NCBI RefSeq assembly: GCF_024343775.1
Contig: NZ_RJUF01000001.1
Coordinates: forward strand, 1-64,000
Direction of reading: 5' to 3'
Origin: Lacihabitans soyangensis
Lineage (GTDB): Bacteria > Bacteroidota > Bacteroidia > Cytophagales > Spirosomataceae
DNA: 64,000 bases
Below, piece after piece: positions 1 through 64,000 of this stretch. The notes under the pieces were generated by a model, which was not told where the DNA came from, ran no database searches, and saw only the letters and a program-made list of their open reading frames with translations. The number at the start of each line of letters is the position of its first letter. Positions within the stretch are counted from its first letter, which is position 1. The position numbers and the translations under genes were made by a program.

Positions 1-1
1 T

Positions 2-2467
2 ATGAACGCTGTTCCAAATGACACAGTTTGTCATACTGAAACAGTAGCTGCTAAAATATTTACAGGTACCTTATCGACAGGATACTCTTGGACAAATAGC
101 AATACTAGCATTGGTTTGGCTGCAAGTGGTTCAGGTAATTTACCAGCCTTCACAGCAATAAACGCAGGAACGACACCAGTCACCGCTACTATTACGGTAA
201 CACCATTAATCAATAGCTGCCCAGGAAATACAGAAACATTTACAATTGTTGTAAATCCAATCATTACTATGAATCCTGTTTCAAGCGATACAGTTTGTAA
301 CAATGGTACAGTTCCAGCAAAAATATTCACAGGAACATTATCAACAGGATACACTTGGACGAATAGTAATACCAGCATTGGTTTAGCAGCCAGTGGCTCT
401 GGTAATATACCTACATTTACAGCAATAAATAACGGAACAACTCCGATTACCGCAACAATTACAGTTACTCCATTAATCAATGATTGTCCAGGAAATACCC
501 AAACATTTACAATCACAGTATTGCCACAATTGGGAGCCGATATCGATTTGGCTGATATTACCATTTGCCAAACTGGAACCATAACACTCAATGCACAAGT
601 CTCGAATCAAAACGGACCAGTTCGTTACCAATGGCAGTCTTCTTCAAATGGAACCACCTGGTCTTCCATGTCTGGAGAAACCAACCCTATCTTGAGTCTA
701 AACGGTTCTATCGTGGATACAACTTACTATAAAGTAAGTGTTCAGGCAGTAGGAATAGGTTGTAATTTTAGAGATTCTGATAGTTCGAGGGTAATTGTTC
801 TACCTAATTTGAGTGTTACTGTTAATATTCCAAACACCACTGTTTGTGAAAACGCAAATCTTATTCTAAGAGCCAATACTTCAAATGGCACAGGTACAAT
901 AACTTACCAATGGAGATCGTCAACCAATGGAATTTCATGGAACCTCATTTCAGGTGCAACAGCTGATACATTAATCGTGCCAACTTCGGCGGCCTATTTA
1001 GGAGCTAATTTTTATCAAATAATTGCCACTGCAGGTGGTATTGGCTGTGGAGCATCAGATCCTGATGTTGCTGTTGTAACAGTCGTGCCAAATATTTCTG
1101 TTACCATTGATATTCCAAATGTTACAGTTTGTGAAGGTGCATCAGTAACTTTAACGGCAACCAGATCCAATGCCACTGGAACGTTTAGTTACCAATGGCA
1201 GTCATCATCTGATAGTCTTTCATGGACAAACATCTCTGCTACAGGCCTAACATTTAACCCTTCGTCCTCTAGTCCTGGTACTGTTTATTATAGAATTATA
1301 GCTTCAGCAAGTGGCTTAGGTTGTGGTTCTGATACTTCGTCTGTAAGCAAAGTTATTGTTGTACCAGGTTTATCAGTTAGTGTAAACTTGACCAATACAA
1401 TCCTTTGCCAAGACACTGACCTGATTTTTAGAGCTAACCCAACAAATGGCACAGGAACATTAAGCTTCCAATGGAGGAAATTTAATGGTGTTTCTTATAA
1501 TAATATTTCTGGTGCGGTAGCGGATACGTTGGTAGTACCCACTAATATCCCTGGTATAGATTTGTATCAAGTTGTCGCAACAGCCTCAGGCATTGGTTGC
1601 GGAACTGCTACATCAGCTTCGGCCACGGTAACTATAAATCCTAATCCTGTGATTTCTTTAGATGGCGGTCAGTTTTGTACAAATACCTCAATAAATTTAA
1701 CCTCATCAGGTGGCCAAACTTATGCTTGGACAGGTCCTAACGGTTACAACTCAAATGTACAAAATCCAACCATAGCCAATGCGGACAGTACGGCACATCA
1801 AGGAATGTACTATCTAACCGTCACAAACACATTTAGTTGTACTGCCAATGACTCTGTTTTTGTAGATATTTTACCACTTCCAAATGCCCCTACAGTTGCA
1901 GGTGATAGCAGTTGTGGCCCTTCAAGTCTATTATTGACTGCATCTAATTGTAATGGAACAATTAATTGGTACGACCAACAATTTTCTGGAAATAGCTTGT
2001 TAAATGGCACAACTTTTGCTACAACAATACTGAATGAAAGCCAGAATTTTTTCGCTTCGTGCATTTCAACTAATAATTGTTCTAGTCCATATAGAAGTGT
2101 GGTCTTGGCCAAAATAAAAGAGTTCCCGACGACAAACATACTATCGATTGACCCGACTTGTGCAGGTACATCGGTATTAAACAACGGAAGTCTGATATTG
2201 TCAGGATTTAAAAATGGGGAAACCTATTCTTTCAATATAGGATCAACTTATAACGCCACATTGGCCAATACGCCAGCGGTTATTCCAGCAAACGGTAGAA
2301 TAACCAACTCGCTAAACGGCCCGGCAAAAGGTAGCCCACAAATATATACAGTTAGAATAATTAGTGCTGACGGATGTCCAATAGAAAAAACAGCGACAAT
2401 AGAAAATGTTTGTCAAGATTGTGAAGTATTGTATTGTCCACCAGCAACAGTAGAAAGAACGAATTAG
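2..2467 (+). CDS. Secreted repeat protein (PKD/Ig-like), 5' end outside window
   Basis: Cut by the left edge; the reading frame is open to base 2, so the real start and any signal peptide lie upstream. The visible 821 residues are a chain of extracellular beta-sandwich modules. Two nearly identical ~87-residue PKD-like repeats (about 1-172) share 'FTGTLSTGY.WTNSNTS'. Four Ig-like repeats (about 175-545) share 'YQW(Q/R)SS..G..W' and 'GIGC' motifs. Two further Ig-like units (about 545-705) have 'YAWTGPNGY' and 'INWYDQQ'. The last ~110 residues form a module that also ends the next protein, closing with 'DCEVLYCPPATVERTN'. Paired cysteines fit an exported protein. No T9SS type A sorting tail is visible. 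The likely role is an adhesin or surface filament, which is inferred from architecture only. It lies 28 bp upstream of the next gene and is probably co-transcribed with it. Confidence 0.85.
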   Translation: MNAVPNDTVCHTETVAAKIFTGTLSTGYSWTNSNTSIGLAASGSGNLPAFTAINAGTTPVTATITVTPLINSCPGNTETFTIVVNPIITMNPVSSDTVCNNGTVPAKIFTGTLSTGYTWTNSNTSIGLAASGSGNIPTFTAINNGTTPITATITVTPLINDCPGNTQTFTITVLPQLGADIDLADITICQTGTITLNAQVSNQNGPVRYQWQSSSNGTTWSSMSGETNPILSLNGSIVDTTYYKVSVQAVGIGCNFRDSDSSRVIVLPNLSVTVNIPNTTVCENANLILRANTSNGTGTITYQWRSSTNGISWNLISGATADTLIVPTSAAYLGANFYQIIATAGGIGCGASDPDVAVVTVVPNISVTIDIPNVTVCEGASVTLTATRSNATGTFSYQWQSSSDSLSWTNISATGLTFNPSSSSPGTVYYRIIASASGLGCGSDTSSVSKVIVVPGLSVSVNLTNTILCQDTDLIFRANPTNGTGTLSFQWRKFNGVSYNNISGAVADTLVVPTNIPGIDLYQVVATASGIGCGTATSASATVTINPNPVISLDGGQFCTNTSINLTSSGGQTYAWTGPNGYNSNVQNPTIANADSTAHQGMYYLTVTNTFSCTANDSVFVDILPLPNAPTVAGDSSCGPSSLLLTASNCNGTINWYDQQFSGNSLLNGTTFATTILNESQNFFASCISTNNCSSPYRSVVLAKIKEFPTTNILSIDPTCAGTSVLNNGSLILSGFKNGETYSFNIGSTYNATLANTPAVIPANGRITNSLNGPAKGSPQIYTVRIISADGCPIEKTATIENVCQDCEVLYCPPATVERTN

Positions 2468-2495
2468 AAACATAAACAATTAATATTTATTTAAC

Positions 2496-5414
2496 ATGGA
2501 AAACAATTATTTAAAAACCAGATTTGCGTCTGTTTTTGAAAGGGACAGAAAGATGTGGACCCAAATCCTCCTCCTCGGCTTCCTTATGTTGTTTGCTCAT
2601 TTGTCAACTTATGCCCAACCCTGTAACCCAGACCTGGCCATGACCATTACGACCTATGATGCATCGGCAGAAACAGTTAGTGATGCAAAAATCAGAATTT
2701 CAGGTATCACCAACGGAAACTATAAGGTTGGTTATAGTGCCGGGGCTACTTATAGCGGGCCAGGATTCGCCGCTTTGGGCCTTTATTCTGCTCTTACAAA
2801 TGGATTTATAGCAGAAACCCTCGCTGCTCCAAGTGCAGCACCTGGTACACAATATACTGTAAGGGTATTCAACGAAACAGGATCTTGTTTCACAGACTCC
2901 ACATTCTATTTGCCATATGTTAACTATAACTATGCCCCAACTTATGTTGATTTAGAAGCCACCATAACGCGTTCTCCTGCTGGAGATGTGCCTTTAGGTT
3001 CTTCAGTTACATTGACTGTTGCAGTTAGGAACAATGGTACTTTAGATGCAACAGGTGTTGTTTATCAGATTGGAAGTGCCTTAGATTTAACCATGACAGC
3101 CAATTCAACAGCCACTGGAACCTATGTTCCTGGAACAGGAGTTTGGACCATTGGAGCTCTAAATGCAGGGCAAACCGTGAGTTTAACGCTAACATACACT
3201 GTCAATTCCCGTGGAATAAAGGAGATCACAGCGGAAGCAACAGCTTTAGATCAGATAGATTTAGACTCTACACCAACGGCGAACCCCGAAAACGAGGACG
3301 ACGAGGCACAAATATGTATAACAACACATAGGGATTTCTGTAATGGAGATGAATATACATTTGCTTTGGTTAATGGTAATTATACAGGTGTAGTTTGGCA
3401 AAGAAGTACAGATAATGGTACTACTTGGACAACAATTTCTGGTAGCACTCCAAACTATGAAATAGCTGCTTCTGGTGCTTTGATAATCAAGAGTGTTGGC
3501 GATTACAAATATTACAGAGACTCATCAGCGACTTCTTGTGGTTATGAAGGATGTTGTCCAATTAAGGTAATTCCAGGATTACCACCTATTCTCACTACAC
3601 CTACCAACGAAGTAATTTGTTTTGGACAGCCGTCTCCTGCAATTGCTTCTACCAATACACAAACGGGTTATACTGCTACAGATCATACTTTGTATGGCAT
3701 ATCGACTCCAATAACTGGATTCTTGGCTGACCAAGGTGTTTTCAAATATCAGTGGTACAACAACAATGGCCCTAGTAACAACAACACCAATGCAATACCT
3801 GGTGATTCTACCCTTGCATTGGAAACGTTCCCTACTGCAGCTGGTATTTATAACTACAGATTGATCTCTGTACAAGCTGGTCATACTTCATGTACGGACA
3901 CTGTAGATGTTGAATTCAGAATTAACGAAACTCCAGTTGCTTTTGCATCTTCTAATACTCCTATCTGTGCTGAAGATACTATAGAGTTGTTTAGCCGTAA
4001 CGATGCCGTTAACAACCCAATTAACCCTTTTGGACCTGCAAGCTTCCAATGGTGGGGACCAGATTCTTTCACAAGTTCTGACTCTGTTACCACTAGATTA
4101 AATGCTACTGAGGCAATGGAAGGAAACTATTTTGTAAGAGCCTACTACACCCTAAACGGTAGAGTTTGTGCCGACACAATTTCTATTCCTGTGGTTATTA
4201 ACCCATTACCAGACAAACCAAATGGTATTGATACCACATATTGTAGATATATAGCCGGAAAAAGACTCTCTGCTATACTTTCGGTTCCAGTTATAGATCA
4301 TACTGGTGATAGTTTAAGATGGTATGAGGCTTCAAGCTTAGCGGATGTTTATGCTATTACCGACAAACCGGACACTACTTCATTAATTGGATACAATGTT
4401 GGACCTTATGCAGACACAGACGAAGCTCCGGGTCAGTACAAATGGTGGGTTACTACAGTTGATGCTTTAGGCTGTCAGTCACATATAGATTCCGTCATAA
4501 TCACCATTCGAGATAAACCAGTACTACCCGTCGTCCGAGACTTGGCATTCTGTCAAAACTACCCATCTGTGCCACTCACGGCAACGACTTCGACCGGCGG
4601 TGTTTATGGATTAATTTGGTATGGAGAGGATAAATCAGTTATTCCAGGTGATACTGCGGCTACATTCCCGGCACCTGCTACTGATTCTGTGGGAACATTT
4701 ACATTCTGGGTTTCGCAATTTGATACTGTAACAGGTTGTCAATCAGATACGGCCGATTTTGATGTCTTCATAAAAGATACACCAGACGGTCCAGCGGTGG
4801 TAGAACCAACCTATTGTTTGAACGAAACTCCCGTACCATTGATTGCCACACCAGTAATTACAAATACCGTTTCGAATGCGTTGAATACCCTAACTTGGTA
4901 TTGGAATGGAACTACCTCAGGTACAGCTCCTACACCTCCAACCACTTTACCAGGTGCATCGTGGGCTTATGTGTCACAAACTACGCTATATGAGTTACCT
5001 GGTGTCGATACTCTAAATTGTGAGTCACCACAGTCACCTCTTAAAATTACGGTCAATCCACTTCCTGTGGCCAGCGTAATCCCAGTAAGTGCATTGTGTA
5101 TTGGTACAATCTCTCAAAACAACGGTATGCTAATTGTTACCCGATACAGAGATACAGATCAGGCTGCATTTAACATCGGAGGATCTTTTACAGCACCTGG
5201 TACATTTGCAGTTATTCCTGCCACTGGTATTATTTCACCAGCAGCAGGTTTACCAAACCCAACGGGAGCTTCACAAGATTACACCGTAAGAATCAAGAAT
5301 TTCCATCCTGGCGGTTTCGAATGTTTCATAGACGTTACAGTTCCTTTGGTTAAGAAAGACTGTACATGTCCTGGTGGATATTGTGAGCCAGCTGTGGTTA
5401 CAAAAACCAAATAA
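2496..5414 (+). CDS. Secreted DUF11/Ig-like repeat protein
   Basis: 972 residues. The N-terminus has a long charged n-region, then the hydrophobic stretch ILLLGFLMLFAHLSTYAQ, which looks like a signal peptide cleaved after 'AQ'. A ~100-residue module follows (about 42-145, 'YTVRVFNETGSCFTDS'), then a DUF11/CARDB-like domain (about 150-265, 'VRNNGTLDATGV...YTV'). Next is a Cys-rich unit ending 'GCCPIKV' (about 270-360) and several Ig-like repeats. The C-terminal module (about 865-972) is related to the end of the preceding protein and finishes 'CPGGYCEPAVVTKTK'. The N-terminal half has the same order of domains as the next gene, so the two are paralogues. No type A T9SS tail is seen. Extracellular surface location is inferred. 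A strong hairpin terminator follows at 5462-5504. Confidence 0.85.
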   Translation: MENNYLKTRFASVFERDRKMWTQILLLGFLMLFAHLSTYAQPCNPDLAMTITTYDASAETVSDAKIRISGITNGNYKVGYSAGATYSGPGFAALGLYSALTNGFIAETLAAPSAAPGTQYTVRVFNETGSCFTDSTFYLPYVNYNYAPTYVDLEATITRSPAGDVPLGSSVTLTVAVRNNGTLDATGVVYQIGSALDLTMTANSTATGTYVPGTGVWTIGALNAGQTVSLTLTYTVNSRGIKEITAEATALDQIDLDSTPTANPENEDDEAQICITTHRDFCNGDEYTFALVNGNYTGVVWQRSTDNGTTWTTISGSTPNYEIAASGALIIKSVGDYKYYRDSSATSCGYEGCCPIKVIPGLPPILTTPTNEVICFGQPSPAIASTNTQTGYTATDHTLYGISTPITGFLADQGVFKYQWYNNNGPSNNNTNAIPGDSTLALETFPTAAGIYNYRLISVQAGHTSCTDTVDVEFRINETPVAFASSNTPICAEDTIELFSRNDAVNNPINPFGPASFQWWGPDSFTSSDSVTTRLNATEAMEGNYFVRAYYTLNGRVCADTISIPVVINPLPDKPNGIDTTYCRYIAGKRLSAILSVPVIDHTGDSLRWYEASSLADVYAITDKPDTTSLIGYNVGPYADTDEAPGQYKWWVTTVDALGCQSHIDSVIITIRDKPVLPVVRDLAFCQNYPSVPLTATTSTGGVYGLIWYGEDKSVIPGDTAATFPAPATDSVGTFTFWVSQFDTVTGCQSDTADFDVFIKDTPDGPAVVEPTYCLNETPVPLIATPVITNTVSNALNTLTWYWNGTTSGTAPTPPTTLPGASWAYVSQTTLYELPGVDTLNCESPQSPLKITVNPLPVASVIPVSALCIGTISQNNGMLIVTRYRDTDQAAFNIGGSFTAPGTFAVIPATGIISPAAGLPNPTGASQDYTVRIKNFHPGGFECFIDVTVPLVKKDCTCPGGYCEPAVVTKTK

Positions 5415-5461
5415 TTCGATTGGTTAGATTTGCTGAAGTAGCATTTCTTAAAAAATAAATC

Positions 5462-5504
5462 AAAAGTAAATACCTGAAATTAAACCTTCGGGTATTTACT
5501 TTTT
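5462..5504 (+). terminator. Rho-independent terminator after 2496-5414
   Basis: AAAAGTAAATACC at 5462-5474 pairs perfectly with GGTATTTACTTTT at 5491-5503, and the pairing extends inward through TGAA/TTCG. The T-run on the right arm gives the U-tract. It closes the transcript of the first two surface-protein genes. Confidence 0.85.
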
Positions 5505-5540
5505 ACAACAAAGAGTAAAAGAATAAAAAAACATAAAAAA

Positions 5541-7526
5541 ATGGAAAAATTCTATTTGAATTTCCGTTATCCATCCACAAGAATAATAACCTTAGTTTTA
5601 GGAATACTTTTCTTTTCGTTTTTTGATTCAAAAGCCGAGAGAAACGATTCTTTAAGTGCTATTTGTAAGCGTCCGACCTTTACTACCCGTCACAACGACG
5701 TTTCGTCACCCACTACTAGCGATGGACGACTGCTCATTACCACTATTGACTACGCCACACATTACGAAATTATCGAAGGCAATAATACGCCTTTTGACTT
5801 TGCCCAGTCTATTCCATTACCGCCACAACAGTTCGAAATCGAAATAAAAAACATTTCAAATCCAATCGGCAAAAAAATTTATAGAATTAGACTTTATAAC
5901 GAAGGCCCTGACTGTTACACCGACGAAGTTGTTACCTTCGAACACATGAATTTTGCTGTAGACAGGGATTTTGCAACAGTTGAACTCATTCAAGGTATCG
6001 ACAATTCTACTCCTAAAATTGGTGAATTAGTTACCTTTACAGCCATTGTTCAAAACAAAGGCACCAAAACTTCTGAGGATATCGAGGTGCGAGTAATCCA
6101 AAGCCTTAGCCTCGAAACCGTCAATTTTTATACAGAAAAAGGGCAGTTTACTTCGGTAGGTAATATTTGGAGAGTTGGAAAACTTACTGGTGGTCAGTCA
6201 GTTAAATTGGTTTTACGTCTAAAAGTAAAAGCCACAGGCTTGTCTTATATGTCATCCTTCATTTCACAAGAAGGTAATAAAATTCATGAGTATGTAGATG
6301 CTCAAGCTTCCGGGGTTACAGGAGCTAAACGTAGCGGTACCAGCTGTGTTACAGTTCCTATCGCCATAAATTCTGACGAGGTTTATAAGATGGTTTTGAA
6401 ACAATACAAAGACGTAAAATGGTACTACAAAGATGCATCTGGTAATTTTTCTGAGATAAATGATAAAACAAATCCCGCTTTAGCTGTTATCAATCCTGAC
6501 AGTTCACTCACTATCAAACAAGGGGGAGAATTTTCTTTCTCGAAAAAAGTTGGTGACTGTAACATCAGTAGTTGTTGCCCGGTTATTGTGGAGTCTTGTT
6601 CTGGTCCGCCCATTGTAGTCGACTCGGTTTATTGTAACACCACAGTCGATAGTTACAATATTGTTGTTCATCTCGAAAACGATAAATATAGCCTTATCGA
6701 GAAAGTGTTTTTTGCAATGTCAAATCTCAACTTTCCAGTTCTTACCAACTATCTAAGCCGAATTAACACCCTACCACTAACCTCTAGCTCGGGATTTGTT
6801 ACCTCTTTGGGCAACAGTTCTTACCGCATCGAAAACGTACCTGCATTTATGCCAAACGTAACTTTGGTTTCTAGCGATTTGACCGGAAAGTGTCGAAACG
6901 TTAGAATAGTAAACGCTCCAAACTGCACCAAACCTATAGGTATGCCAGTTTTGGATGAAACCGTACAGTTTGTAGATGCTGGTCAGATTCCACCTGCCTT
7001 TTTAGTGATAACCAAAGAGGCTGGCACTGAAATAGTTTGGTACGAGGACGAACTAGCACAGAAACCATTGCACACAGGTAAAAAATTCAGAGCTAAAACA
7101 CCTGGCACTTACTATGTGGCTTTTCGCGATAAAAAAACAAAGAGCGTAGGACCAACTGTTAAGGCCTATTTGAAAGAATTGGCTGCGGAAAAACCTGGTA
7201 AGTTTGGTGGTGAAGATGTTTGTGATTGTGACAACCCATTAATGGTTCCTCAGGGCGACTTAGGCGATTTAACCTCTGCCAAGGCCTATCCCAATCCAGT
7301 AAGTGATTTACTAACAGTTGATTATAGAATACCAAAAACTGCCGCCAAAGCTGCACTGAATTTCTCAAATGTGAACGGTAAACAAATGAAATTGATAGAG
7401 TTAGCTAAAAATACAAATTCTGTAAAAGTAGAAACCAACCGTTGGGCAGATGGCACATATTTTTATAGTCTCATAGTGGATGGTATCCGTACCTTCAGCC
7501 AAAAAATCATCGTTTCGCATCAGTAA
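5541..7526 (+). CDS. Secreted DUF11 protein with T9SS type A sorting domain
   Basis: 661 residues. The signal peptide is probably the stretch ending 'FFSFFDSKAE'. An N-terminal module (about 40-140, 'YRIRLYNEGPDCYTDEV') is followed by a DUF11-like domain (about 145-250, 'VQNKGTKTSEDIEVRV'). A Cys-rich unit ending 'SSCCPVIVESC' and a variable middle part come next. The last ~80 residues are a typical Por secretion system C-terminal domain ('AYPNPVSDLLTVDY' ... 'ADGTYFYSLIVDG'), which directs export by the type IX secretion system and usually surface attachment through A-LPS. Its first half mirrors the preceding gene (same order: module, DUF11, CCP unit), so it is a shorter paralogue that kept or gained the sorting tail. 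Function beyond the cell surface is unknown. Confidence 0.88.
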   Translation: MEKFYLNFRYPSTRIITLVLGILFFSFFDSKAERNDSLSAICKRPTFTTRHNDVSSPTTSDGRLLITTIDYATHYEIIEGNNTPFDFAQSIPLPPQQFEIEIKNISNPIGKKIYRIRLYNEGPDCYTDEVVTFEHMNFAVDRDFATVELIQGIDNSTPKIGELVTFTAIVQNKGTKTSEDIEVRVIQSLSLETVNFYTEKGQFTSVGNIWRVGKLTGGQSVKLVLRLKVKATGLSYMSSFISQEGNKIHEYVDAQASGVTGAKRSGTSCVTVPIAINSDEVYKMVLKQYKDVKWYYKDASGNFSEINDKTNPALAVINPDSSLTIKQGGEFSFSKKVGDCNISSCCPVIVESCSGPPIVVDSVYCNTTVDSYNIVVHLENDKYSLIEKVFFAMSNLNFPVLTNYLSRINTLPLTSSSGFVTSLGNSSYRIENVPAFMPNVTLVSSDLTGKCRNVRIVNAPNCTKPIGMPVLDETVQFVDAGQIPPAFLVITKEAGTEIVWYEDELAQKPLHTGKKFRAKTPGTYYVAFRDKKTKSVGPTVKAYLKELAAEKPGKFGGEDVCDCDNPLMVPQGDLGDLTSAKAYPNPVSDLLTVDYRIPKTAAKAALNFSNVNGKQMKLIELAKNTNSVKVETNRWADGTYFYSLIVDGIRTFSQKIIVSHQ

Positions 7527-7858
7527 TTTTTTATCCAAACAAAAATCTAGGGAACAGAAAGGAACCGAAAAGAGTACTCTTTGCGGAACTTTGTGTCCCC
7601 CTTTGTGTAACTTAGTGTAATAGCCCGCCTTTATATTTTCTACACAAAGAAGTTAAGGAATTGATAATTAACTCTTTGTGTAACTTTGTACCTTCTTTGT
7701 GTAACTTCGTGTAATAGCAAGATTTCTAAATATTAAGGCCAAGTGCTAAAATCAATACATAACTTTAAATAATATTCGCAAGATCAACCTTTTTTGGATA
7801 TTCATATTGAAAACCCTCAATTTTTGCGTTTTTTTGTAATCAATTTCAAAAAATCTGA
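7527..7858. repeat. Intergenic region with CTTTGTGTAACTT repeats
   Basis: This 332-bp gap holds no convincing gene. It contains two direct copies of CTTTGTGTAACTTnGTGTAA (7601-7620 and about 7694-7713), a partial copy near 7673, and an inverted relative near 7641-7656. Similar short AT-rich elements are common between genes in Bacteroidota. The role is unknown; a promoter for hslU probably lies in the last ~100 bp. Confidence 0.6.
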
Positions 7859-9235
7859 ATGAACAAAATAATAGACAACCTCACTCCAGGCCAAATAGTA
7901 GCTGAATTAGACAAATACATTATTGGACAAAAAGACGCCAAAAAAAATGTAGCCATAGCACTTCGGAACCGATGGAGAAGGATGAATGCCACACCTGAAA
8001 TGCAGCAGGAGATTATTCCAAACAATATTTTGATGATTGGCTCTACGGGTGTGGGTAAAACCGAAATAGCCCGTCGATTGGCAAAAATTGCCGACGCACC
8101 GTTCACCAAAGTGGAGGCCTCGAAGTTTACAGAAGTAGGTTATGTGGGCAGAGACGTAGAAAGTATGGTTCGTGATTTGGTAGAACAAAGCATAAACATT
8201 GTCAAGACTAAAAAGAAAGATGAAGTAAAAATAAAAGCTACTGAAGCAGTTGAAGACAAAATATTGAACATTCTTATTCCGCCAGTTAAAAAATCAGGAA
8301 ATAAAAATGCGGATATAGATTTAGACGCTCAAGAAGACACTGAATTGAATCAAGAAACCAGAGAGGCGTTTAGAAATAAACTCAAAAACGGCGACCTCGA
8401 CAATAGAAAAATTGAAATAGACGTGTCGGGTGGCAGTATGGCTCCAATAGGAGTGATGGGCGGACCCATTGACGACGTTTCTATGATGAACATACAAGAA
8501 ATGATTGGCGGCTTTATGCCAAAAGGCAACAAAAAACGTAAAGTAAGCATAGCCGAGGCACGTAAAATATTGATGGAGGAGGAATCTGCTAAACTCATCG
8601 ATATGGACGAAGTGAAAGAGGAGGCCATCTGGAAAGCCGAAAATCTCGGAATGATTTTTATTGATGAAATAGACAAAATAGCATCTTCGGGTGGAAAATC
8701 CGGCCCAGATGTGAGTAGGGAAGGGGTCCAGCGAGATTTATTGCCAATAGTGGAAGGCTCCACTGTCAACACCAAGCATGGTGCCATCAAAACCGATCAT
8801 ATTTTGTTCATAGCTGCAGGTGCATTTCATGTTTCTAAGCCATCAGACTTGATACCAGAACTCCAAGGCCGTTTTCCGATCAGGGTGGAGTTAGAAGCCT
8901 TAACCGAAGATAATTTTTATCATATCCTTAAAACTCCTAAAAATGCCCTGACCAAGCAATATGTGGCTATGTTGGAGGCTGAAGGAGTAGCTTTAACATT
9001 CAGTGACGAATCTTTGAGAGAATTGGCTTCTCTTGCGTTTCAGGCAAATTTAGAAGTTGAAAACATCGGTGCTAGAAGACTTCAAACGGTTATGTCACAC
9101 CTTTTGAATGACATCTTGTTTGATGTGCCAGAAAAAATACCTGCGGGTTCTGAAATAGAAATCTCCAAGGAAATGGTGTCGGAGAAACTCTCCAGCCTTA
9201 TAAAAAACAAAGATTTAAGTCAGTATATTTTGTGA
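7859..9235 (+). CDS. hslU: ATP-dependent protease ATPase subunit HslU
   Basis: 458 residues, normal length for HslU (ClpY). This AAA+ unfoldase feeds substrates to the HslV peptidase in the cytoplasm. Visible are the N-terminal 'LTPGQIVAELDKYIIGQKDAKKNVAIALRNRWRR', abbreviated here to its key parts LTPGQIV and YIIGQ, and the Walker A GSTGVGKTE (about 57-65). 'GYVGRDVE' is the pore loop. A family-specific I-domain is inserted at about 110-240. Walker B is IFIDEIDK (about 261-268), followed by the sensor region and a C-terminal tail ending SQYIL, the part that docks into HslV. hslV is not adjacent, so the pair is split in this genome. A bidirectional terminator follows at 9272-9304. Confidence 0.97.
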   Translation: MNKIIDNLTPGQIVAELDKYIIGQKDAKKNVAIALRNRWRRMNATPEMQQEIIPNNILMIGSTGVGKTEIARRLAKIADAPFTKVEASKFTEVGYVGRDVESMVRDLVEQSINIVKTKKKDEVKIKATEAVEDKILNILIPPVKKSGNKNADIDLDAQEDTELNQETREAFRNKLKNGDLDNRKIEIDVSGGSMAPIGVMGGPIDDVSMMNIQEMIGGFMPKGNKKRKVSIAEARKILMEEESAKLIDMDEVKEEAIWKAENLGMIFIDEIDKIASSGGKSGPDVSREGVQRDLLPIVEGSTVNTKHGAIKTDHILFIAAGAFHVSKPSDLIPELQGRFPIRVELEALTEDNFYHILKTPKNALTKQYVAMLEAEGVALTFSDESLRELASLAFQANLEVENIGARRLQTVMSHLLNDILFDVPEKIPAGSEIEISKEMVSEKLSSLIKNKDLSQYIL

Positions 9236-9271
9236 CGGACTTTGAAGATGTCCGCAATGAATAAATTTGAC

Positions 9272-9304
9272 AAAAAAAATGACCTCCGAGAGGTCATTTT
9301 TTTT
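9272..9304. terminator. Bidirectional Rho-independent terminator
   Basis: TGACCTC at 9280-9286 pairs with GAGGTCA at 9290-9296 around a 3-nt loop. Eight A on the left and eight T on the right let it serve both hslU (+) and the converging thioredoxin-fold gene (-). Confidence 0.9.
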
Positions 9305-9320
9305 GAATATCTGTAAGGTC

Positions 9321-9851
9321 TTAAATCGTTTTCTTGGAGAATAGTTTGCCATAAATATTGGCCTTGTAGTTTTCAAACTGCTCCTTTTTGTGGTAATTAC
9401 CGCCAAAATAAGTTATGATTTGGTGAAAATCTTTGGCATTCATATAGCCAGGCAAAGGCTGAATCATGTTGAAACCTTCGTCTAAATATACGATACTCGG
9501 GTAACTCATTTTACCTTGCAAAAGAGCTATTGCAGCTTCATTTGAACGATTAGCGGCATCATATTTGTACACTTTTGGGCCAATTTTGATGTCTTTCGTT
9601 GATTCCGCATCTAGTTTTACAGCATAATAGTTTTGGTTGACATATTTTATAACTTCGGCGTTCGTAAAGGTTTCTTTGTCCATTACTTTGCACCATCCAC
9701 ACCAACCAGTGTACACGTCTATCAACACTTTCTTTGGCGTTATTTTCTGTTTCGCATATGCTTCTTCTAATGTCATCCAGTTTATTTTTGTCTGGGCGTT
9801 TCCTACTGCTATTGCTATCAAAACTATAAGAAAAGTCAATCTAACTTTCAT
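9321..9851 (-). CDS. Thioredoxin-fold protein, exported
   Basis: 176 residues. An N-terminal signal peptide (LTFLIVLIAIAVGNAQ) is followed by a thioredoxin-like domain. The active-site motif 'GWCGWCKVMD' (CxxC, about residues 50-53) resembles the DUF255/SoxW-type 'thioredoxin-like' group more than classical WCGPC. A conserved cis-Pro region, 'MSYPSIVYLD', follows at about 115-125. It is probably periplasmic and acts as a disulfide reductase or protects secreted proteins. The partner is unknown. It converges on hslU with a shared terminator. Confidence 0.85.
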   Translation of the reverse strand: MKVRLTFLIVLIAIAVGNAQTKINWMTLEEAYAKQKITPKKVLIDVYTGWCGWCKVMDKETFTNAEVIKYVNQNYYAVKLDAESTKDIKIGPKVYKYDAANRSNEAAIALLQGKMSYPSIVYLDEGFNMIQPLPGYMNAKDFHQIITYFGGNYHKKEQFENYKANIYGKLFSKKTI

Positions 9852-9900
9852 AAAAACAATTCATTTTTAAATGATTAACGCAAAATATGTTCCAAAAATT

Positions 9901-11784
9901 TTATTCCCATATCGTATGAAAAAACTTACCTCTTTCAGCATCGATTCGTTGATAAGTGTGGGCACCAAAAAAGTCCCTTTGTGCCTGAATCATATTGGCG
10001 GTATGAACATCTTGGTTGAGGGTATTTATGTAGTCATTGGCCGAAATCATGCAAGGAATCGGTAATTCTGCCTCCATGGCCGCTATACAAAAACGCTTTA
10101 GATCACCCTTGAATTCAACAATTTGTTGTTTTATTTCTATTACATCAAAAAGGTCTTCAGCTGACTCGAAGTATTCCTGAATATTCTCCATCAAGGTACT
10201 TCTTATTATACAGCCATTGGTCCAAATTCGGGCTATTTCAGAAAGGTTAAGCGACCAATTGTATTCATCAGATACGGTTTTTATCAATCCAAAGCCTTGT
10301 TGATGGTTCAAAATCCTTGCCAAAGCATAAGCTTTTGCGACTATTCCCAAATCCAGCGGTTTGCTCTCAAATTCTGTATTTGATGGAACATTCAAATATT
10401 TTTCTCTAACTGTTGAGACGTATCTTGCAAATAAGGCGGAGGTAATCAATGTGGCCGGAATTCCCATTTCGGTGGCAGTGACGGTTGTCCAGTTGCCCGT
10501 ACCTTTGTTACCGGCTTGGTCTAAAATTATGTCTATCAACCATTTTTCGTTTTCTTTTTTGGTCAGAATTTTGGCCGAAATTTCTAGCAAGTAGCTCTTC
10601 AATTCACCAGCATTCCATTGGTGGAATATTTCAGAAATTTCGTCTGGATTGAGACCATTTTTATATCTCAAAAGTGCATAAACCTCAGCAATTTGCTGCA
10701 TTTCAGCATATTCCACACCATTGTGCACCATTTTTATGAAATGTCCAGAGCCATCTGGTCCAATGTAAGTGCAGCAATTCCCCCCATTTTTATCTTTAGC
10801 CGCTATTTTATTCAAAAATCTTTCGATGTTTTTGTAGGCAGCAGCATCGCCAGATGGCATGATTGAAGGGCCTTTCAATGCTCCTTCTTCACCTCCAGAT
10901 ACCCCAGTGCCAATAAAATGCAAGCCACTTTCGGCCAGATAGTCCATTCTTCTCTTTGTGTCTTTGAAATGAGAATTTCCGCCATCAATCAGAATATCCC
11001 CTTTTTGAAGATAAGGCTTTATTTTTTCAATAAATTCGTCTGTTTCCACACCGGCTTTTATCATTAAAAATATTTTCCGTGGTGTTTGTAATGACTTGCA
11101 AAATTTCTCCAAGTCTTCAAAACCCTTGGCTGAATTTAGCTCATCGTGACTTTCAATGAATTTTTCGGCCACTTTCACCTCTTTGTCTTCAACAAAACGG
11201 TTAAATAACGAGAGTTGGACCCCGTTGTTGGCCAAGTTACGAGCCAAACTTTTGCCCATAACACCCAAACCAACAAGACCAAACTCGCTCAAACTTATTT
11301 TTTCCAGGGTTTCTTGAATCATTTCTTCAGGGGATTTTGTCAGGTCTATCTCATGTGCATTTTGGGGTTCTTCAAGTGTGTTGAACTGGGAGTCCAGTAA
11401 TTGACTCGGCATAAAATGCCCTTTTCTCGCATTCATGCGGGCCTGAATCACATCTTTGGTGCCTTTGAGATAAACAAAAACGATTTCGTTTTCTATATTT
11501 TTTGAAAGCAGTATTCTGTATTTTTCTTTGAGTGCTGAACAGGCAAATATCCCCGACTTTTTATCAGCCACCAATTTTTGTGCGGCCTCATTGATACTTT
11601 CTAGCCATTCAAATCTATCCTCATCGGTCAATGGGTTGCCTGCGGACATTTTGGCGATATTGGTTTCAGAGTGGAAATGGTCGCCATCGTAAAATTCTAG
11701 GCCTAATTTCTCAGAAAGTTGAAGGCCGAGTGTAGTTTTGCCACTACCCGAAACCCCCATTATTATATATATCTTGGTGTTCAA
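9901..11784 (-). CDS. Bifunctional gluconokinase / 6-phosphogluconate dehydrogenase fusion
   Basis: 627 residues in one uninterrupted frame. Residues 1-163 are a complete GntK-type gluconokinase with P-loop GVSGSGKTTLG and the conserved DGDHFH and 'GNPLTDEDR' motifs. Residues ~166-627 are a full-length decarboxylating 6-phosphogluconate dehydrogenase (about 460 aa). This part has the Rossmann motif GLVGLGVMG, 'IDGGNSHFKDT', the catalytic 'GTGVSGGEEGA', 'MVHNGVEYAEMQ' and a normal C-terminus with 'HTYQRID'. The two activities are consecutive: gluconate + ATP gives 6-phosphogluconate, then ribulose-5-phosphate + CO2 + NADPH. Fusion would let the cell feed gluconate straight into the oxidative pentose phosphate branch. 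Both active sites look intact. It is cytoplasmic, and no other pentose-phosphate gene is adjacent. Confidence 0.93.
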   Translation of the reverse strand: MNTKIYIIMGVSGSGKTTLGLQLSEKLGLEFYDGDHFHSETNIAKMSAGNPLTDEDRFEWLESINEAAQKLVADKKSGIFACSALKEKYRILLSKNIENEIVFVYLKGTKDVIQARMNARKGHFMPSQLLDSQFNTLEEPQNAHEIDLTKSPEEMIQETLEKISLSEFGLVGLGVMGKSLARNLANNGVQLSLFNRFVEDKEVKVAEKFIESHDELNSAKGFEDLEKFCKSLQTPRKIFLMIKAGVETDEFIEKIKPYLQKGDILIDGGNSHFKDTKRRMDYLAESGLHFIGTGVSGGEEGALKGPSIMPSGDAAAYKNIERFLNKIAAKDKNGGNCCTYIGPDGSGHFIKMVHNGVEYAEMQQIAEVYALLRYKNGLNPDEISEIFHQWNAGELKSYLLEISAKILTKKENEKWLIDIILDQAGNKGTGNWTTVTATEMGIPATLITSALFARYVSTVREKYLNVPSNTEFESKPLDLGIVAKAYALARILNHQQGFGLIKTVSDEYNWSLNLSEIARIWTNGCIIRSTLMENIQEYFESAEDLFDVIEIKQQIVEFKGDLKRFCIAAMEAELPIPCMISANDYINTLNQDVHTANMIQAQRDFFGAHTYQRIDAERGKFFHTIWE

Positions 11785-11930
11785 AAATTTAAATTTTTAC
11801 CCAAAAATATGCTCTTTTTGTCTAATTCTGCCTTTTTTTACGGAAAAAACTTATTCCAACGAATTTAATTTGGCAATAGTCCGATTCTTTGGACGCTTAC
11901 CTTTAATTTTGGTTTGAAAATAAGTTTGAT

Positions 11931-13121
11931 ATGTCTGTAATTGAAAAAATAAAAAAACTCGCCAAGGAAAACGCCGAAAATACTATTCGACAGAGAAGGC
12001 ATTTACACCAAAATCCAGAACTTTCATTTTGTGAATTTGAGACGGCAAAGTTTATAGCTAAAGAACTACGAGCACTTGGCTTGGAACCTACAGAGGGTGT
12101 GGCGGGAACGGGTTTAGTAGCTCTAATTGAAGGTAATAATCCTGCGAATAAAACCATTGCTTTAAGAGCAGATATAGATGCACTACCTATTTTGGAGCAA
12201 AATGATGTCGCATACAAGTCTAATAATGAAGGGGTTATGCATGCTTGCGGGCATGACGTACACACCTCATCGTTACTTGGTGCTGCCAAGATTCTGGTTG
12301 AACTTAAGAATGAATTTGAAGGTACTATAAAGTTGATTTTTCAACCTGCCGAAGAAAAAGCTCCTGGAGGTGCCTCGCTTATGATAGCCGATGGTGTTTT
12401 GCAAAATCCGGAGGTCAATGGAATTATAGGCCAGCATGTGGCTCCGAATATACCGGTTGGAAAAATCGGTTTCAGAGAAGGCATGTATATGGCCAGTACA
12501 GACGAAGTCTACATGAAAATTATCGGTAAAGGAGGCCACGGTGCAGCTCCTCATCAGGCGGTTGATCCCATTTTGGCGTCCTCACATATTATAGTAGCTT
12601 TACAGCAAATCATATCCAGAAACAGAAATCCATCTTTTCCATCCGTATTAACGTTTGGGAAATTCATTGCCGAGGGTGCAACAAATATTATACCCAATGA
12701 GGTGTATATTGAGGGTACTTTTAGATGTATGGATGAAAGCTGGCGAGCTGAGGGACTTCAGAAAATGCAAAAGATGGCTGAAGGAATGGCCGAAGCTATG
12801 GGGGCGAAATGCGAGTTCTGGATAGAGAAAGGTTACCCGTTTTTGCAAAATAACCCTGGGCTAACCCAGAGTCTTAGGGCCTATGCAGCAGAATATGTGG
12901 GTTTGGAGAATATTATAGATTTGGATCTTTGGATGGGTGGAGAAGATTTTGCCTTCTACAGCCAAAAGGTACCTGCTTGTTTTTACAGATTAGGCACGAG
13001 AAACGAGGCAAAGGGAATAGTTTCAGGTGTACACACACCTACATTTGATATTGATGAAGAAGCCTTGGAAATTGGCCCTGGATTAATGGCTTATATGGCT
13101 TTGAGGGAGCTAGAACACTGA
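11931..13121 (+). CDS. M20 family amidohydrolase (amidohydrolase/IAA-amino acid hydrolase type)
   Basis: 396 residues, typical for M20D di-metal amidohydrolases. These remove acyl groups from amino acids (N-acyl-, IAA- or diaminopimelate-type substrates). Metal-binding and catalytic motifs are visible: 'RADIDALPI', 'HACGHDVHTSSLLGAA' and 'FQPAEEKAPGGA' with the catalytic Glu pair. The lid domain contains 'GKGGHGAAPHQAVDP', and the late ligand lies in 'GVHTPTFDID'. The start ATG lies 3 bp after a TAAGTTTG sequence; an alternative start is not obvious. Cytoplasmic, no signal peptide. The substrate cannot be deduced. Confidence 0.92.
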   Translation: MSVIEKIKKLAKENAENTIRQRRHLHQNPELSFCEFETAKFIAKELRALGLEPTEGVAGTGLVALIEGNNPANKTIALRADIDALPILEQNDVAYKSNNEGVMHACGHDVHTSSLLGAAKILVELKNEFEGTIKLIFQPAEEKAPGGASLMIADGVLQNPEVNGIIGQHVAPNIPVGKIGFREGMYMASTDEVYMKIIGKGGHGAAPHQAVDPILASSHIIVALQQIISRNRNPSFPSVLTFGKFIAEGATNIIPNEVYIEGTFRCMDESWRAEGLQKMQKMAEGMAEAMGAKCEFWIEKGYPFLQNNPGLTQSLRAYAAEYVGLENIIDLDLWMGGEDFAFYSQKVPACFYRLGTRNEAKGIVSGVHTPTFDIDEEALEIGPGLMAYMALRELEH

Positions 13122-13222
13122 TTCTGCCAGATATTTGTCAATTGTTACCATATATCGAGTAGTCAGTGGGATAACAACGCTTGGCATAATTTTTTCATTA
13201 ATTTTGATTTATGAAATAATTT

Positions 13223-13519
13223 ATGCAATACTTATTAATTACAATTCAGGTTCTAGGTTCGGTATCTCTTTACTATTGGTTTTTTTTCAATAGTGAGTTT
13301 TTTTATTTGCTCAACAAGCACAAAAATGCCCATCCTTTATATTTGTTTTTTTTGCCTCTTCTATTTATTTCTTATCCGGCAATTTTGGCCTTGGCCTATA
13401 AGATTGCTTGGGATTTTTTTGATGAAAATGTACAGAATATGGCCTTTTTGATCTCAGTCATACCTATTAGTTTTTTCTTGATTGGATTAGTTGTGCTCAA
13501 GAAAATAAAAAGCTTGTAA
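13223..13519 (+). CDS. Small membrane protein, unknown
   Basis: 98 residues with three predicted membrane segments (about 1-22, 38-60, 72-94) rich in Phe, Leu and Tyr. No family recognised. It abuts the converging nth gene with no gap, the stop codons lying next to each other. Coding potential rests on length and composition only. Confidence 0.6.
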   Translation: MQYLLITIQVLGSVSLYYWFFFNSEFFYLLNKHKNAHPLYLFFLPLLFISYPAILALAYKIAWDFFDENVQNMAFLISVIPISFFLIGLVVLKKIKSL

Positions 13520-14215
13520 TCAGTTAATTGAGGGTAGTTTTTTGTCTACTTCTACTATACCCAATTTCTGTATTTTTTCGTAAGATTTACATAAAGCAGT
13601 TATTCCACATTCGGAGCATTTTGGATTTCTGGCCAGGCAAGTATACCTTCCATGCAATATCAACCAATGATGGGCTTTAGGTATTATTATTTCATCAAAA
13701 AGTTTAACCAATTGTTTTTCCACCAATAATGGAGTTTTCGCCTTTAGACTTACCAATCCCAAACGGTGCGAAACTCTGAAAACATGGGTATCCACCGCCA
13801 TTGTGGGCTGATTATGAATCACTGATGCTATTACGTTGGCAGTTTTTCTTCCTACACCGGGCATTTTGGTGAGGTCATCGATGCTGTCTGGTACTACATT
13901 GTTGAATTCTTCTACCAAAATTTTGGCCATTCCCACCAGGTGTTTGGCTTTGTTGTTGGGATAAGAAATGCTTTTTATGTATTCGAAAACTTCGTCAGAA
14001 TCTGATCTAGAGAGAGTGGTGGCATTGGGGAAACGCTTGAATAATTCTGGAGTAACCATATTCACTCGTTTATCGGTACACTGAGCCGACAGAATCACCG
14101 CCACCAATAATTCATAAGGATTAGAATAACTCAGTTCCGTTTCGGGATTGGGCATATTTGCCTCAAAATATTCAACTAGATTTTTATAGCGTTCTTTTAG
14201 GGTCATTTTGGTCAA
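13520..14215 (-). CDS. nth: Endonuclease III
   Basis: 231 residues. A DNA glycosylase/AP lyase of base-excision repair that removes oxidised pyrimidines. The helix-hairpin-helix 'MPGVGRKTANVI' holds the catalytic Lys, and 'AVDTHVFRVSHRLG' holds the catalytic Asp. The [4Fe-4S] loop has the exact C-x6-C-x2-C-x5-C pattern ('CLARNPKCSECGITALC') near the C-terminus. About 20 residues beyond that loop make it slightly longer than the E. coli protein (211 aa). It converges tail-to-tail with 13223-13519. Confidence 0.96.
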   Translation of the reverse strand: MTKMTLKERYKNLVEYFEANMPNPETELSYSNPYELLVAVILSAQCTDKRVNMVTPELFKRFPNATTLSRSDSDEVFEYIKSISYPNNKAKHLVGMAKILVEEFNNVVPDSIDDLTKMPGVGRKTANVIASVIHNQPTMAVDTHVFRVSHRLGLVSLKAKTPLLVEKQLVKLFDEIIIPKAHHWLILHGRYTCLARNPKCSECGITALCKSYEKIQKLGIVEVDKKLPSIN

Positions 14216-14305
14216 TAGCCATTAGCAACTGGCTGATAGCTTAGATGTTAATTATAAATACTTATTTTACTTAACACTCAATACTCAACAAATTTTTTAC
14301 ACAAG

Positions 14306-15409
14306 TCACTTCACCTTCCTACGTCTATTTCTTTCAAAATCTTCAAGAACGAAACCACCCAGTCCATCAAGGTTACTATAGTAGGCTCGGCCTTTGTTTA
14401 TTTCGGTAAATTCATGCACAAATTGCTTTAAATAAGCATCTTGTGCTATCATAAATGTTGTTATCGGAATATTTAGCCTTCTTGCTTGTGCAGCAATATT
14501 GAAGGTTTTATTTACAATTTTTCTATCTAAACCAAAACTATTTTTATAATATCTGATACCTTCTTTTAGACAAGTAGGCTTGCCGTCGGTTATCATGAAA
14601 ATCTGTTTGTTTTTCGTTTTTCTTCTTCTCAGCAAATCCATGGCGAGCTCTAAACCGGCCACAGTGTTGGTGTGATATGGGCCAACTTCAAGGTATGGAA
14701 TATCTTTAAGTGAAATTTGCCAAGCGTCGTTTCCAAAAACGATAATGTCCAAAGTATCTTTCGGGTATCGAGTACGTATGATTTCGGCCATGGCCAAGGC
14801 CACCTTTTTGGCAGGTGTTATACGGTCTTCGCCATACAAAATCATGGAGTGGCTAATATCAATCATCAAAACCGTTGAGGTTTGAATGTTTGATTCTCGG
14901 TCAGTTACCTCCAAATCTTTTTCATAAATCACTAAGTCATCCCCCATACCGTTGTTTATCTGTGCATTGCGGATAGACTCCGTCATGGCTATTTGGTCGA
15001 GGCTATCACCGAATTGAAACGATCGGATATCGCTGCTGTTTTCATCTGAACTACCCGTGTATGCTGTTCTATGGTTTCCTGTAGATTTGGCTCTTTTAAG
15101 TTTTCCGAAAATCTCCTCCAAACTGCGTTTACGGATACTCTGCTCAGATTTTGGTGTCATGATCATCTCTCCATCACCCTCAGCCTCAGTCAGATAACCT
15201 TTTTCTTTGAGTTCGTCTATAAAATCGGCAATACCATATTTATCGTCAGTGAGTTTGTACTGTCGGTCAAGGTCGTTCATGTAAGCCAAAGCCTCAGAGA
15301 CATTGCCTGAAAATATCAAAAGCAGTTGCTGAAAAATATCCAAGAGTTTCTCGAAACCTGTATTTTTCTTTTCGTCTGGCTTGAAGTCTGAAAACTGAAA
15401 TCCTAGCAT
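14306..15409 (-). CDS. VWA domain-containing protein
   Basis: 367 residues. The C-terminal ~200 residues form a von Willebrand factor A domain with a MIDAS signature ('LMIDISHSM', DxSxS), a Thr in 'HTNTVAG' and an Asp in 'MITDGKPT'. The N-terminal ~150 residues are helical. VWA proteins of this type usually work with a MoxR/magnesium-chelatase-like AAA+ ATPase, but none is encoded nearby. No signal peptide, so it is probably cytoplasmic. It is followed within 3 bp by the small gene 15412-15597 on the same strand, so the three genes 16163 to 14306 may form one transcript. Confidence 0.85.
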   Translation of the reverse strand: MLGFQFSDFKPDEKKNTGFEKLLDIFQQLLLIFSGNVSEALAYMNDLDRQYKLTDDKYGIADFIDELKEKGYLTEAEGDGEMIMTPKSEQSIRKRSLEEIFGKLKRAKSTGNHRTAYTGSSDENSSDIRSFQFGDSLDQIAMTESIRNAQINNGMGDDLVIYEKDLEVTDRESNIQTSTVLMIDISHSMILYGEDRITPAKKVALAMAEIIRTRYPKDTLDIIVFGNDAWQISLKDIPYLEVGPYHTNTVAGLELAMDLLRRRKTKNKQIFMITDGKPTCLKEGIRYYKNSFGLDRKIVNKTFNIAAQARRLNIPITTFMIAQDAYLKQFVHEFTEINKGRAYYSNLDGLGGFVLEDFERNRRRKVK

Positions 15410-15411
15410 GA

Positions 15412-15597
15412 TTATTTTTCTGTTTTTTGATATTTAACCTCTGGATCAGCCAAAAAAGGGTCTAAGTGTACGATTTTGCCGTCAATTGAACTAACAATTG
15501 GAGTCTTTTTATATTTCTTGTATTCTACCATTTTTTTGTAAGAATCCTCCATCCCTTTCAAAACTTTGTCATGTAATTGAAATTCTGACTTTTTCAT
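15412..15597 (-). CDS. Small protein coupled to zeta-toxin-like kinase
   Basis: 61 residues starting MKKSEFQLHDKVLKGMEDSY. This start is preferred because ATG (15597-15595) overlaps the TGA of the upstream gene as ATGA, a sign of translational coupling; a longer upstream reading would overlap that gene by 31 bp. Lysine- and acid-rich, no membrane segment, no family recognised. By position it could be the antitoxin or accessory partner of the zeta-like kinase. Confidence 0.7.
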   Translation of the reverse strand: MKKSEFQLHDKVLKGMEDSYKKMVEYKKYKKTPIVSSIDGKIVHLDPFLADPEVKYQKTEK

Positions 15598-16163
15598 ATA
15601 GTATTTTTTGAAATTAAACCCCAAATTTTTTCATCCAAGATATTATAATTCAATGAATTACCTTCGGCTAATATTTTCGATTCATTTTGTGAATTATCTA
15701 TAAAAATCCACTCATCAACAATCGCCAAATAGATTTTGAATAAGTTTTTCAAACCATTAGAGTATCTTCTTAAAATTGTTTCTTCAGGTATATTATGTCC
15801 ACCTTCAATTACTCTTGTTTTGACCCTCTGTAGTGCCAAGCTAGGTGAGTTCAAATAAATGAAAATAAGGAATGTTTCGTAACCATTCACCTTTGCTTTT
15901 AACAACAAGTTTTTATAGCTTTTTGTTGCCAAGGTAGTTTCAAAAGCGAAAGTTTCTCCTGCATCCATTAAATGGTTAATTCTAGAGAGCATTATTCTGC
16001 CTGCCTCTAAGGCTACACTCTCTGGCTTAAAAGGGGAAAGTGCTTTAGCGATTTCATCGGCATTCACAAACTCTCGACAATCCAACAACTCAGGCAAAAG
16101 CGATTGCGAGGCAGTTGTCTTACCAGCTCCGTTTGGTCCTGCTATTTCGTAGATTCGTTTCAT
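15594..16163 (-). CDS. Zeta-toxin family P-loop kinase
   Basis: 189 residues. Walker A GPNGAGKTT lies at residues 9-17, followed by 'EFVNADEIA' and 'GETFAFETTLA', both characteristic of the zeta-toxin/UDP-N-acetylglucosamine kinase-like family. A lid region 'RRYSNGLKNLF' carries the conserved arginines. Stand-alone members are widespread in Bacteroidota, and whether they poison peptidoglycan synthesis or phosphorylate another small molecule is unknown. It is translationally coupled (ATGA) to the 61-residue protein 15412-15597. The classical epsilon antitoxin is not present. Confidence 0.85.
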   Translation of the reverse strand: MKRIYEIAGPNGAGKTTASQSLLPELLDCREFVNADEIAKALSPFKPESVALEAGRIMLSRINHLMDAGETFAFETTLATKSYKNLLLKAKVNGYETFLIFIYLNSPSLALQRVKTRVIEGGHNIPEETILRRYSNGLKNLFKIYLAIVDEWIFIDNSQNESKILAEGNSLNYNILDEKIWGLISKNTI

Positions 16164-16230
16164 AAATGTGAAAGTCTTTGATAAACCTGAAATTACTATC
16201 TCTTTGTTATTTCACTTAATTAGACAAAAA

Positions 16231-16277
16231 ATCTGTGAAAATCTTCTAAATCAGTGTCATCTGTGTTCCAAAAAAAC
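16231..16277. repeat. Short AT-rich intergenic element with ATCTGTG motifs
   Basis: The 16164-16277 gap contains ATCTGTGAAAATCTTCTAAATC followed by AGTGTCATCTGTGTTCC, split here at its internal repeat ATCTGTG. Elements of this look are scattered between genes in many Bacteroidota. No function known. Confidence 0.45.
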
Positions 16278-17414
16278 CTAGATTTTCTCCTTAAAACTCT
16301 CAAAACCGAAGCTTTTTACCAATTCAAAAGTATCGTCTTCATGCCATATACCAATCGATGGCAATCCAACTCCATTGAATGTAGTGGTTTTTACCATAGT
16401 GTAATGTATCATGTCATCGAAAATGACGGTATCTCCAATTTCTAATGGTTTGTCGAATGAATATTCAGACATATAATCGCCTGCTAAACAGGTCATTCCA
16501 CCTAGTCTGTAAGTTGGTTTTCCTTCGATGGCATCTGTAGCTCCCCAAACTTTTGGCTTGTAAGGCATTTCTAAAGTATCTGGCATGTGGGCCGCAAAAG
16601 AGATGTCTAATATTGCCACATCCACTCCTTGGGCATCAACAATATCCAACACTCGGCTTCTCAAATACCCAGTTTGCCATGCAATTGCAGAACCCGGTTC
16701 TAGAATAATATCAATGTTATAGGTGGCTTTGAGACGTTTAATAGTGGCTATGAGGTGAGCGTGGTCGTAACCTTCTTTGGTCATGAGGTGTCCGCCGCCC
16801 AAATTCAGCCATTTGATTTGATGCAACAAATCACCGAATTTTTCTTCGATATGTACCAGAGTTCTTTCCAAAACATAGGAATCATTCTCGCACATGGTAT
16901 GTGAGTGTAGGCCTTCAATTCCGTCAGGTAAGCTATCACCAAGAGCCTCTCTCGTAATACCCAATCGAGAACCCACCACGCAAGGATTGTACATATCCGT
17001 ACTTACTTCGGCGTATTGGGGGTTGATTCTCAATCCCATAGATATTTTTCTGTCAAAGGCATCCACTTGTCCTTTAAACTGATGAAATTGATTCAAAGAA
17101 TTGAAAGTAATATGTGAACTATAACCCATCAATTCTTCAAATTCCTCTGGTTTGTATGCTGGTGCGTAGGTATGTGCAAGGCAATCCATTTCTTCAAAAA
17201 TGAGTCGGGCTTCGTTTAGCGAACTAGCCGTAGCTCCCGAAAGGTATTTTTTAACCATCGGAAACATCTTGTACATCGAGAAACCTTTCAAGGCCAGAAT
17301 GATTTCTGCACCAGATTCGGTTTGAACTCGGTTGATCAATTCAAGGTTTTTGCGAAGAAGTTTTTCTTCTAAAACGTAGCATGGAGAAGGTATTTGTGAG
17401 AAGTCGATTGCCAT
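16278..17414 (-). CDS. nspC: Carboxynorspermidine/carboxyspermidine decarboxylase
   Basis: 378 residues, normal for NspC. A fold-type III PLP enzyme (alanine racemase/ODC-like) that decarboxylates carboxynorspermidine or carboxyspermidine, the last step of the alternative polyamine route. The PLP lysine is in 'LALKGFSMYKMFP' (about residue 43). The glycine loop is 'WLNLGGGHLMTKEGYD', the phosphate-binding region includes 'LEPGSAIAWQTG', and a C-terminal cysteine is in 'GMTCLAGDYMSEY'. The enzyme for the preceding step is encoded at 20648-21877 on the same strand, but a B12 receptor, a GIY-YIG gene and a repeat array lie between, so the two are probably transcribed separately. Confidence 0.94.
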   Translation of the reverse strand: MAIDFSQIPSPCYVLEEKLLRKNLELINRVQTESGAEIILALKGFSMYKMFPMVKKYLSGATASSLNEARLIFEEMDCLAHTYAPAYKPEEFEELMGYSSHITFNSLNQFHQFKGQVDAFDRKISMGLRINPQYAEVSTDMYNPCVVGSRLGITREALGDSLPDGIEGLHSHTMCENDSYVLERTLVHIEEKFGDLLHQIKWLNLGGGHLMTKEGYDHAHLIATIKRLKATYNIDIILEPGSAIAWQTGYLRSRVLDIVDAQGVDVAILDISFAAHMPDTLEMPYKPKVWGATDAIEGKPTYRLGGMTCLAGDYMSEYSFDKPLEIGDTVIFDDMIHYTMVKTTTFNGVGLPSIGIWHEDDTFELVKSFGFESFKEKI

Positions 17415-17446
17415 TTGTTTGGTTTTTTATGCGAAAATACTCAATC

Positions 17447-17484
17447 AAAAAAATACCGCCAAAGAAATTAAATCTTTGACGGTA
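17447..17484 (-). terminator. Terminator downstream of btuB-like gene
   Basis: On the minus strand, the arms 17473-17484 and 17454-17465 pair over 12 bp with one G-U. They enclose a 7-nt loop and are followed by seven U (17453-17447). It separates the B12 receptor from nspC. Confidence 0.85.
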
Positions 17485-17505
17485 ATAATGTCGGTATTTC
17501 GAAAA

Positions 17506-19467
17506 TTATTTTGTGAAGCTCAATCCAAATAATGCTGTAAATGGTCTAGACGAATAGCCGTAAACCTCGGTAAATGATTTATTTGTAATGTTTTGGATGT
17601 TCAGAAATAATCCAACCGTCTCATTTATTTTATAATTCCAGTTGGTATGTATTTGTGTAAAACCATCAAGAATTACTGCCTCGTTGGCAAATGTCGCACT
17701 GTTATAAAACAAATCGTTTCTTTTGCTTAAATGTTGAGCAGTTACCGAACCTTTGAGTTTTGTACTAATGCTGTAAGACGCTGTAAGATTAAAATTGTGA
17801 TTTGGTCTTCTCAGAAAAGCATTGATTTCTTTGGCGAATGATTTTAAATCATCAGATATTTTGCCATCCAAGAAAGTATAATTGCCTGAAAATGTGAATT
17901 TCTTGCAGTTTAAGTTTCCGTCAACTTCCAGCCCTTGGTTCTTTTGTTCAGCTAGATTGGTGTATTGCCCATAGGGTGGTTGGTTTGTTGAAAGAAACGA
18001 AATAAGGTCAGTATATTGCCTATTAAAATATACCATTCTCAAGTAATTCGACTTCGATTTTCCGAAAAACTGCCAGCCCAAATCAACAGTTTTAGCATTT
18101 TCAGGCTTCAAGTCAAGATTGCCATATGGCGAATACAATTGATACAAAGCGGGATTCTTAAAACTACTCGAAGCAGTTGCAAAAAACTTGATGTAGTCGT
18201 TTACCACAAAAAATGGATTTACGGAATAGGTGAAGTTATTGCCGTAAACAGAATGATTGTTCAACCTTCCGCCTAATTCCAATCCTAGTCCGTTTACTAG
18301 ATTTACATTTAAAGAACTATATACGCTTTGGTTATCTATGTTGGCCATATCCGCCAAAATTGGAGTGTCAGTATAAGGCCCAAAGGCACTTATTGAAAAG
18401 TAGTCATAAGCCATGTTCTGGGCTCGGTAATCGGCTCCGATAAGCCATTCTGTTGTCTTGTGCAATTTGAAATTTGTAAAAATCTCTGCATAAGAGGCTT
18501 TGGATGTGTAATCTGTGTTTGAATATTTTGCAAAGGCACTTGCTACTACGTCGCTACTGTCGTTTTTGAAATTTCGGTAAGTTTGGTTATATAAATAATT
18601 GAAAACCAACTTTCCTTTAGGTAATTCCAATGTTAATCCACCTCCAACTTGATTGTTTTTGCTCAAATACGTATAATCTTTATCGTCCACAAATGCACCT
18701 TCGTCTAGATCAGTTTTGTAGGTATTGAATCTGTATAATCCATTAATGCTTAGTTTTTTAGTTAATTCATGGGTAATAGAAAGCTGAGAGTTTGAGGTTT
18801 TGAATCCATCGTTTTCAAACTTGTCTGCATCGTTTTTTGTTGCGGCTGTTGAAAAACCTCCCGTGCTAGCCAACGACTGTGAGAAATTATAGTTCGTTCT
18901 GTTTAAAGTGCCAAAAATACCAAAGTTAGCCTGTAAAGTATTCTGAGTTCCTGCAGCTAAACTGGCCGAAATGCTTTGTTTTTCTTGGCTTTTTCGGTTG
19001 GTAATGATGTTTACTACACCACCGATAGCGTCTGAACCATAAAGACTCGACTGCCCATTTTTCATGATTTCTATTCGCTCAATTTGTTGCAACGATAATA
19101 GATTAATGTCGAAAGTGCTTCCAATTCCCGAGGCCTCATTGACTGGAACCCCGTCTACGAGTATCAAAGTGTGGCCAAAATTTACACCTCTTAGAGATAC
19201 ATTTTGTGTACTCCCAGCGGTTTGCCCGCTACCAATTACCATTACACCCACTTGCTGGCTTAGGAGCTGACCGAGACTTAGACCGACATTTGCCTTAATT
19301 ACCGAGTCCCCGATTACCGTAAGGACTTTTCCTGTTTGATCCAATTTTTGCGGATACTTGTTGGCTGTGATGACCACATCTTGTAATTGGTTTTCAGACT
19401 GTGAAAACGCGAAATTTACTTGCAGGCAGAAACCTACAAAAAGGACTTTTTTGAATGTTTGAAACAT
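17506..19467 (-). CDS. btuB: TonB-dependent vitamin B12 receptor (BtuB-like)
   Basis: 653 residues. The signal peptide is 'VLFVGFCLQVNFAFSQ'. The plug domain (about 28-140) carries 'LQDVVITANKYPQKLDQTG' as TonB box and N-terminal plug, 'GVSLRGVNFGHTLILVDGVPVNE' (abbreviated: RGVNFGHTLILVDG) and 'IERIEIMKNGQSSLYGSDAIGGVVNI' (abbreviated: GSDAIGGVVNI). The remainder is a 22-strand-type beta barrel ending with an aromatic residue near the C-terminus (LFGLSFTK). BtuB identity is supported by the cobalamin riboswitch directly upstream. It would import cobalamin or cobinamide across the outer membrane with TonB-ExbBD energy. No other B12 transport gene is adjacent. Confidence 0.9.
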   Translation of the reverse strand: MFQTFKKVLFVGFCLQVNFAFSQSENQLQDVVITANKYPQKLDQTGKVLTVIGDSVIKANVGLSLGQLLSQQVGVMVIGSGQTAGSTQNVSLRGVNFGHTLILVDGVPVNEASGIGSTFDINLLSLQQIERIEIMKNGQSSLYGSDAIGGVVNIITNRKSQEKQSISASLAAGTQNTLQANFGIFGTLNRTNYNFSQSLASTGGFSTAATKNDADKFENDGFKTSNSQLSITHELTKKLSINGLYRFNTYKTDLDEGAFVDDKDYTYLSKNNQVGGGLTLELPKGKLVFNYLYNQTYRNFKNDSSDVVASAFAKYSNTDYTSKASYAEIFTNFKLHKTTEWLIGADYRAQNMAYDYFSISAFGPYTDTPILADMANIDNQSVYSSLNVNLVNGLGLELGGRLNNHSVYGNNFTYSVNPFFVVNDYIKFFATASSSFKNPALYQLYSPYGNLDLKPENAKTVDLGWQFFGKSKSNYLRMVYFNRQYTDLISFLSTNQPPYGQYTNLAEQKNQGLEVDGNLNCKKFTFSGNYTFLDGKISDDLKSFAKEINAFLRRPNHNFNLTASYSISTKLKGSVTAQHLSKRNDLFYNSATFANEAVILDGFTQIHTNWNYKINETVGLFLNIQNITNKSFTEVYGYSSRPFTALFGLSFTK

Positions 19468-19544
19468 TTGTTTTTTGTAAAAAAATAAAAAAAGGGCGAC
19501 CGCTCGTTGCTACACATCCACCGTATGACAGCAAAAAGGATAAT

Positions 19545-19735
19545 TTTGGGGCAGGTCTCCTGGCTTGGTTTTTCATTTTTGCCTTCCCAATAAGTTTTTG
19601 CTTATCAGTGGCTTAGTGGTAAAATGAAGCAAATAAACCGCACAGTTGCGGGGACAGCTCACGACTTCAACGTGATTCCCTATTATTCATTCGATGCAAG
19701 AAATGCATCTTTGAACCCTAAAACTGAGGCAAAGG
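19545..19735 (-). promoter_or_regulatory. Cobalamin (B12) riboswitch
   Basis: On the minus strand the leader carries the universal B12-box GCCAGGAGACCTGCC (about 19551-19565). It also has the conserved core GAGCTGTCCCCGCAACTG with a preceding GGGAATCACG segment (about 19637-19680). The upstream TTGCCTC pairing element lies near 19730. It ends ~80 nt before the btuB start, so binding of adenosylcobalamin should shut down receptor expression at the level of translation or termination. Confidence 0.95.
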
Positions 19736-19819
19736 TATGATGAAAATTTGGTACAAATTTCGTTGACACGGAATATTTTGTAAGTTTGAGCTGGTACTAA
19801 ATCTAAAAAAATAAAAGTT

Positions 19820-20164
19820 ATGAAAGGTTGGATGTATATTCTTGAATGTTCTGATGGGTCATTTTATACCGGAAGTACGATAGATTTACTTAAAAGATTT
19901 GATGAACATCAGGCCGGTCTTGGTGCCAATCACACAAGTAAAAGGTTACCTGTGAAGTTGATTTACTTTGAGGAATTCGATAGGATTGATGAGGCATTTA
20001 ATAGAGAAAAGCAAATTCAAGGTTGGTCAAGGGCCAAGAAACTTGCATTAATGCAAAAGAACTTTAACCAACTTCATGAACTGGCAGCATGTCTGAATAA
20101 TTCACATTCTTCGAGGTATGAGTTTGAGAAGGCCATTAAAGCTAAAATTGAAGAAAAGCATTAA
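19820..20164 (+). CDS. GIY-YIG nuclease superfamily protein
   Basis: 114 residues, a single-domain UPF0213-type GIY-YIG protein. The motif appears as 'MYILECSDGSFYTGST', with Arg in 'LLKRFDEHQAG' and the later 'FNREKQIQGWSRAKKLALM', which holds the conserved Glu/Arg. Stand-alone members are very common in Bacteroidota, and their substrate is unproven (structure-specific DNA ends are suspected). The stop codon touches the repeat array that fills the gap to the next gene. Confidence 0.9.
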   Translation: MKGWMYILECSDGSFYTGSTIDLLKRFDEHQAGLGANHTSKRLPVKLIYFEEFDRIDEAFNREKQIQGWSRAKKLALMQKNFNQLHELAACLNNSHSSRYEFEKAIKAKIEEKH

Positions 20165-20670
20165 TTGTCTTCGGCTAATTTCGGCAAGCTCAATGACCAC
20201 CGATCAGACAACAGGGCGGTCACTGAGCTGAGACGACGTGCGGTCACTGAGCGAAGTCGACGTTCGATGACTGAGCGAAGTCGACGTTCGGTCACTGAGC
20301 GTAGTCGAAGTGACATTGCGGTTATTGGCTACGCCTCCGCTCCGACAACGGTGAGGTCACTGAGCGAAGTCGACGTTCGGTCACTGAGCGTAGTCGAAGT
20401 GACATTGCATTTATTGTCTTCGGCTCCGCTCAGACAACGGTGTGGTCACTGAGCGGAGTCGAAGTGCGGTTACTGAGCGTAGTCTAAGTGACATTTGAGT
20501 TATTGTCTTCGGCTCTGCTCAGACAACGGTGCGGTCACTGAGCGTAGTCGAAGTGCGGTCACTGAGCGAAGTCGAAGTGACATTTGAGTTATTGTCTTCG
20601 GCTCCGCTCAGACAACGGTGCGGTCACTGAGCGTAGTCGAAGTGCGGTCACTGAGCGAAGTCGAAGACAT
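20165..20670. repeat. Palindromic repeat array, 89-bp period
   Basis: About a dozen copies of CTGAGCGnAGnCGAAG are mixed with inverted copies of the same core (CTTCGGCTCCGCTCAG). Forward cores usually sit between CA and TG (CACTGAG...CGAAGTG). The inverted ones sit between TTGT and ACAA. The right part is organised in units starting at 20411, 20500 and 20589, an exact 89-bp spacing. Each unit is one TTGT/ACAA palindrome and two CACT/AGTG palindromes. The left part is more degraded. The array lies between converging genes and runs into the 3' end of the CDS 20648-21877. A related copy sits at 48019-48066. Confidence 0.9.
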
Positions 20671-21877
20671 ACTCATGCGGCAAAACTCCATCAACTTGCT
20701 CGTTCCATGGTAATCCATGCACATTTAGCAATTCCATAAATGGATCTGGATTGAGTTCTTCAACGTTATAAACGCCAGGTTTCATCCATTCTTCATTGGT
20801 GAGCATCAACATGGCTCCAATCATTGCCGGCACACCGGTGGTGTAAGAAACGGCCTGTGATCTTACCTCTTTGTAGGCTTCAGCATGGTTGCAGTTGTTC
20901 CACACATAATAAGTTCGGTCTTTGCCATCTTTTATTCCTTTTATCTGGCAACCTATAGAGGTTTGTCCTGTATAATTTCCCCCCAAAGACTCTGGTGCTG
21001 GAAGGACGGCTTTCAAGAATTCGAGTGGCACAATATCCATACCTTGGAACTTGATAGGAGCTATGCTCGTCATGCCGACGTTTTCCAAAACTTGCAAATG
21101 CGTAATATATGCTTGACCAAAAGTCATCCAGAATCTTGCTCTTTTCAAAGTCGGGAAGTTCTTTACCAAGGACTCCAATTCTTCATGATAAAGTACATAC
21201 GACTCTTTCGGGCCAATATTTGGGTAATCTATGGCTTTGTGAATAGACATAGCTGGTATTTCTACCCATTTGCCATTTTCCCAATAACGGCCTGGCTGAG
21301 TGATTTCTCTGATATTTATTTCAGGGTTGAAGTTTGTCGCAAAGGCCTTTCCATGGTCACCCGCATTGCAGTCGATGATATCCAAGTAGTGCATTTCGTC
21401 GAAGTAGTGTTTGTTGGCATAGGCGGTAAATGCTTGTGTAACACCTGGGTCGAAACCACAACCTAATAGTGCCATTAATCCAGCAGACTTAAATCGCTCT
21501 TGATAAGCCCATTGCCAGCTGTATTCAAACTTCGCCACGTCTTTTGGCTCATAATTGGCGGTATCCAAATAATGCACGCCAGTTTCTAGACAAGCGTCCA
21601 TAATGGTTAGGTCTTGGTACGGAAGAGCCACATTGATAACCATTTTTGGTCCGAAAGATTTAATCAAGGCAACCAACTCAGGCACATTATCGGCATCAAC
21701 AGAAGCGGTTTTAATGCTTACACCATGCATTTCTTTTATTTCAGACGCAATTCTCTCACATTTGCTAACTGTACGGCTGGCCAACATGATTTCGGTAAAA
21801 ACGTTCGAGTTTAAGGCACATTTGTGAGCTACAACTGTTCCAACTCCACCGGCACCAATTATTAGAACTTTAGACAT
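20648..21877 (-). CDS. Carboxynorspermidine/carboxyspermidine synthase (saccharopine dehydrogenase family)
   Basis: 409 residues, Lys1/CANSDH type. The N-terminal Rossmann motif is 'VLIIGAGGVGTVVAHKCA'. Other family motifs are 'VINVALPYQDLTIMDACLE', 'GCGFDPGVTQAFTAYA' and 'DCNAGDHGKAFATNFNPEIN'. It reductively condenses aspartate beta-semialdehyde with putrescine (or diaminopropane) using NADPH; NspC (16278-17414) then decarboxylates the product to spermidine or norspermidine. The last five residues (FDFAQ) and the TGA stop are encoded by a copy of the intergenic repeat, so the original 3' end appears to have been replaced. Cytoplasmic. Confidence 0.93.
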   Translation of the reverse strand: MSKVLIIGAGGVGTVVAHKCALNSNVFTEIMLASRTVSKCERIASEIKEMHGVSIKTASVDADNVPELVALIKSFGPKMVINVALPYQDLTIMDACLETGVHYLDTANYEPKDVAKFEYSWQWAYQERFKSAGLMALLGCGFDPGVTQAFTAYANKHYFDEMHYLDIIDCNAGDHGKAFATNFNPEINIREITQPGRYWENGKWVEIPAMSIHKAIDYPNIGPKESYVLYHEELESLVKNFPTLKRARFWMTFGQAYITHLQVLENVGMTSIAPIKFQGMDIVPLEFLKAVLPAPESLGGNYTGQTSIGCQIKGIKDGKDRTYYVWNNCNHAEAYKEVRSQAVSYTTGVPAMIGAMLMLTNEEWMKPGVYNVEELNPDPFMELLNVHGLPWNEQVDGVLPHEYVFDFAQ

Positions 21878-22289
21878 TTATTTGTAGATAGTTTTGATTC
21901 GGGTGCAAAAATACTAAATGCAGGAAATATGTAACACATATTTTTGGTTAATGAAGTATTAATTAATCAAATAGTCTTTAAGCGTTCTTTTGGACCAAAT
22001 ATTTTTTATAATTTGCAGCCCTACCATTTGGTCTTGAAAATATATTGATACTATTTATCCAGCTTTGAAAATACATAGAGATTGAACTTTCCTTTAACCT
22101 CGCTCAATAATTATCCGAAGTATCGAAATTTTCGACAACATTTTTATGTGCCAGAATTTTTTAGAATGTCCCCTTTTAATAAAATTCTTAGAATTTAATT
22201 ATTTAAGGGAGACAAAATTAAATTTCCTTCGTTAATGTTGTTGGGTGGCATAGAAATTGGCGTAACACTAACATTAATTGACAGAAGCT

Positions 22290-22385
22290 ATGACTGTAAA
22301 AAGATTTTTTATATTAATCGAGAATTTTAAGTTAGTGGTTGCGACAGTATTTTTTATTGCTGTGCTTTCGAATGCAATTTTTTGA
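22290..22385 (+). CDS. Possible 31-residue membrane peptide
   Basis: ATG opens a 31-codon frame: a short charged start (MTVKRFF) followed by one hydrophobic stretch (LVVATVFFIAVLSNAIF). No homologue recognised. With the second small ORF 60 bp downstream it could be a pair of small membrane proteins or type I toxin-like peptides. Nothing but length, composition and pairing supports it. Confidence 0.3.
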   Translation: MTVKRFFILIENFKLVVATVFFIAVLSNAIF

Positions 22386-22444
22386 TTTTTTCTTCGAAGG
22401 TCAGATTTCTGATATTTTTCGAGCCTTAATATACCTATAAAGCA

Positions 22445-22537
22445 ATGTCTGAAATTTATAAAAAAATCTTGCAAAACATAGAAATCATTATCTACATTAT
22501 AATTTTTGTAGTGGCTATTTATATGATTTTGTCTTAA
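22445..22537 (+). CDS. Possible 30-residue membrane peptide
   Basis: ATG opens a 30-codon frame. A charged amphipathic N-terminus (MSEIYKKILQNIE) is followed by an uninterrupted hydrophobic helix (IIIYIIIFVVAIYMILS). The K/E head plus single membrane span is the look of small stress or type I toxin-like peptides. No homologue recognised, and chance in AT-rich DNA cannot be excluded. Confidence 0.35.
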   Translation: MSEIYKKILQNIEIIIYIIIFVVAIYMILS

Positions 22538-22783
22538 AAACACAAGTCGGTGTAAGCTTCCAAGGTTCCTTTAATTTTCGAAAGAAAATGAAACCAAATC
22601 TTGATATTACAAATACCCCGACAATTCGACTCAAATGATTTTGTGATTTGATTTCCTACCATCTTCATGAAATATTCTAAAATGCGGGGTAATCGTTTTA
22701 AATTATTAAATTTCAGAAATTTCTAAGTTTGGTTTTTCAAAACCAAGGTTAAATGTTCTCTGGTTTGTTATAAATATCTAATA

Positions 22784-23521
22784 ATGAATAAAATCAATAT
22801 CACTTTACTGTCTGTGTTATTAACATTTTTTGGCTGTGCTGAAAAAAAAGTAGGTAACAACGAACTCTCAGAGTCTGAAAAAGAGGACGGTTGGAAATTA
22901 CTCTTCGATGGCAAAACCACCAAAGGTTGGCATTTGTACAACAAAGCCGACGCACCCTCCGCTTGGATGGTAAAAGATGGAGAGTTGTTTTGTAATCCTG
23001 ACACTTTTGAAGTAGAACACGGCGATCTAGTTTCGGATGCCGAATATGCCAATTTCGAACTCAAATTTGACTGGAAAATTACCACGGCGGGCAACAGTGG
23101 GGTTTTTATAAATGTCGTTGAAAATGATACCATTCCTAGAGCTTGGGCGTCGGGTCCTGAATATCAATTGCTTGATCACGAGGGTATTGGTAAAGATTAT
23201 CTAAAGGATTCGACCAAATGGGCTGCATGCTTATATGGCTTCATGCCTCAAAAAAACGTCTCGAAACCAAAACCAGCAGGTGAGTGGAATCAGTCGAAAA
23301 TTGTCCAAGACTCTGGTAAAATTCAGTTTTACTTAAATGGTATTTTGACTGCTGAACAAGATTTAAACTCGGAAGCTTGGAAAGCCATGGTGGCGAAGAG
23401 CGGATTTAAGTATTTTCCGTTGTTTGGTAAAAGCATTAAAGGTCGTTTGGCCCTGCAAGATTGGTCAAAAGGTGTTTCCTTTAGGAATATTAAGATCCAA
23501 CAACATTATTGGGCTCCCTGA
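22784..23521 (+). CDS. DUF1080 (3-keto-disaccharide hydrolase fold) lipoprotein
   Basis: 245 residues. The N-terminus has a lipoprotein signal with lipobox 'LTFFGC' (Cys at about 17). The domain of family DUF1080, a concanavalin-like beta-sandwich related to glycoside hydrolase 16, begins at 'WKLLFDGKTTKGWH'. It carries 'NSGVFINV' and 'GPEYQLLDHEG', which are typical of the family. Members include 3-keto-glycoside hydrolases, so a periplasmic or outer-membrane role in sugar breakdown is likely. The substrate is unknown and no sugar oxidoreductase is adjacent. Its stop lies 1 bp from the converging gene 23523-24002. Confidence 0.9.
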   Translation: MNKINITLLSVLLTFFGCAEKKVGNNELSESEKEDGWKLLFDGKTTKGWHLYNKADAPSAWMVKDGELFCNPDTFEVEHGDLVSDAEYANFELKFDWKITTAGNSGVFINVVENDTIPRAWASGPEYQLLDHEGIGKDYLKDSTKWAACLYGFMPQKNVSKPKPAGEWNQSKIVQDSGKIQFYLNGILTAEQDLNSEAWKAMVAKSGFKYFPLFGKSIKGRLALQDWSKGVSFRNIKIQQHYWAP

Positions 23522-23522
23522 G

Positions 23523-24002
23523 TTAAGTTCGGGCGATAATTTCAGAGGCTACTTTTTTAAGTTCAGAAATAGAAGTCCTGGAACTAAGTTTATTAACTTT
23601 CAGACGAACTATTTCATTGCCTTTTCGAGCAATTACGAGGCCGAAATTCTCCTTGTCCGTATGAAAAAACGCTTCATCTCCGATGTCTTCAATTTTCTCG
23701 AAACCACTTGAGGTTTGATTGGACATCTTAAATTCATCAAAAGTCTTATTGGCAGAGAGTTCACTTTCGTAACTCTCAAAAATAAAATAAAGGGCATGGT
23801 TTGCATTTGAGCTGCCAATGTGTGTACTCTTATATTTGTGACCACCAACTTTGGTTTCGTTTCCGCTTTCTATGAGTTGACATGTTTCCCCTAAAATCCT
23901 TTCGGCCTCTTGAATGGTCAGTTTATGGCCGCCAAATACATCTTTATCGGTTTTCGAAAAAATCAAAAAAGGAAAAAGAAGGACCAGAATTAAGCTTTTC
24001 AT
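23523..24002 (-). CDS. Exported protein of unknown function
   Basis: 159 residues. The N-terminal signal peptide is 'LILVLLFPFLIFSKTDK'. The mature part has mixed alpha/beta character, with 'LTIQEAERILGETCQLIES' and a C-terminal 'LKKVASEIIART' helix. No family recognised. Probably periplasmic. Confidence 0.7.
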   Translation of the reverse strand: MKSLILVLLFPFLIFSKTDKDVFGGHKLTIQEAERILGETCQLIESGNETKVGGHKYKSTHIGSSNANHALYFIFESYESELSANKTFDEFKMSNQTSSGFEKIEDIGDEAFFHTDKENFGLVIARKGNEIVRLKVNKLSSRTSISELKKVASEIIART

Positions 24003-24219
24003 GATATTATGATTTTAAGCTGAACAACGTTACTATTTAAAGATAAACTAATTGGCCTTTTGTTGCAAATATTTGGATTATTTATTTTGGCAATTCTGCA
24101 GGAGTACTTCTCTGTCTATTAGGTCTTTATCTTGGTGGTTCTCTTACTTTAATATTTTTGACAATTTGAATAGTTTAAGATCTGAGAATCGAAAAATTTA
24201 ATTCTCAAAAGAAAACATA

Positions 24220-24253
24220 AAAAAACCTACCCAGGTTGCTGGATAGGTTTTTT
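24220..24253 (-). terminator. Terminator downstream of fasciclin gene
   Basis: CCTA-C-CCAG (24226-24234) pairs with CTGG-A-TAGG (24239-24247) around GTTG, with one C/A mismatch, and is flanked by A-run and T-run. It suits the fasciclin gene ending at 24270 on the minus strand. Confidence 0.8.
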
Positions 24254-24269
24254 CAAAATTCGAGAAGAA

Positions 24270-24776
24270 TTATTTTGGTAATACCACCGAGTCAATTACG
24301 TGCACCACACCATTTGTACCCTTCAAATCTGCAGCGACAACTGTAGCCATTCCACCGTTTTCGTCTGTAATAACTACCTTACCACCAGATAATTTTACGC
24401 TTAGCTTACCACCACTTACTGTAGTTACGTTTGCTGTACCATTTCCAGCTTTTATGGCGGCTATTACTGCATTGGCGTCGAGATTTCCGCTTACTACGTG
24501 ATAAGTTAAAATCTTTGCCAGTTGGGCTTTATTTTCAGGTTTCAGCAAAGTTGCCACCGTACCTTCAGGTAGTTTGGCAAATGCAGCATTAGTAGGAGCA
24601 AAAACAGTAAATGGACCAGCACCTTTGAGTGTGCCCACTAAATCAGCAGCTTTTACAGCGGCAACTAAGGTAGTATGATCGGGCGAACCAATGGCGATGT
24701 CAACGACATCTTTGGTTTGAGAGAAGGCAAACATTGGTGCGAACACCAAGAACAGAGCAGTCATTAAATTTTTCAT
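24270..24776 (-). CDS. Fasciclin (FAS1) domain protein, secreted
   Basis: 168 residues from the ATG at 24776. This start is chosen because it places the signal peptide 'MTALFLVFAPMFAFSQ' at the N-terminus; a frame extending to 24821 would add 15 non-signal residues. One FAS1 domain fills the rest. Visible are 'DHTTLVAAVKAADLVGTL', the H1 motif 'PFTVFAPTNAAFAKLP', 'YHVVSGNLDANAVI' and the H2-like end 'GTNGVVHVIDSVVLP'. FAS1 proteins mediate cell or polysaccharide adhesion outside the cell. Monocistronic with its own terminator. Confidence 0.93.
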   Translation of the reverse strand: MKNLMTALFLVFAPMFAFSQTKDVVDIAIGSPDHTTLVAAVKAADLVGTLKGAGPFTVFAPTNAAFAKLPEGTVATLLKPENKAQLAKILTYHVVSGNLDANAVIAAIKAGNGTANVTTVSGGKLSVKLSGGKVVITDENGGMATVVAADLKGTNGVVHVIDSVVLPK

Positions 24777-25115
24777 ACTATTATTTAGTTTAATGATGAT
24801 GTAACTTTGGTGCTCTCGCATTGTTCGAAAGAAAGATGTTATTACATGAATTTTAAGGTGATTTTAATGTGATGGATTTGTTCTATGGTTTTTCAGCCAA
24901 GAATTGGGGAAATGAATCTGAAGATGATATTAGAACGAACTCAATTTTTTTTGAATAGCTTAATTTTTTTTGAAACTTAAGAAGATATGAATCTCAATTT
25001 ATATTCAAAATGTTGCACAGCATTGATTATTTACCAAGGTTTAGAGTTGTCAGCATGTATTCTTTCTGTTTCAAACTATGGCAGTTTCTTACGACCTAAT
25101 TTTAAAACATTACTA
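24777..25115. other. 339-bp gap upstream of fasciclin gene
   Basis: AT-rich sequence between the fasciclin gene start and the end of the TonB-like gene. Frames here (for example from 24987) have no family features. It presumably holds the fasciclin promoter. I see no repeats or RNA elements. Confidence 0.4.
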
Positions 25116-25487
25116 TTATTCCAGCTTAAGGCAGGCAATAGGGATTTTTTCAAAACTGTCAATCGCAACACCATTTATTTTTGCGGGAATCCATTTTGGC
25201 ATTGATTTAAAAACCTTAATTATTTCTTCATCTATTCCAAAACCAGGACTTTTCAAGATTTCAATATTATCTAAAGTACCTTCTTTCTTTACTCGAAAAC
25301 TAACTACAATTTTTCCTGAAATTCCCGCATCCTGAAATTCTTTCGGCACTTTTAAATTTTGTCCTATAAACTTAAGCATTTCGGTGTTTCCACCTGGAAA
25401 TTGGGCTCTTGTTGTTTCTTTTGCTATTTCTATTTGTTTTACATAAGAAAAAAATGGTATCAAAATGAGGGCTACTATACTTATCAT
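25116..25487 (-). CDS. TonB C-terminal domain protein (small energy-transducer-like)
   Basis: 123 residues. An N-terminal hydrophobic segment (ISIVALILIPFFSYV) acts as anchor or signal. A complete TonB C-terminal domain follows ('FPGGNTEMLKFIGQNL', 'GISGKIVVSFRVKKEG', 'MPKWIPAKINGV'). It lacks the long Pro-rich spacer of true TonB, so it cannot obviously span the periplasm. It begins 1 bp after the stop of the collagen-like lipoprotein gene and is probably translated with it. Confidence 0.87.
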   Translation of the reverse strand: MISIVALILIPFFSYVKQIEIAKETTRAQFPGGNTEMLKFIGQNLKVPKEFQDAGISGKIVVSFRVKKEGTLDNIEILKSPGFGIDEEIIKVFKSMPKWIPAKINGVAIDSFEKIPIACLKLE

Positions 25488-25488
25488 T

Positions 25489-25683
25489 TCATTTTATATT
25501 AATATTCAAGCCCCCATTTTGACCATCCTTGCCGTCTTCGCCATCTTTGCCATTTTCACCCTTTCCACCTTTTCCGCCATTGCCACCAAAGAGATTAGGT
25601 TTCTTTGGCCTTTCAGAACTGTTCTTGTTTATGGTACAAGATGAAAATATTATGATTAAGCAAACAACCAATATTCGTTTCAT
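25489..25683 (-). CDS. Small collagen-like lipoprotein
   Basis: 64 residues. The lipoprotein signal has lipobox 'IFSSC' (Cys16). After a short linker there are nine uninterrupted Gly-X-Y triplets (GGN GGK GGK GEN GKD GED GKD GQN GGL), then LNINIK. The K/D/E-rich triplets are typical of bacterial collagen-like sequences. It is attached to the envelope and lies immediately upstream of the TonB-like gene. Function unknown. Nine triplets would be short for a stable triple helix on its own. Confidence 0.75.
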   Translation of the reverse strand: MKRILVVCLIIIFSSCTINKNSSERPKKPNLFGGNGGKGGKGENGKDGEDGKDGQNGGLNINIK

Positions 25684-25724
25684 ATTGATTTAAATTTAAT
25701 TAGAAAAACTAAATTCAAATTCCA

Positions 25725-27869
25725 CTACACCCCCAAAGGCAACTTCCTTTCTCTTTTCCCCGTCAAATTAAAAATGGCATTGCCAAGGGCTGGAGCAATA
25801 GGAGGTAGTCCTGGTTCTCCTACACCGCCAGGGCGTTCGTAGTTTTCTACGATGTGTATTTCCATTTTTGGTGTTTCGGAGTTACGAAGTACTTGGTAGT
25901 CATGGTAGTTGGACTGCACACATTGATTGTTTTCGAAGGTTATTCCGCCTTTCGTTGCTGCCTGTATACCCATTATGATGTTTCCTTCGGTTTGGGCTTT
26001 TACGTTGTCGGGGTTTACAAACATACCGCAGTCAATTACCGAAACCACTTTGTCTATCTTTATGCCGTTATCGGTTTTAGAAACAAACACACAAGCCGCA
26101 GATATCGAGTCAAAAGAACGAAATACAGCAATTCCTTTTGCTTTTCCGGCTGGAAGTGGCGTTTTATAGTCAGCTTTTTCTGCCAAAAGATTCAAAACTT
26201 TTGTAAATCTTGGGGCATTTTTCAACAAACCTAATCTAAACTCCAATGGATCTTTTTTGGCTTCGTGGGCCATTTCATCTATAAAACATTCTTGTCCCCA
26301 GCCAAAGTTAGAAGCATACACGCTTCTCCACCAAACCACTGGAATACTGGTTTTTACCCTAGAGTAAGATACTTTGTTGACTTCGAAATTATACTGGTGG
26401 TTTTCTTGGCTCAACTCACCGCTCAACCAATCGTCGGCTGTGTTAGGTCTTAAACCATTAAATACTTGACCCGCAATAGATTCACCAATGGCTTGGTGGT
26501 GGAAGGCTTTGGCTCGACCGTTTTCTATAACGCCCTGCATACGACTAAGCATGGCCGGACGATAAGGTCCTTGGGCGATGTCGTCTTCTTTGGTCCAAAG
26601 AACTTTCACTGGCTTTTTGATTTTACGCGAAATATCACAAGCTTCGTTTAAGAAATCCATGTAGGCTTTTCTACCAAACGAACCACCCAAGAGTGTTACA
26701 TTTATTTTTACTTTTTCTTCGGGAACTCCTAGATATTGAGCTACTTGGCTCAATGCTCCGTCCGGGCCTTGGATAGGTGCCCAAACTTCTACAGAGCCAT
26801 CGTCTTTTACATGAACTGTGGCATTTTCAGACTCGATAGCTGCGTGGGCAAGAAATGGTGTTTCGTAAATGGCCTCCAATTTCGTACCTGCTGACTCAAA
26901 ATGAGCATCAAAGTCTCCTTTTTCTTCCGCCCTTATGCCTGGTTTTTTGGCCGCAGTATAGGCGGCTTCAAAATATTCTGAGGTATTTTGGTTGAGATAC
27001 TTTCCACTTTCTGACTTCCAATTAACAGTCAAGGCTTTTGCCCCTTTTAGTGCTGCCCATTGGTTTTGAGCAATTACGGCCACAGCATCCACTTTGGTAT
27101 GTGGCATGGCTCTTTCTATTTTTATGACGTCTAGAACACCCACAACCTTTCTGGCAGTAGCATCATCAATTGAAGCTATAGAATCGTGAATTCTTGGCGA
27201 ATGAACTACTTTGGCGTATACCATACCTGGAATTTCAGCGTCTATTCCATAAATGGCTTTTCCAGAAACTCTATCAGGAACATCCAGACGTTTGTTGTAT
27301 TTGCCAATAATCTTAAAATCTTTCGGGTCTTTTAGTTTTGGATTTTTCGGCACTTGATAAGTTGAGGCCAAATCCGCCACTTCACCGTAGGTCACACTTT
27401 TTTGTGAGCCTTTTAAAAATATTTTTCCGGCTTCGGCGTAACAATCGGCTGCATTTACACCCCATTTTTCGGCTGCGGCTTTGATGAGCATTTCTTTAGC
27501 AGCTGCTCCAGCTTGTCTAAGCGGCATCCAAAGTCCTCTTACCGAGCTACTTCCGCCAGATTGCTGGCTTCCGTATTTGCTTCTACCGTCTGACTGTATG
27601 ATACTCACTTGATCGAGACTGACTTCTAATTCCTCAGCCAAAAGCGATGGAACAGCCTGTGTAGAGCCTTGACCCATGTCTGGTCGGCTATTCACAAGGG
27701 TGATTTTGCCCGTATTTTCAATGATTATAAACGGATTTATCTCTAAAGCCAGCGTGGCTGCCGTAAGTTTCTTGAGGGCGACATTTTTGGAAAAACCATC
27801 TATACCGATGCTCAATCCAATACCAGTCAATCCGAGGTTTTTGATGAATTCTCTTCTGTTATTTTTCAT
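25725..27869 (-). CDS. Molybdopterin-binding aldehyde/xanthine-type hydroxylase, large subunit (IorB-like)
   Basis: 714 residues. The N-terminal twin-Arg-type signal 'NRREFIKNLGLTGIGLSIG' indicates Tat export. The rest is the molybdopterin-binding subunit of the xanthine oxidase family in the isoquinoline 1-oxidoreductase beta style. Mo-cofactor motifs include 'SRPDMGQGSTQA', 'GGSSSVRG', 'GPDGALSQVAQ', 'LLGGSFGRKAYMDF' and the catalytic Glu in 'RPGGVGEPGLPPIAPA'. It partners the [2Fe-2S] subunit encoded 2 bp upstream (27872-28333). Such periplasmic pairs hydroxylate N-heterocycles or aldehydes, usually passing electrons to cytochrome c. The substrate is unknown. No FAD subunit or c-type cytochrome gene is adjacent. 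Confidence 0.93.
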   Translation of the reverse strand: MKNNRREFIKNLGLTGIGLSIGIDGFSKNVALKKLTAATLALEINPFIIIENTGKITLVNSRPDMGQGSTQAVPSLLAEELEVSLDQVSIIQSDGRSKYGSQQSGGSSSVRGLWMPLRQAGAAAKEMLIKAAAEKWGVNAADCYAEAGKIFLKGSQKSVTYGEVADLASTYQVPKNPKLKDPKDFKIIGKYNKRLDVPDRVSGKAIYGIDAEIPGMVYAKVVHSPRIHDSIASIDDATARKVVGVLDVIKIERAMPHTKVDAVAVIAQNQWAALKGAKALTVNWKSESGKYLNQNTSEYFEAAYTAAKKPGIRAEEKGDFDAHFESAGTKLEAIYETPFLAHAAIESENATVHVKDDGSVEVWAPIQGPDGALSQVAQYLGVPEEKVKINVTLLGGSFGRKAYMDFLNEACDISRKIKKPVKVLWTKEDDIAQGPYRPAMLSRMQGVIENGRAKAFHHQAIGESIAGQVFNGLRPNTADDWLSGELSQENHQYNFEVNKVSYSRVKTSIPVVWWRSVYASNFGWGQECFIDEMAHEAKKDPLEFRLGLLKNAPRFTKVLNLLAEKADYKTPLPAGKAKGIAVFRSFDSISAACVFVSKTDNGIKIDKVVSVIDCGMFVNPDNVKAQTEGNIIMGIQAATKGGITFENNQCVQSNYHDYQVLRNSETPKMEIHIVENYERPGGVGEPGLPPIAPALGNAIFNLTGKRERKLPLGV

Positions 27870-27871
27870 GA

Positions 27872-28333
27872 TTAAAGCATTTTAGAGGCGTTCTTGATGG
27901 CTTGGTTAATTCTTTGGTAAGTTCCACAACGGCACAGATTGCCTTCCATGGCGGCCAATATTTCCTCGTCATTCGGGTTTTTGTTGGTTTTCAACAATGC
28001 CACTGCAGACATTATCTGACCCGACTGACAATAGCCACATTGTGGCACTTGTTCTTCAATCCATGCCTTTTGTACTGCATGAAGAGTTGGTTCTGCAATA
28101 CCCTCTATCGTAGTAATTTTTGCTTTTTTCGATAATGCAGAAAGCGGCATTTGGCAAGAACGAATCGGCTGCCCATCAAGATGAACCGTGCAGGCACCAC
28201 ATTGGGCCATTCCACAGCCAAATTTTGTACCTTTCAAATTGGCCAAATCTCTGATAGCCCACACCAGAGGCATATCGGCCTCAGCGGTGATTTTATAGAC
28301 TTTGTTATTGATATTGAGGTTGAATACCGGCAT
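27872..28333 (-). CDS. (2Fe-2S) subunit of molybdenum hydroxylase (IorA-like)
   Basis: 153 residues, normal for this subunit. The plant-ferredoxin-type cluster is 'FGCGMAQCGACTVHLDG' with the fourth Cys in 'PIRSCQMP'. The C-terminal helical domain holds the second cluster: 'QCGYCQSGQIMSA' and 'GNLCRCGTYQRI'. It carries electrons from the Mo site of the large subunit. No signal of its own, so it is likely exported by hitch-hiking with the Tat-borne partner. First gene of a two-gene operon. Confidence 0.95.
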   Translation of the reverse strand: MPVFNLNINNKVYKITAEADMPLVWAIRDLANLKGTKFGCGMAQCGACTVHLDGQPIRSCQMPLSALSKKAKITTIEGIAEPTLHAVQKAWIEEQVPQCGYCQSGQIMSAVALLKTNKNPNDEEILAAMEGNLCRCGTYQRINQAIKNASKML

Positions 28334-28544
28334 AAAGATTGATTTTTTAGTAAAAATAAGGAAAACTTGGAAATGATAGTAATTTGTTAATGTGTTAATT
28401 TGCCAATTAGCTAATTTTACCCAGAATTAGTCAAATTTATAAGAAGTCAGGATATTCTTCTTCAAAAAACATTAACCGTTTAACAAATTGTCGAATTAAC
28501 AAATTAACCTCCTAACTTTGTAATTCTCGAATAATAAACTGCAA
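28334..28544. repeat. AT-rich spacer with TTAATTTG/TTAACAAATT repeats
   Basis: Divergent promoter region between the molybdenum hydroxylase operon and ltaE. It has the segment GTTAATGTGTTAATTTGCC near 28385 and several ATTAACAAATT-like copies at 28470-28505. The same motif type occurs between the two ssb genes (58689-58735). These are low-complexity intergenic repeats with no known role. Confidence 0.45.
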
Positions 28545-29570
28545 ATGACGATAGATTTAAGAAGCGATACGGTTACGAAACCCTCAAAAGAGATGCTGGA
28601 AGCCATGTTTTCAGCCGAAGTTGGCGACGATGTTTTTGGAGATGATCCAACAGTAAAGGCATTAGAAAACAAAGCTGCCGAAATGTTTGGGATGGAAGCT
28701 GCACTTTTCTGTACTTCTGGTACAATGACCAACCAGATTGCTTTAAAAGCTCATTTGTTCCCTGGTTCTGAGGTGATTTGTGACAAATATTCGCATATAT
28801 ATCTGTACGAAGGTGGCGGAATTGCTTCCAATGCCCAAGCTTCTGTAAAATTGATAGATGGAGATAAAGGGAGAATAACCGCTGAGCAGGTGAGGGGTGC
28901 GATTAATAACCCAGAGGATATTCATTTGCCTTTGAGTACTTTGGTTTCATTAGAAAATACCATGAACAAGGGTGGTGGTTCTATTTATGATTTTGATGAA
29001 ATTCTCAAGATAAAGGAAGTTTGTCGAGAGAAAGGTTTAAAATTTCATTTGGATGGTGCCAGACTTTTCAATGCATTGATAGAGACTTCAGAGTCGCCCA
29101 AGGATTTTGGAAGTGCTTTTGATTCCATCTCCATTTGTCTTTCCAAAGGCTTGGGTGCACCAGTGGGTTCCCTGCTTTTGGGAAATGCAGAATTTATAAA
29201 AAAATCAAGGAGAATTCGTAAGTCATTTGGTGGAGGTTGGCGTCAAGCAGGATATTTGGCTGCGGCTGGTATTTACGCCTTAGATAATAATGTAAAAAGA
29301 CTCAAGGAAGACCATGCAAATGCAAAGGCGATTGGTCAAATACTTCAAAAGTGTTCTTTTGTTAAAGAAATAATGCCGATTGATACTAATATTGTGATTT
29401 TTGAGTTAGTTGAAAATTGGACAAACACAGATTTTTTGGAGGTATTAAAACAAAATGGAGTGGGAGCGGTGGCTTTTGGTCCACAACTGGTAAGGTTCGT
29501 TACCCATTTAGATTTCAAAACCGAAGATTTGAATTTGCTCGAAAAAATATTAACCCAAATTAGTAAATAA
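28545..29570 (+). CDS. ltaE: Low-specificity L-threonine aldolase
   Basis: 341 residues. A PLP enzyme of the aspartate aminotransferase fold that cleaves threonine/allo-threonine to glycine and acetaldehyde. Motifs: 'IDLRSDTVTKPS', 'VGDDVFGDDPTV', 'LFCTSGTMTNQIALKAH', 'HLDGARLFNA' (PLP-binding Asp) and the Lys in 'ICLSKGLGAPVGS'. Normal length, all key residues present. It overlaps the next gene by one base (TAATG), so the two are co-transcribed. Confidence 0.95.
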   Translation: MTIDLRSDTVTKPSKEMLEAMFSAEVGDDVFGDDPTVKALENKAAEMFGMEAALFCTSGTMTNQIALKAHLFPGSEVICDKYSHIYLYEGGGIASNAQASVKLIDGDKGRITAEQVRGAINNPEDIHLPLSTLVSLENTMNKGGGSIYDFDEILKIKEVCREKGLKFHLDGARLFNALIETSESPKDFGSAFDSISICLSKGLGAPVGSLLLGNAEFIKKSRRIRKSFGGGWRQAGYLAAAGIYALDNNVKRLKEDHANAKAIGQILQKCSFVKEIMPIDTNIVIFELVENWTNTDFLEVLKQNGVGAVAFGPQLVRFVTHLDFKTEDLNLLEKILTQISK

Positions 29571-30337
29571 TGCGTTTTTTAGTTTTCTTATTCTTTTTAA
29601 TTCTCTCTATTTCAGGGTTTTCACAGCAAAAAAACGCCATAAAATTTAATGTTGCAGGACCACTTACCCAGACCTACTCTTTGCAATATGAGCGGATGCT
29701 GACCAACAAAATTTCATTTAACAATACTTTTTTTTATCGCCAAAAATCATTGATTCCATTTGGAGTAGCTGTTGATACCTTGGCAAAACGTTATGGAGTT
29801 GGATTGACCGGTATAAAATTCAAGTATATTTTCATGAACGAAGCCAGAGTTGGCGTAAGAGGCTACGCTCCAGAACTTCGGTTTTATCTGGGAAATAAGA
29901 AAAACAGACCCTTTGTGGCACTTTTTGGTCAGTATGAAGACTTTGACATGGCCGTTCCGGCTTCTTTGTCTGTGTTATACAAAGGTTTGATTGTAGATGT
30001 AAAAACACCTGTAAACTTTACTTTTAACACACTTTCGGGCGGATTGTTGATTGGCAAACAATGGAAATGGAACAGAATGGGAGTGGATTTGGTGGTTATT
30101 GGGCCACATTTTGGAAAAGCCAAAGCGTTTTATGCTGTTGCTCAAACAGAGTTACTCTCAAAACTTTCAGAGGACGAAAAAGTATACCTGAAGGAAAAAA
30201 TAACAGAGCGTTTTGGACTTTCTGGAGAATATTTCGCCTTGGATATTGCTGGCGAAAAAGCTGAAATTAAATCAGTAAAGCCCGTTCCTTATTTGGGAAT
30301 TAGGGGTCTAGGCGTGAATTTGAGTTATAGTTTTTAG
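29570..30337 (+). CDS. Outer-membrane beta-barrel-like protein, unknown
   Basis: 255 residues. The signal peptide is 'FLILSISGFSQQ'. The mature part alternates hydrophobic and polar residues with Tyr/Phe-rich strands ('YSLQYERMLTNKISFNNTF', 'GVRGYAPELRFYLGN') and ends 'GVNLSYSF', an outer-membrane-type C-terminal Phe. This resembles the DUF3575-like small barrel proteins of Bacteroidota. The start overlaps the stop of the threonine aldolase gene (TAATG), so it is translationally coupled, although no functional link is evident. Confidence 0.75.
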   Translation: MRFLVFLFFLILSISGFSQQKNAIKFNVAGPLTQTYSLQYERMLTNKISFNNTFFYRQKSLIPFGVAVDTLAKRYGVGLTGIKFKYIFMNEARVGVRGYAPELRFYLGNKKNRPFVALFGQYEDFDMAVPASLSVLYKGLIVDVKTPVNFTFNTLSGGLLIGKQWKWNRMGVDLVVIGPHFGKAKAFYAVAQTELLSKLSEDEKVYLKEKITERFGLSGEYFALDIAGEKAEIKSVKPVPYLGIRGLGVNLSYSF

Positions 30338-30338
30338 T

Positions 30339-31616
30339 CTAAATAACCCTTTTCAATTTAAAATAACAGAATTTCAATTCCCCATTCCTTCTCACGAATA
30401 GTTCTATTTCTGTACCTTCTTTTTTGCTGAGGTTTTTGTATATGTCGTTTATATTCAATTCCTTAAAGTGCTTGTTGTTCATGAAAATGATTTGATCATT
30501 TTCTTTGATTCCGGCTAGGTCTGCTTGTGAACCAGGCGTTATGAAAGTGACCACATATTCATTGAATCCGTCGCCTTTGGCCCTCACCTCCATGCCGCTC
30601 ATGTCGTGTTCAAAGGTCTCTCGGTATTTACTTTTTAAGGGTTTTAGCATGAGGTAACCATCTCTATAGTTGAACGTTATCACAAATCTTCTCAAAAACT
30701 CTCCACCAATACTCCCTTGTCTGCCGTCAAAGTCCTCATTGAATTTTAGACTAAATGATAAACTATCTGGAAACGAAGCTAAAACGTCATTAAACTCGTA
30801 TTTGCCAATTCTGAATTTCTCAATTCGGCCGATATGACCGTCAATGCTTCCATTTAAACCTCTACCCAAGTTGGCTCTGATGACCTTGTCTGGCAAATGA
30901 ATGGGTGAGTTATCTTGCGTGTTGAGCAACAAGGCATGGCCAGCACCGGTGTCAATTACCAAGCGAAGTTTTGTGAAGTCATTGTCGTCATTTTGAGCCA
31001 ATTCTATGGCTTCTATGTAGGGTTTCGATTGCGTTACCACCAAAGGATATTTCTCACCCATAGACTTTTTAGGCTTAAATTTATCGTGATTTCTAAGATA
31101 TAACTCCCTCGAGCCAAAGTCAATCGTCACCACAAATCGTTCGAACAAATCATGACCAAAAATACCGTGGATAGGAATGCCCATGTACTCGGAGAGTTTC
31201 AAAATGTCATCTTCGAGTACTACCAAGTTTTGTCTATCGGCCTTCACAAATCCCAAATCTATGGTATGTCCTATAGAAACATTGGCGTTGATGTAATCTT
31301 TTTCGCCAGCACCATTAATGCGTACTTGTCTGCTAAAATCTAAATTGAGTTTTTTGGCCATGCTAGGGTCCGTTATAATAAACGAACTCACACCGGTGTC
31401 AAGAATAAAGTTTAGTGTGTCTGATTTGTTGATTCTGACTTTGACAACTATGAGGTTGGAATACAACTCGAACTTGATCTTTGCTGTTTTTTGCCTAATT
31501 CCCTTAAAATAAAACCCAAACTTATCCGAATCTCTCTTTTTTTGAGCCTCAATATGATTGAATACCCCGCCAAAGAAAAGAAAAAATAATAACAGAACTG
31601 GGATTCTATTTTTCAT
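30339..31616 (-). CDS. Retropepsin-like aspartyl protease with PDZ domain
   Basis: 425 residues from the ATG at 31616. It is chosen because this start gives a signal peptide ('IPVLLLFFLFFGGVFNHIEA'); extending to 31739 adds 41 unlikely residues. Two aspartyl protease motifs are visible: 'FILDTGVSSFIIT' and 'LVIDTGAGHALLL', each with hydrophobic-D-T-G. The C-terminal ~90 residues form a PDZ domain ('YVVTFITPGSQADLAGIKENDQI'). It is probably periplasmic, acting on peptides or proteins. Converges with 29570-30337. Confidence 0.92.
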   Translation of the reverse strand: MKNRIPVLLLFFLFFGGVFNHIEAQKKRDSDKFGFYFKGIRQKTAKIKFELYSNLIVVKVRINKSDTLNFILDTGVSSFIITDPSMAKKLNLDFSRQVRINGAGEKDYINANVSIGHTIDLGFVKADRQNLVVLEDDILKLSEYMGIPIHGIFGHDLFERFVVTIDFGSRELYLRNHDKFKPKKSMGEKYPLVVTQSKPYIEAIELAQNDDNDFTKLRLVIDTGAGHALLLNTQDNSPIHLPDKVIRANLGRGLNGSIDGHIGRIEKFRIGKYEFNDVLASFPDSLSFSLKFNEDFDGRQGSIGGEFLRRFVITFNYRDGYLMLKPLKSKYRETFEHDMSGMEVRAKGDGFNEYVVTFITPGSQADLAGIKENDQIIFMNNKHFKELNINDIYKNLSKKEGTEIELFVRRNGELKFCYFKLKRVI

Positions 31617-31832
31617 TTTTTTATTTGAAAAATACCATATAATATTAGAAAAACAAAAGGAATCCGCTAAAAGTTTAGCATTATTCAAATCTTCTTTGAA
31701 TATAGTTGAGAAAAGGCCGATAAATGTGGAATTTTGCAAATAAAACGGAGCTAAATTTAAAGCTAAGGTTTCAATCCCACATCAATCAAAACAATTAGAG
31801 GGTCTTACGACCTAGCGGTAAATTAAAAAAAT

Positions 31833-32867
31833 ATGAAACAGGATTTAAGAAAGCTTGGTTTGGAACAACTCAAAGATTGGCTCAAGGAGAAAGGTGAGCC
31901 GGCCTTCAGAGCCAAGCAAATAATGGAATGGATTTGGCAAAAGTCTGTAACAGATATACAGGCCATGAGCAATCTTTCTAAAAATCTTCGTGAAACTTTA
32001 TCGATCGAATTCGTAATAAATCCTGTAACTGTTTACAAATCACAGTATTCTGACGACGGTACGATAAAATCGGGCTTTAGACTTTATGATAAACACTTGG
32101 TAGAAGGGGTTTTGATTCCAACCGAAACTCGAATGACGGCCTGTATTTCTTCTCAAGTGGGTTGCTCCCTGACGTGTAAATTTTGTGCTACGGGATACAT
32201 GAAACGTGAGCGAAATTTGGATGCTGCGGAAATTTATGATCAGGTAATTTTGATAAAAAATCAAGCAGAGGAAAGATTTAACCAACCCCTGACCAATATT
32301 GTGTATATGGGTATGGGCGAGCCACTTCTAAATTACCAAGCGGTGTTGGAGTCGGTAGAAAAAATTACTTCGCCACAGGGTTTAAATTGGTCCCCAAAAC
32401 GTATTACGGTTTCTACTGCGGGCATAGCCAAAATGATCAAAAAACTGGGCGATGATGGCGTGAAATTCAATCTGGCTTTGTCACTTCATGCGGCAAATGA
32501 TGAAAAACGCAACACCATTATGCCTATCAATGAGTCAAATAGCATAAAGAATTTAACAGAGGCCTTAACTTATTTTTACAAAAAAACTGGCAACAAAATC
32601 ACGTTTGAATATATAGTTTTTAATGGCTTTAACGATACTATTGAGGATGCCAAGGATTTGCTAAAATTCTGTAAAAGAGTGCCTTCTAAGGTCAATATTA
32701 TTGAATATAACCCTATCAACGAGGCAGACTTTAGAAACGCTGAAGCCGATGCCATAGAGAAATTTGCTAAGTACTTGGAGAACAATGGCGTAACCGTAAA
32801 CATCCGTAGAAGTAGAGGAAAAGACATAGATGCTGCTTGTGGTCAGTTGGCTATCAAGGAAAATTAA
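31833..32867 (+). CDS. rlmN: 23S rRNA (A2503-C2)/tRNA (A37-C2) methyltransferase RlmN
   Basis: 344 residues. Radical SAM methylase that adds a methyl group to C2 of A2503 in 23S rRNA and A37 in some tRNAs. Radical SAM motif CSLTCKFC (CxxxCxxC, about 110-117). 'GMGEPLLNY' binds SAM. The methylated Cys lies in 'ACGQLAIK' at the C-terminus, and the second catalytic Cys is in 'QVGC'. Normal length with all catalytic residues. Confidence 0.97.
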   Translation: MKQDLRKLGLEQLKDWLKEKGEPAFRAKQIMEWIWQKSVTDIQAMSNLSKNLRETLSIEFVINPVTVYKSQYSDDGTIKSGFRLYDKHLVEGVLIPTETRMTACISSQVGCSLTCKFCATGYMKRERNLDAAEIYDQVILIKNQAEERFNQPLTNIVYMGMGEPLLNYQAVLESVEKITSPQGLNWSPKRITVSTAGIAKMIKKLGDDGVKFNLALSLHAANDEKRNTIMPINESNSIKNLTEALTYFYKKTGNKITFEYIVFNGFNDTIEDAKDLLKFCKRVPSKVNIIEYNPINEADFRNAEADAIEKFAKYLENNGVTVNIRRSRGKDIDAACGQLAIKEN

Positions 32868-32904
32868 CAATTTGGTAACATTGGATGTGGATAACTTTTA
32901 TGTC

Positions 32905-32926
32905 AGGTCAAAATTAATTCTGACCT
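32905..32926. promoter_or_regulatory. 22-bp near-perfect palindrome upstream of the phosphate transporter
   Basis: AGGTCA at 32905-32910, palindromic AATTAATT at the centre, and TGACCT at 32921-32926. Only one base pair in each half breaks the dyad. It sits 48 bp upstream of the PiT start in the rlmN-PiT gap and has no T-tract, so it is better explained as an operator than a terminator. Confidence 0.5.
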
Positions 32927-32973
32927 TTGTGGCACCAATGTGAATCAGAATCTAAAACTAAAATTTAATTATT

Positions 32974-34392
32974 ATGTTTGGTCTAGAAAATGACGTTTTT
33001 TTTCTTCTATTTTTTGCCCTTTTTGCAGCTTGTGTTTTCGAATTTATCAACGGTTTTCATGATACAGCCAATGCGGTAGCCACAGTAATCTATACCAACT
33101 CTCTCAAACCCACTCAAGCGGTTGTTTATTCCGGAATCCTCAATTTTATAGGTGTTATCACTGGTGGAGTAGGTGTTGGTATGAGCATCGTAAATTTACT
33201 CCCTGTAGAGTTACTAATCGACCAAGATGTTTATCATTCCCTCGCCATGGTGATGGCCATGTTATTCAGTGCTATTATCTGGAACTTTGGTACTTGGTAT
33301 TTCGGTCTGCCATCGTCAAGTTCTCATACGCTTATTGGAGCTATCATGGGTGTGGGTTTAGGATATGCCCTGCTTCCTGAAAATCAAACAGGTGCAGCAG
33401 CCATTAACTGGGACAAAGTGAAAGATATTTTTACAGGACTTTTGATGGCACCTGTCTTGGGTTTTGCACTTGCTATCTTCTTGATGTTCATTTTAAGACG
33501 TACTGTTAATAAAAACGTACGTGACCAAATATTTTCAGAGCCAAAGAAAAATCAAGCACCACCAAATTGGATCAGAGGCACCTTGATTACCACTTGTGGT
33601 TTGGTGAGCTTTTTCCATGGTAAAAACGACGGTCAGAAAGGAATTGGTTTGATGATGTTGATTTTAATTGGTGTTTTGCCTTCGTATTTTGCCATAACAA
33701 GTGCGAAAAAATTGAAAGATATTCAGCCAGACTTGGTGAAAATTGAGACAATAGTTAACAAAATCGATACAGTAGGATTGGGTGTTTCTGAAATGAAACA
33801 TATCAACGACATCAAATCTAACATTACTTTTTTACATCCAGTTGTTAATCAGACCTCAGCTGATACTTCTTCCAAACTTCATTTGCGTGGAGCCATCCTG
33901 AAGGTGGCTAGCAATGCTAAAAAACTCTTGACCGACGAAAGTGTGAGTATGAGTGCTGCGGACAGAGAAACATTGACCAATTTGGCCACAAAAGAAGAAA
34001 AAGGTATCAGACGTGCCACTGACTTTGCTCCGTTTTGGGTGATTATGCTTATTTCTCTTTCACTGGGATTAGGTACTATGATTGGCTGGAAAAGAATTGT
34101 GGTAACAGTAGGTGAGAAAATCGGAAAGTCGCATTTAACCTATGCTCAAGGAGCTTCTGCCGAACTTGTTGCAGCTGTAACCATCGGTTTGGCCTCAGGG
34201 TTTAAGCTCCCAGTTAGTACTACGCACACGTTATCATCAGGTATTGCGGGTTCTATGGTGGCGTCAAAAGGTATCAAAAACCTTCAAGCAGGTACCATAA
34301 AAAATATTGCCATAGCTTGGGTGCTTACCTTGCCTGTTTCTATGATGTTATCGGCAGGCTTATTTCTTTTGTTTAGATTCTTTGTGTCTTAA
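32974..34392 (+). CDS. pitA: Low-affinity inorganic phosphate transporter (PiT family)
   Basis: 472 residues with about ten membrane segments. The two PiT signatures are present: 'FINGFHDTANAVAT' near the N-terminus and the inverted repeat partner 'GFKLPVSTTHTLSSG' near the C-terminus, plus 'GLPSSSSHTLIGA'. A long central cytoplasmic loop (about 225-340) separates the two halves. It moves phosphate, probably as a metal-phosphate or cation symport, across the inner membrane. A palindrome at 32905-32926 may control it. No PhoU-like (DUF47) gene is adjacent, which is unusual for the family. Confidence 0.94.
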   Translation: MFGLENDVFFLLFFALFAACVFEFINGFHDTANAVATVIYTNSLKPTQAVVYSGILNFIGVITGGVGVGMSIVNLLPVELLIDQDVYHSLAMVMAMLFSAIIWNFGTWYFGLPSSSSHTLIGAIMGVGLGYALLPENQTGAAAINWDKVKDIFTGLLMAPVLGFALAIFLMFILRRTVNKNVRDQIFSEPKKNQAPPNWIRGTLITTCGLVSFFHGKNDGQKGIGLMMLILIGVLPSYFAITSAKKLKDIQPDLVKIETIVNKIDTVGLGVSEMKHINDIKSNITFLHPVVNQTSADTSSKLHLRGAILKVASNAKKLLTDESVSMSAADRETLTNLATKEEKGIRRATDFAPFWVIMLISLSLGLGTMIGWKRIVVTVGEKIGKSHLTYAQGASAELVAAVTIGLASGFKLPVSTTHTLSSGIAGSMVASKGIKNLQAGTIKNIAIAWVLTLPVSMMLSAGLFLLFRFFVS

Positions 34393-34416
34393 AATATTAC
34401 ATGGTCTGGAATAATG

Positions 34417-34443
34417 AAGTGGCTCTAAGGGGTCACTTTTTTT
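34417..34443 (+). terminator. Terminator after phosphate transporter
   Basis: AAGTGGCTC (34417-34425) pairs with GGGTCACTT (34430-34438) through G-U and Watson-Crick pairs around TAAG, followed by a T-run. Confidence 0.75.
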
Positions 34444-34560
34444 ATGACCAAAATTCGGGTTTTTAAGGGGGATTTAGGCTTTTTAAATTTTTTTGAAGTA
34501 AATGTCTTTGTAAATTAAAAACGGCTTAGCATCTTTTCGGAAAATTTGATTTTGTAAGCA

Positions 34561-35643
34561 TTGAAATATCAAGAAAACAATGATGTGCCTGTCGGAAATT
34601 GGAAAATGGCCGACGTTCGTAATTTAGAATGTATTTCGCCCAAACAACTGGATCATTTCCTAGAGGCTGGCTGGTTTAGAATGGGTCAGAGTATGTTTAC
34701 AACCAATTTTCTGATATTTGGCAGTGAACAATACAACGCTCTTTGGTTGAGGGTAAATCTGAAAGACTTTGAGCCAAGTGCTTCTCAAAAAAGGCTTTTG
34801 AAGCAGAATGAAAGGTTTACCGTTGAGGTCTCAGCGGGCCAGATAACCTACGAAAAAGAAGATCTATTTTATCGTTATCGACAAAGCTTGTCTTTTTCTA
34901 TTGCCCCGTCACTTCAAAATCTTCTAACAGGCAATTCACTATTTGATATTTTTGACTCCAGACATCTCGAAATTTATGACGGCAATAGACTCATAGGCTG
35001 TGGGGTGTTTGATATGGGGGAAAACTCTGCTCAAGGAATCGTTAGTGTTTTTGATCCCGACTATAAAAAATATAGCCTTGGTAAGTTTCTTTTTCTCCAT
35101 AAAATCCTCTTCTTAAAGAATTTGGGATTAGATTATTTTTATCCTGGTTATTTTGTGCCTAGCTATAAGCAGTTTGACTATAAGCTCGAAATGGCGAAAT
35201 CATCAACTAGTTTTCTAAATTTCGGCAAAAGGGAATGGCTAAGTATTCATCATTTTGGCCCGAATTATCAGCCATTGATTTTAATTAAAACAAAGCTCCA
35301 ACAGATGCAAGAGCTACTGAGGAGTATCAATCTAAAAACTGATTTGCTTATTTATAATTTCTTTGATATTTGTTTGGTAAATGGTTACACGGAGTACGAC
35401 TTGCTCGATGTTCCCCTCTTTTTGTACTGTTTTCCAAATTCCAGACAGCAGGAGGCTATTATCGTTTACAATATCTTCAACAGTTGTTACCAATTAGTAG
35501 TTTGTAACAAACCTTTTCAATCCAATATTGTGGAAGAGCCAGGACATTATGCCAAGTATCTGCTAAAACTGGACTCTATCATCATTCAAGAATTTGACGA
35601 ACATATTTTTGCCCAAAAACTCCTTCAAATGGTCACTCTTTGA
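34561..35643 (+). CDS. Arginyl-tRNA--protein transferase-like (ATE/Bpt family) protein
   Basis: 360 residues from a TTG; the first ATG in frame is at 34606, and either start is possible. Residues ~45-110 resemble the ATE core ('LWLRVNLKDFEPSASQKRLLKQN', abbreviated: FEPSASQKRLLKQN). Residues ~150-215 match the GNAT-like C-terminal half ('CGVFDMGENSAQGIVSVFDP', 'SLGKFLFLHKILFLKNLGL', 'YFYPGYFVPSYKQFDYKLE'). Ate1/Bpt enzymes add Arg or Leu from aminoacyl-tRNA to protein N-termini, making N-degrons. The N-terminal Cys-rich motif of eukaryotic Ate1 is absent, and ~130 residues at the C-terminus match nothing I recognise. Activity is therefore inferred from fold-level similarity. Confidence 0.75.
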   Translation: MKYQENNDVPVGNWKMADVRNLECISPKQLDHFLEAGWFRMGQSMFTTNFLIFGSEQYNALWLRVNLKDFEPSASQKRLLKQNERFTVEVSAGQITYEKEDLFYRYRQSLSFSIAPSLQNLLTGNSLFDIFDSRHLEIYDGNRLIGCGVFDMGENSAQGIVSVFDPDYKKYSLGKFLFLHKILFLKNLGLDYFYPGYFVPSYKQFDYKLEMAKSSTSFLNFGKREWLSIHHFGPNYQPLILIKTKLQQMQELLRSINLKTDLLIYNFFDICLVNGYTEYDLLDVPLFLYCFPNSRQQEAIIVYNIFNSCYQLVVCNKPFQSNIVEEPGHYAKYLLKLDSIIIQEFDEHIFAQKLLQMVTL

Positions 35644-35861
35644 GTTTCTCGGAGTTCCTTGCAAGAGATTATCTATTTGATTTGGGCTTACTTCTGAATA
35701 TTGATTTTTGCCATTTTTCAACGATTCAAAAAAATACTATTTATCCAAAATTTAGTATTAAAAACGGCATTTTCTATTTATAACCAATCTAAATTGATGT
35801 TTTTTTAAATTTTGCCCAATTATTATGAAGTCTTTTTCTTTTCTAAGAAATACTAACAATT

Positions 35862-35891
35862 TATATTTGGCAATATTTGACTTTTCAAATA
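35862..35891 (+). promoter_or_regulatory. Promoter-like TATATTTG plus TATTTGA-N4-TCAAATA dyad
   Basis: A TATATTTG (35862-35869) matches the Bacteroidota -7 consensus TAnnTTTG. It is directly followed by a perfect inverted repeat with 7-bp arms, TATTTGA (35874-35880) and TCAAATA (35885-35891), at the expected transcription start. This layout suits a repressor or Crp/Fnr-type operator for the oxidoreductase operon beginning at 35925. Confidence 0.5.
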
Positions 35892-35924
35892 ATTTATAGA
35901 AATAATATTATATAACAGAGGCAT

Positions 35925-37700
35925 ATGAAGCCCACAAATATCAAAGATTCGGAGTATTACCACAAAGTTGTTGATTGTCAGTACGCTTGCCCTGCTCACA
36001 CCCCAGTTCCTCATTACATCAGACTTATTGCCGCTGGCAAATATACCGAGGCATACATGGTCAACTGGGAGTCCAATGTTTTTCCTGGAGTTTTGGGCAG
36101 AACCTGCGACCGCCCATGCGAGCCTGCATGTAGAAGAGGTAGAGTAGAAGAGGAGCCAGTGGCCATTTGTAGACTTAAAAGAGTGACAGCAGATTTCAAA
36201 GACGACATCGCTCAATATTTGCCAGAGATTCCTAAAGTAAAGAACGGTAAAAAGATTGCCATTATTGGTGCTGGACCAGCCGGTTTGACTGTGGCCAGAG
36301 ATTTGGCTCCGCTGGGTTATGAAATTCACATGTACGACGACCAAAGCAAAGGCGGTGGTATGATGAGAAGCCAGATACCCTCTTTCCGTTTGCCAAATTC
36401 GGTCTTGGACCAAGAGGTGAATGTAATTCTCGACATGGACATCGTAAAGCACTTCAATCAATATGTGACTAGTCTAAAAGAAATTATTGATGGAGGGTAT
36501 GACGCTGTTTTTGTAGCAACTGGAGCACCAAAAGGCAAAGATTTGCCCAATCTGCCTGGCAGATGGGATGCCAAAGAGAACATTCACATCGGTATCCAAT
36601 GGCTGGCGAATGTGGCGTTTGAACACACCAACAAAATTGGTAAAAAAGTAATTGTATTGGGTGGTGGAAATACTGCCATGGACTGTTGCCGTACTTCTCG
36701 TCGTTTGGGCGGTGAAGAAGTGAAAGTGTTGGTTAGAAGTCCATTCAAAGAAATGAAGGCTTCTCCATGGGAAAAAGAAGATGCCATTCATGAAGATATT
36801 CCGATTTTGGAAAATCACGTTCCGAAAAGCTTTGTTTCAGAAAATGGAAAACTTAAAGGCATGTTTTTTGAGAAAGTGGAGGCTCAATACGACGACAAAG
36901 GAAAGCGTAAATTGGTACCAACTGGTGAGCCAGATGTATTCATTGAAGCAGACGACGTAATAATAGCCATTGGTCAAGAAAACCGTTTTGAATGGATAGA
37001 GAAAGACCTTGGCGTGGAGTTTAACGAGTGGGAAATGCCCGTGGTAGACGAAAGCACTTTTGCTTCTACACGTGCGGGTGTTTTCTTTGGTGGAGATGCC
37101 GCTCTTGGACCTAAAAATGTTATCACAGCCGTTGCTCAAGGACATCAGGCAGCCATTTCGATAGATAAATATTGCCAAGGACAAGATATCCACGACAGAC
37201 CAGCTCCAGATGTAACGCTGATCAGTACCAAAATGGGTATTCACGAATGGAGTTATGACAATGGTGTTTCAGCAGATTTAAGATTTGTGGTGCCTCAGGA
37301 GGATAAAAAGATAACTTTGGCCGATAGAAAGAAAGAAGTTGAGTTGGGCTTTGATCTGACTTCGGCTTTCAAAGAAGCTGAACGCTGTCTCAACTGTGAC
37401 GTGCAGACTGTTTTCATGGAAGACAAATGCATCGAGTGCGATGCCTGTATGGATGTTTGCCCAACACAGTGTATCAATTTTACCGAAAATGCAGAAGAGG
37501 ACGATTTGAGGGCCAAGCTTCTAATTCCGGCTTTGGATAAAAGTCAAGACATTTTGGTATCTGATATTTTGAAAACCGGTAAAGTAATGGTAAAAGACGA
37601 GGACGTTTGTCTTCACTGTGGCTTGTGTGCTGAGCGTTGCCCAACTTCGGCTTGGGACATGCAGAAATTTATGTATAAAACTGCCAAGGCAGGATGTTAA
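35925..37700 (+). CDS. GltD-like FAD/NAD(P) oxidoreductase with 2[4Fe-4S] ferredoxin domain
   Basis: 591 residues. The N-terminal helical Cys motif region resembles the glutamate synthase small subunit ('CQYACPAHTPVP', 'GRTCDRPCEPACRRG'). The FAD Rossmann motif is 'KIAIIGAGPAGLTVARDL' and the NAD(P) Rossmann motif is 'VIVLGGGNTAMDCCR'. The C-terminus is a bacterial two-cluster ferredoxin domain ('CIECDACMDVCPTQC' and 'CLHCGLCAERCPTSAWD'). Located 12 bp upstream of a 2-oxoacid:acceptor oxidoreductase alpha gene, it most likely moves electrons between that enzyme and NAD(P). This subunit would replace soluble ferredoxin as the primary acceptor. Cytoplasmic. Confidence 0.92.
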   Translation: MKPTNIKDSEYYHKVVDCQYACPAHTPVPHYIRLIAAGKYTEAYMVNWESNVFPGVLGRTCDRPCEPACRRGRVEEEPVAICRLKRVTADFKDDIAQYLPEIPKVKNGKKIAIIGAGPAGLTVARDLAPLGYEIHMYDDQSKGGGMMRSQIPSFRLPNSVLDQEVNVILDMDIVKHFNQYVTSLKEIIDGGYDAVFVATGAPKGKDLPNLPGRWDAKENIHIGIQWLANVAFEHTNKIGKKVIVLGGGNTAMDCCRTSRRLGGEEVKVLVRSPFKEMKASPWEKEDAIHEDIPILENHVPKSFVSENGKLKGMFFEKVEAQYDDKGKRKLVPTGEPDVFIEADDVIIAIGQENRFEWIEKDLGVEFNEWEMPVVDESTFASTRAGVFFGGDAALGPKNVITAVAQGHQAAISIDKYCQGQDIHDRPAPDVTLISTKMGIHEWSYDNGVSADLRFVVPQEDKKITLADRKKEVELGFDLTSAFKEAERCLNCDVQTVFMEDKCIECDACMDVCPTQCINFTENAEEDDLRAKLLIPALDKSQDILVSDILKTGKVMVKDEDVCLHCGLCAERCPTSAWDMQKFMYKTAKAGC

Positions 37701-37712
37701 GAAAGAAATCAT

Positions 37713-39515
37713 ATGAGTAGTATAAACGATTTTGTAGTAAGATTTGCCAACGTAAACGGTACAGGTTCGGCAAGTGCCAACTCGCTTTTTGCCAAGTCTA
37801 TTTTCCGAATGGGCGTGCCTGTGTCGGCTAAAAATATATTTCCATCCAATATTCAGGGTTTACCTACTTGGTATGAAGTTAGAGTGAGCGAAAAGGGATA
37901 TTTGGGTAGAAAAAACGGCATTGACCTCATGGTGAGTGTCAACCCACAGAGCTTGAAGAAAGACATCGCTTCAGTAAGACCAGGTGGTTATTTTGTGTAT
38001 GACAGCACCAAAAAACTATACGAAGAATTCTTGAGAGAGGATATCAATTTTATTGGCATTCCTTTGATGGATATCTGTAACCGTGAGTTTTCAGATCCTC
38101 GTCAGAAGCAATTGTTTAAGAACATTGTTTACGTGGGAGCTTTGGCTAAATTATTGGATATCAGTTTTGAGGAAATAGAAAAATTACTTTCGGAGCAATT
38201 CAAAGGCAAAGAAAAATTAGTAATTCCAAACGTAAAAGCCTTGAATCTTGGAGGTGACTACATAGCCGAAAACTTTGACTATCCACTTGATTTTAGGGTA
38301 GAAAGAAGAGATTTGGTGAAAGATTGGATTTTGATAGATGGCAATGCAGCTGCCGGATTGGGTGCCGTTTATGGCGGTGCTTCAGTAGTTTCTTGGTATC
38401 CTATTACGCCTTCTACTTCTTTGGTGAGTTCATTCGAAAAATACGCCAACAAGCTGCGTAAAGACCCAGAGACCGGCAAGAATAGTTTCTCAGTTGTGCA
38501 GTCAGAAGACGAACTTTCGGCTATCGGTATGGCCATAGGTGCCAACTGGAACGGTGCAAGAGCATTTACTGCTACCTCGGGACCTGGTTTATCCTTGATG
38601 AACGAATTTTTAGGTTTGGCTTATTACTCGGAAATTCCGGTGGTTTTGGCTGATGTTCAACGTTCTGGTCCTTCTACGGGTATGCCTACACGTACACAGC
38701 AGTCTGATTTGTTGATGGCGGCTTATGCTTCTCATGGAGATACCAAACACGTGCTTTTGCTTCCCTCTACACCTACGGAGTGTTTCGAAATGATGGCCGA
38801 TGCCTTTGATTTGGCTGAGCAATTACAAACTCCCGTGTTGTTTATGACGGATTTGGACTTGGGTATGAACGAGCACATGTGTCCGCCATTCAAATGGGAC
38901 GACAACCGCAAATATAACCGAGGAAAAGTTTTAAACGCCGAAGAATTGGAAGCAGCTCAAGATTGGGGAAGATACAAAGATGTGGACGGCGATGGAATTC
39001 CTTACAGAACTTTACCGGGTACACACCCTACCAAAGGAGCGTATTTCACCAGAGGCTCGTCGCACGACGAAAAAGCCGCTTACTCAGAGGATTCTGACAC
39101 CTACGTGCGTATCATGAATAGGTTGAAGAAGAAACTCGAAACTGCCAAAACTTTGGTTCCTGGACCAGAATTTTATCAAGAAAACAATGAGTCAGAAATC
39201 GGGGTGATATTCTTTGGAACTTCGAGATATGCGGCTGAGGAGGCTTTGGATATTATGAGAGCTGACGGGTTGAAAATTGACGCCATGCGTTTGAAAGCTT
39301 TTCCTTTTTGCAAAGAGGTAGAAGACTTTATCGATGCCCACAAGCAGGTTTTTGTGGTTGAGCAAAACCGCGATGCTCAAATGAGAACTTTGCTCATCAA
39401 TGAGTTGGAGGTGAATCCCAAGAAGTTGATCAGAGTTTTGAATTTTGACGGAACGCCTATCACCGCCGATTTGATTATTGAGCCCATCAGTGCATTAAAC
39501 CTACAAAGTATCTAA
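37713..39515 (+). CDS. korA: 2-oxoacid:acceptor oxidoreductase, gamma-alpha fused subunit
   Basis: 600 residues. Residues ~1-190 are the gamma (CoA/catalytic) domain, 'RFANVNGTGSASANSLFAKS'. Residues ~205-600 are the alpha (pyrimidine-binding) domain, with 'SWYPITPSTSLV', 'ATSGPGLSLMNEFLGLAYYSE', 'GPSTGMPTRTQQSDL' and 'TDLDLGMNEHMC'. The GPSTGMPTRTQQSDL type is common in 2-oxoglutarate:ferredoxin oxidoreductases, so 2-oxoglutarate is the best guess; pyruvate or branched 2-oxoacids cannot be excluded. With the beta subunit it forms succinyl-CoA and CO2 and releases two low-potential electrons. Confidence 0.92.
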   Translation: MSSINDFVVRFANVNGTGSASANSLFAKSIFRMGVPVSAKNIFPSNIQGLPTWYEVRVSEKGYLGRKNGIDLMVSVNPQSLKKDIASVRPGGYFVYDSTKKLYEEFLREDINFIGIPLMDICNREFSDPRQKQLFKNIVYVGALAKLLDISFEEIEKLLSEQFKGKEKLVIPNVKALNLGGDYIAENFDYPLDFRVERRDLVKDWILIDGNAAAGLGAVYGGASVVSWYPITPSTSLVSSFEKYANKLRKDPETGKNSFSVVQSEDELSAIGMAIGANWNGARAFTATSGPGLSLMNEFLGLAYYSEIPVVLADVQRSGPSTGMPTRTQQSDLLMAAYASHGDTKHVLLLPSTPTECFEMMADAFDLAEQLQTPVLFMTDLDLGMNEHMCPPFKWDDNRKYNRGKVLNAEELEAAQDWGRYKDVDGDGIPYRTLPGTHPTKGAYFTRGSSHDEKAAYSEDSDTYVRIMNRLKKKLETAKTLVPGPEFYQENNESEIGVIFFGTSRYAAEEALDIMRADGLKIDAMRLKAFPFCKEVEDFIDAHKQVFVVEQNRDAQMRTLLINELEVNPKKLIRVLNFDGTPITADLIIEPISALNLQSI

Positions 39516-39520
39516 TTTTT

Positions 39521-40573
39521 ATGTCATATATAAAACCAAAATTCGAACACCCAAGAGCTCCTAAAAATGCTTTGGGATATACCAGAAAAGAATACGAGGG
39601 TTCACTTTCAACACTTTGTGCGGGCTGTGGACATGATTCTATATCAGCTGCTATTGTAGATGCTTGTTTTGAGCTTTCTATTGAGCCGCACCGTGTGGCC
39701 AAGCTTTCGGGCATTGGCTGTTCCTCTAAAACGCCAGCTTATTTTCTGAACAATTCGCATGGATTCAACTCAGTGCATGGTCGTATGCCTTCAGTGGCTA
39801 CAGGAGCCAATTTAGCCAACAGAGACTTGGTTTATTTGGGTGTTTCGGGCGACGGTGACAGTGCTTCAATAGGCTTTGGTCAGTTTGCACACGTGATTCG
39901 TAGAAATCTCAACATGACTTACATTGTGATGAACAATGGTTGCTATGGTCTAACCAAAGGACAGGACTCGGCCACTGCTGACCAAGGTTCTGTATCGAAA
40001 GCGGGTAGTGTCAACAACTTTGAAGGCATAGACATGTGTGCTATAGCCATAGAATTGGGTGCAACATTTGTAGCCCAGAGTTTTAGCGGAGATAAGGGAC
40101 AACTGATTCCATTGATAAAAGCGGCTCTTTCACATTCTGGATTTTCCTTGATTAATGTTGTTTCGCCATGTGTGACTTTCAACAACAACCCTGGCTCTAC
40201 GAAGTCCTATGACTATGTGCGTGAGCACAATGAGGCCCTTTCATCTTTGGATTTTGTGCCAGTAAAGGAAGAAATCACAACCGAATATGATGAAATAGAT
40301 GTGAAAATGGTAGAAATGCACGATGGTACGTTTATCAAACTCAATAAACTACACCAAGGCTTTGACCCTCAAGACAAACTGTCTATCATCAACGCTCTTC
40401 AAGTAGCCCGTCAAAAAGACGAAATACTTACAGGATTGCTGTATCTTGACACCGAAAGCGTAGAACTAAACGACCTGATAGGAACCGTAAACAAACCACT
40501 TAATTCTCTTACAGAAAAGGAATTATGTCCTGGTAGTGAGGTTCTGGAAAAGATCAATGCGGGGTTGAGGTAA
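39521..40573 (+). CDS. korB: 2-oxoacid:acceptor oxidoreductase, beta (TPP) subunit
   Basis: 350 residues. The TPP- and cluster-binding subunit: 'LCAGCGHDSISAAIV' has the CxxC of the [4Fe-4S] site, with a further Cys in 'LSGIGCSSKTP'. The TPP motif is 'GVSGDGDSASIG...NNGCYGLTKGQ', in two parts. Five bases separate it from the alpha gene and a strong terminator follows at 40606-40646. The three genes 35925-40573 are thus one operon. Confidence 0.94.
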   Translation: MSYIKPKFEHPRAPKNALGYTRKEYEGSLSTLCAGCGHDSISAAIVDACFELSIEPHRVAKLSGIGCSSKTPAYFLNNSHGFNSVHGRMPSVATGANLANRDLVYLGVSGDGDSASIGFGQFAHVIRRNLNMTYIVMNNGCYGLTKGQDSATADQGSVSKAGSVNNFEGIDMCAIAIELGATFVAQSFSGDKGQLIPLIKAALSHSGFSLINVVSPCVTFNNNPGSTKSYDYVREHNEALSSLDFVPVKEEITTEYDEIDVKMVEMHDGTFIKLNKLHQGFDPQDKLSIINALQVARQKDEILTGLLYLDTESVELNDLIGTVNKPLNSLTEKELCPGSEVLEKINAGLR

Positions 40574-40605
40574 TTTAATAATTCAGTACTTAAATGACTG
40601 ATTTG

Positions 40606-40646
40606 AAAAGAGTTGGCGAATTTGGAATTTGTCGACTCTTTTTTTT
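40606..40646 (+). terminator. Terminator of the 2-oxoacid oxidoreductase operon
   Basis: A 17-bp stem (40606-40622 with 40626-40642, three G-U pairs) around TGG, ending in a long T-run. Confidence 0.9.
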
Positions 40647-40729
40647 GGATTGAATTTTGCCCTTATAAAGGAAAGATTGAGAAACATCTACAAAATGATT
40701 TTAGAGGATATTTACACCGTATTTTGGAC

Positions 40730-41065
40730 ATGCGTATAATTAGATACTTTTTTGCTCTTTGGGTACTAGTTGGTTGTACAAATCAATCTGTTTCTGAAAT
40801 AGAGAAAAAGTTACATGGAAAATATTGTTCTAATACTAATGAAGAGAATCCATTAGTACTTTTTCCAGATAATTCATATAGTTTGGGGTATGAGGAAAAC
40901 GGAAGATGGGAAGTAAACGACTATGGCGATTTTACAATACTAACTCTAATTCATAAAAATAAAAGAAAGGAAGGAGTTATACTTTTTAAAGAAAACTATT
41001 ATTTCAAATTCAATAAATCCGTCTTTCCGTCTACAAGCGAAACATTGTTCAAAATTTGTGATTAA
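40730..41065 (+). CDS. Small lipoprotein, unknown function
   Basis: 111 residues from the ATG at 40730. This start gives a clean lipoprotein signal (MRIIRYFFALWVLVGC); an upstream start at 40613 lies inside the operon terminator and is rejected. The mature part ('GKYCSNTNEENPLVLFPDNSY', shortened: NPLVLFPDNSYSLGYEENG) has the look of a small beta-barrel/lipocalin-like protein, but no family is recognised. Probably in the outer membrane or periplasm. Confidence 0.65.
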   Translation: MRIIRYFFALWVLVGCTNQSVSEIEKKLHGKYCSNTNEENPLVLFPDNSYSLGYEENGRWEVNDYGDFTILTLIHKNKRKEGVILFKENYYFKFNKSVFPSTSETLFKICD

Positions 41066-41250
41066 TATGCTTTCAGTTTATCCAGCAAATACCACCAATC
41101 AAATTTTGTAACCCCTGAAATAAGAAAAATAAATGAAGAAAGACGATATATGATGAACAATGGATGATAAGATATTAATTTTTTTGGAATACGATTGCTC
41201 CGCTTTTTAATGTAAAGGGGTTAATTTATGACATTTCTTTTATAGAGAAA

Positions 41251-41760
41251 ATGGATAATTTACTCAAAGGTTTTGGTAATTTAAGTTGGGAAATTGGTCC
41301 AGATGAGAACAGGGAAATGTATTTAGCCATTTCTCCAAGTTTAGAACCAGATCTTCATTCATTAACGAAACAATTCGTAAAATTATCTCCAAATATGGAA
41401 AACTGGAATTTTTATGATTGCAAACAGAAAAAAGCATTAACTTCTGTTAGAATAACCACTGAAGAATATGGTGGTGAAATTATTGATGCTAAAGATTTGA
41501 AATTCAGGATTTTAAAAGATGAAAATTATACTCCCTTGTTTTTAGATATTTACATAAATCGAGATTTAATGAATATCAACCGTGCCAATTCAATAGAAAT
41601 GTTATTAACTAATTTAATTGGAGAGTTTAATTTGATGTATTTCATTGAGGACTTTGATTTGAAGGATTTAGAAAACTGCAAAGACAAAGAAAAATTGTGG
41701 GATTATAATAAGCTTATTAGTTACGTTGAAAAATACGCCAAAGAAAATTCAATAGAATAA
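41251..41760 (+). CDS. Hypothetical protein
   Basis: 169 residues, acidic, no signal peptide or membrane segment. N-terminal half mixed alpha/beta ('MYLAISPSLEPDLHSLTKQF'), C-terminal part helical and charged. No family recognised. The neighbourhood (low GC, unknown proteins, broken genes) suggests accessory DNA, and this could be a cytosolic immunity-type protein. That is only a guess from context. Confidence 0.6.
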   Translation: MDNLLKGFGNLSWEIGPDENREMYLAISPSLEPDLHSLTKQFVKLSPNMENWNFYDCKQKKALTSVRITTEEYGGEIIDAKDLKFRILKDENYTPLFLDIYINRDLMNINRANSIEMLLTNLIGEFNLMYFIEDFDLKDLENCKDKEKLWDYNKLISYVEKYAKENSIE

Positions 41761-41908
41761 AAAAGACTCTTGCATAACTATTGTTATACAATCCTTGGGA
41801 TGACATTAAAGTTCTACTCAATTTATTCGCATTCAAAGGTTATCAAGTTTCTTTTGAGGAAATAGAATTTTTTATCATTCAATGCAAACCTTCAATCAAT
41901 TCAAATCA

Positions 41909-41924
41909 GTGATTTCAAAATCAC
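41909..41924. promoter_or_regulatory. Perfect dyad GTGATTT-CA-AAATCAC
   Basis: Two 7-bp arms with a 2-nt centre, 57 bp before the TlpA-like gene at 41981. No U-tract follows. Possible operator; chance is not excluded. Confidence 0.35.
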
Positions 41925-41980
41925 ATGAAGAAATCTGAAAAGAGCTTGTGAACTTCAGCTTAAATTCTTAGTTTCATTGC

Positions 41981-43336
41981 ATGAAACTATTCCTTACAAT
42001 TTTATTATTCTCAAGCTTAATTGGTCAGTCGACCAAGGGCTCTCAAATCCTTATCAAATTCGAAGGGCAAGTAAAAGCATCTTCTGAATTATCTGTTTTC
42101 TATTCCAAAAATCTCGAAGAAAAAATTGTTGCTTTCAGTCAAAAAAATGTTGGCGATGCGGACATTAGTTTTGAGCTGGATAATACTCATGCAAAATTCT
42201 ATTACTTTCAAATCGGTAAAAGTGCGATTTTACTTAAAGTCAAAGAAAAGGACAAAATAACCTTGTTTTATGATGGTGAAAATAATATATGGGATATCAA
42301 AAAGGAAAACGACGAGTATTTTGAAAAGGCCAAAGTATTCATAGGTTACAAGAGTCCAAAATGGAAAGATTCATCTTCTTTTGTAAGATATCACATTGAT
42401 TTTATGGATTCTTTAGGCTTAGATCCTTCTAACAAAAGAAAAATTTATACCTCGGATCAGTCCTTTTTAAGAAGAAGATTTTTCAACCTCTATGTTGACA
42501 GGGTTTCTGGGTACAAACTTTTTAAATTTCCTGACACCGAGCAATCTGCTGAAACTAATTACGTGGAAGATTGGGCGAATTTAGCTCAAATCGATTATCG
42601 ACAGTCCAATTATTATGAATTAGAGACAATTAGAAGATATATTGTCTATCATTTGCCGGTAATCTATAAAAACTTAAAAGTTACGAAACCTAATTTTGCC
42701 CAATTATTGGTCGCCGGAGAGACATGGATTAATTCTTTAGAAATTGATGAAAATCTAAAAATTTATATGCTTGGAGATTTAATTCAATATATGGCCAAGT
42801 TTAATCTTCCATTGGACGTAACAACTCAAAACTCTTTGGAAAACTTCTGTATTGCTAACCCAAATTCCTCTCATTTTGACTTTATTCAGGGTTTTTTGAA
42901 ACAAAAACAATCCTTATCCACCCAGAAATTTGAAATCAATGCGGTGAACCTTAACAATGAAAAATTTGAGGTCAAAAAGTACAGCGAAAAGATAATCTTA
43001 ATCGACTTTTGGGCAACTTGGTGTGCACCTTGTTTTGCAGCAAATCCATACATAGAAAAAATAAAGGCAAAATATCAGGGCAAGGTCAAGGTTATCAAGA
43101 TTTCAATAGATGATAACTGGGTGCATTGGGAGCGGTTTGTGAGAGATAAGGATGGGAATATTGACGATAATTATATTCTTACCAAAGAGAGTTTTGAGTC
43201 CGAAATAAAGAAATTTAACCTGGTTTCAGTTCCAAGGTATTGGATTGTTAGGAATGATGGTAAAGTAATAAATATGGAGGCACCTCGTCCGATGCAGGAC
43301 GAATTGGATAATTATCTAAAAAAGCTTTTAGAGTAA
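41981..43336 (+). CDS. TlpA/ResA-like thiol-disulfide protein, exported
   Basis: 451 residues. The signal peptide is 'FLTILLFSSLIGQSTKGS'. A long N-terminal region of ~310 residues (DUF4369-like in position, not clearly recognisable) is followed by a thioredoxin/AhpC-TSA-type domain (about 320-451). The active site is 'IDFWATWCAPCFAANPYIE' (WCAPC) and the cis-Pro is in 'VSVPRYWIV'. A periplasmic membrane-linked reductase is likely. Such proteins often occur in tandem in Bacteroidota, as here with the next gene. Confidence 0.9.
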   Translation: MKLFLTILLFSSLIGQSTKGSQILIKFEGQVKASSELSVFYSKNLEEKIVAFSQKNVGDADISFELDNTHAKFYYFQIGKSAILLKVKEKDKITLFYDGENNIWDIKKENDEYFEKAKVFIGYKSPKWKDSSSFVRYHIDFMDSLGLDPSNKRKIYTSDQSFLRRRFFNLYVDRVSGYKLFKFPDTEQSAETNYVEDWANLAQIDYRQSNYYELETIRRYIVYHLPVIYKNLKVTKPNFAQLLVAGETWINSLEIDENLKIYMLGDLIQYMAKFNLPLDVTTQNSLENFCIANPNSSHFDFIQGFLKQKQSLSTQKFEINAVNLNNEKFEVKKYSEKIILIDFWATWCAPCFAANPYIEKIKAKYQGKVKVIKISIDDNWVHWERFVRDKDGNIDDNYILTKESFESEIKKFNLVSVPRYWIVRNDGKVINMEAPRPMQDELDNYLKKLLE

Positions 43337-43446
43337 CTGGATTTTCGGTTTTTATAATGGCCTTGAAGTTGTAACTTATTTGAATTGAAGTCGCTAAGTC
43401 TTGTTTAAGTCTAGTTCTTAATTTTCATAACTTAATTTTTTTTACA

Positions 43447-44580
43447 ATGAAACGCATCATAATTCCCTTTCTTATTTTACTTTTTTCCTAAGATTGTATC
43501 TCTCAGGATAAATTGAGAATTAAAATCAAGCCCAATCAATATCTTGGAGATAGCGTATTTTTCGGAGTTCCGGAGGATGTTCCAAAAGGATTTGAGGATA
43601 TATTGAATTTTAAGTTAGCAAATAATTCCTCCGTTCAGGACGCTTCAATTGAAATTGGCTATTCGTATTCCGTTTATAAAATTAAATTAAAGGAAAATCT
43701 TGAAGTAACAGGAAACTTGGAATATCCAAAGCCAGTTAATATTTTGTATGTAGATCAAGATAAATGTATCCCTTGCGTGACCAAGATATTTTATATTGAT
43801 AACCAAAACATTAATATTGAATTATCTAAAATATCCAATAAGCAAAAGCTTCAAATTGATTCTCCAACAAACAATGATTATAACAAATTAAAATCCGAAC
43901 TTTCTTCTGTTTATACTGAATCAAATAATCCATTTGAAATGGATAGTTTAACAGATTTTAGTAGAAAGCAAGAAATTTTAAGACAGTACATCCTTAAAAA
44001 TCCGAGCTCCTACGCGGCCTTGTGGGAAATTATTTTGGACTATACCACTTATCACGAACATCCTTTGTACCAATCAAACTTAAAGTACTTTTCGAATACC
44101 ATAAAAAACGGTAATTTATATAAAGGTTTTTCGAAGAAACTAAAAATACTTAACTCAACCAATAGTGGTAAATTTATGCCGTTTGTGAGAATAGACAGTA
44201 CAAATAGCATTTCAAAAAGCACATTTGGTCAGTATAAATTAACACTGATCAACTATTGGGCTAGTACTTGTGGTCCTTGCATAAAGAGTTTACCCGATAT
44301 GGTAAAACTTAGAAATGAATATCATTCCCAAGGTTTTGAAGTAATAGGTGTTGCGGATGACATTGTCATTACTAGAATGGTAAAAGCTAATAATATTCTT
44401 AAAAAAAATAATGCGGGTTGGATTAATATGTTTGATATAAATGAAGAGTTTAAGAAAAAAGTTTATGCCAATGGCTATCCTCTCTACTTTTTGGTGGATT
44501 CGAATGGAAAAATTTTGTTAAGAAAAGCAGGTAGTTTTGATTACGTACAAAACGAAGTAAGGGAATATTTTAAAAAGTGA
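43447..44580 (+). pseudogene. TlpA-like thioredoxin protein with in-frame stop in signal peptide
   Basis: The frame opens with ATG at 43447 and reads MKRIIIPFLILLFS, a normal signal-peptide start. It then meets TAA at 43489-43491 and continues in the same frame as DCISQDKLRIKIKPNQ to the end at 44580. The downstream part (355 residues from a TTG at 43513) is intact: a ~220-residue N-terminal region and a thioredoxin domain with 'LINYWASTCGPCIKS' (CGPC) and 'GYPLYFLVDSNG'. One base change (for example TCA or TTA to TAA) would explain it. Unless the stop is a sequence error or read through, the protein loses export and is non-functional. Paralogous to 41981-43336. Confidence 0.8.
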
Positions 44581-44641
44581 AGGAGATGATTGCATAATGG
44601 CTCTCCAATCGTAGATGTGAATTTTCGGTTTTAAGTGATGT

Positions 44642-44961
44642 TTAAATCTCCCTTAAAAGTTCATCCAATTCACCAGGTGATAAGTTTTCTTTTTCGGCCT
44701 TATCGTAAATAGCAAGCAAAATGACTTCTTCATTTGCTGTAAAAACATAAGTGATTATTCTTGCCCCTCCACTTTTTCCTTTGCCCTTGCTCTTGATGGC
44801 TTGGCGTATTTTGTAGCAATTATTGCCTAAAGGTGTTCCTTGAGTGGGATTTAATGAAAGCTCTTGGCCAATTTAGACAATTCTTCACGAAGTGATACAT
44901 ACTTTTTTAGCAAAACCTTTGCGTCACGCTCAAAACTTCGGGCTGGAAAAACCTTATACAT
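44642..44961 (-). pseudogene. RelE/ParE-type toxin, frameshifted
   Basis: The minus-strand ATG at 44961 overlaps the antitoxin stop by 8 bp and opens MYKVFPARSFERDAKVLLKK, running to a stop after 'LAKSFH'. Shifting frame near 44864 (one A missing in an A run: CCAAGAG read as CCAAAGAG) restores a continuous protein. It reads LAKELSLNPTQGTPLG, then 'CYKIRQAIKSKGKGKSGGAR' and 'YVFTANEEVILLAIYDKAEK', to a stop at 44642. The reconstructed 106-residue product looks like a typical RelE-like mRNA interferase. The toxin is therefore inactive if the sequence is right. Confidence 0.8.
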
Positions 44962-45196
44962 CAGCTAAAAAATCGTCCAAAGTTCTTAGCTTTATTTTAC
45001 CTTCCTTATGGAGCTTAACATCTTCAAAGCCCTCTCTTATTTTAAAAAGTAGTTCATCCTTAGAAATAAAATCTTCTTCTTCTATTAAAATGGAAGCCAA
45101 TTGTAATCTTTCTTTTTTTGGTAGCTGCCTTGCTAAATCAACGATTTGACTTACGGTTACCTGAATGTTTGTGTTTAATTTGAGTGTTCTTTCCAT
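44954..45196 (-). CDS. Antitoxin of a RelE-type toxin-antitoxin pair
   Basis: 80 residues from the ATG at 45196 (MERTLKLNTNIQVTVSQIVD); a start at 45241 would add 15 residues. It is helical and charged: an N-terminal segment that could bind DNA or form a dimer ('TVSQIVDLARQLPKKERLQL'), and an acidic C-terminal tail of the sort that wraps a toxin. It overlaps the frameshifted toxin gene by 8 bp, the usual antitoxin-first order. Confidence 0.8.
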   Translation of the reverse strand: MERTLKLNTNIQVTVSQIVDLARQLPKKERLQLASILIEEEDFISKDELLFKIREGFEDVKLHKEGKIKLRTLDDFLADV

Positions 45197-45587
45197 TTTT
45201 TTATTAAAATTTACTTCTGGAATTTCGGAATAAAGTTCCATTTGTTTCTTTAGGGAAATTTCAGTTTTGGTATTTTAAAAAATTCCAACCTAGTTTTCTC
45301 TACATTCTTTATCTTTCCTTGTTAATTAATTATTTCAGGCTGTAGTATTTAAGGATGCAGCGACAAAATACAATTATAAAGTTATCATTCATCATTCTAC
45401 AATCAAAACATAAAACAATAAAACTTGGTTGCGATTTATTTTCTTTAACTGCTTTTTTCAAAAGAGAACATGATTTCAGGGGACTTTGAGGTGTTTTTTC
45501 TAGAGATTGTAAAAGGTGTTAACTTAGAAATTCTACTTATATTTAATTCTAAATTCTAATAATTGTTTAACCAAACAAAGTCCAAAA
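45197..45587. other. 391-bp gap, no gene seen
   Basis: AT-rich, divergent promoter region between the toxin-antitoxin pair and 45588-46031. No repeats, RNA motifs or convincing short ORFs noticed. Confidence 0.4.
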
Positions 45588-46031
45588 ATGAAATCCACAT
45601 TTTTTCTTCTCTTCATCTTATTATTTCCATTAGTCACTTTAGCCAATACAGAAACAGCCAAATCTAGCGAATTTATCTTTGATTCTTTGAAGGTTCAAGG
45701 TCATAATCAGGTCGTTGAGAAAGATTCTGTCAACAAAGAAAAGCTGCCAAATCACCAAAAGATAGCGAAAACTTCAGGGATATTGGGTATTGTTGGTTTA
45801 GGAACGGTGTTGGTTTTGGGTATAGCGAGTATCGGTACGTTTGCAGTGTTAATTGGTGCTGCAATTTCTTTCGCAGCATTGGTAATGGGTTTGTTGAGCG
45901 TCCGTAGAGTAAAAAACAAAAAATGGGCTCGTTTGGGTATAATTTTGGGGTCTTTGGGTATTTTGATTTTGGTGGCTTGGATTGGCCTTATCATTTATGT
46001 AATTTCTATTTTTGGAAATAGTATTGATTGA
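45588..46031 (+). CDS. Membrane protein with DUF4190-like C-terminus
   Basis: 147 residues. The signal peptide is 'FFLLFILLFPLVTLANTE'. A ~40-residue soluble linker follows, then three close hydrophobic segments (about 62-82, 84-103, 112-142) with the small-residue pattern 'SGILGIVGLGTVLVLGIASI' and 'KWARLGIILGSLGILILV'. The pattern resembles short Bacteroidota envelope proteins with DUF4190/DUF308-like hairpins. Function unknown. Confidence 0.7.
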   Translation: MKSTFFLLFILLFPLVTLANTETAKSSEFIFDSLKVQGHNQVVEKDSVNKEKLPNHQKIAKTSGILGIVGLGTVLVLGIASIGTFAVLIGAAISFAALVMGLLSVRRVKNKKWARLGIILGSLGILILVAWIGLIIYVISIFGNSID

Positions 46032-46157
46032 TGGTATAATTATTGAAAAAGAGCGGTTTTAGTTTCTTTTTGTATTTCATTAACCTTTTCAATTCGTGCC
46101 TATAGCTAGGATTATTTTGATTGTTTTTCAGTAATTTTGTCAATATTATTGATAGAA

Positions 46158-46352
46158 ATGGATAAAACTCTAACATGGTCCGGTAAACATGGTGATAATC
46201 AAAAACGATTAAAGGATTTTTGGTTGTCTCAAACTCCCAACCAGAGACTAGAAGCTTCTTATTATTTGAATTCCGTTGCATACAATTTCGACATAAATAA
46301 CCCGCCAAGAATGGACAAATCTTACTCATATACAAGGAAAAGAAATGGGTAA
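46158..46352 (+). CDS. Small partner of nucleotidyltransferase, unknown
   Basis: 64 residues from the ATG at 46158 (MDKTLTWSGKHGDNQKRLKD); a start at 46137 would add seven hydrophobic residues. Basic C-terminus ('MDKSYSYTRKRNG'). No family recognised. It overlaps the nucleotidyltransferase gene by 8 bp, so the two are translationally coupled, as in toxin-antitoxin or minimal nucleotidyltransferase pairs. Confidence 0.6.
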   Translation: MDKTLTWSGKHGDNQKRLKDFWLSQTPNQRLEASYYLNSVAYNFDINNPPRMDKSYSYTRKRNG

Positions 46353-46794
46353 TATTTTCAATAATGATTTTCAGGAGTTTATCGCATGTCTAAACAAACA
46401 TGATGTTGATTATATTTTAGTTGGTGGATATTCAGTGATTCTGCATGGTTACCCAAGAACTACCGGCGACTTAGATGTTTGGGTAAATCCCGTAAAAGAC
46501 AATTATGAGAAACTTATGGCAGCTTTCCTAGAGTTTGGACTGCCACATATTCCATCTGAAATGTTTTTTGATTTGCAAAATTATGATGTTTTTGGCTTTG
46601 GAAGACCTCCAGTTTCAATTGAGATACTCACAAACGTAAAGGGGCTAACTTTTGATGTTGCAAAAAAAGATATTGTGATTTTTGAAGAAGATAATATCAA
46701 AGTTAAGACAATCAGTTATCGACATTTAATCGAAGCCAAAAAATCCTCCAATAGACCGAGGGATATAAATGATATTGAGAATTTAGAAAAATGA
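46345..46794 (+). CDS. Nucleotidyltransferase (AbiEii/MNT-like superfamily)
   Basis: 149 residues. Pol-beta-type nucleotidyltransferase core: 'YILVGGYSVILHGYPRTTGDLDVWV', key residues G-G-x(7)-H-G and the metal-binding pair D-L-D (about residue 48). A third acid is likely in 'VSIEIL'. The C-terminal 'HLIEAKKSSNRPRDINDIE' is typical of DUF6036/AbiEii-like proteins. Such enzymes modify tRNA or a partner protein in type IV/VII toxin-antitoxin systems. It is coupled to the 64-residue protein, and which of the two would be toxic is unclear. Confidence 0.85.
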   Translation: MGNIFNNDFQEFIACLNKHDVDYILVGGYSVILHGYPRTTGDLDVWVNPVKDNYEKLMAAFLEFGLPHIPSEMFFDLQNYDVFGFGRPPVSIEILTNVKGLTFDVAKKDIVIFEEDNIKVKTISYRHLIEAKKSSNRPRDINDIENLEK

Positions 46795-46874
46795 AATTTT
46801 AGAGTTTTCTACAAAATTCTCCAAGTAAAAAACGTTTTTTTATCCTTATCTTTACCGAAAATTCAAGCCGAAAT

Positions 46875-48017
46875 ATGAAGAAAGCAGCCTTGCTATTTAT
46901 CGCTCTTATCATTTCTTTAAGTTCATTTTCACAGCAAATAACCATTGGCGACAACAAAGGAGCCGTAACTTTTGAAGAGTACGACCCGAAAAGTACTCTT
47001 GTGGTCGATAAAAACCCAAAAACCAGGTCGAAATATCCTTTCATAGACGTGCACAATCACCAATACGCCATGGGCGAAACGCGTGACAATGTGGACAAGC
47101 TTATTCCTGAAATGGACAAATTGAATATGCGAATTTTAGTCAATTTGAGTGGAAGAGGCTGGACAAAAGATGCTGATAAGGCTACCAAAACTTTAAGCGA
47201 CAATGTGACCAACAGCAAACTTTATCCTGGAAGGTTTGCAGTTTTTACGAATGTCGATTTTGATTCAATCAACGAGACAGGTTGGTCAGAAAAAGCAGCG
47301 AAAATATTGGAGGAAGATGTAAAACTCAGAGGTGCAGTAGGTTTGAAAGTGTACAAGAACCTGGGTTTTAGTGTAAAAAACACAGATGGTTCTTTGGTGA
47401 GAGTCGACGACCCGAGAATTGATGCTGTTTGGGCAAAAGCAGGCGAATTAGGAATTCCTGTTATCATTCATTCTGCAGATCCTGCTTCTTTTTGGGAGCC
47501 TTTGAACCAGTTTAACGAACGTTGGTTGGAGCTGAAAACGCATCCTGGACGTAAGAAAGATATAGCAAAAGGAGATTTTGGTTTTGAGGAAATTATAGCT
47601 CAGCAACATAACATTATCAGAAAACACAAAGGCACAAAGTTTATTAGTGCCCACATGGGTTGGTATCCTAATAATTTAGGAAAACTGGATAGCCTTTTGA
47701 CTGCCATGCCCAATATGTATGTGGAAATCGGTGCGGTAATTGCCGAACTTGGCCGTCAACCAAAAACTTCGAATAAGTTTTTTACAAAATGGCAGGATAG
47801 AATTTTGTTTGGTAAAGACTCTTGGGTTCCGTCGGAGTATTCAACTTATTTCAGAGTTTTGGAAACGGAAGATGAGTATTTTCAATATCACAAAAAATAT
47901 CATGCATTCTGGCCAATGTACGGCATAGGTTTGTCTGATGATGTTTTGAAAAAGGTGTATTACAAAAATGCCCTGAAAATCATTCCAAGGTTAGATAAAA
48001 GTGGGTTTCCGGAGTAA
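46875..48017 (+). CDS. Amidohydrolase family (PF04909-type) protein, exported
   Basis: 380 residues. The signal peptide is 'LLFIALIISLSSFSQ'. TIM-barrel metal hydrolase: the N-terminal metal pair is in 'FIDVHNHQYA' and further ligands in 'VIIHSADPASFW' and 'KFISAHMGWYP'. The final Asp is in 'RILFGKDSW'. This subgroup includes decarboxylating and hydrolysing enzymes for aromatic or lactone substrates. Its substrate is not evident. The stop codon is followed by a repeat cluster. Confidence 0.88.
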   Translation: MKKAALLFIALIISLSSFSQQITIGDNKGAVTFEEYDPKSTLVVDKNPKTRSKYPFIDVHNHQYAMGETRDNVDKLIPEMDKLNMRILVNLSGRGWTKDADKATKTLSDNVTNSKLYPGRFAVFTNVDFDSINETGWSEKAAKILEEDVKLRGAVGLKVYKNLGFSVKNTDGSLVRVDDPRIDAVWAKAGELGIPVIIHSADPASFWEPLNQFNERWLELKTHPGRKKDIAKGDFGFEEIIAQQHNIIRKHKGTKFISAHMGWYPNNLGKLDSLLTAMPNMYVEIGAVIAELGRQPKTSNKFFTKWQDRILFGKDSWVPSEYSTYFRVLETEDEYFQYHKKYHAFWPMYGIGLSDDVLKKVYYKNALKIIPRLDKSGFPE

Positions 48018-48018
48018 G

Positions 48019-48066
48019 TCACTTCGGCTCCGCTCAGCGACCGAAGCTCACTTCGGCTCCGCTTAG
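48019..48066. repeat. Small cluster of the CTGAGCG repeat family
   Basis: Two copies of CACTTCGGCTCCGCT(C/T)AG, the inverted core of the array at 20165-20670, lie directly after the amidohydrolase stop. It shows that the element is dispersed and tends to sit at gene 3' ends. Confidence 0.8.
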
Positions 48067-48178
48067 TCACATCTCGCTAAGGGTATGGGAAAAGTTTAGA
48101 CATAAAAATATATATAAAGTAAATCGTAAATCATATAATCGATTTAATCTAAAATCGAATCAATCGCAAATCAATAAA

Positions 48179-49657
48179 ATGTTTTTACTCGGAATAGACT
48201 TAGGTACATCTTCAATAAAAGCGTCGATTGTAGACGCCAGTTCAAAAAAGGAAATCGCTTCAGCACAGTATCCAGATGTGGAGGCTGAAATATCGTCACC
48301 ACAAAAAGGTTGGGCAGAGCAAGACCCCGAAATGTGGTGGGAAAATACCCAAGAAGCCATCAAAAGAGTAATGGCCTCTGGTTTGTTTGATGCCCAGCAG
48401 ATAGTTTCTATCGGTATTTCCTATCAAATGCATGGCTTGGTAATGGTCGATAAAGACCAAAAGGTTTTGCGTCCGTCGATAATTTGGTGTGATAGTCGGG
48501 CGGTGGGTCAAGGAGATAGTGCCTTCAAGACCATAGGTCAAGCAAAAGCACTAAGCCATTTGTTAAACTCACCTGGTAATTTTACAGCCGCCAAGTTGGC
48601 TTGGGTTAAAGAAAATGAACCAGCTGTTTTTGAGAAATGTGACAAAATTATGCTTCCTGGAGATTTCATTGCTATGAAAATGACAGGAGAAATCACTGCT
48701 ACAAATTCAGGTTTATCCGAAGGTATTTTCTGGGATTTTCAAGAAAACAAAGTTTCGGATGATGTATTGAAAGCCTTTGGATTTACGTCCTCGATAATTC
48801 CGACAATCAAACCTGTTTTTTCAAACCATGGAGAAGTTTCCTCGGAGATAGCTCAAAGTTTAGGAATAAAGGCTGGAATTCCGATTGCTTATAAAGCTGG
48901 TGACCAACCTAACAATGCACTTTCATTGAATGTGGTCAATCCAGGGGAAATAGCAGCAACGGCTGGAACTTCGGGCGTGGTATATGCTGTAAGTGACCAA
49001 GTAGCCTTTGATCCAAAATCGAGGATAAATTCGTTCGCACACGTGAACCATGGAATGGATTCTCAAAACAGAATCGGTATATTATTGTGCATCAACGGTA
49101 CGGGTATACTGAATCGCTGGTTGAAAGATAATATTGGAGGCGGAATTGGCTACCAAGAAATGAACAACAAAGCTTCTAAAATTGCAATTGGTTCGGATGG
49201 GTTGGTGATGATGCCTTTTGGAAATGGTTCAGAGCGGATGCTTCAAAACCAACTCTATGGTGGCGAAGTGTTGGGATTAGATTTTAATATTCACTCACAA
49301 GCACATTTGTTTAGAGCGGGTCAAGAGGGGATTGTTTTCTCAATGAAATATGGCTTTGATTTGATGAAAGACTTGGGTGTTGTGCCAAGTGTAATTAGAG
49401 CCGGACATGCCAATATGTTTTTGAGTGAGGTCTTTACCGAAACTATGGTGAATGTGACCCAAGTTCCTGTAGAAATGTACGACACACACGGTGCAAAAGG
49501 AGCGGCGTTGGGTAGTGGAGTAGGAGCAGGAGTTTTTGCCAACATTGCCGAAGCCATGGCAGGGCTTACCCTTTTGAAGGTAATTGAGCCAAATGTTGCA
49601 CAAAAAGAAGAATACGCGAATGCTTACGGCAATTGGTTCAGCAAATTGAAGGTGTAA
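48179..49657 (+). CDS. xylB: Xylulokinase
   Basis: 492 residues, FGGY carbohydrate kinase family, normal length for XylB. It phosphorylates D-xylulose to xylulose-5-phosphate. N-terminal ATPase motif 'GIDLGTSSIKASIVD'; substrate-binding 'SYQMHGLVMVD'; 'IWCDSRAVGQGD'; the catalytic Asp in 'YKAGDQPNNALSL'; C-terminal 'GAKGAALGSGVGAG'. No xylose isomerase gene is adjacent. The upstream 100 bp are AT-rich with several AATCG repeats. Confidence 0.94.
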   Translation: MFLLGIDLGTSSIKASIVDASSKKEIASAQYPDVEAEISSPQKGWAEQDPEMWWENTQEAIKRVMASGLFDAQQIVSIGISYQMHGLVMVDKDQKVLRPSIIWCDSRAVGQGDSAFKTIGQAKALSHLLNSPGNFTAAKLAWVKENEPAVFEKCDKIMLPGDFIAMKMTGEITATNSGLSEGIFWDFQENKVSDDVLKAFGFTSSIIPTIKPVFSNHGEVSSEIAQSLGIKAGIPIAYKAGDQPNNALSLNVVNPGEIAATAGTSGVVYAVSDQVAFDPKSRINSFAHVNHGMDSQNRIGILLCINGTGILNRWLKDNIGGGIGYQEMNNKASKIAIGSDGLVMMPFGNGSERMLQNQLYGGEVLGLDFNIHSQAHLFRAGQEGIVFSMKYGFDLMKDLGVVPSVIRAGHANMFLSEVFTETMVNVTQVPVEMYDTHGAKGAALGSGVGAGVFANIAEAMAGLTLLKVIEPNVAQKEEYANAYGNWFSKLKV

Positions 49658-49715
49658 AAACTAATAAGTCATTTGAAGTGTTAGAGAATCACAAGCTTAA
49701 TTTGGGTAAATAAAA

Positions 49716-50180
49716 ATGGTTGGTCAATTCGGATTTGTACTCTTGTTTTTTGTCTCAGGTATTTTGTTGGTATTATTGGTTTTGGGAATCGCCAGACTCC
49801 TTAGACCTTCGAGGCCAAACCCTGAGAAAAATGCTGTATATGAGTCTGGAGAAGAAACTGAGGGTACTGCACATGTTTCCTTCAACCTTAGATTCTATAT
49901 TGTGGCCTTGATTTTTATTCTTTTCGATGTTGAATTGGTGCTACTTTTTCCTTGGGCTACTGTTTTTGGTGACCGTCAGCTATTTGCAGAAACCAACGGC
50001 GTTTGGGCTATATATGCAGGTGTAGAGATGTTTATTTTCGTGTTCATATTGGCTCTAGGCTTATTGTACGCTTGGAAAAAAGGACACCTCGACTGGATAA
50101 AACCTGCTCAAAAGGACAATGAATTTAAGTCGCCTGTACCCGGAAATCTTTATAAAAATATTAACGAGAAATATTCATGA
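49716..50180 (+). CDS. nuoA: NADH-quinone oxidoreductase subunit A
   Basis: 154 residues. Complex I membrane subunit with three membrane helices. The family motif '[20 protein letters not shown]' lies after helix 1, helix 2 carries '[12 protein letters not shown]', and helix 3 is near '[22 protein letters not shown]', abbreviated [18 protein letters not shown]. It overlaps nuoB by 4 bp (ATGA). The C-terminal ~25 residues extend past the conserved domain. Confidence 0.96.
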
Positions 50181-50692
50181 ATTTTGATTCATTGGAGGCT
50201 ACAGATAGATTAAAATCAGGTGAGGGAGAAGTTATTTTAACCTCGGTAGATGAGTTAACCAATTGGGCAAGAGCTAATTCTCTTTGGCCCTTGGGCTTTG
50301 GTCTGGCCTGTTGTGCTATTGAAATGATGGCCACCTATGCTTCTAATTACGACCTAGAACGTTTCGGTATTTTTCCAAGAAACTCGCCTCGTCAATCAGA
50401 TTTGATTATCATTTCAGGCACCGTTACCTTCAAAATGGCGGATAGAATTAAACGCCTTTACGAACAAATGCCCGACCCTAAATATGTTATTTCAATGGGC
50501 AGCTGCTCCAACTGTGGAGGTCCATACTGGGAGCATGGTTATCATGTGGTCAAGGGTGTTGATAGAATAATCCCTGTTGATGTTTACGTGTCTGGCTGCC
50601 CACCAAGGCCAGAAGCCCTTTTGGGAGGATTGATAAAGCTGCAAGAAAAAATCAAAGGTCAGAAGTTTTCGGATACAAGTTCGAATTCATAG
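50177..50692 (+). CDS. nuoB: NADH-quinone oxidoreductase subunit B
   Basis: 171 residues. Carries cluster N2 of complex I. The four cysteine ligands are visible in '[11 protein letters not shown]', '[12 protein letters not shown]' and '[12 protein letters not shown]'. Coupled to nuoA. The rest of the usual nuo cluster does not follow; instead two REP-like hairpins start 2 bp after the stop and an aldo/keto reductase gene comes next. Confidence 0.97.
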
Positions 50693-50693
50693 T

Positions 50694-50780
50694 GCGGTCA
50701 GACGATAGTCGGACCTGAAAAGGAGAATATAACAGCTGTTGGATTTCTATCAGACTGCGGTCAGACGATAGTCGGACCTG
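50694..50780. repeat. Two REP-like hairpin elements (RAYT-associated family)
   Basis: Direct copies at 50694-50717 and 50757-50780, 63 bp apart. Each has left arm GCGGTCAGAC, four bases (GATA) and right arm GTCGGACCTG. The element folds as GGTC-A-GAC / GTC-G-GACC with a 4-nt loop. They lie directly after nuoB. Confidence 0.9.
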
Positions 50781-50945
50781 ATAAGAAGTTTATTTTAACT
50801 CTGGTATTTCTATAAACCAAACCTGAAAAAATCAAATAAAATAAGAAGAAACGGAGTTTTCAAATATTCAAAATTCTTCTATTCTTACCATAATTTCAGT
50901 AATAAAAGTAAGTAAAGTTCTAATTGTCAATATATTAAAAGCCAA

Positions 50946-51818
50946 ATGCAAACAAAACCATTTTCAAAAATCATAGCCGGCACCATGACTTGGGGTGTTT
51001 GGGGGAAAAATTGTGATACCAAGCAAATGATTGAATTGATGCATTCTTGTTTGGAAAATGACATCACAACTTTTGACCATGCCGATATTTACGGTGACTA
51101 CACCACAGAAGCTAGTTTTGGAAAGGCATTTGCTGAAAGTAAAATTGAAAGAGATGAAATCCAGTTGATTTCTAAATGTGGTATTCAAATGCTGTCTGAA
51201 GAAAGAAAAAACACAGTTAAGCATTATGAATATTCGTCTTCCTACATTATTTGGTCTGTAGAGCAATCTCTAAAAAATCTCCAAACTGATTATCTCGATT
51301 TACTTTTGTTGCATAGACCCAGTCCATTGATGCATCCGAATGAGATAGCCAAGGCGATTGAAAAACTGAAACAAGAAGGTAAAATTATAGATTTCGGCGT
51401 TTCCAATTTTACACCACTTCAGTCTGATTTGATAGAGAAAAAAACCAAAATTGCTTATAATCAAATTGAATTTTCTATTACTCATTTCGATGCTATGTTA
51501 GATGGAAGTTTAAATCATATGCAAACCCGTGGCATTCAACCGATGTCTTGGTCGCCTTTGGGAAGCGTTTTTAAAAAAGATAATGAGCAGTCTTTGCGTG
51601 TGAGAAAAATGGCTGAATCATTAGCAGTGAAATACGAAGTTTCCGTTGATATCATACTTTTGGCATGGATTCTGAAATATCCAGCTGGTATTTTACCTGT
51701 TTGTGGCACAGCAGATCCTGCTAGAATTTCCAATTTAACAAAAGCTTGTCAGGTTGAAATGGAGTTGCAAGACTGGTTTGCACTTTGGTCAGAAAGTGCT
51801 GGAACTCCAGTGCCTTGA
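50946..51818 (+). CDS. Aldo/keto reductase
   Basis: 290 residues. NAD(P)H-dependent (beta/alpha)8 reductase of the YdhF/AKR type. Catalytic Asp and Tyr in 'TFDHADIYGDYTTE', Lys in 'LISKCGIQM', the Trp/His position in 'LLLHRPSPLM', and phosphate binding in 'ILPVCGTADPARI'. Cytoplasmic and complete. The carbonyl substrate cannot be predicted. Confidence 0.93.
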   Translation: MQTKPFSKIIAGTMTWGVWGKNCDTKQMIELMHSCLENDITTFDHADIYGDYTTEASFGKAFAESKIERDEIQLISKCGIQMLSEERKNTVKHYEYSSSYIIWSVEQSLKNLQTDYLDLLLLHRPSPLMHPNEIAKAIEKLKQEGKIIDFGVSNFTPLQSDLIEKKTKIAYNQIEFSITHFDAMLDGSLNHMQTRGIQPMSWSPLGSVFKKDNEQSLRVRKMAESLAVKYEVSVDIILLAWILKYPAGILPVCGTADPARISNLTKACQVEMELQDWFALWSESAGTPVP

Positions 51819-51850
51819 TTTTAAGGGAAATGAGTTTTCAATTTAGTTTT

Positions 51851-52237
51851 GGTCAGACATAAGTCGGACCTGATTTGAGTTAATGTTTTTAGCGGCGGTC
51901 AGACGCTAGTCGGACCTGATAAAACTTATTATTGGTAATTTAAGATCTACCGTAAGACGAAAGACAAACCGGAGTGCCAAGGTTTTGAAATAGATTTACA
52001 TTTAGTGTTGATATTTTACAGTCTACGATGAAACGAAAGACAAATCTTAAAACCAAGGTGTCGAAATTTATTTATATTTAGCTTTAATATTCTACTGGCC
52101 TCGGTCTTCTAGCTGCGGTCAGACGTAAGTCGGACCTGATAAAACTTAATATTGGTAATTTTAGGTCTATGTATGACGAAAGACAAACCGGAGTGCCAAG
52201 GTTTTGAAATAGATTTACATTAAGTTTAATATTCTAG
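51851..52237. repeat. REP-like elements within a tandem duplication
   Basis: Three direct copies: 51851-51872 (loop ATAA, left arm starting GGTC), 51895-51918 (loop GCTA) and 52115-52138 (loop GTAA). The second and third each head a similar ~120-bp segment (51895-52018 and 52115-52237). Both segments share AAAACTTAnTATTGGTAATTT, shortened to ATTGGTAATTT, then GACGAAAGACAAACCGGAGT and TTTTGAAATAGATTTACATT. A third, more diverged and headless unit lies at about 52019-52096. Confidence 0.85.
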
Positions 52238-52278
52238 TTGCATCGGCCTTTTTAACATTTCTATTAGATGCGATTATT

Positions 52279-52300
52279 AGGTCCGACTGTCGTCTGACCG
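52279..52300 (-). repeat. REP-like element, inverted, left of transposase
   Basis: Inverted copy with loop GACA read on the minus strand, ~97 bp upstream of the RAYT start. Together with the forward copy at 52992-53015 it brackets the transposase gene with outward-facing elements. Confidence 0.85.
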
Positions 52301-52348
52301 ATGCTGGAATTATAAAATTGAATCTTGCACAAAATCAAACCTTTACTC

Positions 52349-52378
52349 TTGTATTTTAATTGAGATTTATTATTTTTG
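52349..52378 (+). promoter_or_regulatory. Candidate promoter of the RAYT transposase
   Basis: TTG at 52349-52351, 19 bp, then TATTTTTG at 52371-52378 (consensus TAnnTTTG). The start codon ATG follows at 52397. Confidence 0.5.
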
Positions 52379-52396
52379 GTTAAAAAAATAACCAAC

Positions 52397-52978
52397 ATGC
52401 AATTTTATAATAAATCCATTTATCATGTTTATAATCAGGGCAATAATCGCCAAAGAATATTTTTTGAGAGAAATGACTATCTTCGATTTTTACAAAAAAT
52501 CAATGTTTTGGTAAAACCTAATTGTGATCTTTTGGCTTACTGTTTGATGCCCAATCATTTTCATATTTTGATACAAACCACCGACAGAAGCCTCGAAAAT
52601 ATTAAAGTTGGAAATATAGATTTGACAAAAATAACCAATAGTTTCAGGCTTTTATTAAGCGAATTTGCTAAAGAGGTTAATATAAAATATAATAGAAGTG
52701 GGTCGCTTTTTAGGCAGAAAACGAAGTTTAGCTTGGTTGATAATGGCAATCCAAAGTATCCAAAGAATGTGATAAAATATGTTTTGGCTAATCCTTTGGA
52801 ATCTAAATTGGTTTCAAATTTAGATGATTGGGAATATAGTTCATTCTTGGATATGGTCGGAAAAAGAAATGGAAAACTATGCGATTTTGACTTATGCAAA
52901 GAAGTTTTTCAACTGACTTTGGAGGATTTGAAAGATATTGGGAATGGATATGATGATATTTTGTATTTGAAGGAATAG
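52397..52978 (+). CDS. REP-associated tyrosine transposase (RAYT, Y1 family)
   Basis: 193 residues from the ATG at 52397; a TTG at 52376 is possible. Y1/IS200-like fold: opening 'KSIYHVYNQGNNRQRIFFE', the HUH metal motif 'MPNHFHILIQT', and the C-terminal 'YVLANPLESKLVSNLDDWEY' with the helix that bears the catalytic Tyr. No second ORF (TnpB) or terminal imperfect hairpins of an IS200 element are seen; instead it sits among REP-like hairpins of one family. This is the arrangement of RAYT genes, which act on REP/BIME repeats, so it is probably domesticated rather than a free insertion sequence. Confidence 0.92.
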   Translation: MQFYNKSIYHVYNQGNNRQRIFFERNDYLRFLQKINVLVKPNCDLLAYCLMPNHFHILIQTTDRSLENIKVGNIDLTKITNSFRLLLSEFAKEVNIKYNRSGSLFRQKTKFSLVDNGNPKYPKNVIKYVLANPLESKLVSNLDDWEYSSFLDMVGKRNGKLCDFDLCKEVFQLTLEDLKDIGNGYDDILYLKE

Positions 52979-52991
52979 CTAATGTAGGAGT

Positions 52992-53015
52992 GCGGTCAGA
53001 CGATAGTCGGACCTG
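52992..53015 (+). repeat. REP-like element right of transposase
   Basis: Forward copy, loop GATA, identical to the two copies after nuoB; it lies 13 bp after the RAYT stop codon. Confidence 0.9.
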
Positions 53016-53128
53016 TAGAATTTCTGATATCATCGTCACTTCCTGGTATAAGAAATTACCGCATATAATTTTTACAAAAAATTAAAACAAAAGCAGGTAA
53101 GATTTACGTCTGTCCATTGCTGAGTTGA

Positions 53129-53340
53129 CAGGCCTGACTACTAAAGTCTGACTGTTGCTCGTGCTATTACCATCGTCTGAGCACTGTTCGATTTACAGGT
53201 CCGACTGGCGTCTGACCGCTGTTTGCGTTATTTTTTATGTCCGACTAACATCAATTTACAGTTGTTCGGTTTTCAGGTCCGACTAGCGTCTGACCGCAGT
53301 TCGTGCTATTCCAACCATCGTTTGACCGCTGACCGGTTAA
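53129..53340 (-). repeat. Cluster of inverted REP-like elements
   Basis: Two good inverted copies at 53196-53219 (loop GCCA on the minus strand) and 53274-53297 (loop GCTA), spaced 78 bp. Degraded relatives lie near 53129-53154 (CAGGCCTGACT..), 53238-53252 (ATGTCCGACTAACATC) and 53316-53336 (CATCGTTTGACCGC). The spacers share GTGCTATT and TGTTCGnTTTnCAGG words. The cluster ends 12 bp before the aminopeptidase P stop. Confidence 0.8.
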
Positions 53341-53351
53341 AAAGCTGACGG

Positions 53352-54722
53352 CTACTTCATTATTTCTTCAACTTCTTCCACTCCTTTTGGAATGACTTCG
53401 CCTAAAATTTCATAGCCACTTTCGGTTATCAACACATTATCTTCAATTCTTACCCCTCCAAAGTCAAGATACTCTTCAAGTTTTGAGTAGTTTACAAAGT
53501 CTTTGAATTTACCTTCTGATTTATATTTGCTAATTAGTTCAGGGATGAAATAGCACCCAGGCTCTACCGTAATTACATGTCCTGCTTCTAATTCTTTGGC
53601 CATACGGAGAGACTTTAGACCTAATTGGGTACATCTTTCAAGACCATCACGATATCCCACATAATTTTCACCCAAGGCTTCCAAATCATGTACGTCTAGT
53701 CCAATCATATGTCCAAGTCCGTGCGGCATAAATAGTCCACCAACTCCTTCAGTCAGCATGTCATCCACATTGCCATTTACGAGTCCCAAAGACTTTAGGT
53801 TGGTGAGTAAGATTTTGTTGGCTGAAAGATGCACATCTCGGTACATTAATTCTGGTTTTAAACTTTCTATTGACGAAACCTCCATTTCTAGAACAGTTTC
53901 ATAAATATCCTTTTGTTTTTGTGTGAATTTACCCGAAACAGGAATCGTCCTCGTGATATCACCAGCATAACCCATTTCTGTCTCACATCCGGAATCGTTA
54001 ATGGCCAATTGCCCAGCATGCATTTTATTTCCATGGTAATGATTGTGCAGCGTTTGTCCGTTTACCGAAAAAATTACTGGATAAGATAACTCAGCATTAT
54101 GGCCATGCATGGTTTCTAATATTTTTCCCACTACCTCATACTCCATTTTTCCTGCAGAGGTAGACTTCATGGCAGTTATATGCATCTGACGGGTGATGTT
54201 CACAGCCTCAGTCATTTGAAGGATTTCTTCGGCTGTTTTAATCGATCTTTGAGCTATTACCGCCTGAATTAAGGACAATGAAGGCTTTAATTCACTTACT
54301 TTTTGATCAAGAAGTTCTGACAGAAATATTTGATTGTCAAATCTATATTGTGGTAAGAAATGAACTGCATTTTTAAAAATATATTTGTCAATTTCGGAAG
54401 GAGAAATCGTTTGCTCAACCCCCACTTTAGATGCTAAACTGGCCAAACTTTCATGAGGGCCAATCCAAATGATATCATCAATTGAAAACTCGTGACCGAA
54501 AATGATTTCTTGATCATGGTCGATATCAATAAGTGCCGAAAGCCCTGGTAGATTTATTCCGAAATAATAGAGAAAAGAACTATCCTGACGAAATCTAAAG
54601 GTGTTGTCTGTATAATTCATTGGAGCCTCGTTGTTTCCAAGAAACAAAATTTGGCCTTTGCCAATGGCTTTTTTTAGGTTATTTCTTCGATTTTTATAAG
54701 TTTCTGCCGAGAAGAGTTTCAT
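53352..54722 (-). CDS. pepP: Xaa-Pro aminopeptidase (aminopeptidase P, M24B)
   Basis: 456 residues. N-terminal creatinase-like domain (about 1-165, 'NEAPMNYTDNTFRFRQDSSF') and C-terminal pita-bread domain. The five metal ligands are visible: Asp in 'NDSGCETEMGYAGDITRTIP' (two Asp), His in 'PHGLGHMIGLDVHD', Glu in 'TVEPGCYF' and Glu in 'GGVRIEDNVLI'. It removes an N-terminal residue preceding proline. Cytoplasmic. The family's usual length is ~430-460, so it is complete. Confidence 0.95.
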   Translation of the reverse strand: MKLFSAETYKNRRNNLKKAIGKGQILFLGNNEAPMNYTDNTFRFRQDSSFLYYFGINLPGLSALIDIDHDQEIIFGHEFSIDDIIWIGPHESLASLASKVGVEQTISPSEIDKYIFKNAVHFLPQYRFDNQIFLSELLDQKVSELKPSLSLIQAVIAQRSIKTAEEILQMTEAVNITRQMHITAMKSTSAGKMEYEVVGKILETMHGHNAELSYPVIFSVNGQTLHNHYHGNKMHAGQLAINDSGCETEMGYAGDITRTIPVSGKFTQKQKDIYETVLEMEVSSIESLKPELMYRDVHLSANKILLTNLKSLGLVNGNVDDMLTEGVGGLFMPHGLGHMIGLDVHDLEALGENYVGYRDGLERCTQLGLKSLRMAKELEAGHVITVEPGCYFIPELISKYKSEGKFKDFVNYSKLEEYLDFGGVRIEDNVLITESGYEILGEVIPKGVEEVEEIMK

Positions 54723-54752
54723 TTGAAGGTTTTTTCTTCAAAAATAATAAAT

Positions 54753-55790
54753 TTATTTTGTCCTTACCACCACTTCGGTTCTATTATAGCCAGCAACGCA
54801 ACCGAATCCATTTTTTACATTCGTATAAACCTGCACGGGTTCGGCAAAAGGATTATCGTCAGTGCGGTTGTGTTCCGTTAAGGATTTTTGGTAATCGTAG
54901 AATTCTTTGCTGATGTTGGCAAGTTGCACCCGAATTACCTTGTCTGAGTCTGGTATCTTTTCTGATTTGTAGGTTCCAGATTGGGTGTTGAAACGACTGA
55001 TATTTTCAAACAAATTCACTGCATCAACTTTGAATATATTGCCGTCAGCGTTTTGGTCGGTGTAATAATTTCTGATGCCCGAGTTTTGTTCATTTGGCCA
55101 ACGGAAATAAGAATATTTGGTTTTTTCTACGAAACTGATTTCTTCCTTGTTGTTGGTATACTTTACCACTGGTTCTATTTGTCGATAAGCCATCTCGCCA
55201 AATATCTTATAGTAGTTGGTCTGACCTGCCACATCTTGCCAATTGAACTGAAGTTGATAGCCAGTGTTGGTGTCTCGGTCGAAAAATGAGCTGGTAATTT
55301 GGGTAAATGGTCTGATTTGTAGGTTATTAATTCGCACTCTTTCGACAGGGATACTTGTGGTAGCTTCTACTTCAAGGTCGCCACTTCGGGCTTTTACCAC
55401 GTAGGTTTTACCGGCTTCAATTCTGAAGGTCCTTCTCGGAATTTCATAAAATTTATTCTTTGAATTGAATTTTAGAACTGCTACGGTTGAGCCATCGCTG
55501 ATAGTGACTAGGCCATTCGGTACAAAATTATTCACCCTCACAAAGTTGGCGGAGTCACCCGTAAAAATCAAAACCTTGTTGGTGTCGAGATTCCCAGAAC
55601 CAAAAAGCGGAACTGATTTGCCCAAACTCACATATATCATAGTGTCTTGGGGGCAAAGAAAACTCGTTAATACCAGTTTTTCCTTTAAATCAGGAAACCT
55701 ACTTAGTGGTATATCGTCTATAACCGTTTCGCAAGAAAATAGAATCGTCGACAATAGGCTGAATATTAGTATTTTATATTTTTTAGCCAT
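54753..55790 (-). CDS. DUF4249 lipoprotein, TonB-receptor partner
   Basis: 345 residues. The lipoprotein signal has lipobox 'STILFSC' (Cys about 20). The rest is the beta-rich DUF4249 family ('KLVLTSFLCPQDTMIYVSLGKSVPL', shortened: VLTSFLCPQDTMIYVSLGKS), frequently encoded next to TonB receptors in Bacteroidota and thought to be a surface-side partner. Its start overlaps the receptor stop by one base (TAATG), which supports co-function. Substrate unknown. Confidence 0.9.
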   Translation of the reverse strand: MAKKYKILIFSLLSTILFSCETVIDDIPLSRFPDLKEKLVLTSFLCPQDTMIYVSLGKSVPLFGSGNLDTNKVLIFTGDSANFVRVNNFVPNGLVTISDGSTVAVLKFNSKNKFYEIPRRTFRIEAGKTYVVKARSGDLEVEATTSIPVERVRINNLQIRPFTQITSSFFDRDTNTGYQLQFNWQDVAGQTNYYKIFGEMAYRQIEPVVKYTNNKEEISFVEKTKYSYFRWPNEQNSGIRNYYTDQNADGNIFKVDAVNLFENISRFNTQSGTYKSEKIPDSDKVIRVQLANISKEFYDYQKSLTEHNRTDDNPFAEPVQVYTNVKNGFGCVAGYNRTEVVVRTK

Positions 55791-58222
55791 TAGAATTTGA
55801 AATTGTAAGTGATGGATGGCAGAATCGGGAACAAGGAATACCTTTTTAGCGTCAGTGTATTGCTGGTATTCGTATTTGCCGAACTTCCAAAAAATGTTTG
55901 GTCGTTGGATGCCGTATAGAAAAACGGATTTTTGCGGTTGTATGCGTTATAAATGCTTACATCCCAAGTTCTTTCAAAGCGTTTTTTCTTTTTGTGAAAT
56001 TGTATGCCTAAATCCAATCTGTGATAAGGCTCAGCTCTGAAACTGTTCCTTTCGCCATATTCTTGAACAGTAAAGTTTCGCCATCCGATCGGATTATCGA
56101 CATTGTCGCCTCTCACGAAGTTGCTTGAGTAGGCCCTGTATTCGGCGATAGGAATGGTGAGGGCATTGCCAGTACCGTACACCCAAATGCCCGAAAGAGT
56201 GATTTTGGGTTTTAATTTGTAAATACCGACCAAGGATAAATCGTGTCGGCGGTCGTATTTCGGAAAAAATGACTTTCCGAAGTTTAGCTCTTGGAAGGTC
56301 CAGAGTGTTTTTGACCAAGTGTAGCCTACCCAACCAGAGAACTTCCCGACTTTTTTCTGCAACAAAAACTCCAAACCATAAGATTCTCCTTGTCCTGAAG
56401 TTACTTTGTTTTCCCAGCCATTTTCTTCAATGTTGGTATTGGCGTTGATGGAAAGAAAACTGGCTCCCTCTTTGTAACTGATGATGTTGTTCATCTTTTT
56501 ATAGTAGCCCTCTAAGGTTATCGAAATTCCCTTTGTCTGGTCAATATCTTTTACGGCACCAGCGGCTATTTGAGACGAACTTTGTGGGGCTACTTTTTCG
56601 GTAGCAGGTACCCAAAGATCTGTGGGCAGACCTAAACCAGTATTGGTGAGTAAATGCAAATATTGGTTCATTGTGGCGTACGAAGCTTTGATGGCCAAGT
56701 CATTTTTGACTTTGTAAGCCAATGAAATCCGCGGTTCAAGCCTGTGTTGAGGAGCGTTTGTTATTAAATATTGACTTAACCTTAAACCAGCATTTACTTT
56801 TATTTTCGGTATAGGCGACCAAACGCTTTCGGTGTAAACGGCATTTTCCCAAACTTTGTAGGATTTGTCATTTGTTAAATTTACCTCGCTGGAGGCATTT
56901 TGTAAAATTAAAGCCTCCGGTGTAAAAGTATGATGGGTGGCCATCACTCCAAATCTGAAACTGAGGTTGGGTTTTTGAAAGTAATCGATGTCGTATTTTA
57001 AACTGTAGTCTTCAATACCAGAGTTATAGTTTAGTGTGAAGTTGTTGGCTTCTAATGAGTTAACTCTTGTTTCTTTTGTGAAAATGTTAAAGCCGTAGTT
57101 GCTGTAAATCAAAGAAGCATTTCCAAAGGTTTTTTGTCCAAAAACATGATTCCAGCGTAGTGTGGTGGTTATGTTTCCCCAGTTTAGGCCTGCGTCAGAA
57201 TTGTCTGTAGGGGAAGAATATTTGTTATAAAAAACGTCGTCTCCAAGATAAGAACTCAAAAATATCTTGTTTTTTGAATTGATTTCGTAGTTGAGTTTTA
57301 CATTTAAATCATAAAAATAATAGCCAGATGTTTGCTTTCCTTCCGACTCTTCATTTTGTGCTTTTATGAAGGGACGCATCACAAAATCCACATAAGTTCT
57401 TCTTCCCGAAACTAGAAAAGACCCTTTAGCTGGTTTGTTTTTATTGAATTTCAACGGACCTTCTAACAAGAGTCTCGAAGAAATTAGACCAATTCCACCT
57501 TCGCCAGAAAACTTTTCCTTGTTGCCGTCTTTCATAGTCAAATCTATCACTGATGAAAGTCTTCCGCCATATCGTGCGGGAAATCCACCTTTGGTTAGTT
57601 CGACACTTTTGAGAGCATCACCATTGAAAGTTGAGAAAAAACCAAATAAATGGCTGGCATTGTAAACAACCGCGTCGTCCAGGATTATCAAGTTTTGGTC
57701 GGGTCCGCCACCTCTCACATATATACCAGACTGACCCTCAGAGGCTTTCTGAACTCCAGGTAGTAGTTGAATGATTTTCAGAACATCTTTTTCTCCCATC
57801 AATGTCGGCAGATTTTTGATTTGATCTACGGGCAAATCAATTTTAGACATATTCGGCGAATTGCTTTGTTTATTTTGCTCTGTTTTTGAGCTGATAACTA
57901 CTTCTTCAAGAAAATTCTCATCCTCGAGTTCAATGTCAAGTTTTTGATTTTTTGTAAAAGGCAAACGCAAAGTTTTCTTTTGAAAGCCTACCATAGAATA
58001 TACCAAAGTGAGAGAGTCTTTTGCCGGAACAGACAAAGAATAGTACCCGTAAGTGTTGGTTGAAACGCCAATATTGGTGTTTGGAATATAGACATTCACG
58101 CCAATTAGCAGTTCTTTGGTACTTTTTTCTTTTAGAAAACCACTAATCGTGACCATTTGCTGGGCTTGGACTCCAAAAAATGAAAGTATAAGAAAAGCAC
58201 AAATTTGTATAGATTTGAGCAT
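55790..58222 (-). CDS. TonB-dependent receptor with carboxypeptidase-regulatory-like domain
   Basis: 810 residues. The signal peptide is 'ICAFLILSFFGVQAQQ'. The N-terminal CarboxypepD_reg-like domain (about 22-105, 'ISGFLKEKSTKELLIGVNVY') is followed by 'LEEVVISSKTEQN' and a plug domain ('LIILDDAVVYNASHLFGFFS', 'GGFPARYGGRLSSVIDLTMK'). The barrel reaches the C-terminal 'PSITYNFKF' with terminal Phe. Unlike SusC it is shorter and lacks an N-terminal DUF4974 or FecR partner. With the DUF4249 protein it forms an outer-membrane uptake pair of unknown cargo. Confidence 0.93.
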   Translation of the reverse strand: MLKSIQICAFLILSFFGVQAQQMVTISGFLKEKSTKELLIGVNVYIPNTNIGVSTNTYGYYSLSVPAKDSLTLVYSMVGFQKKTLRLPFTKNQKLDIELEDENFLEEVVISSKTEQNKQSNSPNMSKIDLPVDQIKNLPTLMGEKDVLKIIQLLPGVQKASEGQSGIYVRGGGPDQNLIILDDAVVYNASHLFGFFSTFNGDALKSVELTKGGFPARYGGRLSSVIDLTMKDGNKEKFSGEGGIGLISSRLLLEGPLKFNKNKPAKGSFLVSGRRTYVDFVMRPFIKAQNEESEGKQTSGYYFYDLNVKLNYEINSKNKIFLSSYLGDDVFYNKYSSPTDNSDAGLNWGNITTTLRWNHVFGQKTFGNASLIYSNYGFNIFTKETRVNSLEANNFTLNYNSGIEDYSLKYDIDYFQKPNLSFRFGVMATHHTFTPEALILQNASSEVNLTNDKSYKVWENAVYTESVWSPIPKIKVNAGLRLSQYLITNAPQHRLEPRISLAYKVKNDLAIKASYATMNQYLHLLTNTGLGLPTDLWVPATEKVAPQSSSQIAAGAVKDIDQTKGISITLEGYYKKMNNIISYKEGASFLSINANTNIEENGWENKVTSGQGESYGLEFLLQKKVGKFSGWVGYTWSKTLWTFQELNFGKSFFPKYDRRHDLSLVGIYKLKPKITLSGIWVYGTGNALTIPIAEYRAYSSNFVRGDNVDNPIGWRNFTVQEYGERNSFRAEPYHRLDLGIQFHKKKKRFERTWDVSIYNAYNRKNPFFYTASNDQTFFGSSANTNTSNTLTLKRYSLFPILPSITYNFKF

Positions 58223-58343
58223 TCAGAATTTACAGTTTATAGTTCTTCTAAAAACGATAGATTTCACCCAAATATTGGCTTGGCCATAAAATAGAAATTT
58301 GGAAATCTACCAAGTAGACTCCCAAATTTGCAGAAGCGTTGGA

Positions 58344-58688
58344 TTATAGAAAGAATGTCTTTGTTTTGGATTTAGTTGCTACTTCTTCCACTTTGGTAGC
58401 GAGTACCTCAGTGATGTACACTTTGCGGTTTTCTTTGTTCAAATAATTGCGGGTTTGTAGTTTGCCCTCAATACTTATGAATTTTCCTTTGGCGATCAAT
58501 TCCTCGCATTGCTCAGCTACTTTGCCCCAGGCCACTATGTTGTGCCATTGTGTGTTGGTGATTTCTTCCTGGTTTTGGTTTTCGAAAGTTTCTTTGGTAG
58601 CTAAACTAAAGCTCGCTAATTTACTCCTTTCGAATGTTCTGATATTGGGATTGTTACCTACGTTTCCGATTAATTTTACTGTGTTCAT
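58344..58688 (-). CDS. ssb: Single-stranded DNA-binding protein, short
   Basis: 114 residues. OB-fold: 'VKLIGNVGNNPNIRTFE', 'ASFSLATKETFENQNQEE', 'TQWHNIVAWGKVAEQCEELI' and 'GKLQTRNYLNKENRKVYITE'. It ends 'KSKTKTFFL' with no acidic DDDIPF-type tip, so the normal docking site for repair proteins is missing. It probably lies in an operon with the similar gene 58743-59069. A housekeeping, full-length SSB is likely elsewhere. Confidence 0.93.
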   Translation of the reverse strand: MNTVKLIGNVGNNPNIRTFERSKLASFSLATKETFENQNQEEITNTQWHNIVAWGKVAEQCEELIAKGKFISIEGKLQTRNYLNKENRKVYITEVLATKVEEVATKSKTKTFFL

Positions 58689-58742
58689 TTTACTAATGTG
58701 TTAATTTGATAATTTGTTAATCTGATAATTTACTGGTTGAAA
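58689..58742. repeat. AT-rich TTAATTTGATAATTTG spacer
   Basis: Tandem words GTTAATTTGATAATTTGTTAA with variants fill the gap between the two ssb genes, similar to the spacer at 28378-28505. Low-complexity repeat. Confidence 0.4.
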
Positions 58743-59069
58743 TTACTTTTTTTCGTAAACGTATTCTTCCACCTTGAATGCCTGAATTTCAGTAACATAG
58801 ACTTTTTGATTTTGGCTGTTGGTATAGTTTCTGTAAACCAATTTGCCTTCCACACTTACTGATTTTCCTTTCGATATCAAGGCTTCGCACACATCGGCAA
58901 TTTTTCCCCAAGCAATTACATTATGCCAGGCCGTACTTTTAACTTCTTGGTTGTTTTTGTCTTTGTAACTGTCTGTGGTCGCCAGGCTGAAGCTCGCCTT
59001 TTTGCCTGTTTCAAATTTCATTACGTTCACCTCTGCACCTACATTTCCGATTAATTTTACTGAGTTCAT
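58743..59069 (-). CDS. ssb: Single-stranded DNA-binding protein, short paralogue
   Basis: 108 residues. Same OB-fold order as its neighbour: 'VKLIGNVGAEVNVMKFE', 'ASFSLATTDSYKDKNNQE', 'STAWHNVIAWGKIADVCEAL' and 'GKLVYRNYTNSQNQKVYVTE', ending 'KVEEYVYEKK'. Also lacks an acidic C-terminal tip. A recent tandem duplication is likely from motif-by-motif similarity. Confidence 0.93.
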   Translation of the reverse strand: MNSVKLIGNVGAEVNVMKFETGKKASFSLATTDSYKDKNNQEVKSTAWHNVIAWGKIADVCEALISKGKSVSVEGKLVYRNYTNSQNQKVYVTEIQAFKVEEYVYEKK

Positions 59070-59520
59070 TTTTTGTTTTGTTTAAAAGTTTAACATTGCT
59101 CGAAACTTCATTTTGTGTTTGTTTCGATTTGATGTTGCAAAGTTGGGGCAACCAACAAAAACGATTCGGTTGTTAGTCGTTTGTATTCGGATGTAAATGA
59201 TTGTTGTCGTTTGTTGTCGGTTATAATATTGTAAAACAGCATTTTAATTTTTGTTTATTTATGATGTTATTTTTTAATATTTATGTCGGGATATTTTTTC
59301 TGAGCCGAATTTGCAAAGCATATTCATCTTTGCAGGTTCTTTTTTGAGTAATAAATTATGTTCGTTTTAGGATATTCATTGGACAATAATTGCCTTAACT
59401 AATTGCTTTTGTTGTAATTTTGAATTTATGAAAATTGGAAAGTATTGAGCTCGAGGATTTAATTATAGGCTTTTACTAGAATTAAAAAACATAGCGTCTT
59501 TACTTTAAATTAAATTGCAA
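59070..59520. other. 451-bp divergent spacer
   Basis: Between ssb (-) and the DUF1456 gene (+). Contains G/T-rich imperfect repeats of the word GTTGTCG/GTTGTTAGTCG around 59170-59222, just upstream of ssb. Otherwise AT-rich with no convincing gene or RNA. Confidence 0.4.
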
Positions 59521-59979
59521 ATGAAAAATAACGATATTCTTAGAAGGCTAAGGTACACTTTCAACTTTGGGGATGACAAAATGATTGAGATTTTTGCCAA
59601 AGGTGGAATGGTCACCTCAAGGGCTGATGTGAGCGATTATTTAAAAAAAGAGGAGGAAGAAAGCCATAAGCCTTTAAACGATAGGTTGTTTGCCATTTTT
59701 CTAAATGGTTTCATTACTAACTTTAGAGGTGCTAAAGAAGGCCCAAGTCCTGAACCCGAAAAGCAACTCAATAACAATATAATTTTTAGGAAATTGAAAA
59801 TTGCTCTTAATTTCAAGGACGAGGATATAATTGGCATTTACGATTTAGTTGGCATGCGTATTAGTAAACACGAACTGAGTGCATTTTTCAGAAACCCCTC
59901 ACAACCGCAATATCGCGAATGCAAGGATCAGTTTTTGCGTAATTTCTTGGATGGTCTTCAAGCTAAGTATCGCAAGTAA
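59521..59979 (+). CDS. DUF1456 family protein (YehS-like)
   Basis: 152 residues from the ATG at 59521; a TTG two codons upstream is less likely. Two copies of the ~68-residue DUF1456 repeat: 'NNDILRRLRYTFNFGDDKMIE' (shortened: ILRRLRYTFNFGDD) and 'NNNIIFRKLKIALNFKDEDI', each with a later 'FLNGF'/'FLDGLQ' helix. Cytoplasmic protein of unknown function, widespread in bacteria. Confidence 0.93.
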   Translation: MKNNDILRRLRYTFNFGDDKMIEIFAKGGMVTSRADVSDYLKKEEEESHKPLNDRLFAIFLNGFITNFRGAKEGPSPEPEKQLNNNIIFRKLKIALNFKDEDIIGIYDLVGMRISKHELSAFFRNPSQPQYRECKDQFLRNFLDGLQAKYRK

Positions 59980-60122
59980 CACGTCTTCATGAGGATTTCT
60001 AGCCTAGTTTTGGTATTATTCTCCCAAATATTAGAACTACCAGTTTGTTGCTTTAAATCTGCAAATAAAACGATACATGGAATGGTTTTTGCATAAATTT
60101 ACTTAGACCATAAGTATCATTA

Positions 60123-60689
60123 ATGATTAATCTCGATTTCGATTTAAATTTAGAGTATCAACATTTCGATTTAGATATACAAATAGAGATCGCTTCACAT
60201 TTTCGTCCATTGGATTTTCAGAAAAACGAGTACATACTGGCCAAAGGTGAGGTTTGTACGGGTATTTATTACATAGAAACTGGTCTATGTCGGTCATTTC
60301 TGTGTAGTAATGGCAAAGAATATACGACTTCCTTTGGGCTTGATCAAAACATCATATGTTCACCTATTAGTTATTTGAAGCAAATGCCATCCGCAGAATC
60401 TATTCAGGCCATTGAAAAAACCTTCTGTTTCTATCTGTCTTACGAAAGTATACAATATCTTCTGGCCAAGCACTGTGTATTTAACGATTACGTACGGAGA
60501 CTATATGAAAAACTATTTATTGAGGCTGAAAATTTATTAAATAGTATCAGGGTAGATAGTGCTCTGCAACGATATGAAAAATTTATGGCAGAAACGCCTC
60601 ATCTTTTGAATCGGATTCCTTTGGGATATTTGGCCTCTTACTTGGGTATGAGCCAGGAAACGCTCAGCAGAATGCGTGGAAAAATATAA
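60123..60689 (+). CDS. Crp/Fnr family transcriptional regulator
   Basis: 188 residues. An N-terminal cyclic-nucleotide-binding-like barrel (about 20-115, 'NEYILAKGEVCTGIYYIETG') and a long dimer helix are followed by a compact wHTH. The recognition helix region is 'YLGMSQETLSRMRG'. The E-x-x-S-R spacing (E, S, R) is the same as that used by Fnr to read TTGAT. No Fnr-type four-Cys cluster is present, so the signal is not O2 through a 4Fe-4S. Its gene converges with the peptide gene 60742-61002. A TTGAT-N4-ATCAA box lies in front of that gene. Confidence 0.92.
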   Translation: MINLDFDLNLEYQHFDLDIQIEIASHFRPLDFQKNEYILAKGEVCTGIYYIETGLCRSFLCSNGKEYTTSFGLDQNIICSPISYLKQMPSAESIQAIEKTFCFYLSYESIQYLLAKHCVFNDYVRRLYEKLFIEAENLLNSIRVDSALQRYEKFMAETPHLLNRIPLGYLASYLGMSQETLSRMRGKI

Positions 60690-60718
60690 AGGGAACCCTC
60701 TTTGGAGAATTCCCTTTA
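60687..60718. terminator. Hairpin between crp/fnr-type gene and peptide gene
   Basis: TAAAGGGAA (60687-60695) pairs with TTCCCTTTA (60710-60718), with an inner CTC/GAG stem. The stop codon of the regulator lies in the left arm. No long U-tract, so it may be a weak bidirectional terminator. Confidence 0.6.
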
Positions 60719-60741
60719 CAATTAAGCTATTAAGCTAGGAA

Positions 60742-61002
60742 TTAACATCCCCAACCGAAAGAAAAGCTAAAGCTAATCTTTGGAGCACAATAAGTTGGCT
60801 TTGGAGCACAGTAATTGTTTGAATAACCGCCTGTGTTACAAGATACTGGAGGGGGAGTGTAACAAGGTTGTGGAGCTGGAGTGTAGCATGTTGTTTTTGG
60901 AGCACAGTAGCCTCCTAAGAGTGATAATAATCCGAATGTTCCTCCTTTAACTTCTTCTGTGTTTGAGATTTCCATTCCTGCAAATTTGTCTAATGATTTC
61001 AT
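60742..61002 (-). CDS. Cys-rich double-glycine-leader peptide (RiPP/bacteriocin-like precursor)
   Basis: 86 residues. Leader 'MKSLDKFAGMEISNTEEVKGG' (21 residues; key parts FAGMEIS and VKGG) matches the GG-leader type seen on Bacteroidota bacteriocin and peptide-pheromone precursors, which a C39-peptidase ABC exporter cleaves after GG. The 65-residue core holds seven Cys (33, 39, 47, 55, 65, 72, 86). It has three YCAPK/YCAPK-like and two CYTPxP repeats, a Gly/Asn turn, and ends in the alternating 'ISFSFSFGWGC'. A second GG at 30-31 is an alternative cut site. Pro/Thr/Tyr-rich core with Ser/Thr/Cys suits disulfides, thioethers or glycosylation. The neighbours (glycosyltransferase, unknown protein, regulators) suggest a modification cluster. 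Exporter not in the window. Confidence 0.8.
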   Translation of the reverse strand: MKSLDKFAGMEISNTEEVKGGTFGLLSLLGGYCAPKTTCYTPAPQPCYTPPPVSCNTGGYSNNYCAPKPTYCAPKISFSFSFGWGC

Positions 61003-61068
61003 TTTACCGGGTGTTTAAAGTTTAAGTTTATTTTCCTGTCCTCACAAAATTATTAAGCGAGTACATCA

Positions 61069-61099
61069 CAAATATAAAGTCTTAACTACCAAGTAACAA
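61069..61099 (-). promoter_or_regulatory. Promoter of the GG-leader peptide gene
   Basis: On the minus strand TTG (61099-61097), 20 bp, then TATATTTG (61076-61069), an exact TAnnTTTG -7 element. The predicted start is near 61062, giving a ~60-nt leader before the ATG at 61002. Confidence 0.7.
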
Positions 61100-61116
61100 T
61101 ATCGTTAAAACCGTTT

Positions 61117-61130
61117 TTGATTTTAATCAA
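61117..61130. promoter_or_regulatory. Fnr-like box TTGAT-N4-ATCAA
   Basis: Perfect TTGAT (61117-61121), four bases, ATCAA (61126-61130). Its centre is about 61.5 bp upstream of the predicted transcription start of the peptide gene, the class I activator position for Crp/Fnr proteins. The adjacent 60123-60689 regulator has matching recognition residues. Confidence 0.65.
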
Positions 61131-61220
61131 AATCATCTGGAAATGCATATAACGGTATGATTTTTGCAGTGATTAATATATCCTGCAATTATGTTCTTCT
61201 CAATTGGGAGTTTACCACTC

Positions 61221-61982
61221 TTATTTCGAATGGATTTTGGTAAGAATACTCAAAAGCGTTTCAGTAATTTTTGGAGCGAAAGTTCTTATTTCTAGTGCTT
61301 GGCATACACTTTCCTGGATATAATTGATTTCTTCAAGGGTTTCTGTTTCTTTGGTTAATTCTATCCAATTGATTACCCAAGGTTCAATGTTTTCCTCATT
61401 TTCGATATCTTGAAGCTCTTCAAAAAATACCATTAGGTCAGGATCAACTTCCTTCTGGATCGCTGAAGGGTTTGTAATTATTGCTGATGAAATAATTTTT
61501 GAAAAGTTTGCTCTTACCATTGCCAAAAATGCCAACTGTAAGGCGATATTTATCCGGTTTTTTTCTTCTATAAAGAAATCGTTGTAGTTCAATGCACCAA
61601 TAAGAACCGCAGACAGATTTTTTTGAAAACTTATCGCTTCTTTAACTGGATTAATCAGCTGTATATCAGAGTGGTTTGATATTTTGTCAATTTTAACAAG
61701 ACTGCCGCTTGGAAAATTTTCAAAAATTGGGTCTTGTGATTGTTTGCCATTAGGGTAGGGAAGGATTTCTATAAAGTCCGCTAGCTTCTTGATATCCTTT
61801 TCGGATATTTCCTCGGAAAATATACTCAGGTTATGGCCTCGATCGGTATCGAAGAAAAAAAAGAAATTATCTCCAAAGATATGCTCTTGAATAAAATTGA
61901 GCGTCATTTTCCAGTTGGATTTCTCTATGTAAACCTTTAGGCCTTGCAGATTTCCTTTTGTAAAAATACTCATATTATTCAA
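61221..61982 (-). CDS. Unknown protein of the peptide cluster
   Basis: 253 residues, mixed alpha/beta, no signal or membrane segment. The N-terminal region 'WKMTLNFIQEHIFGDNFFFF' and 'DTDRGHNLSIFSEE' recall, by eye only, the 'FIRYSDPGPHLRLRF' region of SpaB_C/thiopeptide-type dehydratase domains; the C-terminal part is helical ('INIALQLAFLAMVRANFSKI'). This resemblance is weak. It overlaps the glycosyltransferase gene by 8 bp, and the peptide gene follows 218 bp downstream. A role in handling or modifying the peptide is inferred from position. Confidence 0.7.
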   Translation of the reverse strand: MNNMSIFTKGNLQGLKVYIEKSNWKMTLNFIQEHIFGDNFFFFFDTDRGHNLSIFSEEISEKDIKKLADFIEILPYPNGKQSQDPIFENFPSGSLVKIDKISNHSDIQLINPVKEAISFQKNLSAVLIGALNYNDFFIEEKNRINIALQLAFLAMVRANFSKIISSAIITNPSAIQKEVDPDLMVFFEELQDIENEENIEPWVINWIELTKETETLEEINYIQESVCQALEIRTFAPKITETLLSILTKIHSK

Positions 61983-62946
61983 TCGTTATGGGGATCTTAT
62001 TTTCAAAGCCTTGATACACAGTTCCTTTTCCAAAGCCTATCTCTTGATTAGCCACAAGCTCTAGACTTTTAAGTTTTATTTCGGTATGTTTTTTATTTTT
62101 TATTTGAGAGTAAAAGTGAATCGTATCAATTTTGACTTTTTGGTTAGTAATTTCTTTATAATTCCCCATTTCTAAATCTTCTACAAATCCTTTTTTCTCT
62201 GTTCCAGTAAGCATATTATACCTTTTCCTCTGGTCAAGTGGTCTTACAAAACCACCACAGCTATGGGTATATTGGCTGTCTTCAATAAACACTGACTCAT
62301 AAGTAAGGTCCTGCAAACAAAAAATCAATCTACTAGTAAAAGGATTTATGGTCTCTACCAAAATCTTACTGAGGTTTTTAAACAAAAATTCGTTTTCTAT
62401 TCTTTCGAGCTCAGAATGAACTATAGCTTGTGCAAAGTCCGGGTTGTTAAAAGTCACTTTCTCTAAGCCCAATAATTCGAGTCTATTCTTGAGGTCAAAA
62501 TCCTCAAAACCATAAAGTTCTATCTTTTCGTCGTAACCACCGATGGCCAAAAAATCGGATTTAGTAAAACACAATTTGCCAAAAATATCACTTTGAAGTT
62601 CTTCGCTTGGCGATATATAAATATTTTTTTTAGTCAAAAACTTTTCTTGGATGTATGATGCAAAACCAATGCCGACGAAATTGTCTGCATCGAGATTACA
62701 AACGATATCTCCACTCGCGAGTTTAATGGCCATGTTTCTTGAATGGCTTCTTTTATAAAACTGTGGCTCGGTGGTTCGGTAATATTTAACCTTCCCACCA
62801 AAATGCTGTTGGTTCACATTTATCCAATCTAAAAGGCCGTCGGTGGAATTGTAATCCAATATGACAAATTCACTATCAGGCAAAGTCTTACAACAGTCCA
62901 GATTAAAGGGTAAAGTGGCTTTGACGTGATGAAGTCGGTTCATCAC
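61975..62946 (-). CDS. Glycosyltransferase, GT-A fold (family 2-like)
   Basis: 323 residues from the first canonical start (GTG 62946 / ATG 62943). GT-A features: 'FVILDYNSTDGLLDWI', 'KRSHSRNMAIKLASGDIVCN', the DxD motif 'NLDADNFVG', and 'GGYDEKIELYGFEDFDLKNR' (the [ED]xx[ED]D-type acceptor loop). The first strand, expected before 'NRLHHVKATLP', is encoded upstream in frame (KKPKISFCTTV) but without an ATG/GTG/TTG, so the true start is probably non-canonical, near 62979. Cytoplasmic; may glycosylate the Cys/Ser/Thr-rich peptide 60742-61002 or a glycan. Confidence 0.88.
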   Translation of the reverse strand: MMNRLHHVKATLPFNLDCCKTLPDSEFVILDYNSTDGLLDWINVNQQHFGGKVKYYRTTEPQFYKRSHSRNMAIKLASGDIVCNLDADNFVGIGFASYIQEKFLTKKNIYISPSEELQSDIFGKLCFTKSDFLAIGGYDEKIELYGFEDFDLKNRLELLGLEKVTFNNPDFAQAIVHSELERIENEFLFKNLSKILVETINPFTSRLIFCLQDLTYESVFIEDSQYTHSCGGFVRPLDQRKRYNMLTGTEKKGFVEDLEMGNYKEITNQKVKIDTIHFYSQIKNKKHTEIKLKSLELVANQEIGFGKGTVYQGFENKIPITIE

Positions 62947-63012
62947 GGTAGTACAGAAAGATATTTTAGGTTTTTTAATAATGCTTGTAACGTTAAAAAT
63001 ATCCTTTATCTG

Positions 63013-63270
63013 TTAGGCCGAAGTTTTGAGATCCGCTTTTTTTAGAAGATAAGTGTCGTATATAATATCTTCCAAGGGCACTTTAAAAAACTGGCTCACT
63101 TTCACTATATTTTTGATGGTGGGCGTTTTGAGGTCGCTTTCCCATTTCGAGTAGGTGGTTTGGGTTACATCCAACATGTAAGAAATCTCTTGCTGGGAGT
63201 ATCCAAAGTTCATCCTCAGGTTACGTAAATTTTTTCCGATGGCTATAGGTAGGTGTAATTCTAAGCTCAT
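63013..63270 (-). CDS. XRE-family HTH transcriptional regulator
   Basis: 85 residues from the ATG at 63270 (a GTG at 63279 is possible). A Cro/CI-type helix-turn-helix: 'LRNLRMNFGYSQQEISYMLD' and 'TQTTYSKWESDLKTPTIKNI'. No ligand domain. Its stop codon TAA (63015-63013) is followed, in the same frame, by the upstream part of the glycosyltransferase. GGTAGGTG(T/A)AATTC repeats around its start may be its operator. Confidence 0.9.
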   Translation of the reverse strand: MSLELHLPIAIGKNLRNLRMNFGYSQQEISYMLDVTQTTYSKWESDLKTPTIKNIVKVSQFFKVPLEDIIYDTYLLKKADLKTSA

Positions 63271-63301
63271 AATTTTCACTCACTAATGGTAGGTGAAATT
63301 C
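63248..63301. promoter_or_regulatory. Direct repeat GGTAGGTG(T/A)AATTC at the XRE gene start
   Basis: Copies at 63248-63261 and 63288-63301, 40 bp apart. A TTTCAC/GTGAAA inverted pair (63274-63279 and 63293-63298) overlaps the second one. They lie across the XRE start codon, so autoregulation is possible. Confidence 0.45.
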
Positions 63302-63510
63302 AAAAACTATACCATTCAATAGTGTTCTAAGTTAGGTATAAATTCTTTGATTTTAATTTTCCATCATTATGATGATTTCTGCATTAGAAGACTGTTTGGC
63401 CCTGTATCGGTGTTTTTTTAAAAAAACTTTTAAAAAAATATTTTTTTGACCAAAGAAAAATAATCCTTTTGGTATAGTTTTTGTCTTGAAAAATTGGAAA
63501 TAAAACAGAT

Positions 63511-63840
63511 TTGAACACTACCAACATACAAATAGAGATCAATTCCGACGCTGAGAATGTACCCGAGCGAATACTCTGGGGAAACAACTCAGGCATAGAA
63601 GTGGAGGAGGCCAAAGCTATATCTATAGGTGTGTGGGATGCCAAGGGTCGCGGTTCTATGGTGATGGAACTCTGGAACAAAGAAATGCAGACCTTGGAAC
63701 TCAAAGGTTTTTATTTGGAGATTATTAAAAAGATAGCTGAAACCATAAGGACCGCAACAGACGATCATGTGGTATCAAATATTCTTGACAATGCGTGTTT
63801 TCAGATTTCTTCTTTGTTAGAAGAAGAGATAAAACGGTAG
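63511..63840 (+). CDS. gldC: Gliding motility protein GldC-like
   Basis: 109 residues from a TTG; no ATG precedes the conserved part. Family look: 'IQIEINSDAENVPERILWG' (GldC: conserved VPExIxW), 'EAKAISIGVWDAK', 'VMELWNKEMQTLELKGFYLE' and 'IAETIRTATDDHVVSNILDN', with helices toward the C-terminus. GldC is a small cytoplasmic protein required for, or linked with, Bacteroidota gliding and type IX secretion. It stands alone here, divergent from the XRE gene. Confidence 0.88.
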   Translation: MNTTNIQIEINSDAENVPERILWGNNSGIEVEEAKAISIGVWDAKGRGSMVMELWNKEMQTLELKGFYLEIIKKIAETIRTATDDHVVSNILDNACFQISSLLEEEIKR

Positions 63841-64000
63841 TTTTTGTTTCGTCTTTAAAGTTTCGACTCGGTTTTTTATTAAAAAAATCGGGTTATTGTC
63901 ATTTTATATACTTTGGTATATAAGACCTCTCGTCTTATGTTTTCACTTTTGTGCTGCTGTTAAATGCAAATCACCCTAAAAATTGAAAAATCTAAGTAAC

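Follow-up and report, generated by a model that had tools for sequence, protein, structure and literature searches.

Gene content of the locus

The window analysed here, a stretch of 64,000 nucleotides of Lacihabitans soyangensis, carries near one end a compact set of genes organised around a short Cys-rich precursor. The features of this locus are the following:

60123..60689, plus strand: Crp/Fnr-type regulator, convergent with the precursor gene (Pfam cNMP_binding)
60685..60720, minus strand: hairpin resembling a terminator, located where the precursor and Crp/Fnr genes converge (a single one, against an average of 0.6 in shuffled sequences)
60742..61002, minus strand: precursor peptide of 86 aa, with a 21-residue GG leader and a 65-residue Cys/Pro-rich core
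61045..61076, minus strand: two matches to TAnnTTTG, putative promoter elements whose distances to the start codon of the precursor are 42 and 66 bases
61221..61982, minus strand: 253-aa protein, LanB-elimination-domain/TbtD fold by model (ATG at 61973 the likelier start)
61975..62946 as listed, minus strand: GT2-type glycosyltransferase (GT) of GT-A fold with NLDADN and YGFED motifs (Pfam GT2 models; alignment begins at 62982)
63013..63279, minus strand: XRE-family regulator (Pfam HTH_3)

A first-pass annotation of this DNA had described an 86-residue GG-leader ORF with a seven-Cys core ending in SFSFSFGWGC, which was confirmed at 61002..60742 on the minus strand, and the 253-residue ORF, the GT, the XRE gene and the convergent Crp/Fnr gene that it reported are likewise all present. 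On the other hand, the 8-bp overlap that it gave for the GT and 253-aa genes exists only with a TTG start, since the two genes are 1 nt apart if translation begins at the ATG nine bases inside, and the locus extends further than 63279, with exporter genes situated outside the window. Additionally, the listed GTG start at 62946 removes the conserved KISFCTT stretch of the GT, and the true start should lie upstream. The stretch in which it is expected holds no ATG, GTG or TTG, and 62982 is the point where the GT alignment begins.

TAnnTTTG is a Bacteroidota -7-like motif. Sigma-70 promoter matches near the precursor showed no excess over shuffled sequences (3 versus 2.2). The Crp/Fnr homologue is convergent in all seven precursor loci found, divided between two ORFs in one of them (L036), and the XRE gene occurs in three, solely those of the same genus (the present locus, L036 and L039); both proteins may control the locus.

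A conserved precursor peptide with an adjacent exporter

Following the KGG that ends the leader, the precursor core contains 7 Cys and 10 Pro and is also rich in Ser/Thr. A profile search found the precursor in at least 7 of 222 family genomes, the present one included, a count that may be a lower bound because scoring was confined to the top candidates of each genome. A separate search had matched 26 genomes, and the hits in 22 of them, which were weak (E 0.0056 to 0.1) and often interrupted by stops, were not counted. The first-pass annotation had regarded an ORF absent or frameshifted in close relatives as evidence against its reading; homologous leaders were found in six other genomes, and the ORF is intact in all six. 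The comparison with the nearest homologue gave a dN of 0.081 and a dS of 0.908, and the four pairs computed gave dN/dS values of about 0.09, 0.06, 0.18 and 0.24. These homologues and ratios argue that the 86-aa ORF is a conserved gene under selection rather than a chance ORF.

In the alignment of the seven precursors, GG and a V at -4 are invariant and position -12 is always M, L or F. Leaders of peptides exported by PCATs typically end in GG and carry hydrophobic residues at -4 and -12, a consensus that the aligned leaders follow. The core begins with a conserved TFGLLSLL and ends with a conserved SFSFSFG, and the middle, with Cys-x-Pro repeats of differing number, varies in length between species; two of the seven cores contain 8 Cys and the others 7. 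NCBIfam models, the pinensin leader among them, gave no match to the precursor, and an arthropod-defensin match in Pfam (E 0.16) was dismissed as chance.

The first-pass annotation had proposed searching for a C39/HlyD exporter elsewhere, and such an exporter in fact adjoins the locus. The single C39-peptidase match of the genome lies at G000:C1:64409-64771, about 400 bp past the window, within a 729-aa ORF that combines C39, ABC membrane and ATPase domains and is followed by HlyD and then TolC genes. In 5/7 loci, a PCAT gene is found no more than 2.2 kb from the GT or the precursor. In the remaining two (G593 and G595), a PCAT operon is located elsewhere; three tandem GG-leader Cys-Pro ORFs stand in front of it, and the precursor profile matches one ORF of each set. 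Export of the peptide is well supported.

Any use of the exported product as a bacteriocin or signal is conjectural. It could instead be a structural or adhesive surface peptide, a role compatible with glycosylation, as suggested by the fixed ends enclosing a Cys-x-Pro repeat middle of varying length and by the tandem ORFs of G593 and G595. We regard this as possible but unlikely, given that occurrence in at least 7 of 222 family genomes fits a specialised product and that a PCAT accompanied by a tailoring pair and regulators is the layout typical of bacteriocin and RiPP clusters.

The glycosyltransferase and its 253-aa partner

The GT retains the NLDxDN and YGFED motifs in all seven proteins aligned, with the DXD intact. 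Its structure was modelled with moderate confidence (pLDDT 66.9), and the structural matches are those of GT-A folds in general. A match on an Acinetobacter plasmid was rejected, as it covers half of the GT and sits among plasmid genes, where no 253-type gene was seen.

The 253-aa protein, which the first-pass annotation had left as unknown, models as a LanB-elimination/TbtD fold (Lant_dehydr_C/TbtD superfamily). Foldseek placed TbtD, PbtD and a [4+2] aza-cyclase first and MadB and NisB next, the best match having E 4.8e-4, probability 1.00, TM 0.52, rmsd 8.0 and 10% identity. By itself, the protein had no PF14028 match; of four rows searched against Pfam, one gave a single match (E 0.2), the PDB sequences gave a single match at E 1.2, and, with the top candidates of each genome scored, the present genome alone matched among 395 sampled across the phylum. 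Profile comparison gives the fold assignment some support through bridging sequences, strong only when the most remote member is included and weak once it is left out: against two bridging PF14028 members, the family scored 35.8 with this member (G561) included (7 rows, reached by 0/100 shuffles) and a borderline 21.0 with it removed (6 rows, P 0.05, 1/100 shuffles). Against 22 ordinary PF14028 rows, the comparison was not significant (4/100 shuffles reached the score), and a 9-row comparison (E 4.4e-7) was set aside because the bridging members were inside the query.

The RxR and HxxxNR motifs, found in 22/22 and 21/22 ordinary PF14028 proteins respectively, are absent from all seven members of the 253-aa family and from both bridging proteins. 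We take the His of HxxxNR to be H961 of NisB. In a NisB study, the H961A variant gave no dehydration and R784A was impaired only slightly (PMC4341554), so that the loss of RxR alone says less.

These results bear on a chemistry in which a sugar attached by the GT would activate Ser/Thr and would afterwards be removed by the elimination-fold protein, yielding dehydroamino acids that react with Cys to lanthionine-like products without LanB-N and LanC. The modelled fold, the presence of a relative of the 253-aa protein in all eight GT-bearing genomes found, the abundance of Ser/Thr and Cys in the core and the lack of a LanC match in the genome are in agreement with it. However, the missing motifs, the H961A phenotype and a pinensin-type relative that possesses an ordinary LanB-C and LanC besides the pair make it very improbable. 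In its broader form, the GT and the elimination-fold protein would be a transferable two-gene unit, dehydrating Ser/Thr via a sugar leaving group to give thioether-bridged Cys-Pro peptides with neither LanB-N nor LanC. This is very improbable as well; if true, the sugar would join glutamylation and phosphorylation as another means of activation.

Association of the pair with peptide clusters

The association of GT and precursor expected by the first-pass annotation was found in 6/7 loci, where the GT and 253-aa genes lie within 1.7 kb of the precursor and the 253-aa gene directly follows the GT gene with a gap of -8 to +4 nt. The exception is Arcicella aurantiaca (G059, L037), whose locus has the precursor, Crp/Fnr and exporter genes; no GT or 253-aa homologue was found in its 20-kb locus or reported by the genome searches, in which the GT search scored the best candidates per genome. 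The GT clade occurs in at least eight genomes, namely at least 7 of 222 family genomes and G664 among the 395 sampled, counts that may be lower bounds because scoring covered the top candidates of each genome. In all eight, a GT has a neighbouring gene of the 253 or PF14028 type. In G664, the GT adjoining PF14028-type genes carries YGSET where the others have YGFED, and this copy may therefore be inactive; a second GT is intact and not adjacent.

Relatives of the pair also lie beside a pinensin-type lanthipeptide gene set (G561) and a leader-only/NRPS-like cluster, both of them peptide clusters that contain PCAT genes. Since the pinensin-type relative already has LanB-C and LanC, the pair probably does something other than elimination there. 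The occurrence of relatives of the pair in three unlike peptide clusters makes it testable as a transferable tailoring module.

The two proteins might also serve another substrate, for instance a cell-surface glycan, with the precursor exported carrying disulfides only. This would account for the Arcicella locus, with precursor and exporter and no pair, and would suit the generic GT fold. Nevertheless, the proximity of the pair to the precursor in 6/7 loci and its relatives in two other PCAT-bearing peptide clusters render this quite unlikely.

Proposed pathway and comparison with known classes

On balance, we favour, with some reserve, a locus that makes a ribosomal peptide, glycosylated by the GT with the help of its partner and exported by the PCAT. 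The regulated, modified secreted peptide of the first-pass annotation gains support from the conserved precursor, the associated GT and the adjacent exporter; the sugar, the modified residue and the disulfides are our inference. The 253-aa partner would bind the precursor and present it to the GT, which would glycosylate a Cys, Thr or Ser in the core; with a single S-linked sugar, the 7-Cys cores would retain an even number of free Cys. Cleavage after KGG would be the task of the C39 domain during export of the core through the transporter-HlyD-TolC channel, and the Cys that remain in the core would form disulfides outside. The absence of the pair from Arcicella aurantiaca, the 8-Cys cores, the weak homology of the 253-aa protein to PF14028 and the generic GT-A matches do not sit easily with this pathway.

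Glycocins such as sublancin, glycocin F and thermoglycocin likewise combine a Cys-rich leader precursor, a glycosyltransferase and a PCAT exporter (PMC12457901). In contrast, the present GT reached only 14.4 bits (E 0.012) against the SunS model TIGR04195, whose cut-off is 350, and membership was rejected on this score; the locus also differs by its Cys-x-Pro repeat core and elimination-fold partner. Pinensin-type class I lanthipeptide clusters of Bacteroidota share the PCAT/HlyD genes, whereas no LanC (PF05147) was matched in the present genome (the control matched in 1/14), and this class was also rejected. PF04738 (LanB glutamylation, LanB-N), a model that matches the LanB-N of L063, found nothing in this genome or in the control genomes. 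To judge from its genes, the peptide is of the PCAT-exported type and departs from glycocins and lanthipeptides in the defining features examined, a SunS-type GT for the former and LanC for the latter.

Bacteroidetocins are Bacteroidota GG-leader peptides that are not known to carry modifications other than disulfides; they would resemble the present peptide in the GG leader and the proposed disulfides. Stand-alone LanB elimination-domain homologues of possibly other chemistry have already been noted in class I clusters (PMC7268733). By its modelled fold, the 253-aa protein resembles these and the TbtD/PbtD pyridine synthases, but it is paired with a GT, lacks RxR/HxxxNR and occurs in a genome without LanC. 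Bacteroidales RiPP loci with glycosyltransferase genes offer a similar Bacteroidota combination, although the accessible part of that report mentions radical SAM, LanC and other enzymes and no GT/elimination-fold pair (PMC10352776). Among the open-licence PMC titles listed, none concerned such a pair or Lacihabitans bacteriocins, which does not prove their absence from print.

Within Cytophagales (Bacteroidota; the lineage of Lacihabitans and Arcicella), these findings define a small family of Cys-Pro peptides destined for export and suggest a likely role for an orphan protein, in which an elimination-domain fold, as modelled, was recruited as a glycosyltransferase partner. For genome mining, the pair can be recognised by ISFCT in the GT (7/7 aligned) and by FFFFFxx[D/E]RG in the protein that follows it (6/7).

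The precursor gene and its family

The 86-residue ORF that the first-pass annotation had described, with a GG leader and seven Cys in its core, is present in the ORF listing as follows:

61002..60742, minus strand: precursor, 86 aa

Its leader is MKSLDKFAGMEISNTEEVKGG, and the 65-residue core contains 7 Cys, 10 Pro, 7 Thr and 6 Ser. Homologues in relatives, which that annotation had proposed to look for, were recovered by protein search, contig scan and profile. The protein search of 119 relatives, together with the scan of named genome contigs, returned clear homologues in Lacihabitans sp. CCS-44 (locus L036), Arcicella aurantiaca (L037), a Cytophagaceae MAG (L038, the same genome as G597, with identical proteins) and the LEAD1 MAG (L039), and the profile search, by which genomes G593 and G595 were added, placed the precursor in 7 of 222 family genomes, own genome counted. 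Over codons 1-29, the own and L036 precursors show nine synonymous and no non-synonymous differences; over the whole gene, dN and dS were 0.081 and 0.908 for this pair, 0.028 and 0.494 for L052/L053, 0.152 and 0.84 for L037/L038, and 0.333 and 1.399 for own/L039. The precursor is a genuine gene family, and in the alignment both ends of the core are conserved while the Cys-Pro middle is variable.

A second, diverged precursor was found directly upstream of the C39-peptidase ABC transporter (PCAT) gene in L036 and L039. Where these two loci keep it intact, the own genome carries remnants just past the window (KGGTF and SFSFSFG pieces with stops between them; contig C1, ~64000-64300, corresponding to ~7000-7300 of locus L040).

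Gene neighbourhood and exporter

As annotated earlier, the 253-aa ORF, the glycosyltransferase (GT) gene and the XRE regulator gene all lie upstream of the precursor on the same strand, and the Crp/Fnr gene is convergent, with a terminator-like hairpin between it and the precursor. In the comparison of seven precursor loci, the convergent Crp/Fnr gene was found in all seven; that of L036 is split into two ORFs (10320-10885, minus strand), reflecting a pseudogene or a sequencing error. The expected association of the precursor with the GT and 253-aa genes held in six of the seven, with the 253-aa gene directly after the GT in each. The gap between this pair and the precursor is 194 to 251 bases in five loci and 1,671 bases in L038, where a TolC gene is interposed. 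In Arcicella aurantiaca, the pair is absent from the 20-kb locus, and no 253-aa or GT match was reported genome-wide. Two similar neighbouring ORFs (window 58344-58688 and 58743-59069, minus strand), which we take to resemble single-stranded-DNA-binding proteins, are also side by side in L039.

A C39/HlyD exporter, which that annotation had proposed to look for elsewhere, was located just past the window edge (extended window coordinates):

64391-66580: PCAT, with C39, ABC membrane and ATPase domains
66584-68056: HlyD ORF, after PCAT
68043-69458: TolC ORF, after HlyD

The own genome has a single C39-peptidase match (C1:64409-64771), and a gldC-like gene (above the Pfam cut-off, below that of NCBIfam) separates the two arms of the locus. 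PCAT lies at most 2.2 kb from the precursor or GT in five of seven precursor loci. In G593 and G595, a PCAT operon is found elsewhere in the genome, and upstream of it three GG-leader Cys-Pro ORFs are arranged in tandem (L054 9305-10211, plus strand; L055 10353-11253, minus strand), one per three matching the precursor profile and the others being recognised by leader and core pattern. FGFN(L/F)SF begins the core in two of each three.

The glycosyltransferase

The GT matches Pfam GT2 models, and both NLDxDN and YGFED are kept in all seven aligned GTs. Its structural model, of medium quality (pLDDT 66.9), matches GT-A enzymes, polypeptide GalNAc-transferases among them, a likeness that is suggestive only. 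The GT did not reach the threshold of the SunS model. The own GT has no ATG, GTG or TTG start, the frame containing none before the conserved KISFCTT (window 62946-63012, minus strand); such a start is also absent in L036, while TTG is found in L038 and ATG in L039. CTG and ATA are possible start codons, and the reading frame suggests that the GT gene either uses a rare start codon or is coupled to the XRE gene.

The pair in other clusters

Of the 222 family genomes, 7 were found to carry the GT clade (E up to 1e-20); among 395 class genomes (E up to 1e-18), it was detected in the own genome and one other, G664. In all eight GT-clade genomes, a 253-type or PF14028-type (Lant_dehydr_C) gene adjoins a GT. 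In G561 (L063), the pair adjoins a pinensin-type precursor (NF038180), LanB-N, PF14028 LanB-C and LanC; the 253-type protein there is a distant relative (17.1 bits by hmmsearch), with order and strand relative to the GT unchanged, GT first. In G664 (L089), two PF14028-type genes lie between two GTs, and a PCAT, HlyD, adenylation and condensation proteins are encoded close by. The GT adjoining them is divergently oriented, 57 bases from its neighbour, with YGSET in place of YGFED; the second, ~2.5 kb away, has the motif intact.

The L089 cluster, with its NRPS-like adenylation and condensation genes, also contains a 63-aa ORF ending GG-stop (5258-5449, minus strand), perhaps a scaffold peptide, its leader appearing lanthipeptide-like by eye and lacking a core. 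A short GT starting KISYCTT occurs on an Acinetobacter oleivorans plasmid (L090, 4962-5651, plus strand); no 253-type gene was seen near it, and the adjacent ORF presumably resembles a UDP-sugar dehydrogenase.

The 253-aa protein

No significant Pfam match and no solved structure related by sequence were found for the 253-aa protein. An AlphaFold2 model was built from four sequences (pLDDT 80.7, pTM 0.83). When it was compared with the PDB by Foldseek, TbtD and PbtD, both pyridine synthases, and a [4+2] aza-cyclase ranked highest (5wa3: E 4.8e-4, probability 1.00, TM 0.52, rmsd 8.0), followed by MadB and NisB. Against 22 ordinary PF14028 proteins, the family profile was not significant, its score being reached by 4 of 100 column shuffles. 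The two G664 proteins near the GT clade match PF14028 at 47.7 and 35.9 bits (cut-off 24.4), and the seven-row family including the G561 member aligned with them over 205 columns (score 35.8, P 2.8e-4; shuffle maximum 19.3, n=100); with the six rows lacking that member, the score was 21.0 (P 0.05), reached by 1 of 100 shuffles. From these model matches and profile and shuffle scores, the fold is well assigned, and the sequence link to PF14028 is supportive but not conclusive.

All 22 ordinary members have the RxR motif and 21 of them the HxxxNR motif; the 253-aa family has neither. In NisB, dehydration was abolished by H961A and only slightly impaired by R784A, according to the available part of PMC4341554; therefore, the 253-aa protein is unlikely to be an ordinary eliminase. 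By analogy with TbtD, of which a structure with leader peptide bound exists (5wa4, PDB title), a peptide-binding role is plausible.

A putative glycosylation and export pathway

In the available portions of the literature, class I lanthipeptide clusters are reported to contain stand-alone elimination-domain homologues, possibly with other chemistry, and Bacteroidetes to combine GG leaders with C39 proteases (PMC7268733); GTs are reported in Bacteroidales RiPP loci (PMC10352776), and glycocins are treated in PMC12457901 and PMC9576775. The GT/elimination-fold pair is not described in these portions of the four sources. What is new is the combination of parts, within an already known kind of system.

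The locus probably encodes a RiPP-like pathway in which the precursor is glycosylated, its leader cut and its core exported. Two observations slightly lower the confidence in this reading: leaving out the G561 member makes the sequence bridge borderline, and one of the two GTs in G664 no longer has the YGFED motif. The GT and its elimination-fold partner would glycosylate the precursor, PCAT would cut it after KGG and export the core via HlyD/TolC, and the remaining Cys would pair outside the cell; the step order, the sugar, the modified residue and the biological role of the peptide are what we infer. If one Cys carried an S-linked sugar, this would fit only the 7-Cys cores, present in five of the seven precursors, and not the 8-Cys cores of the other two.
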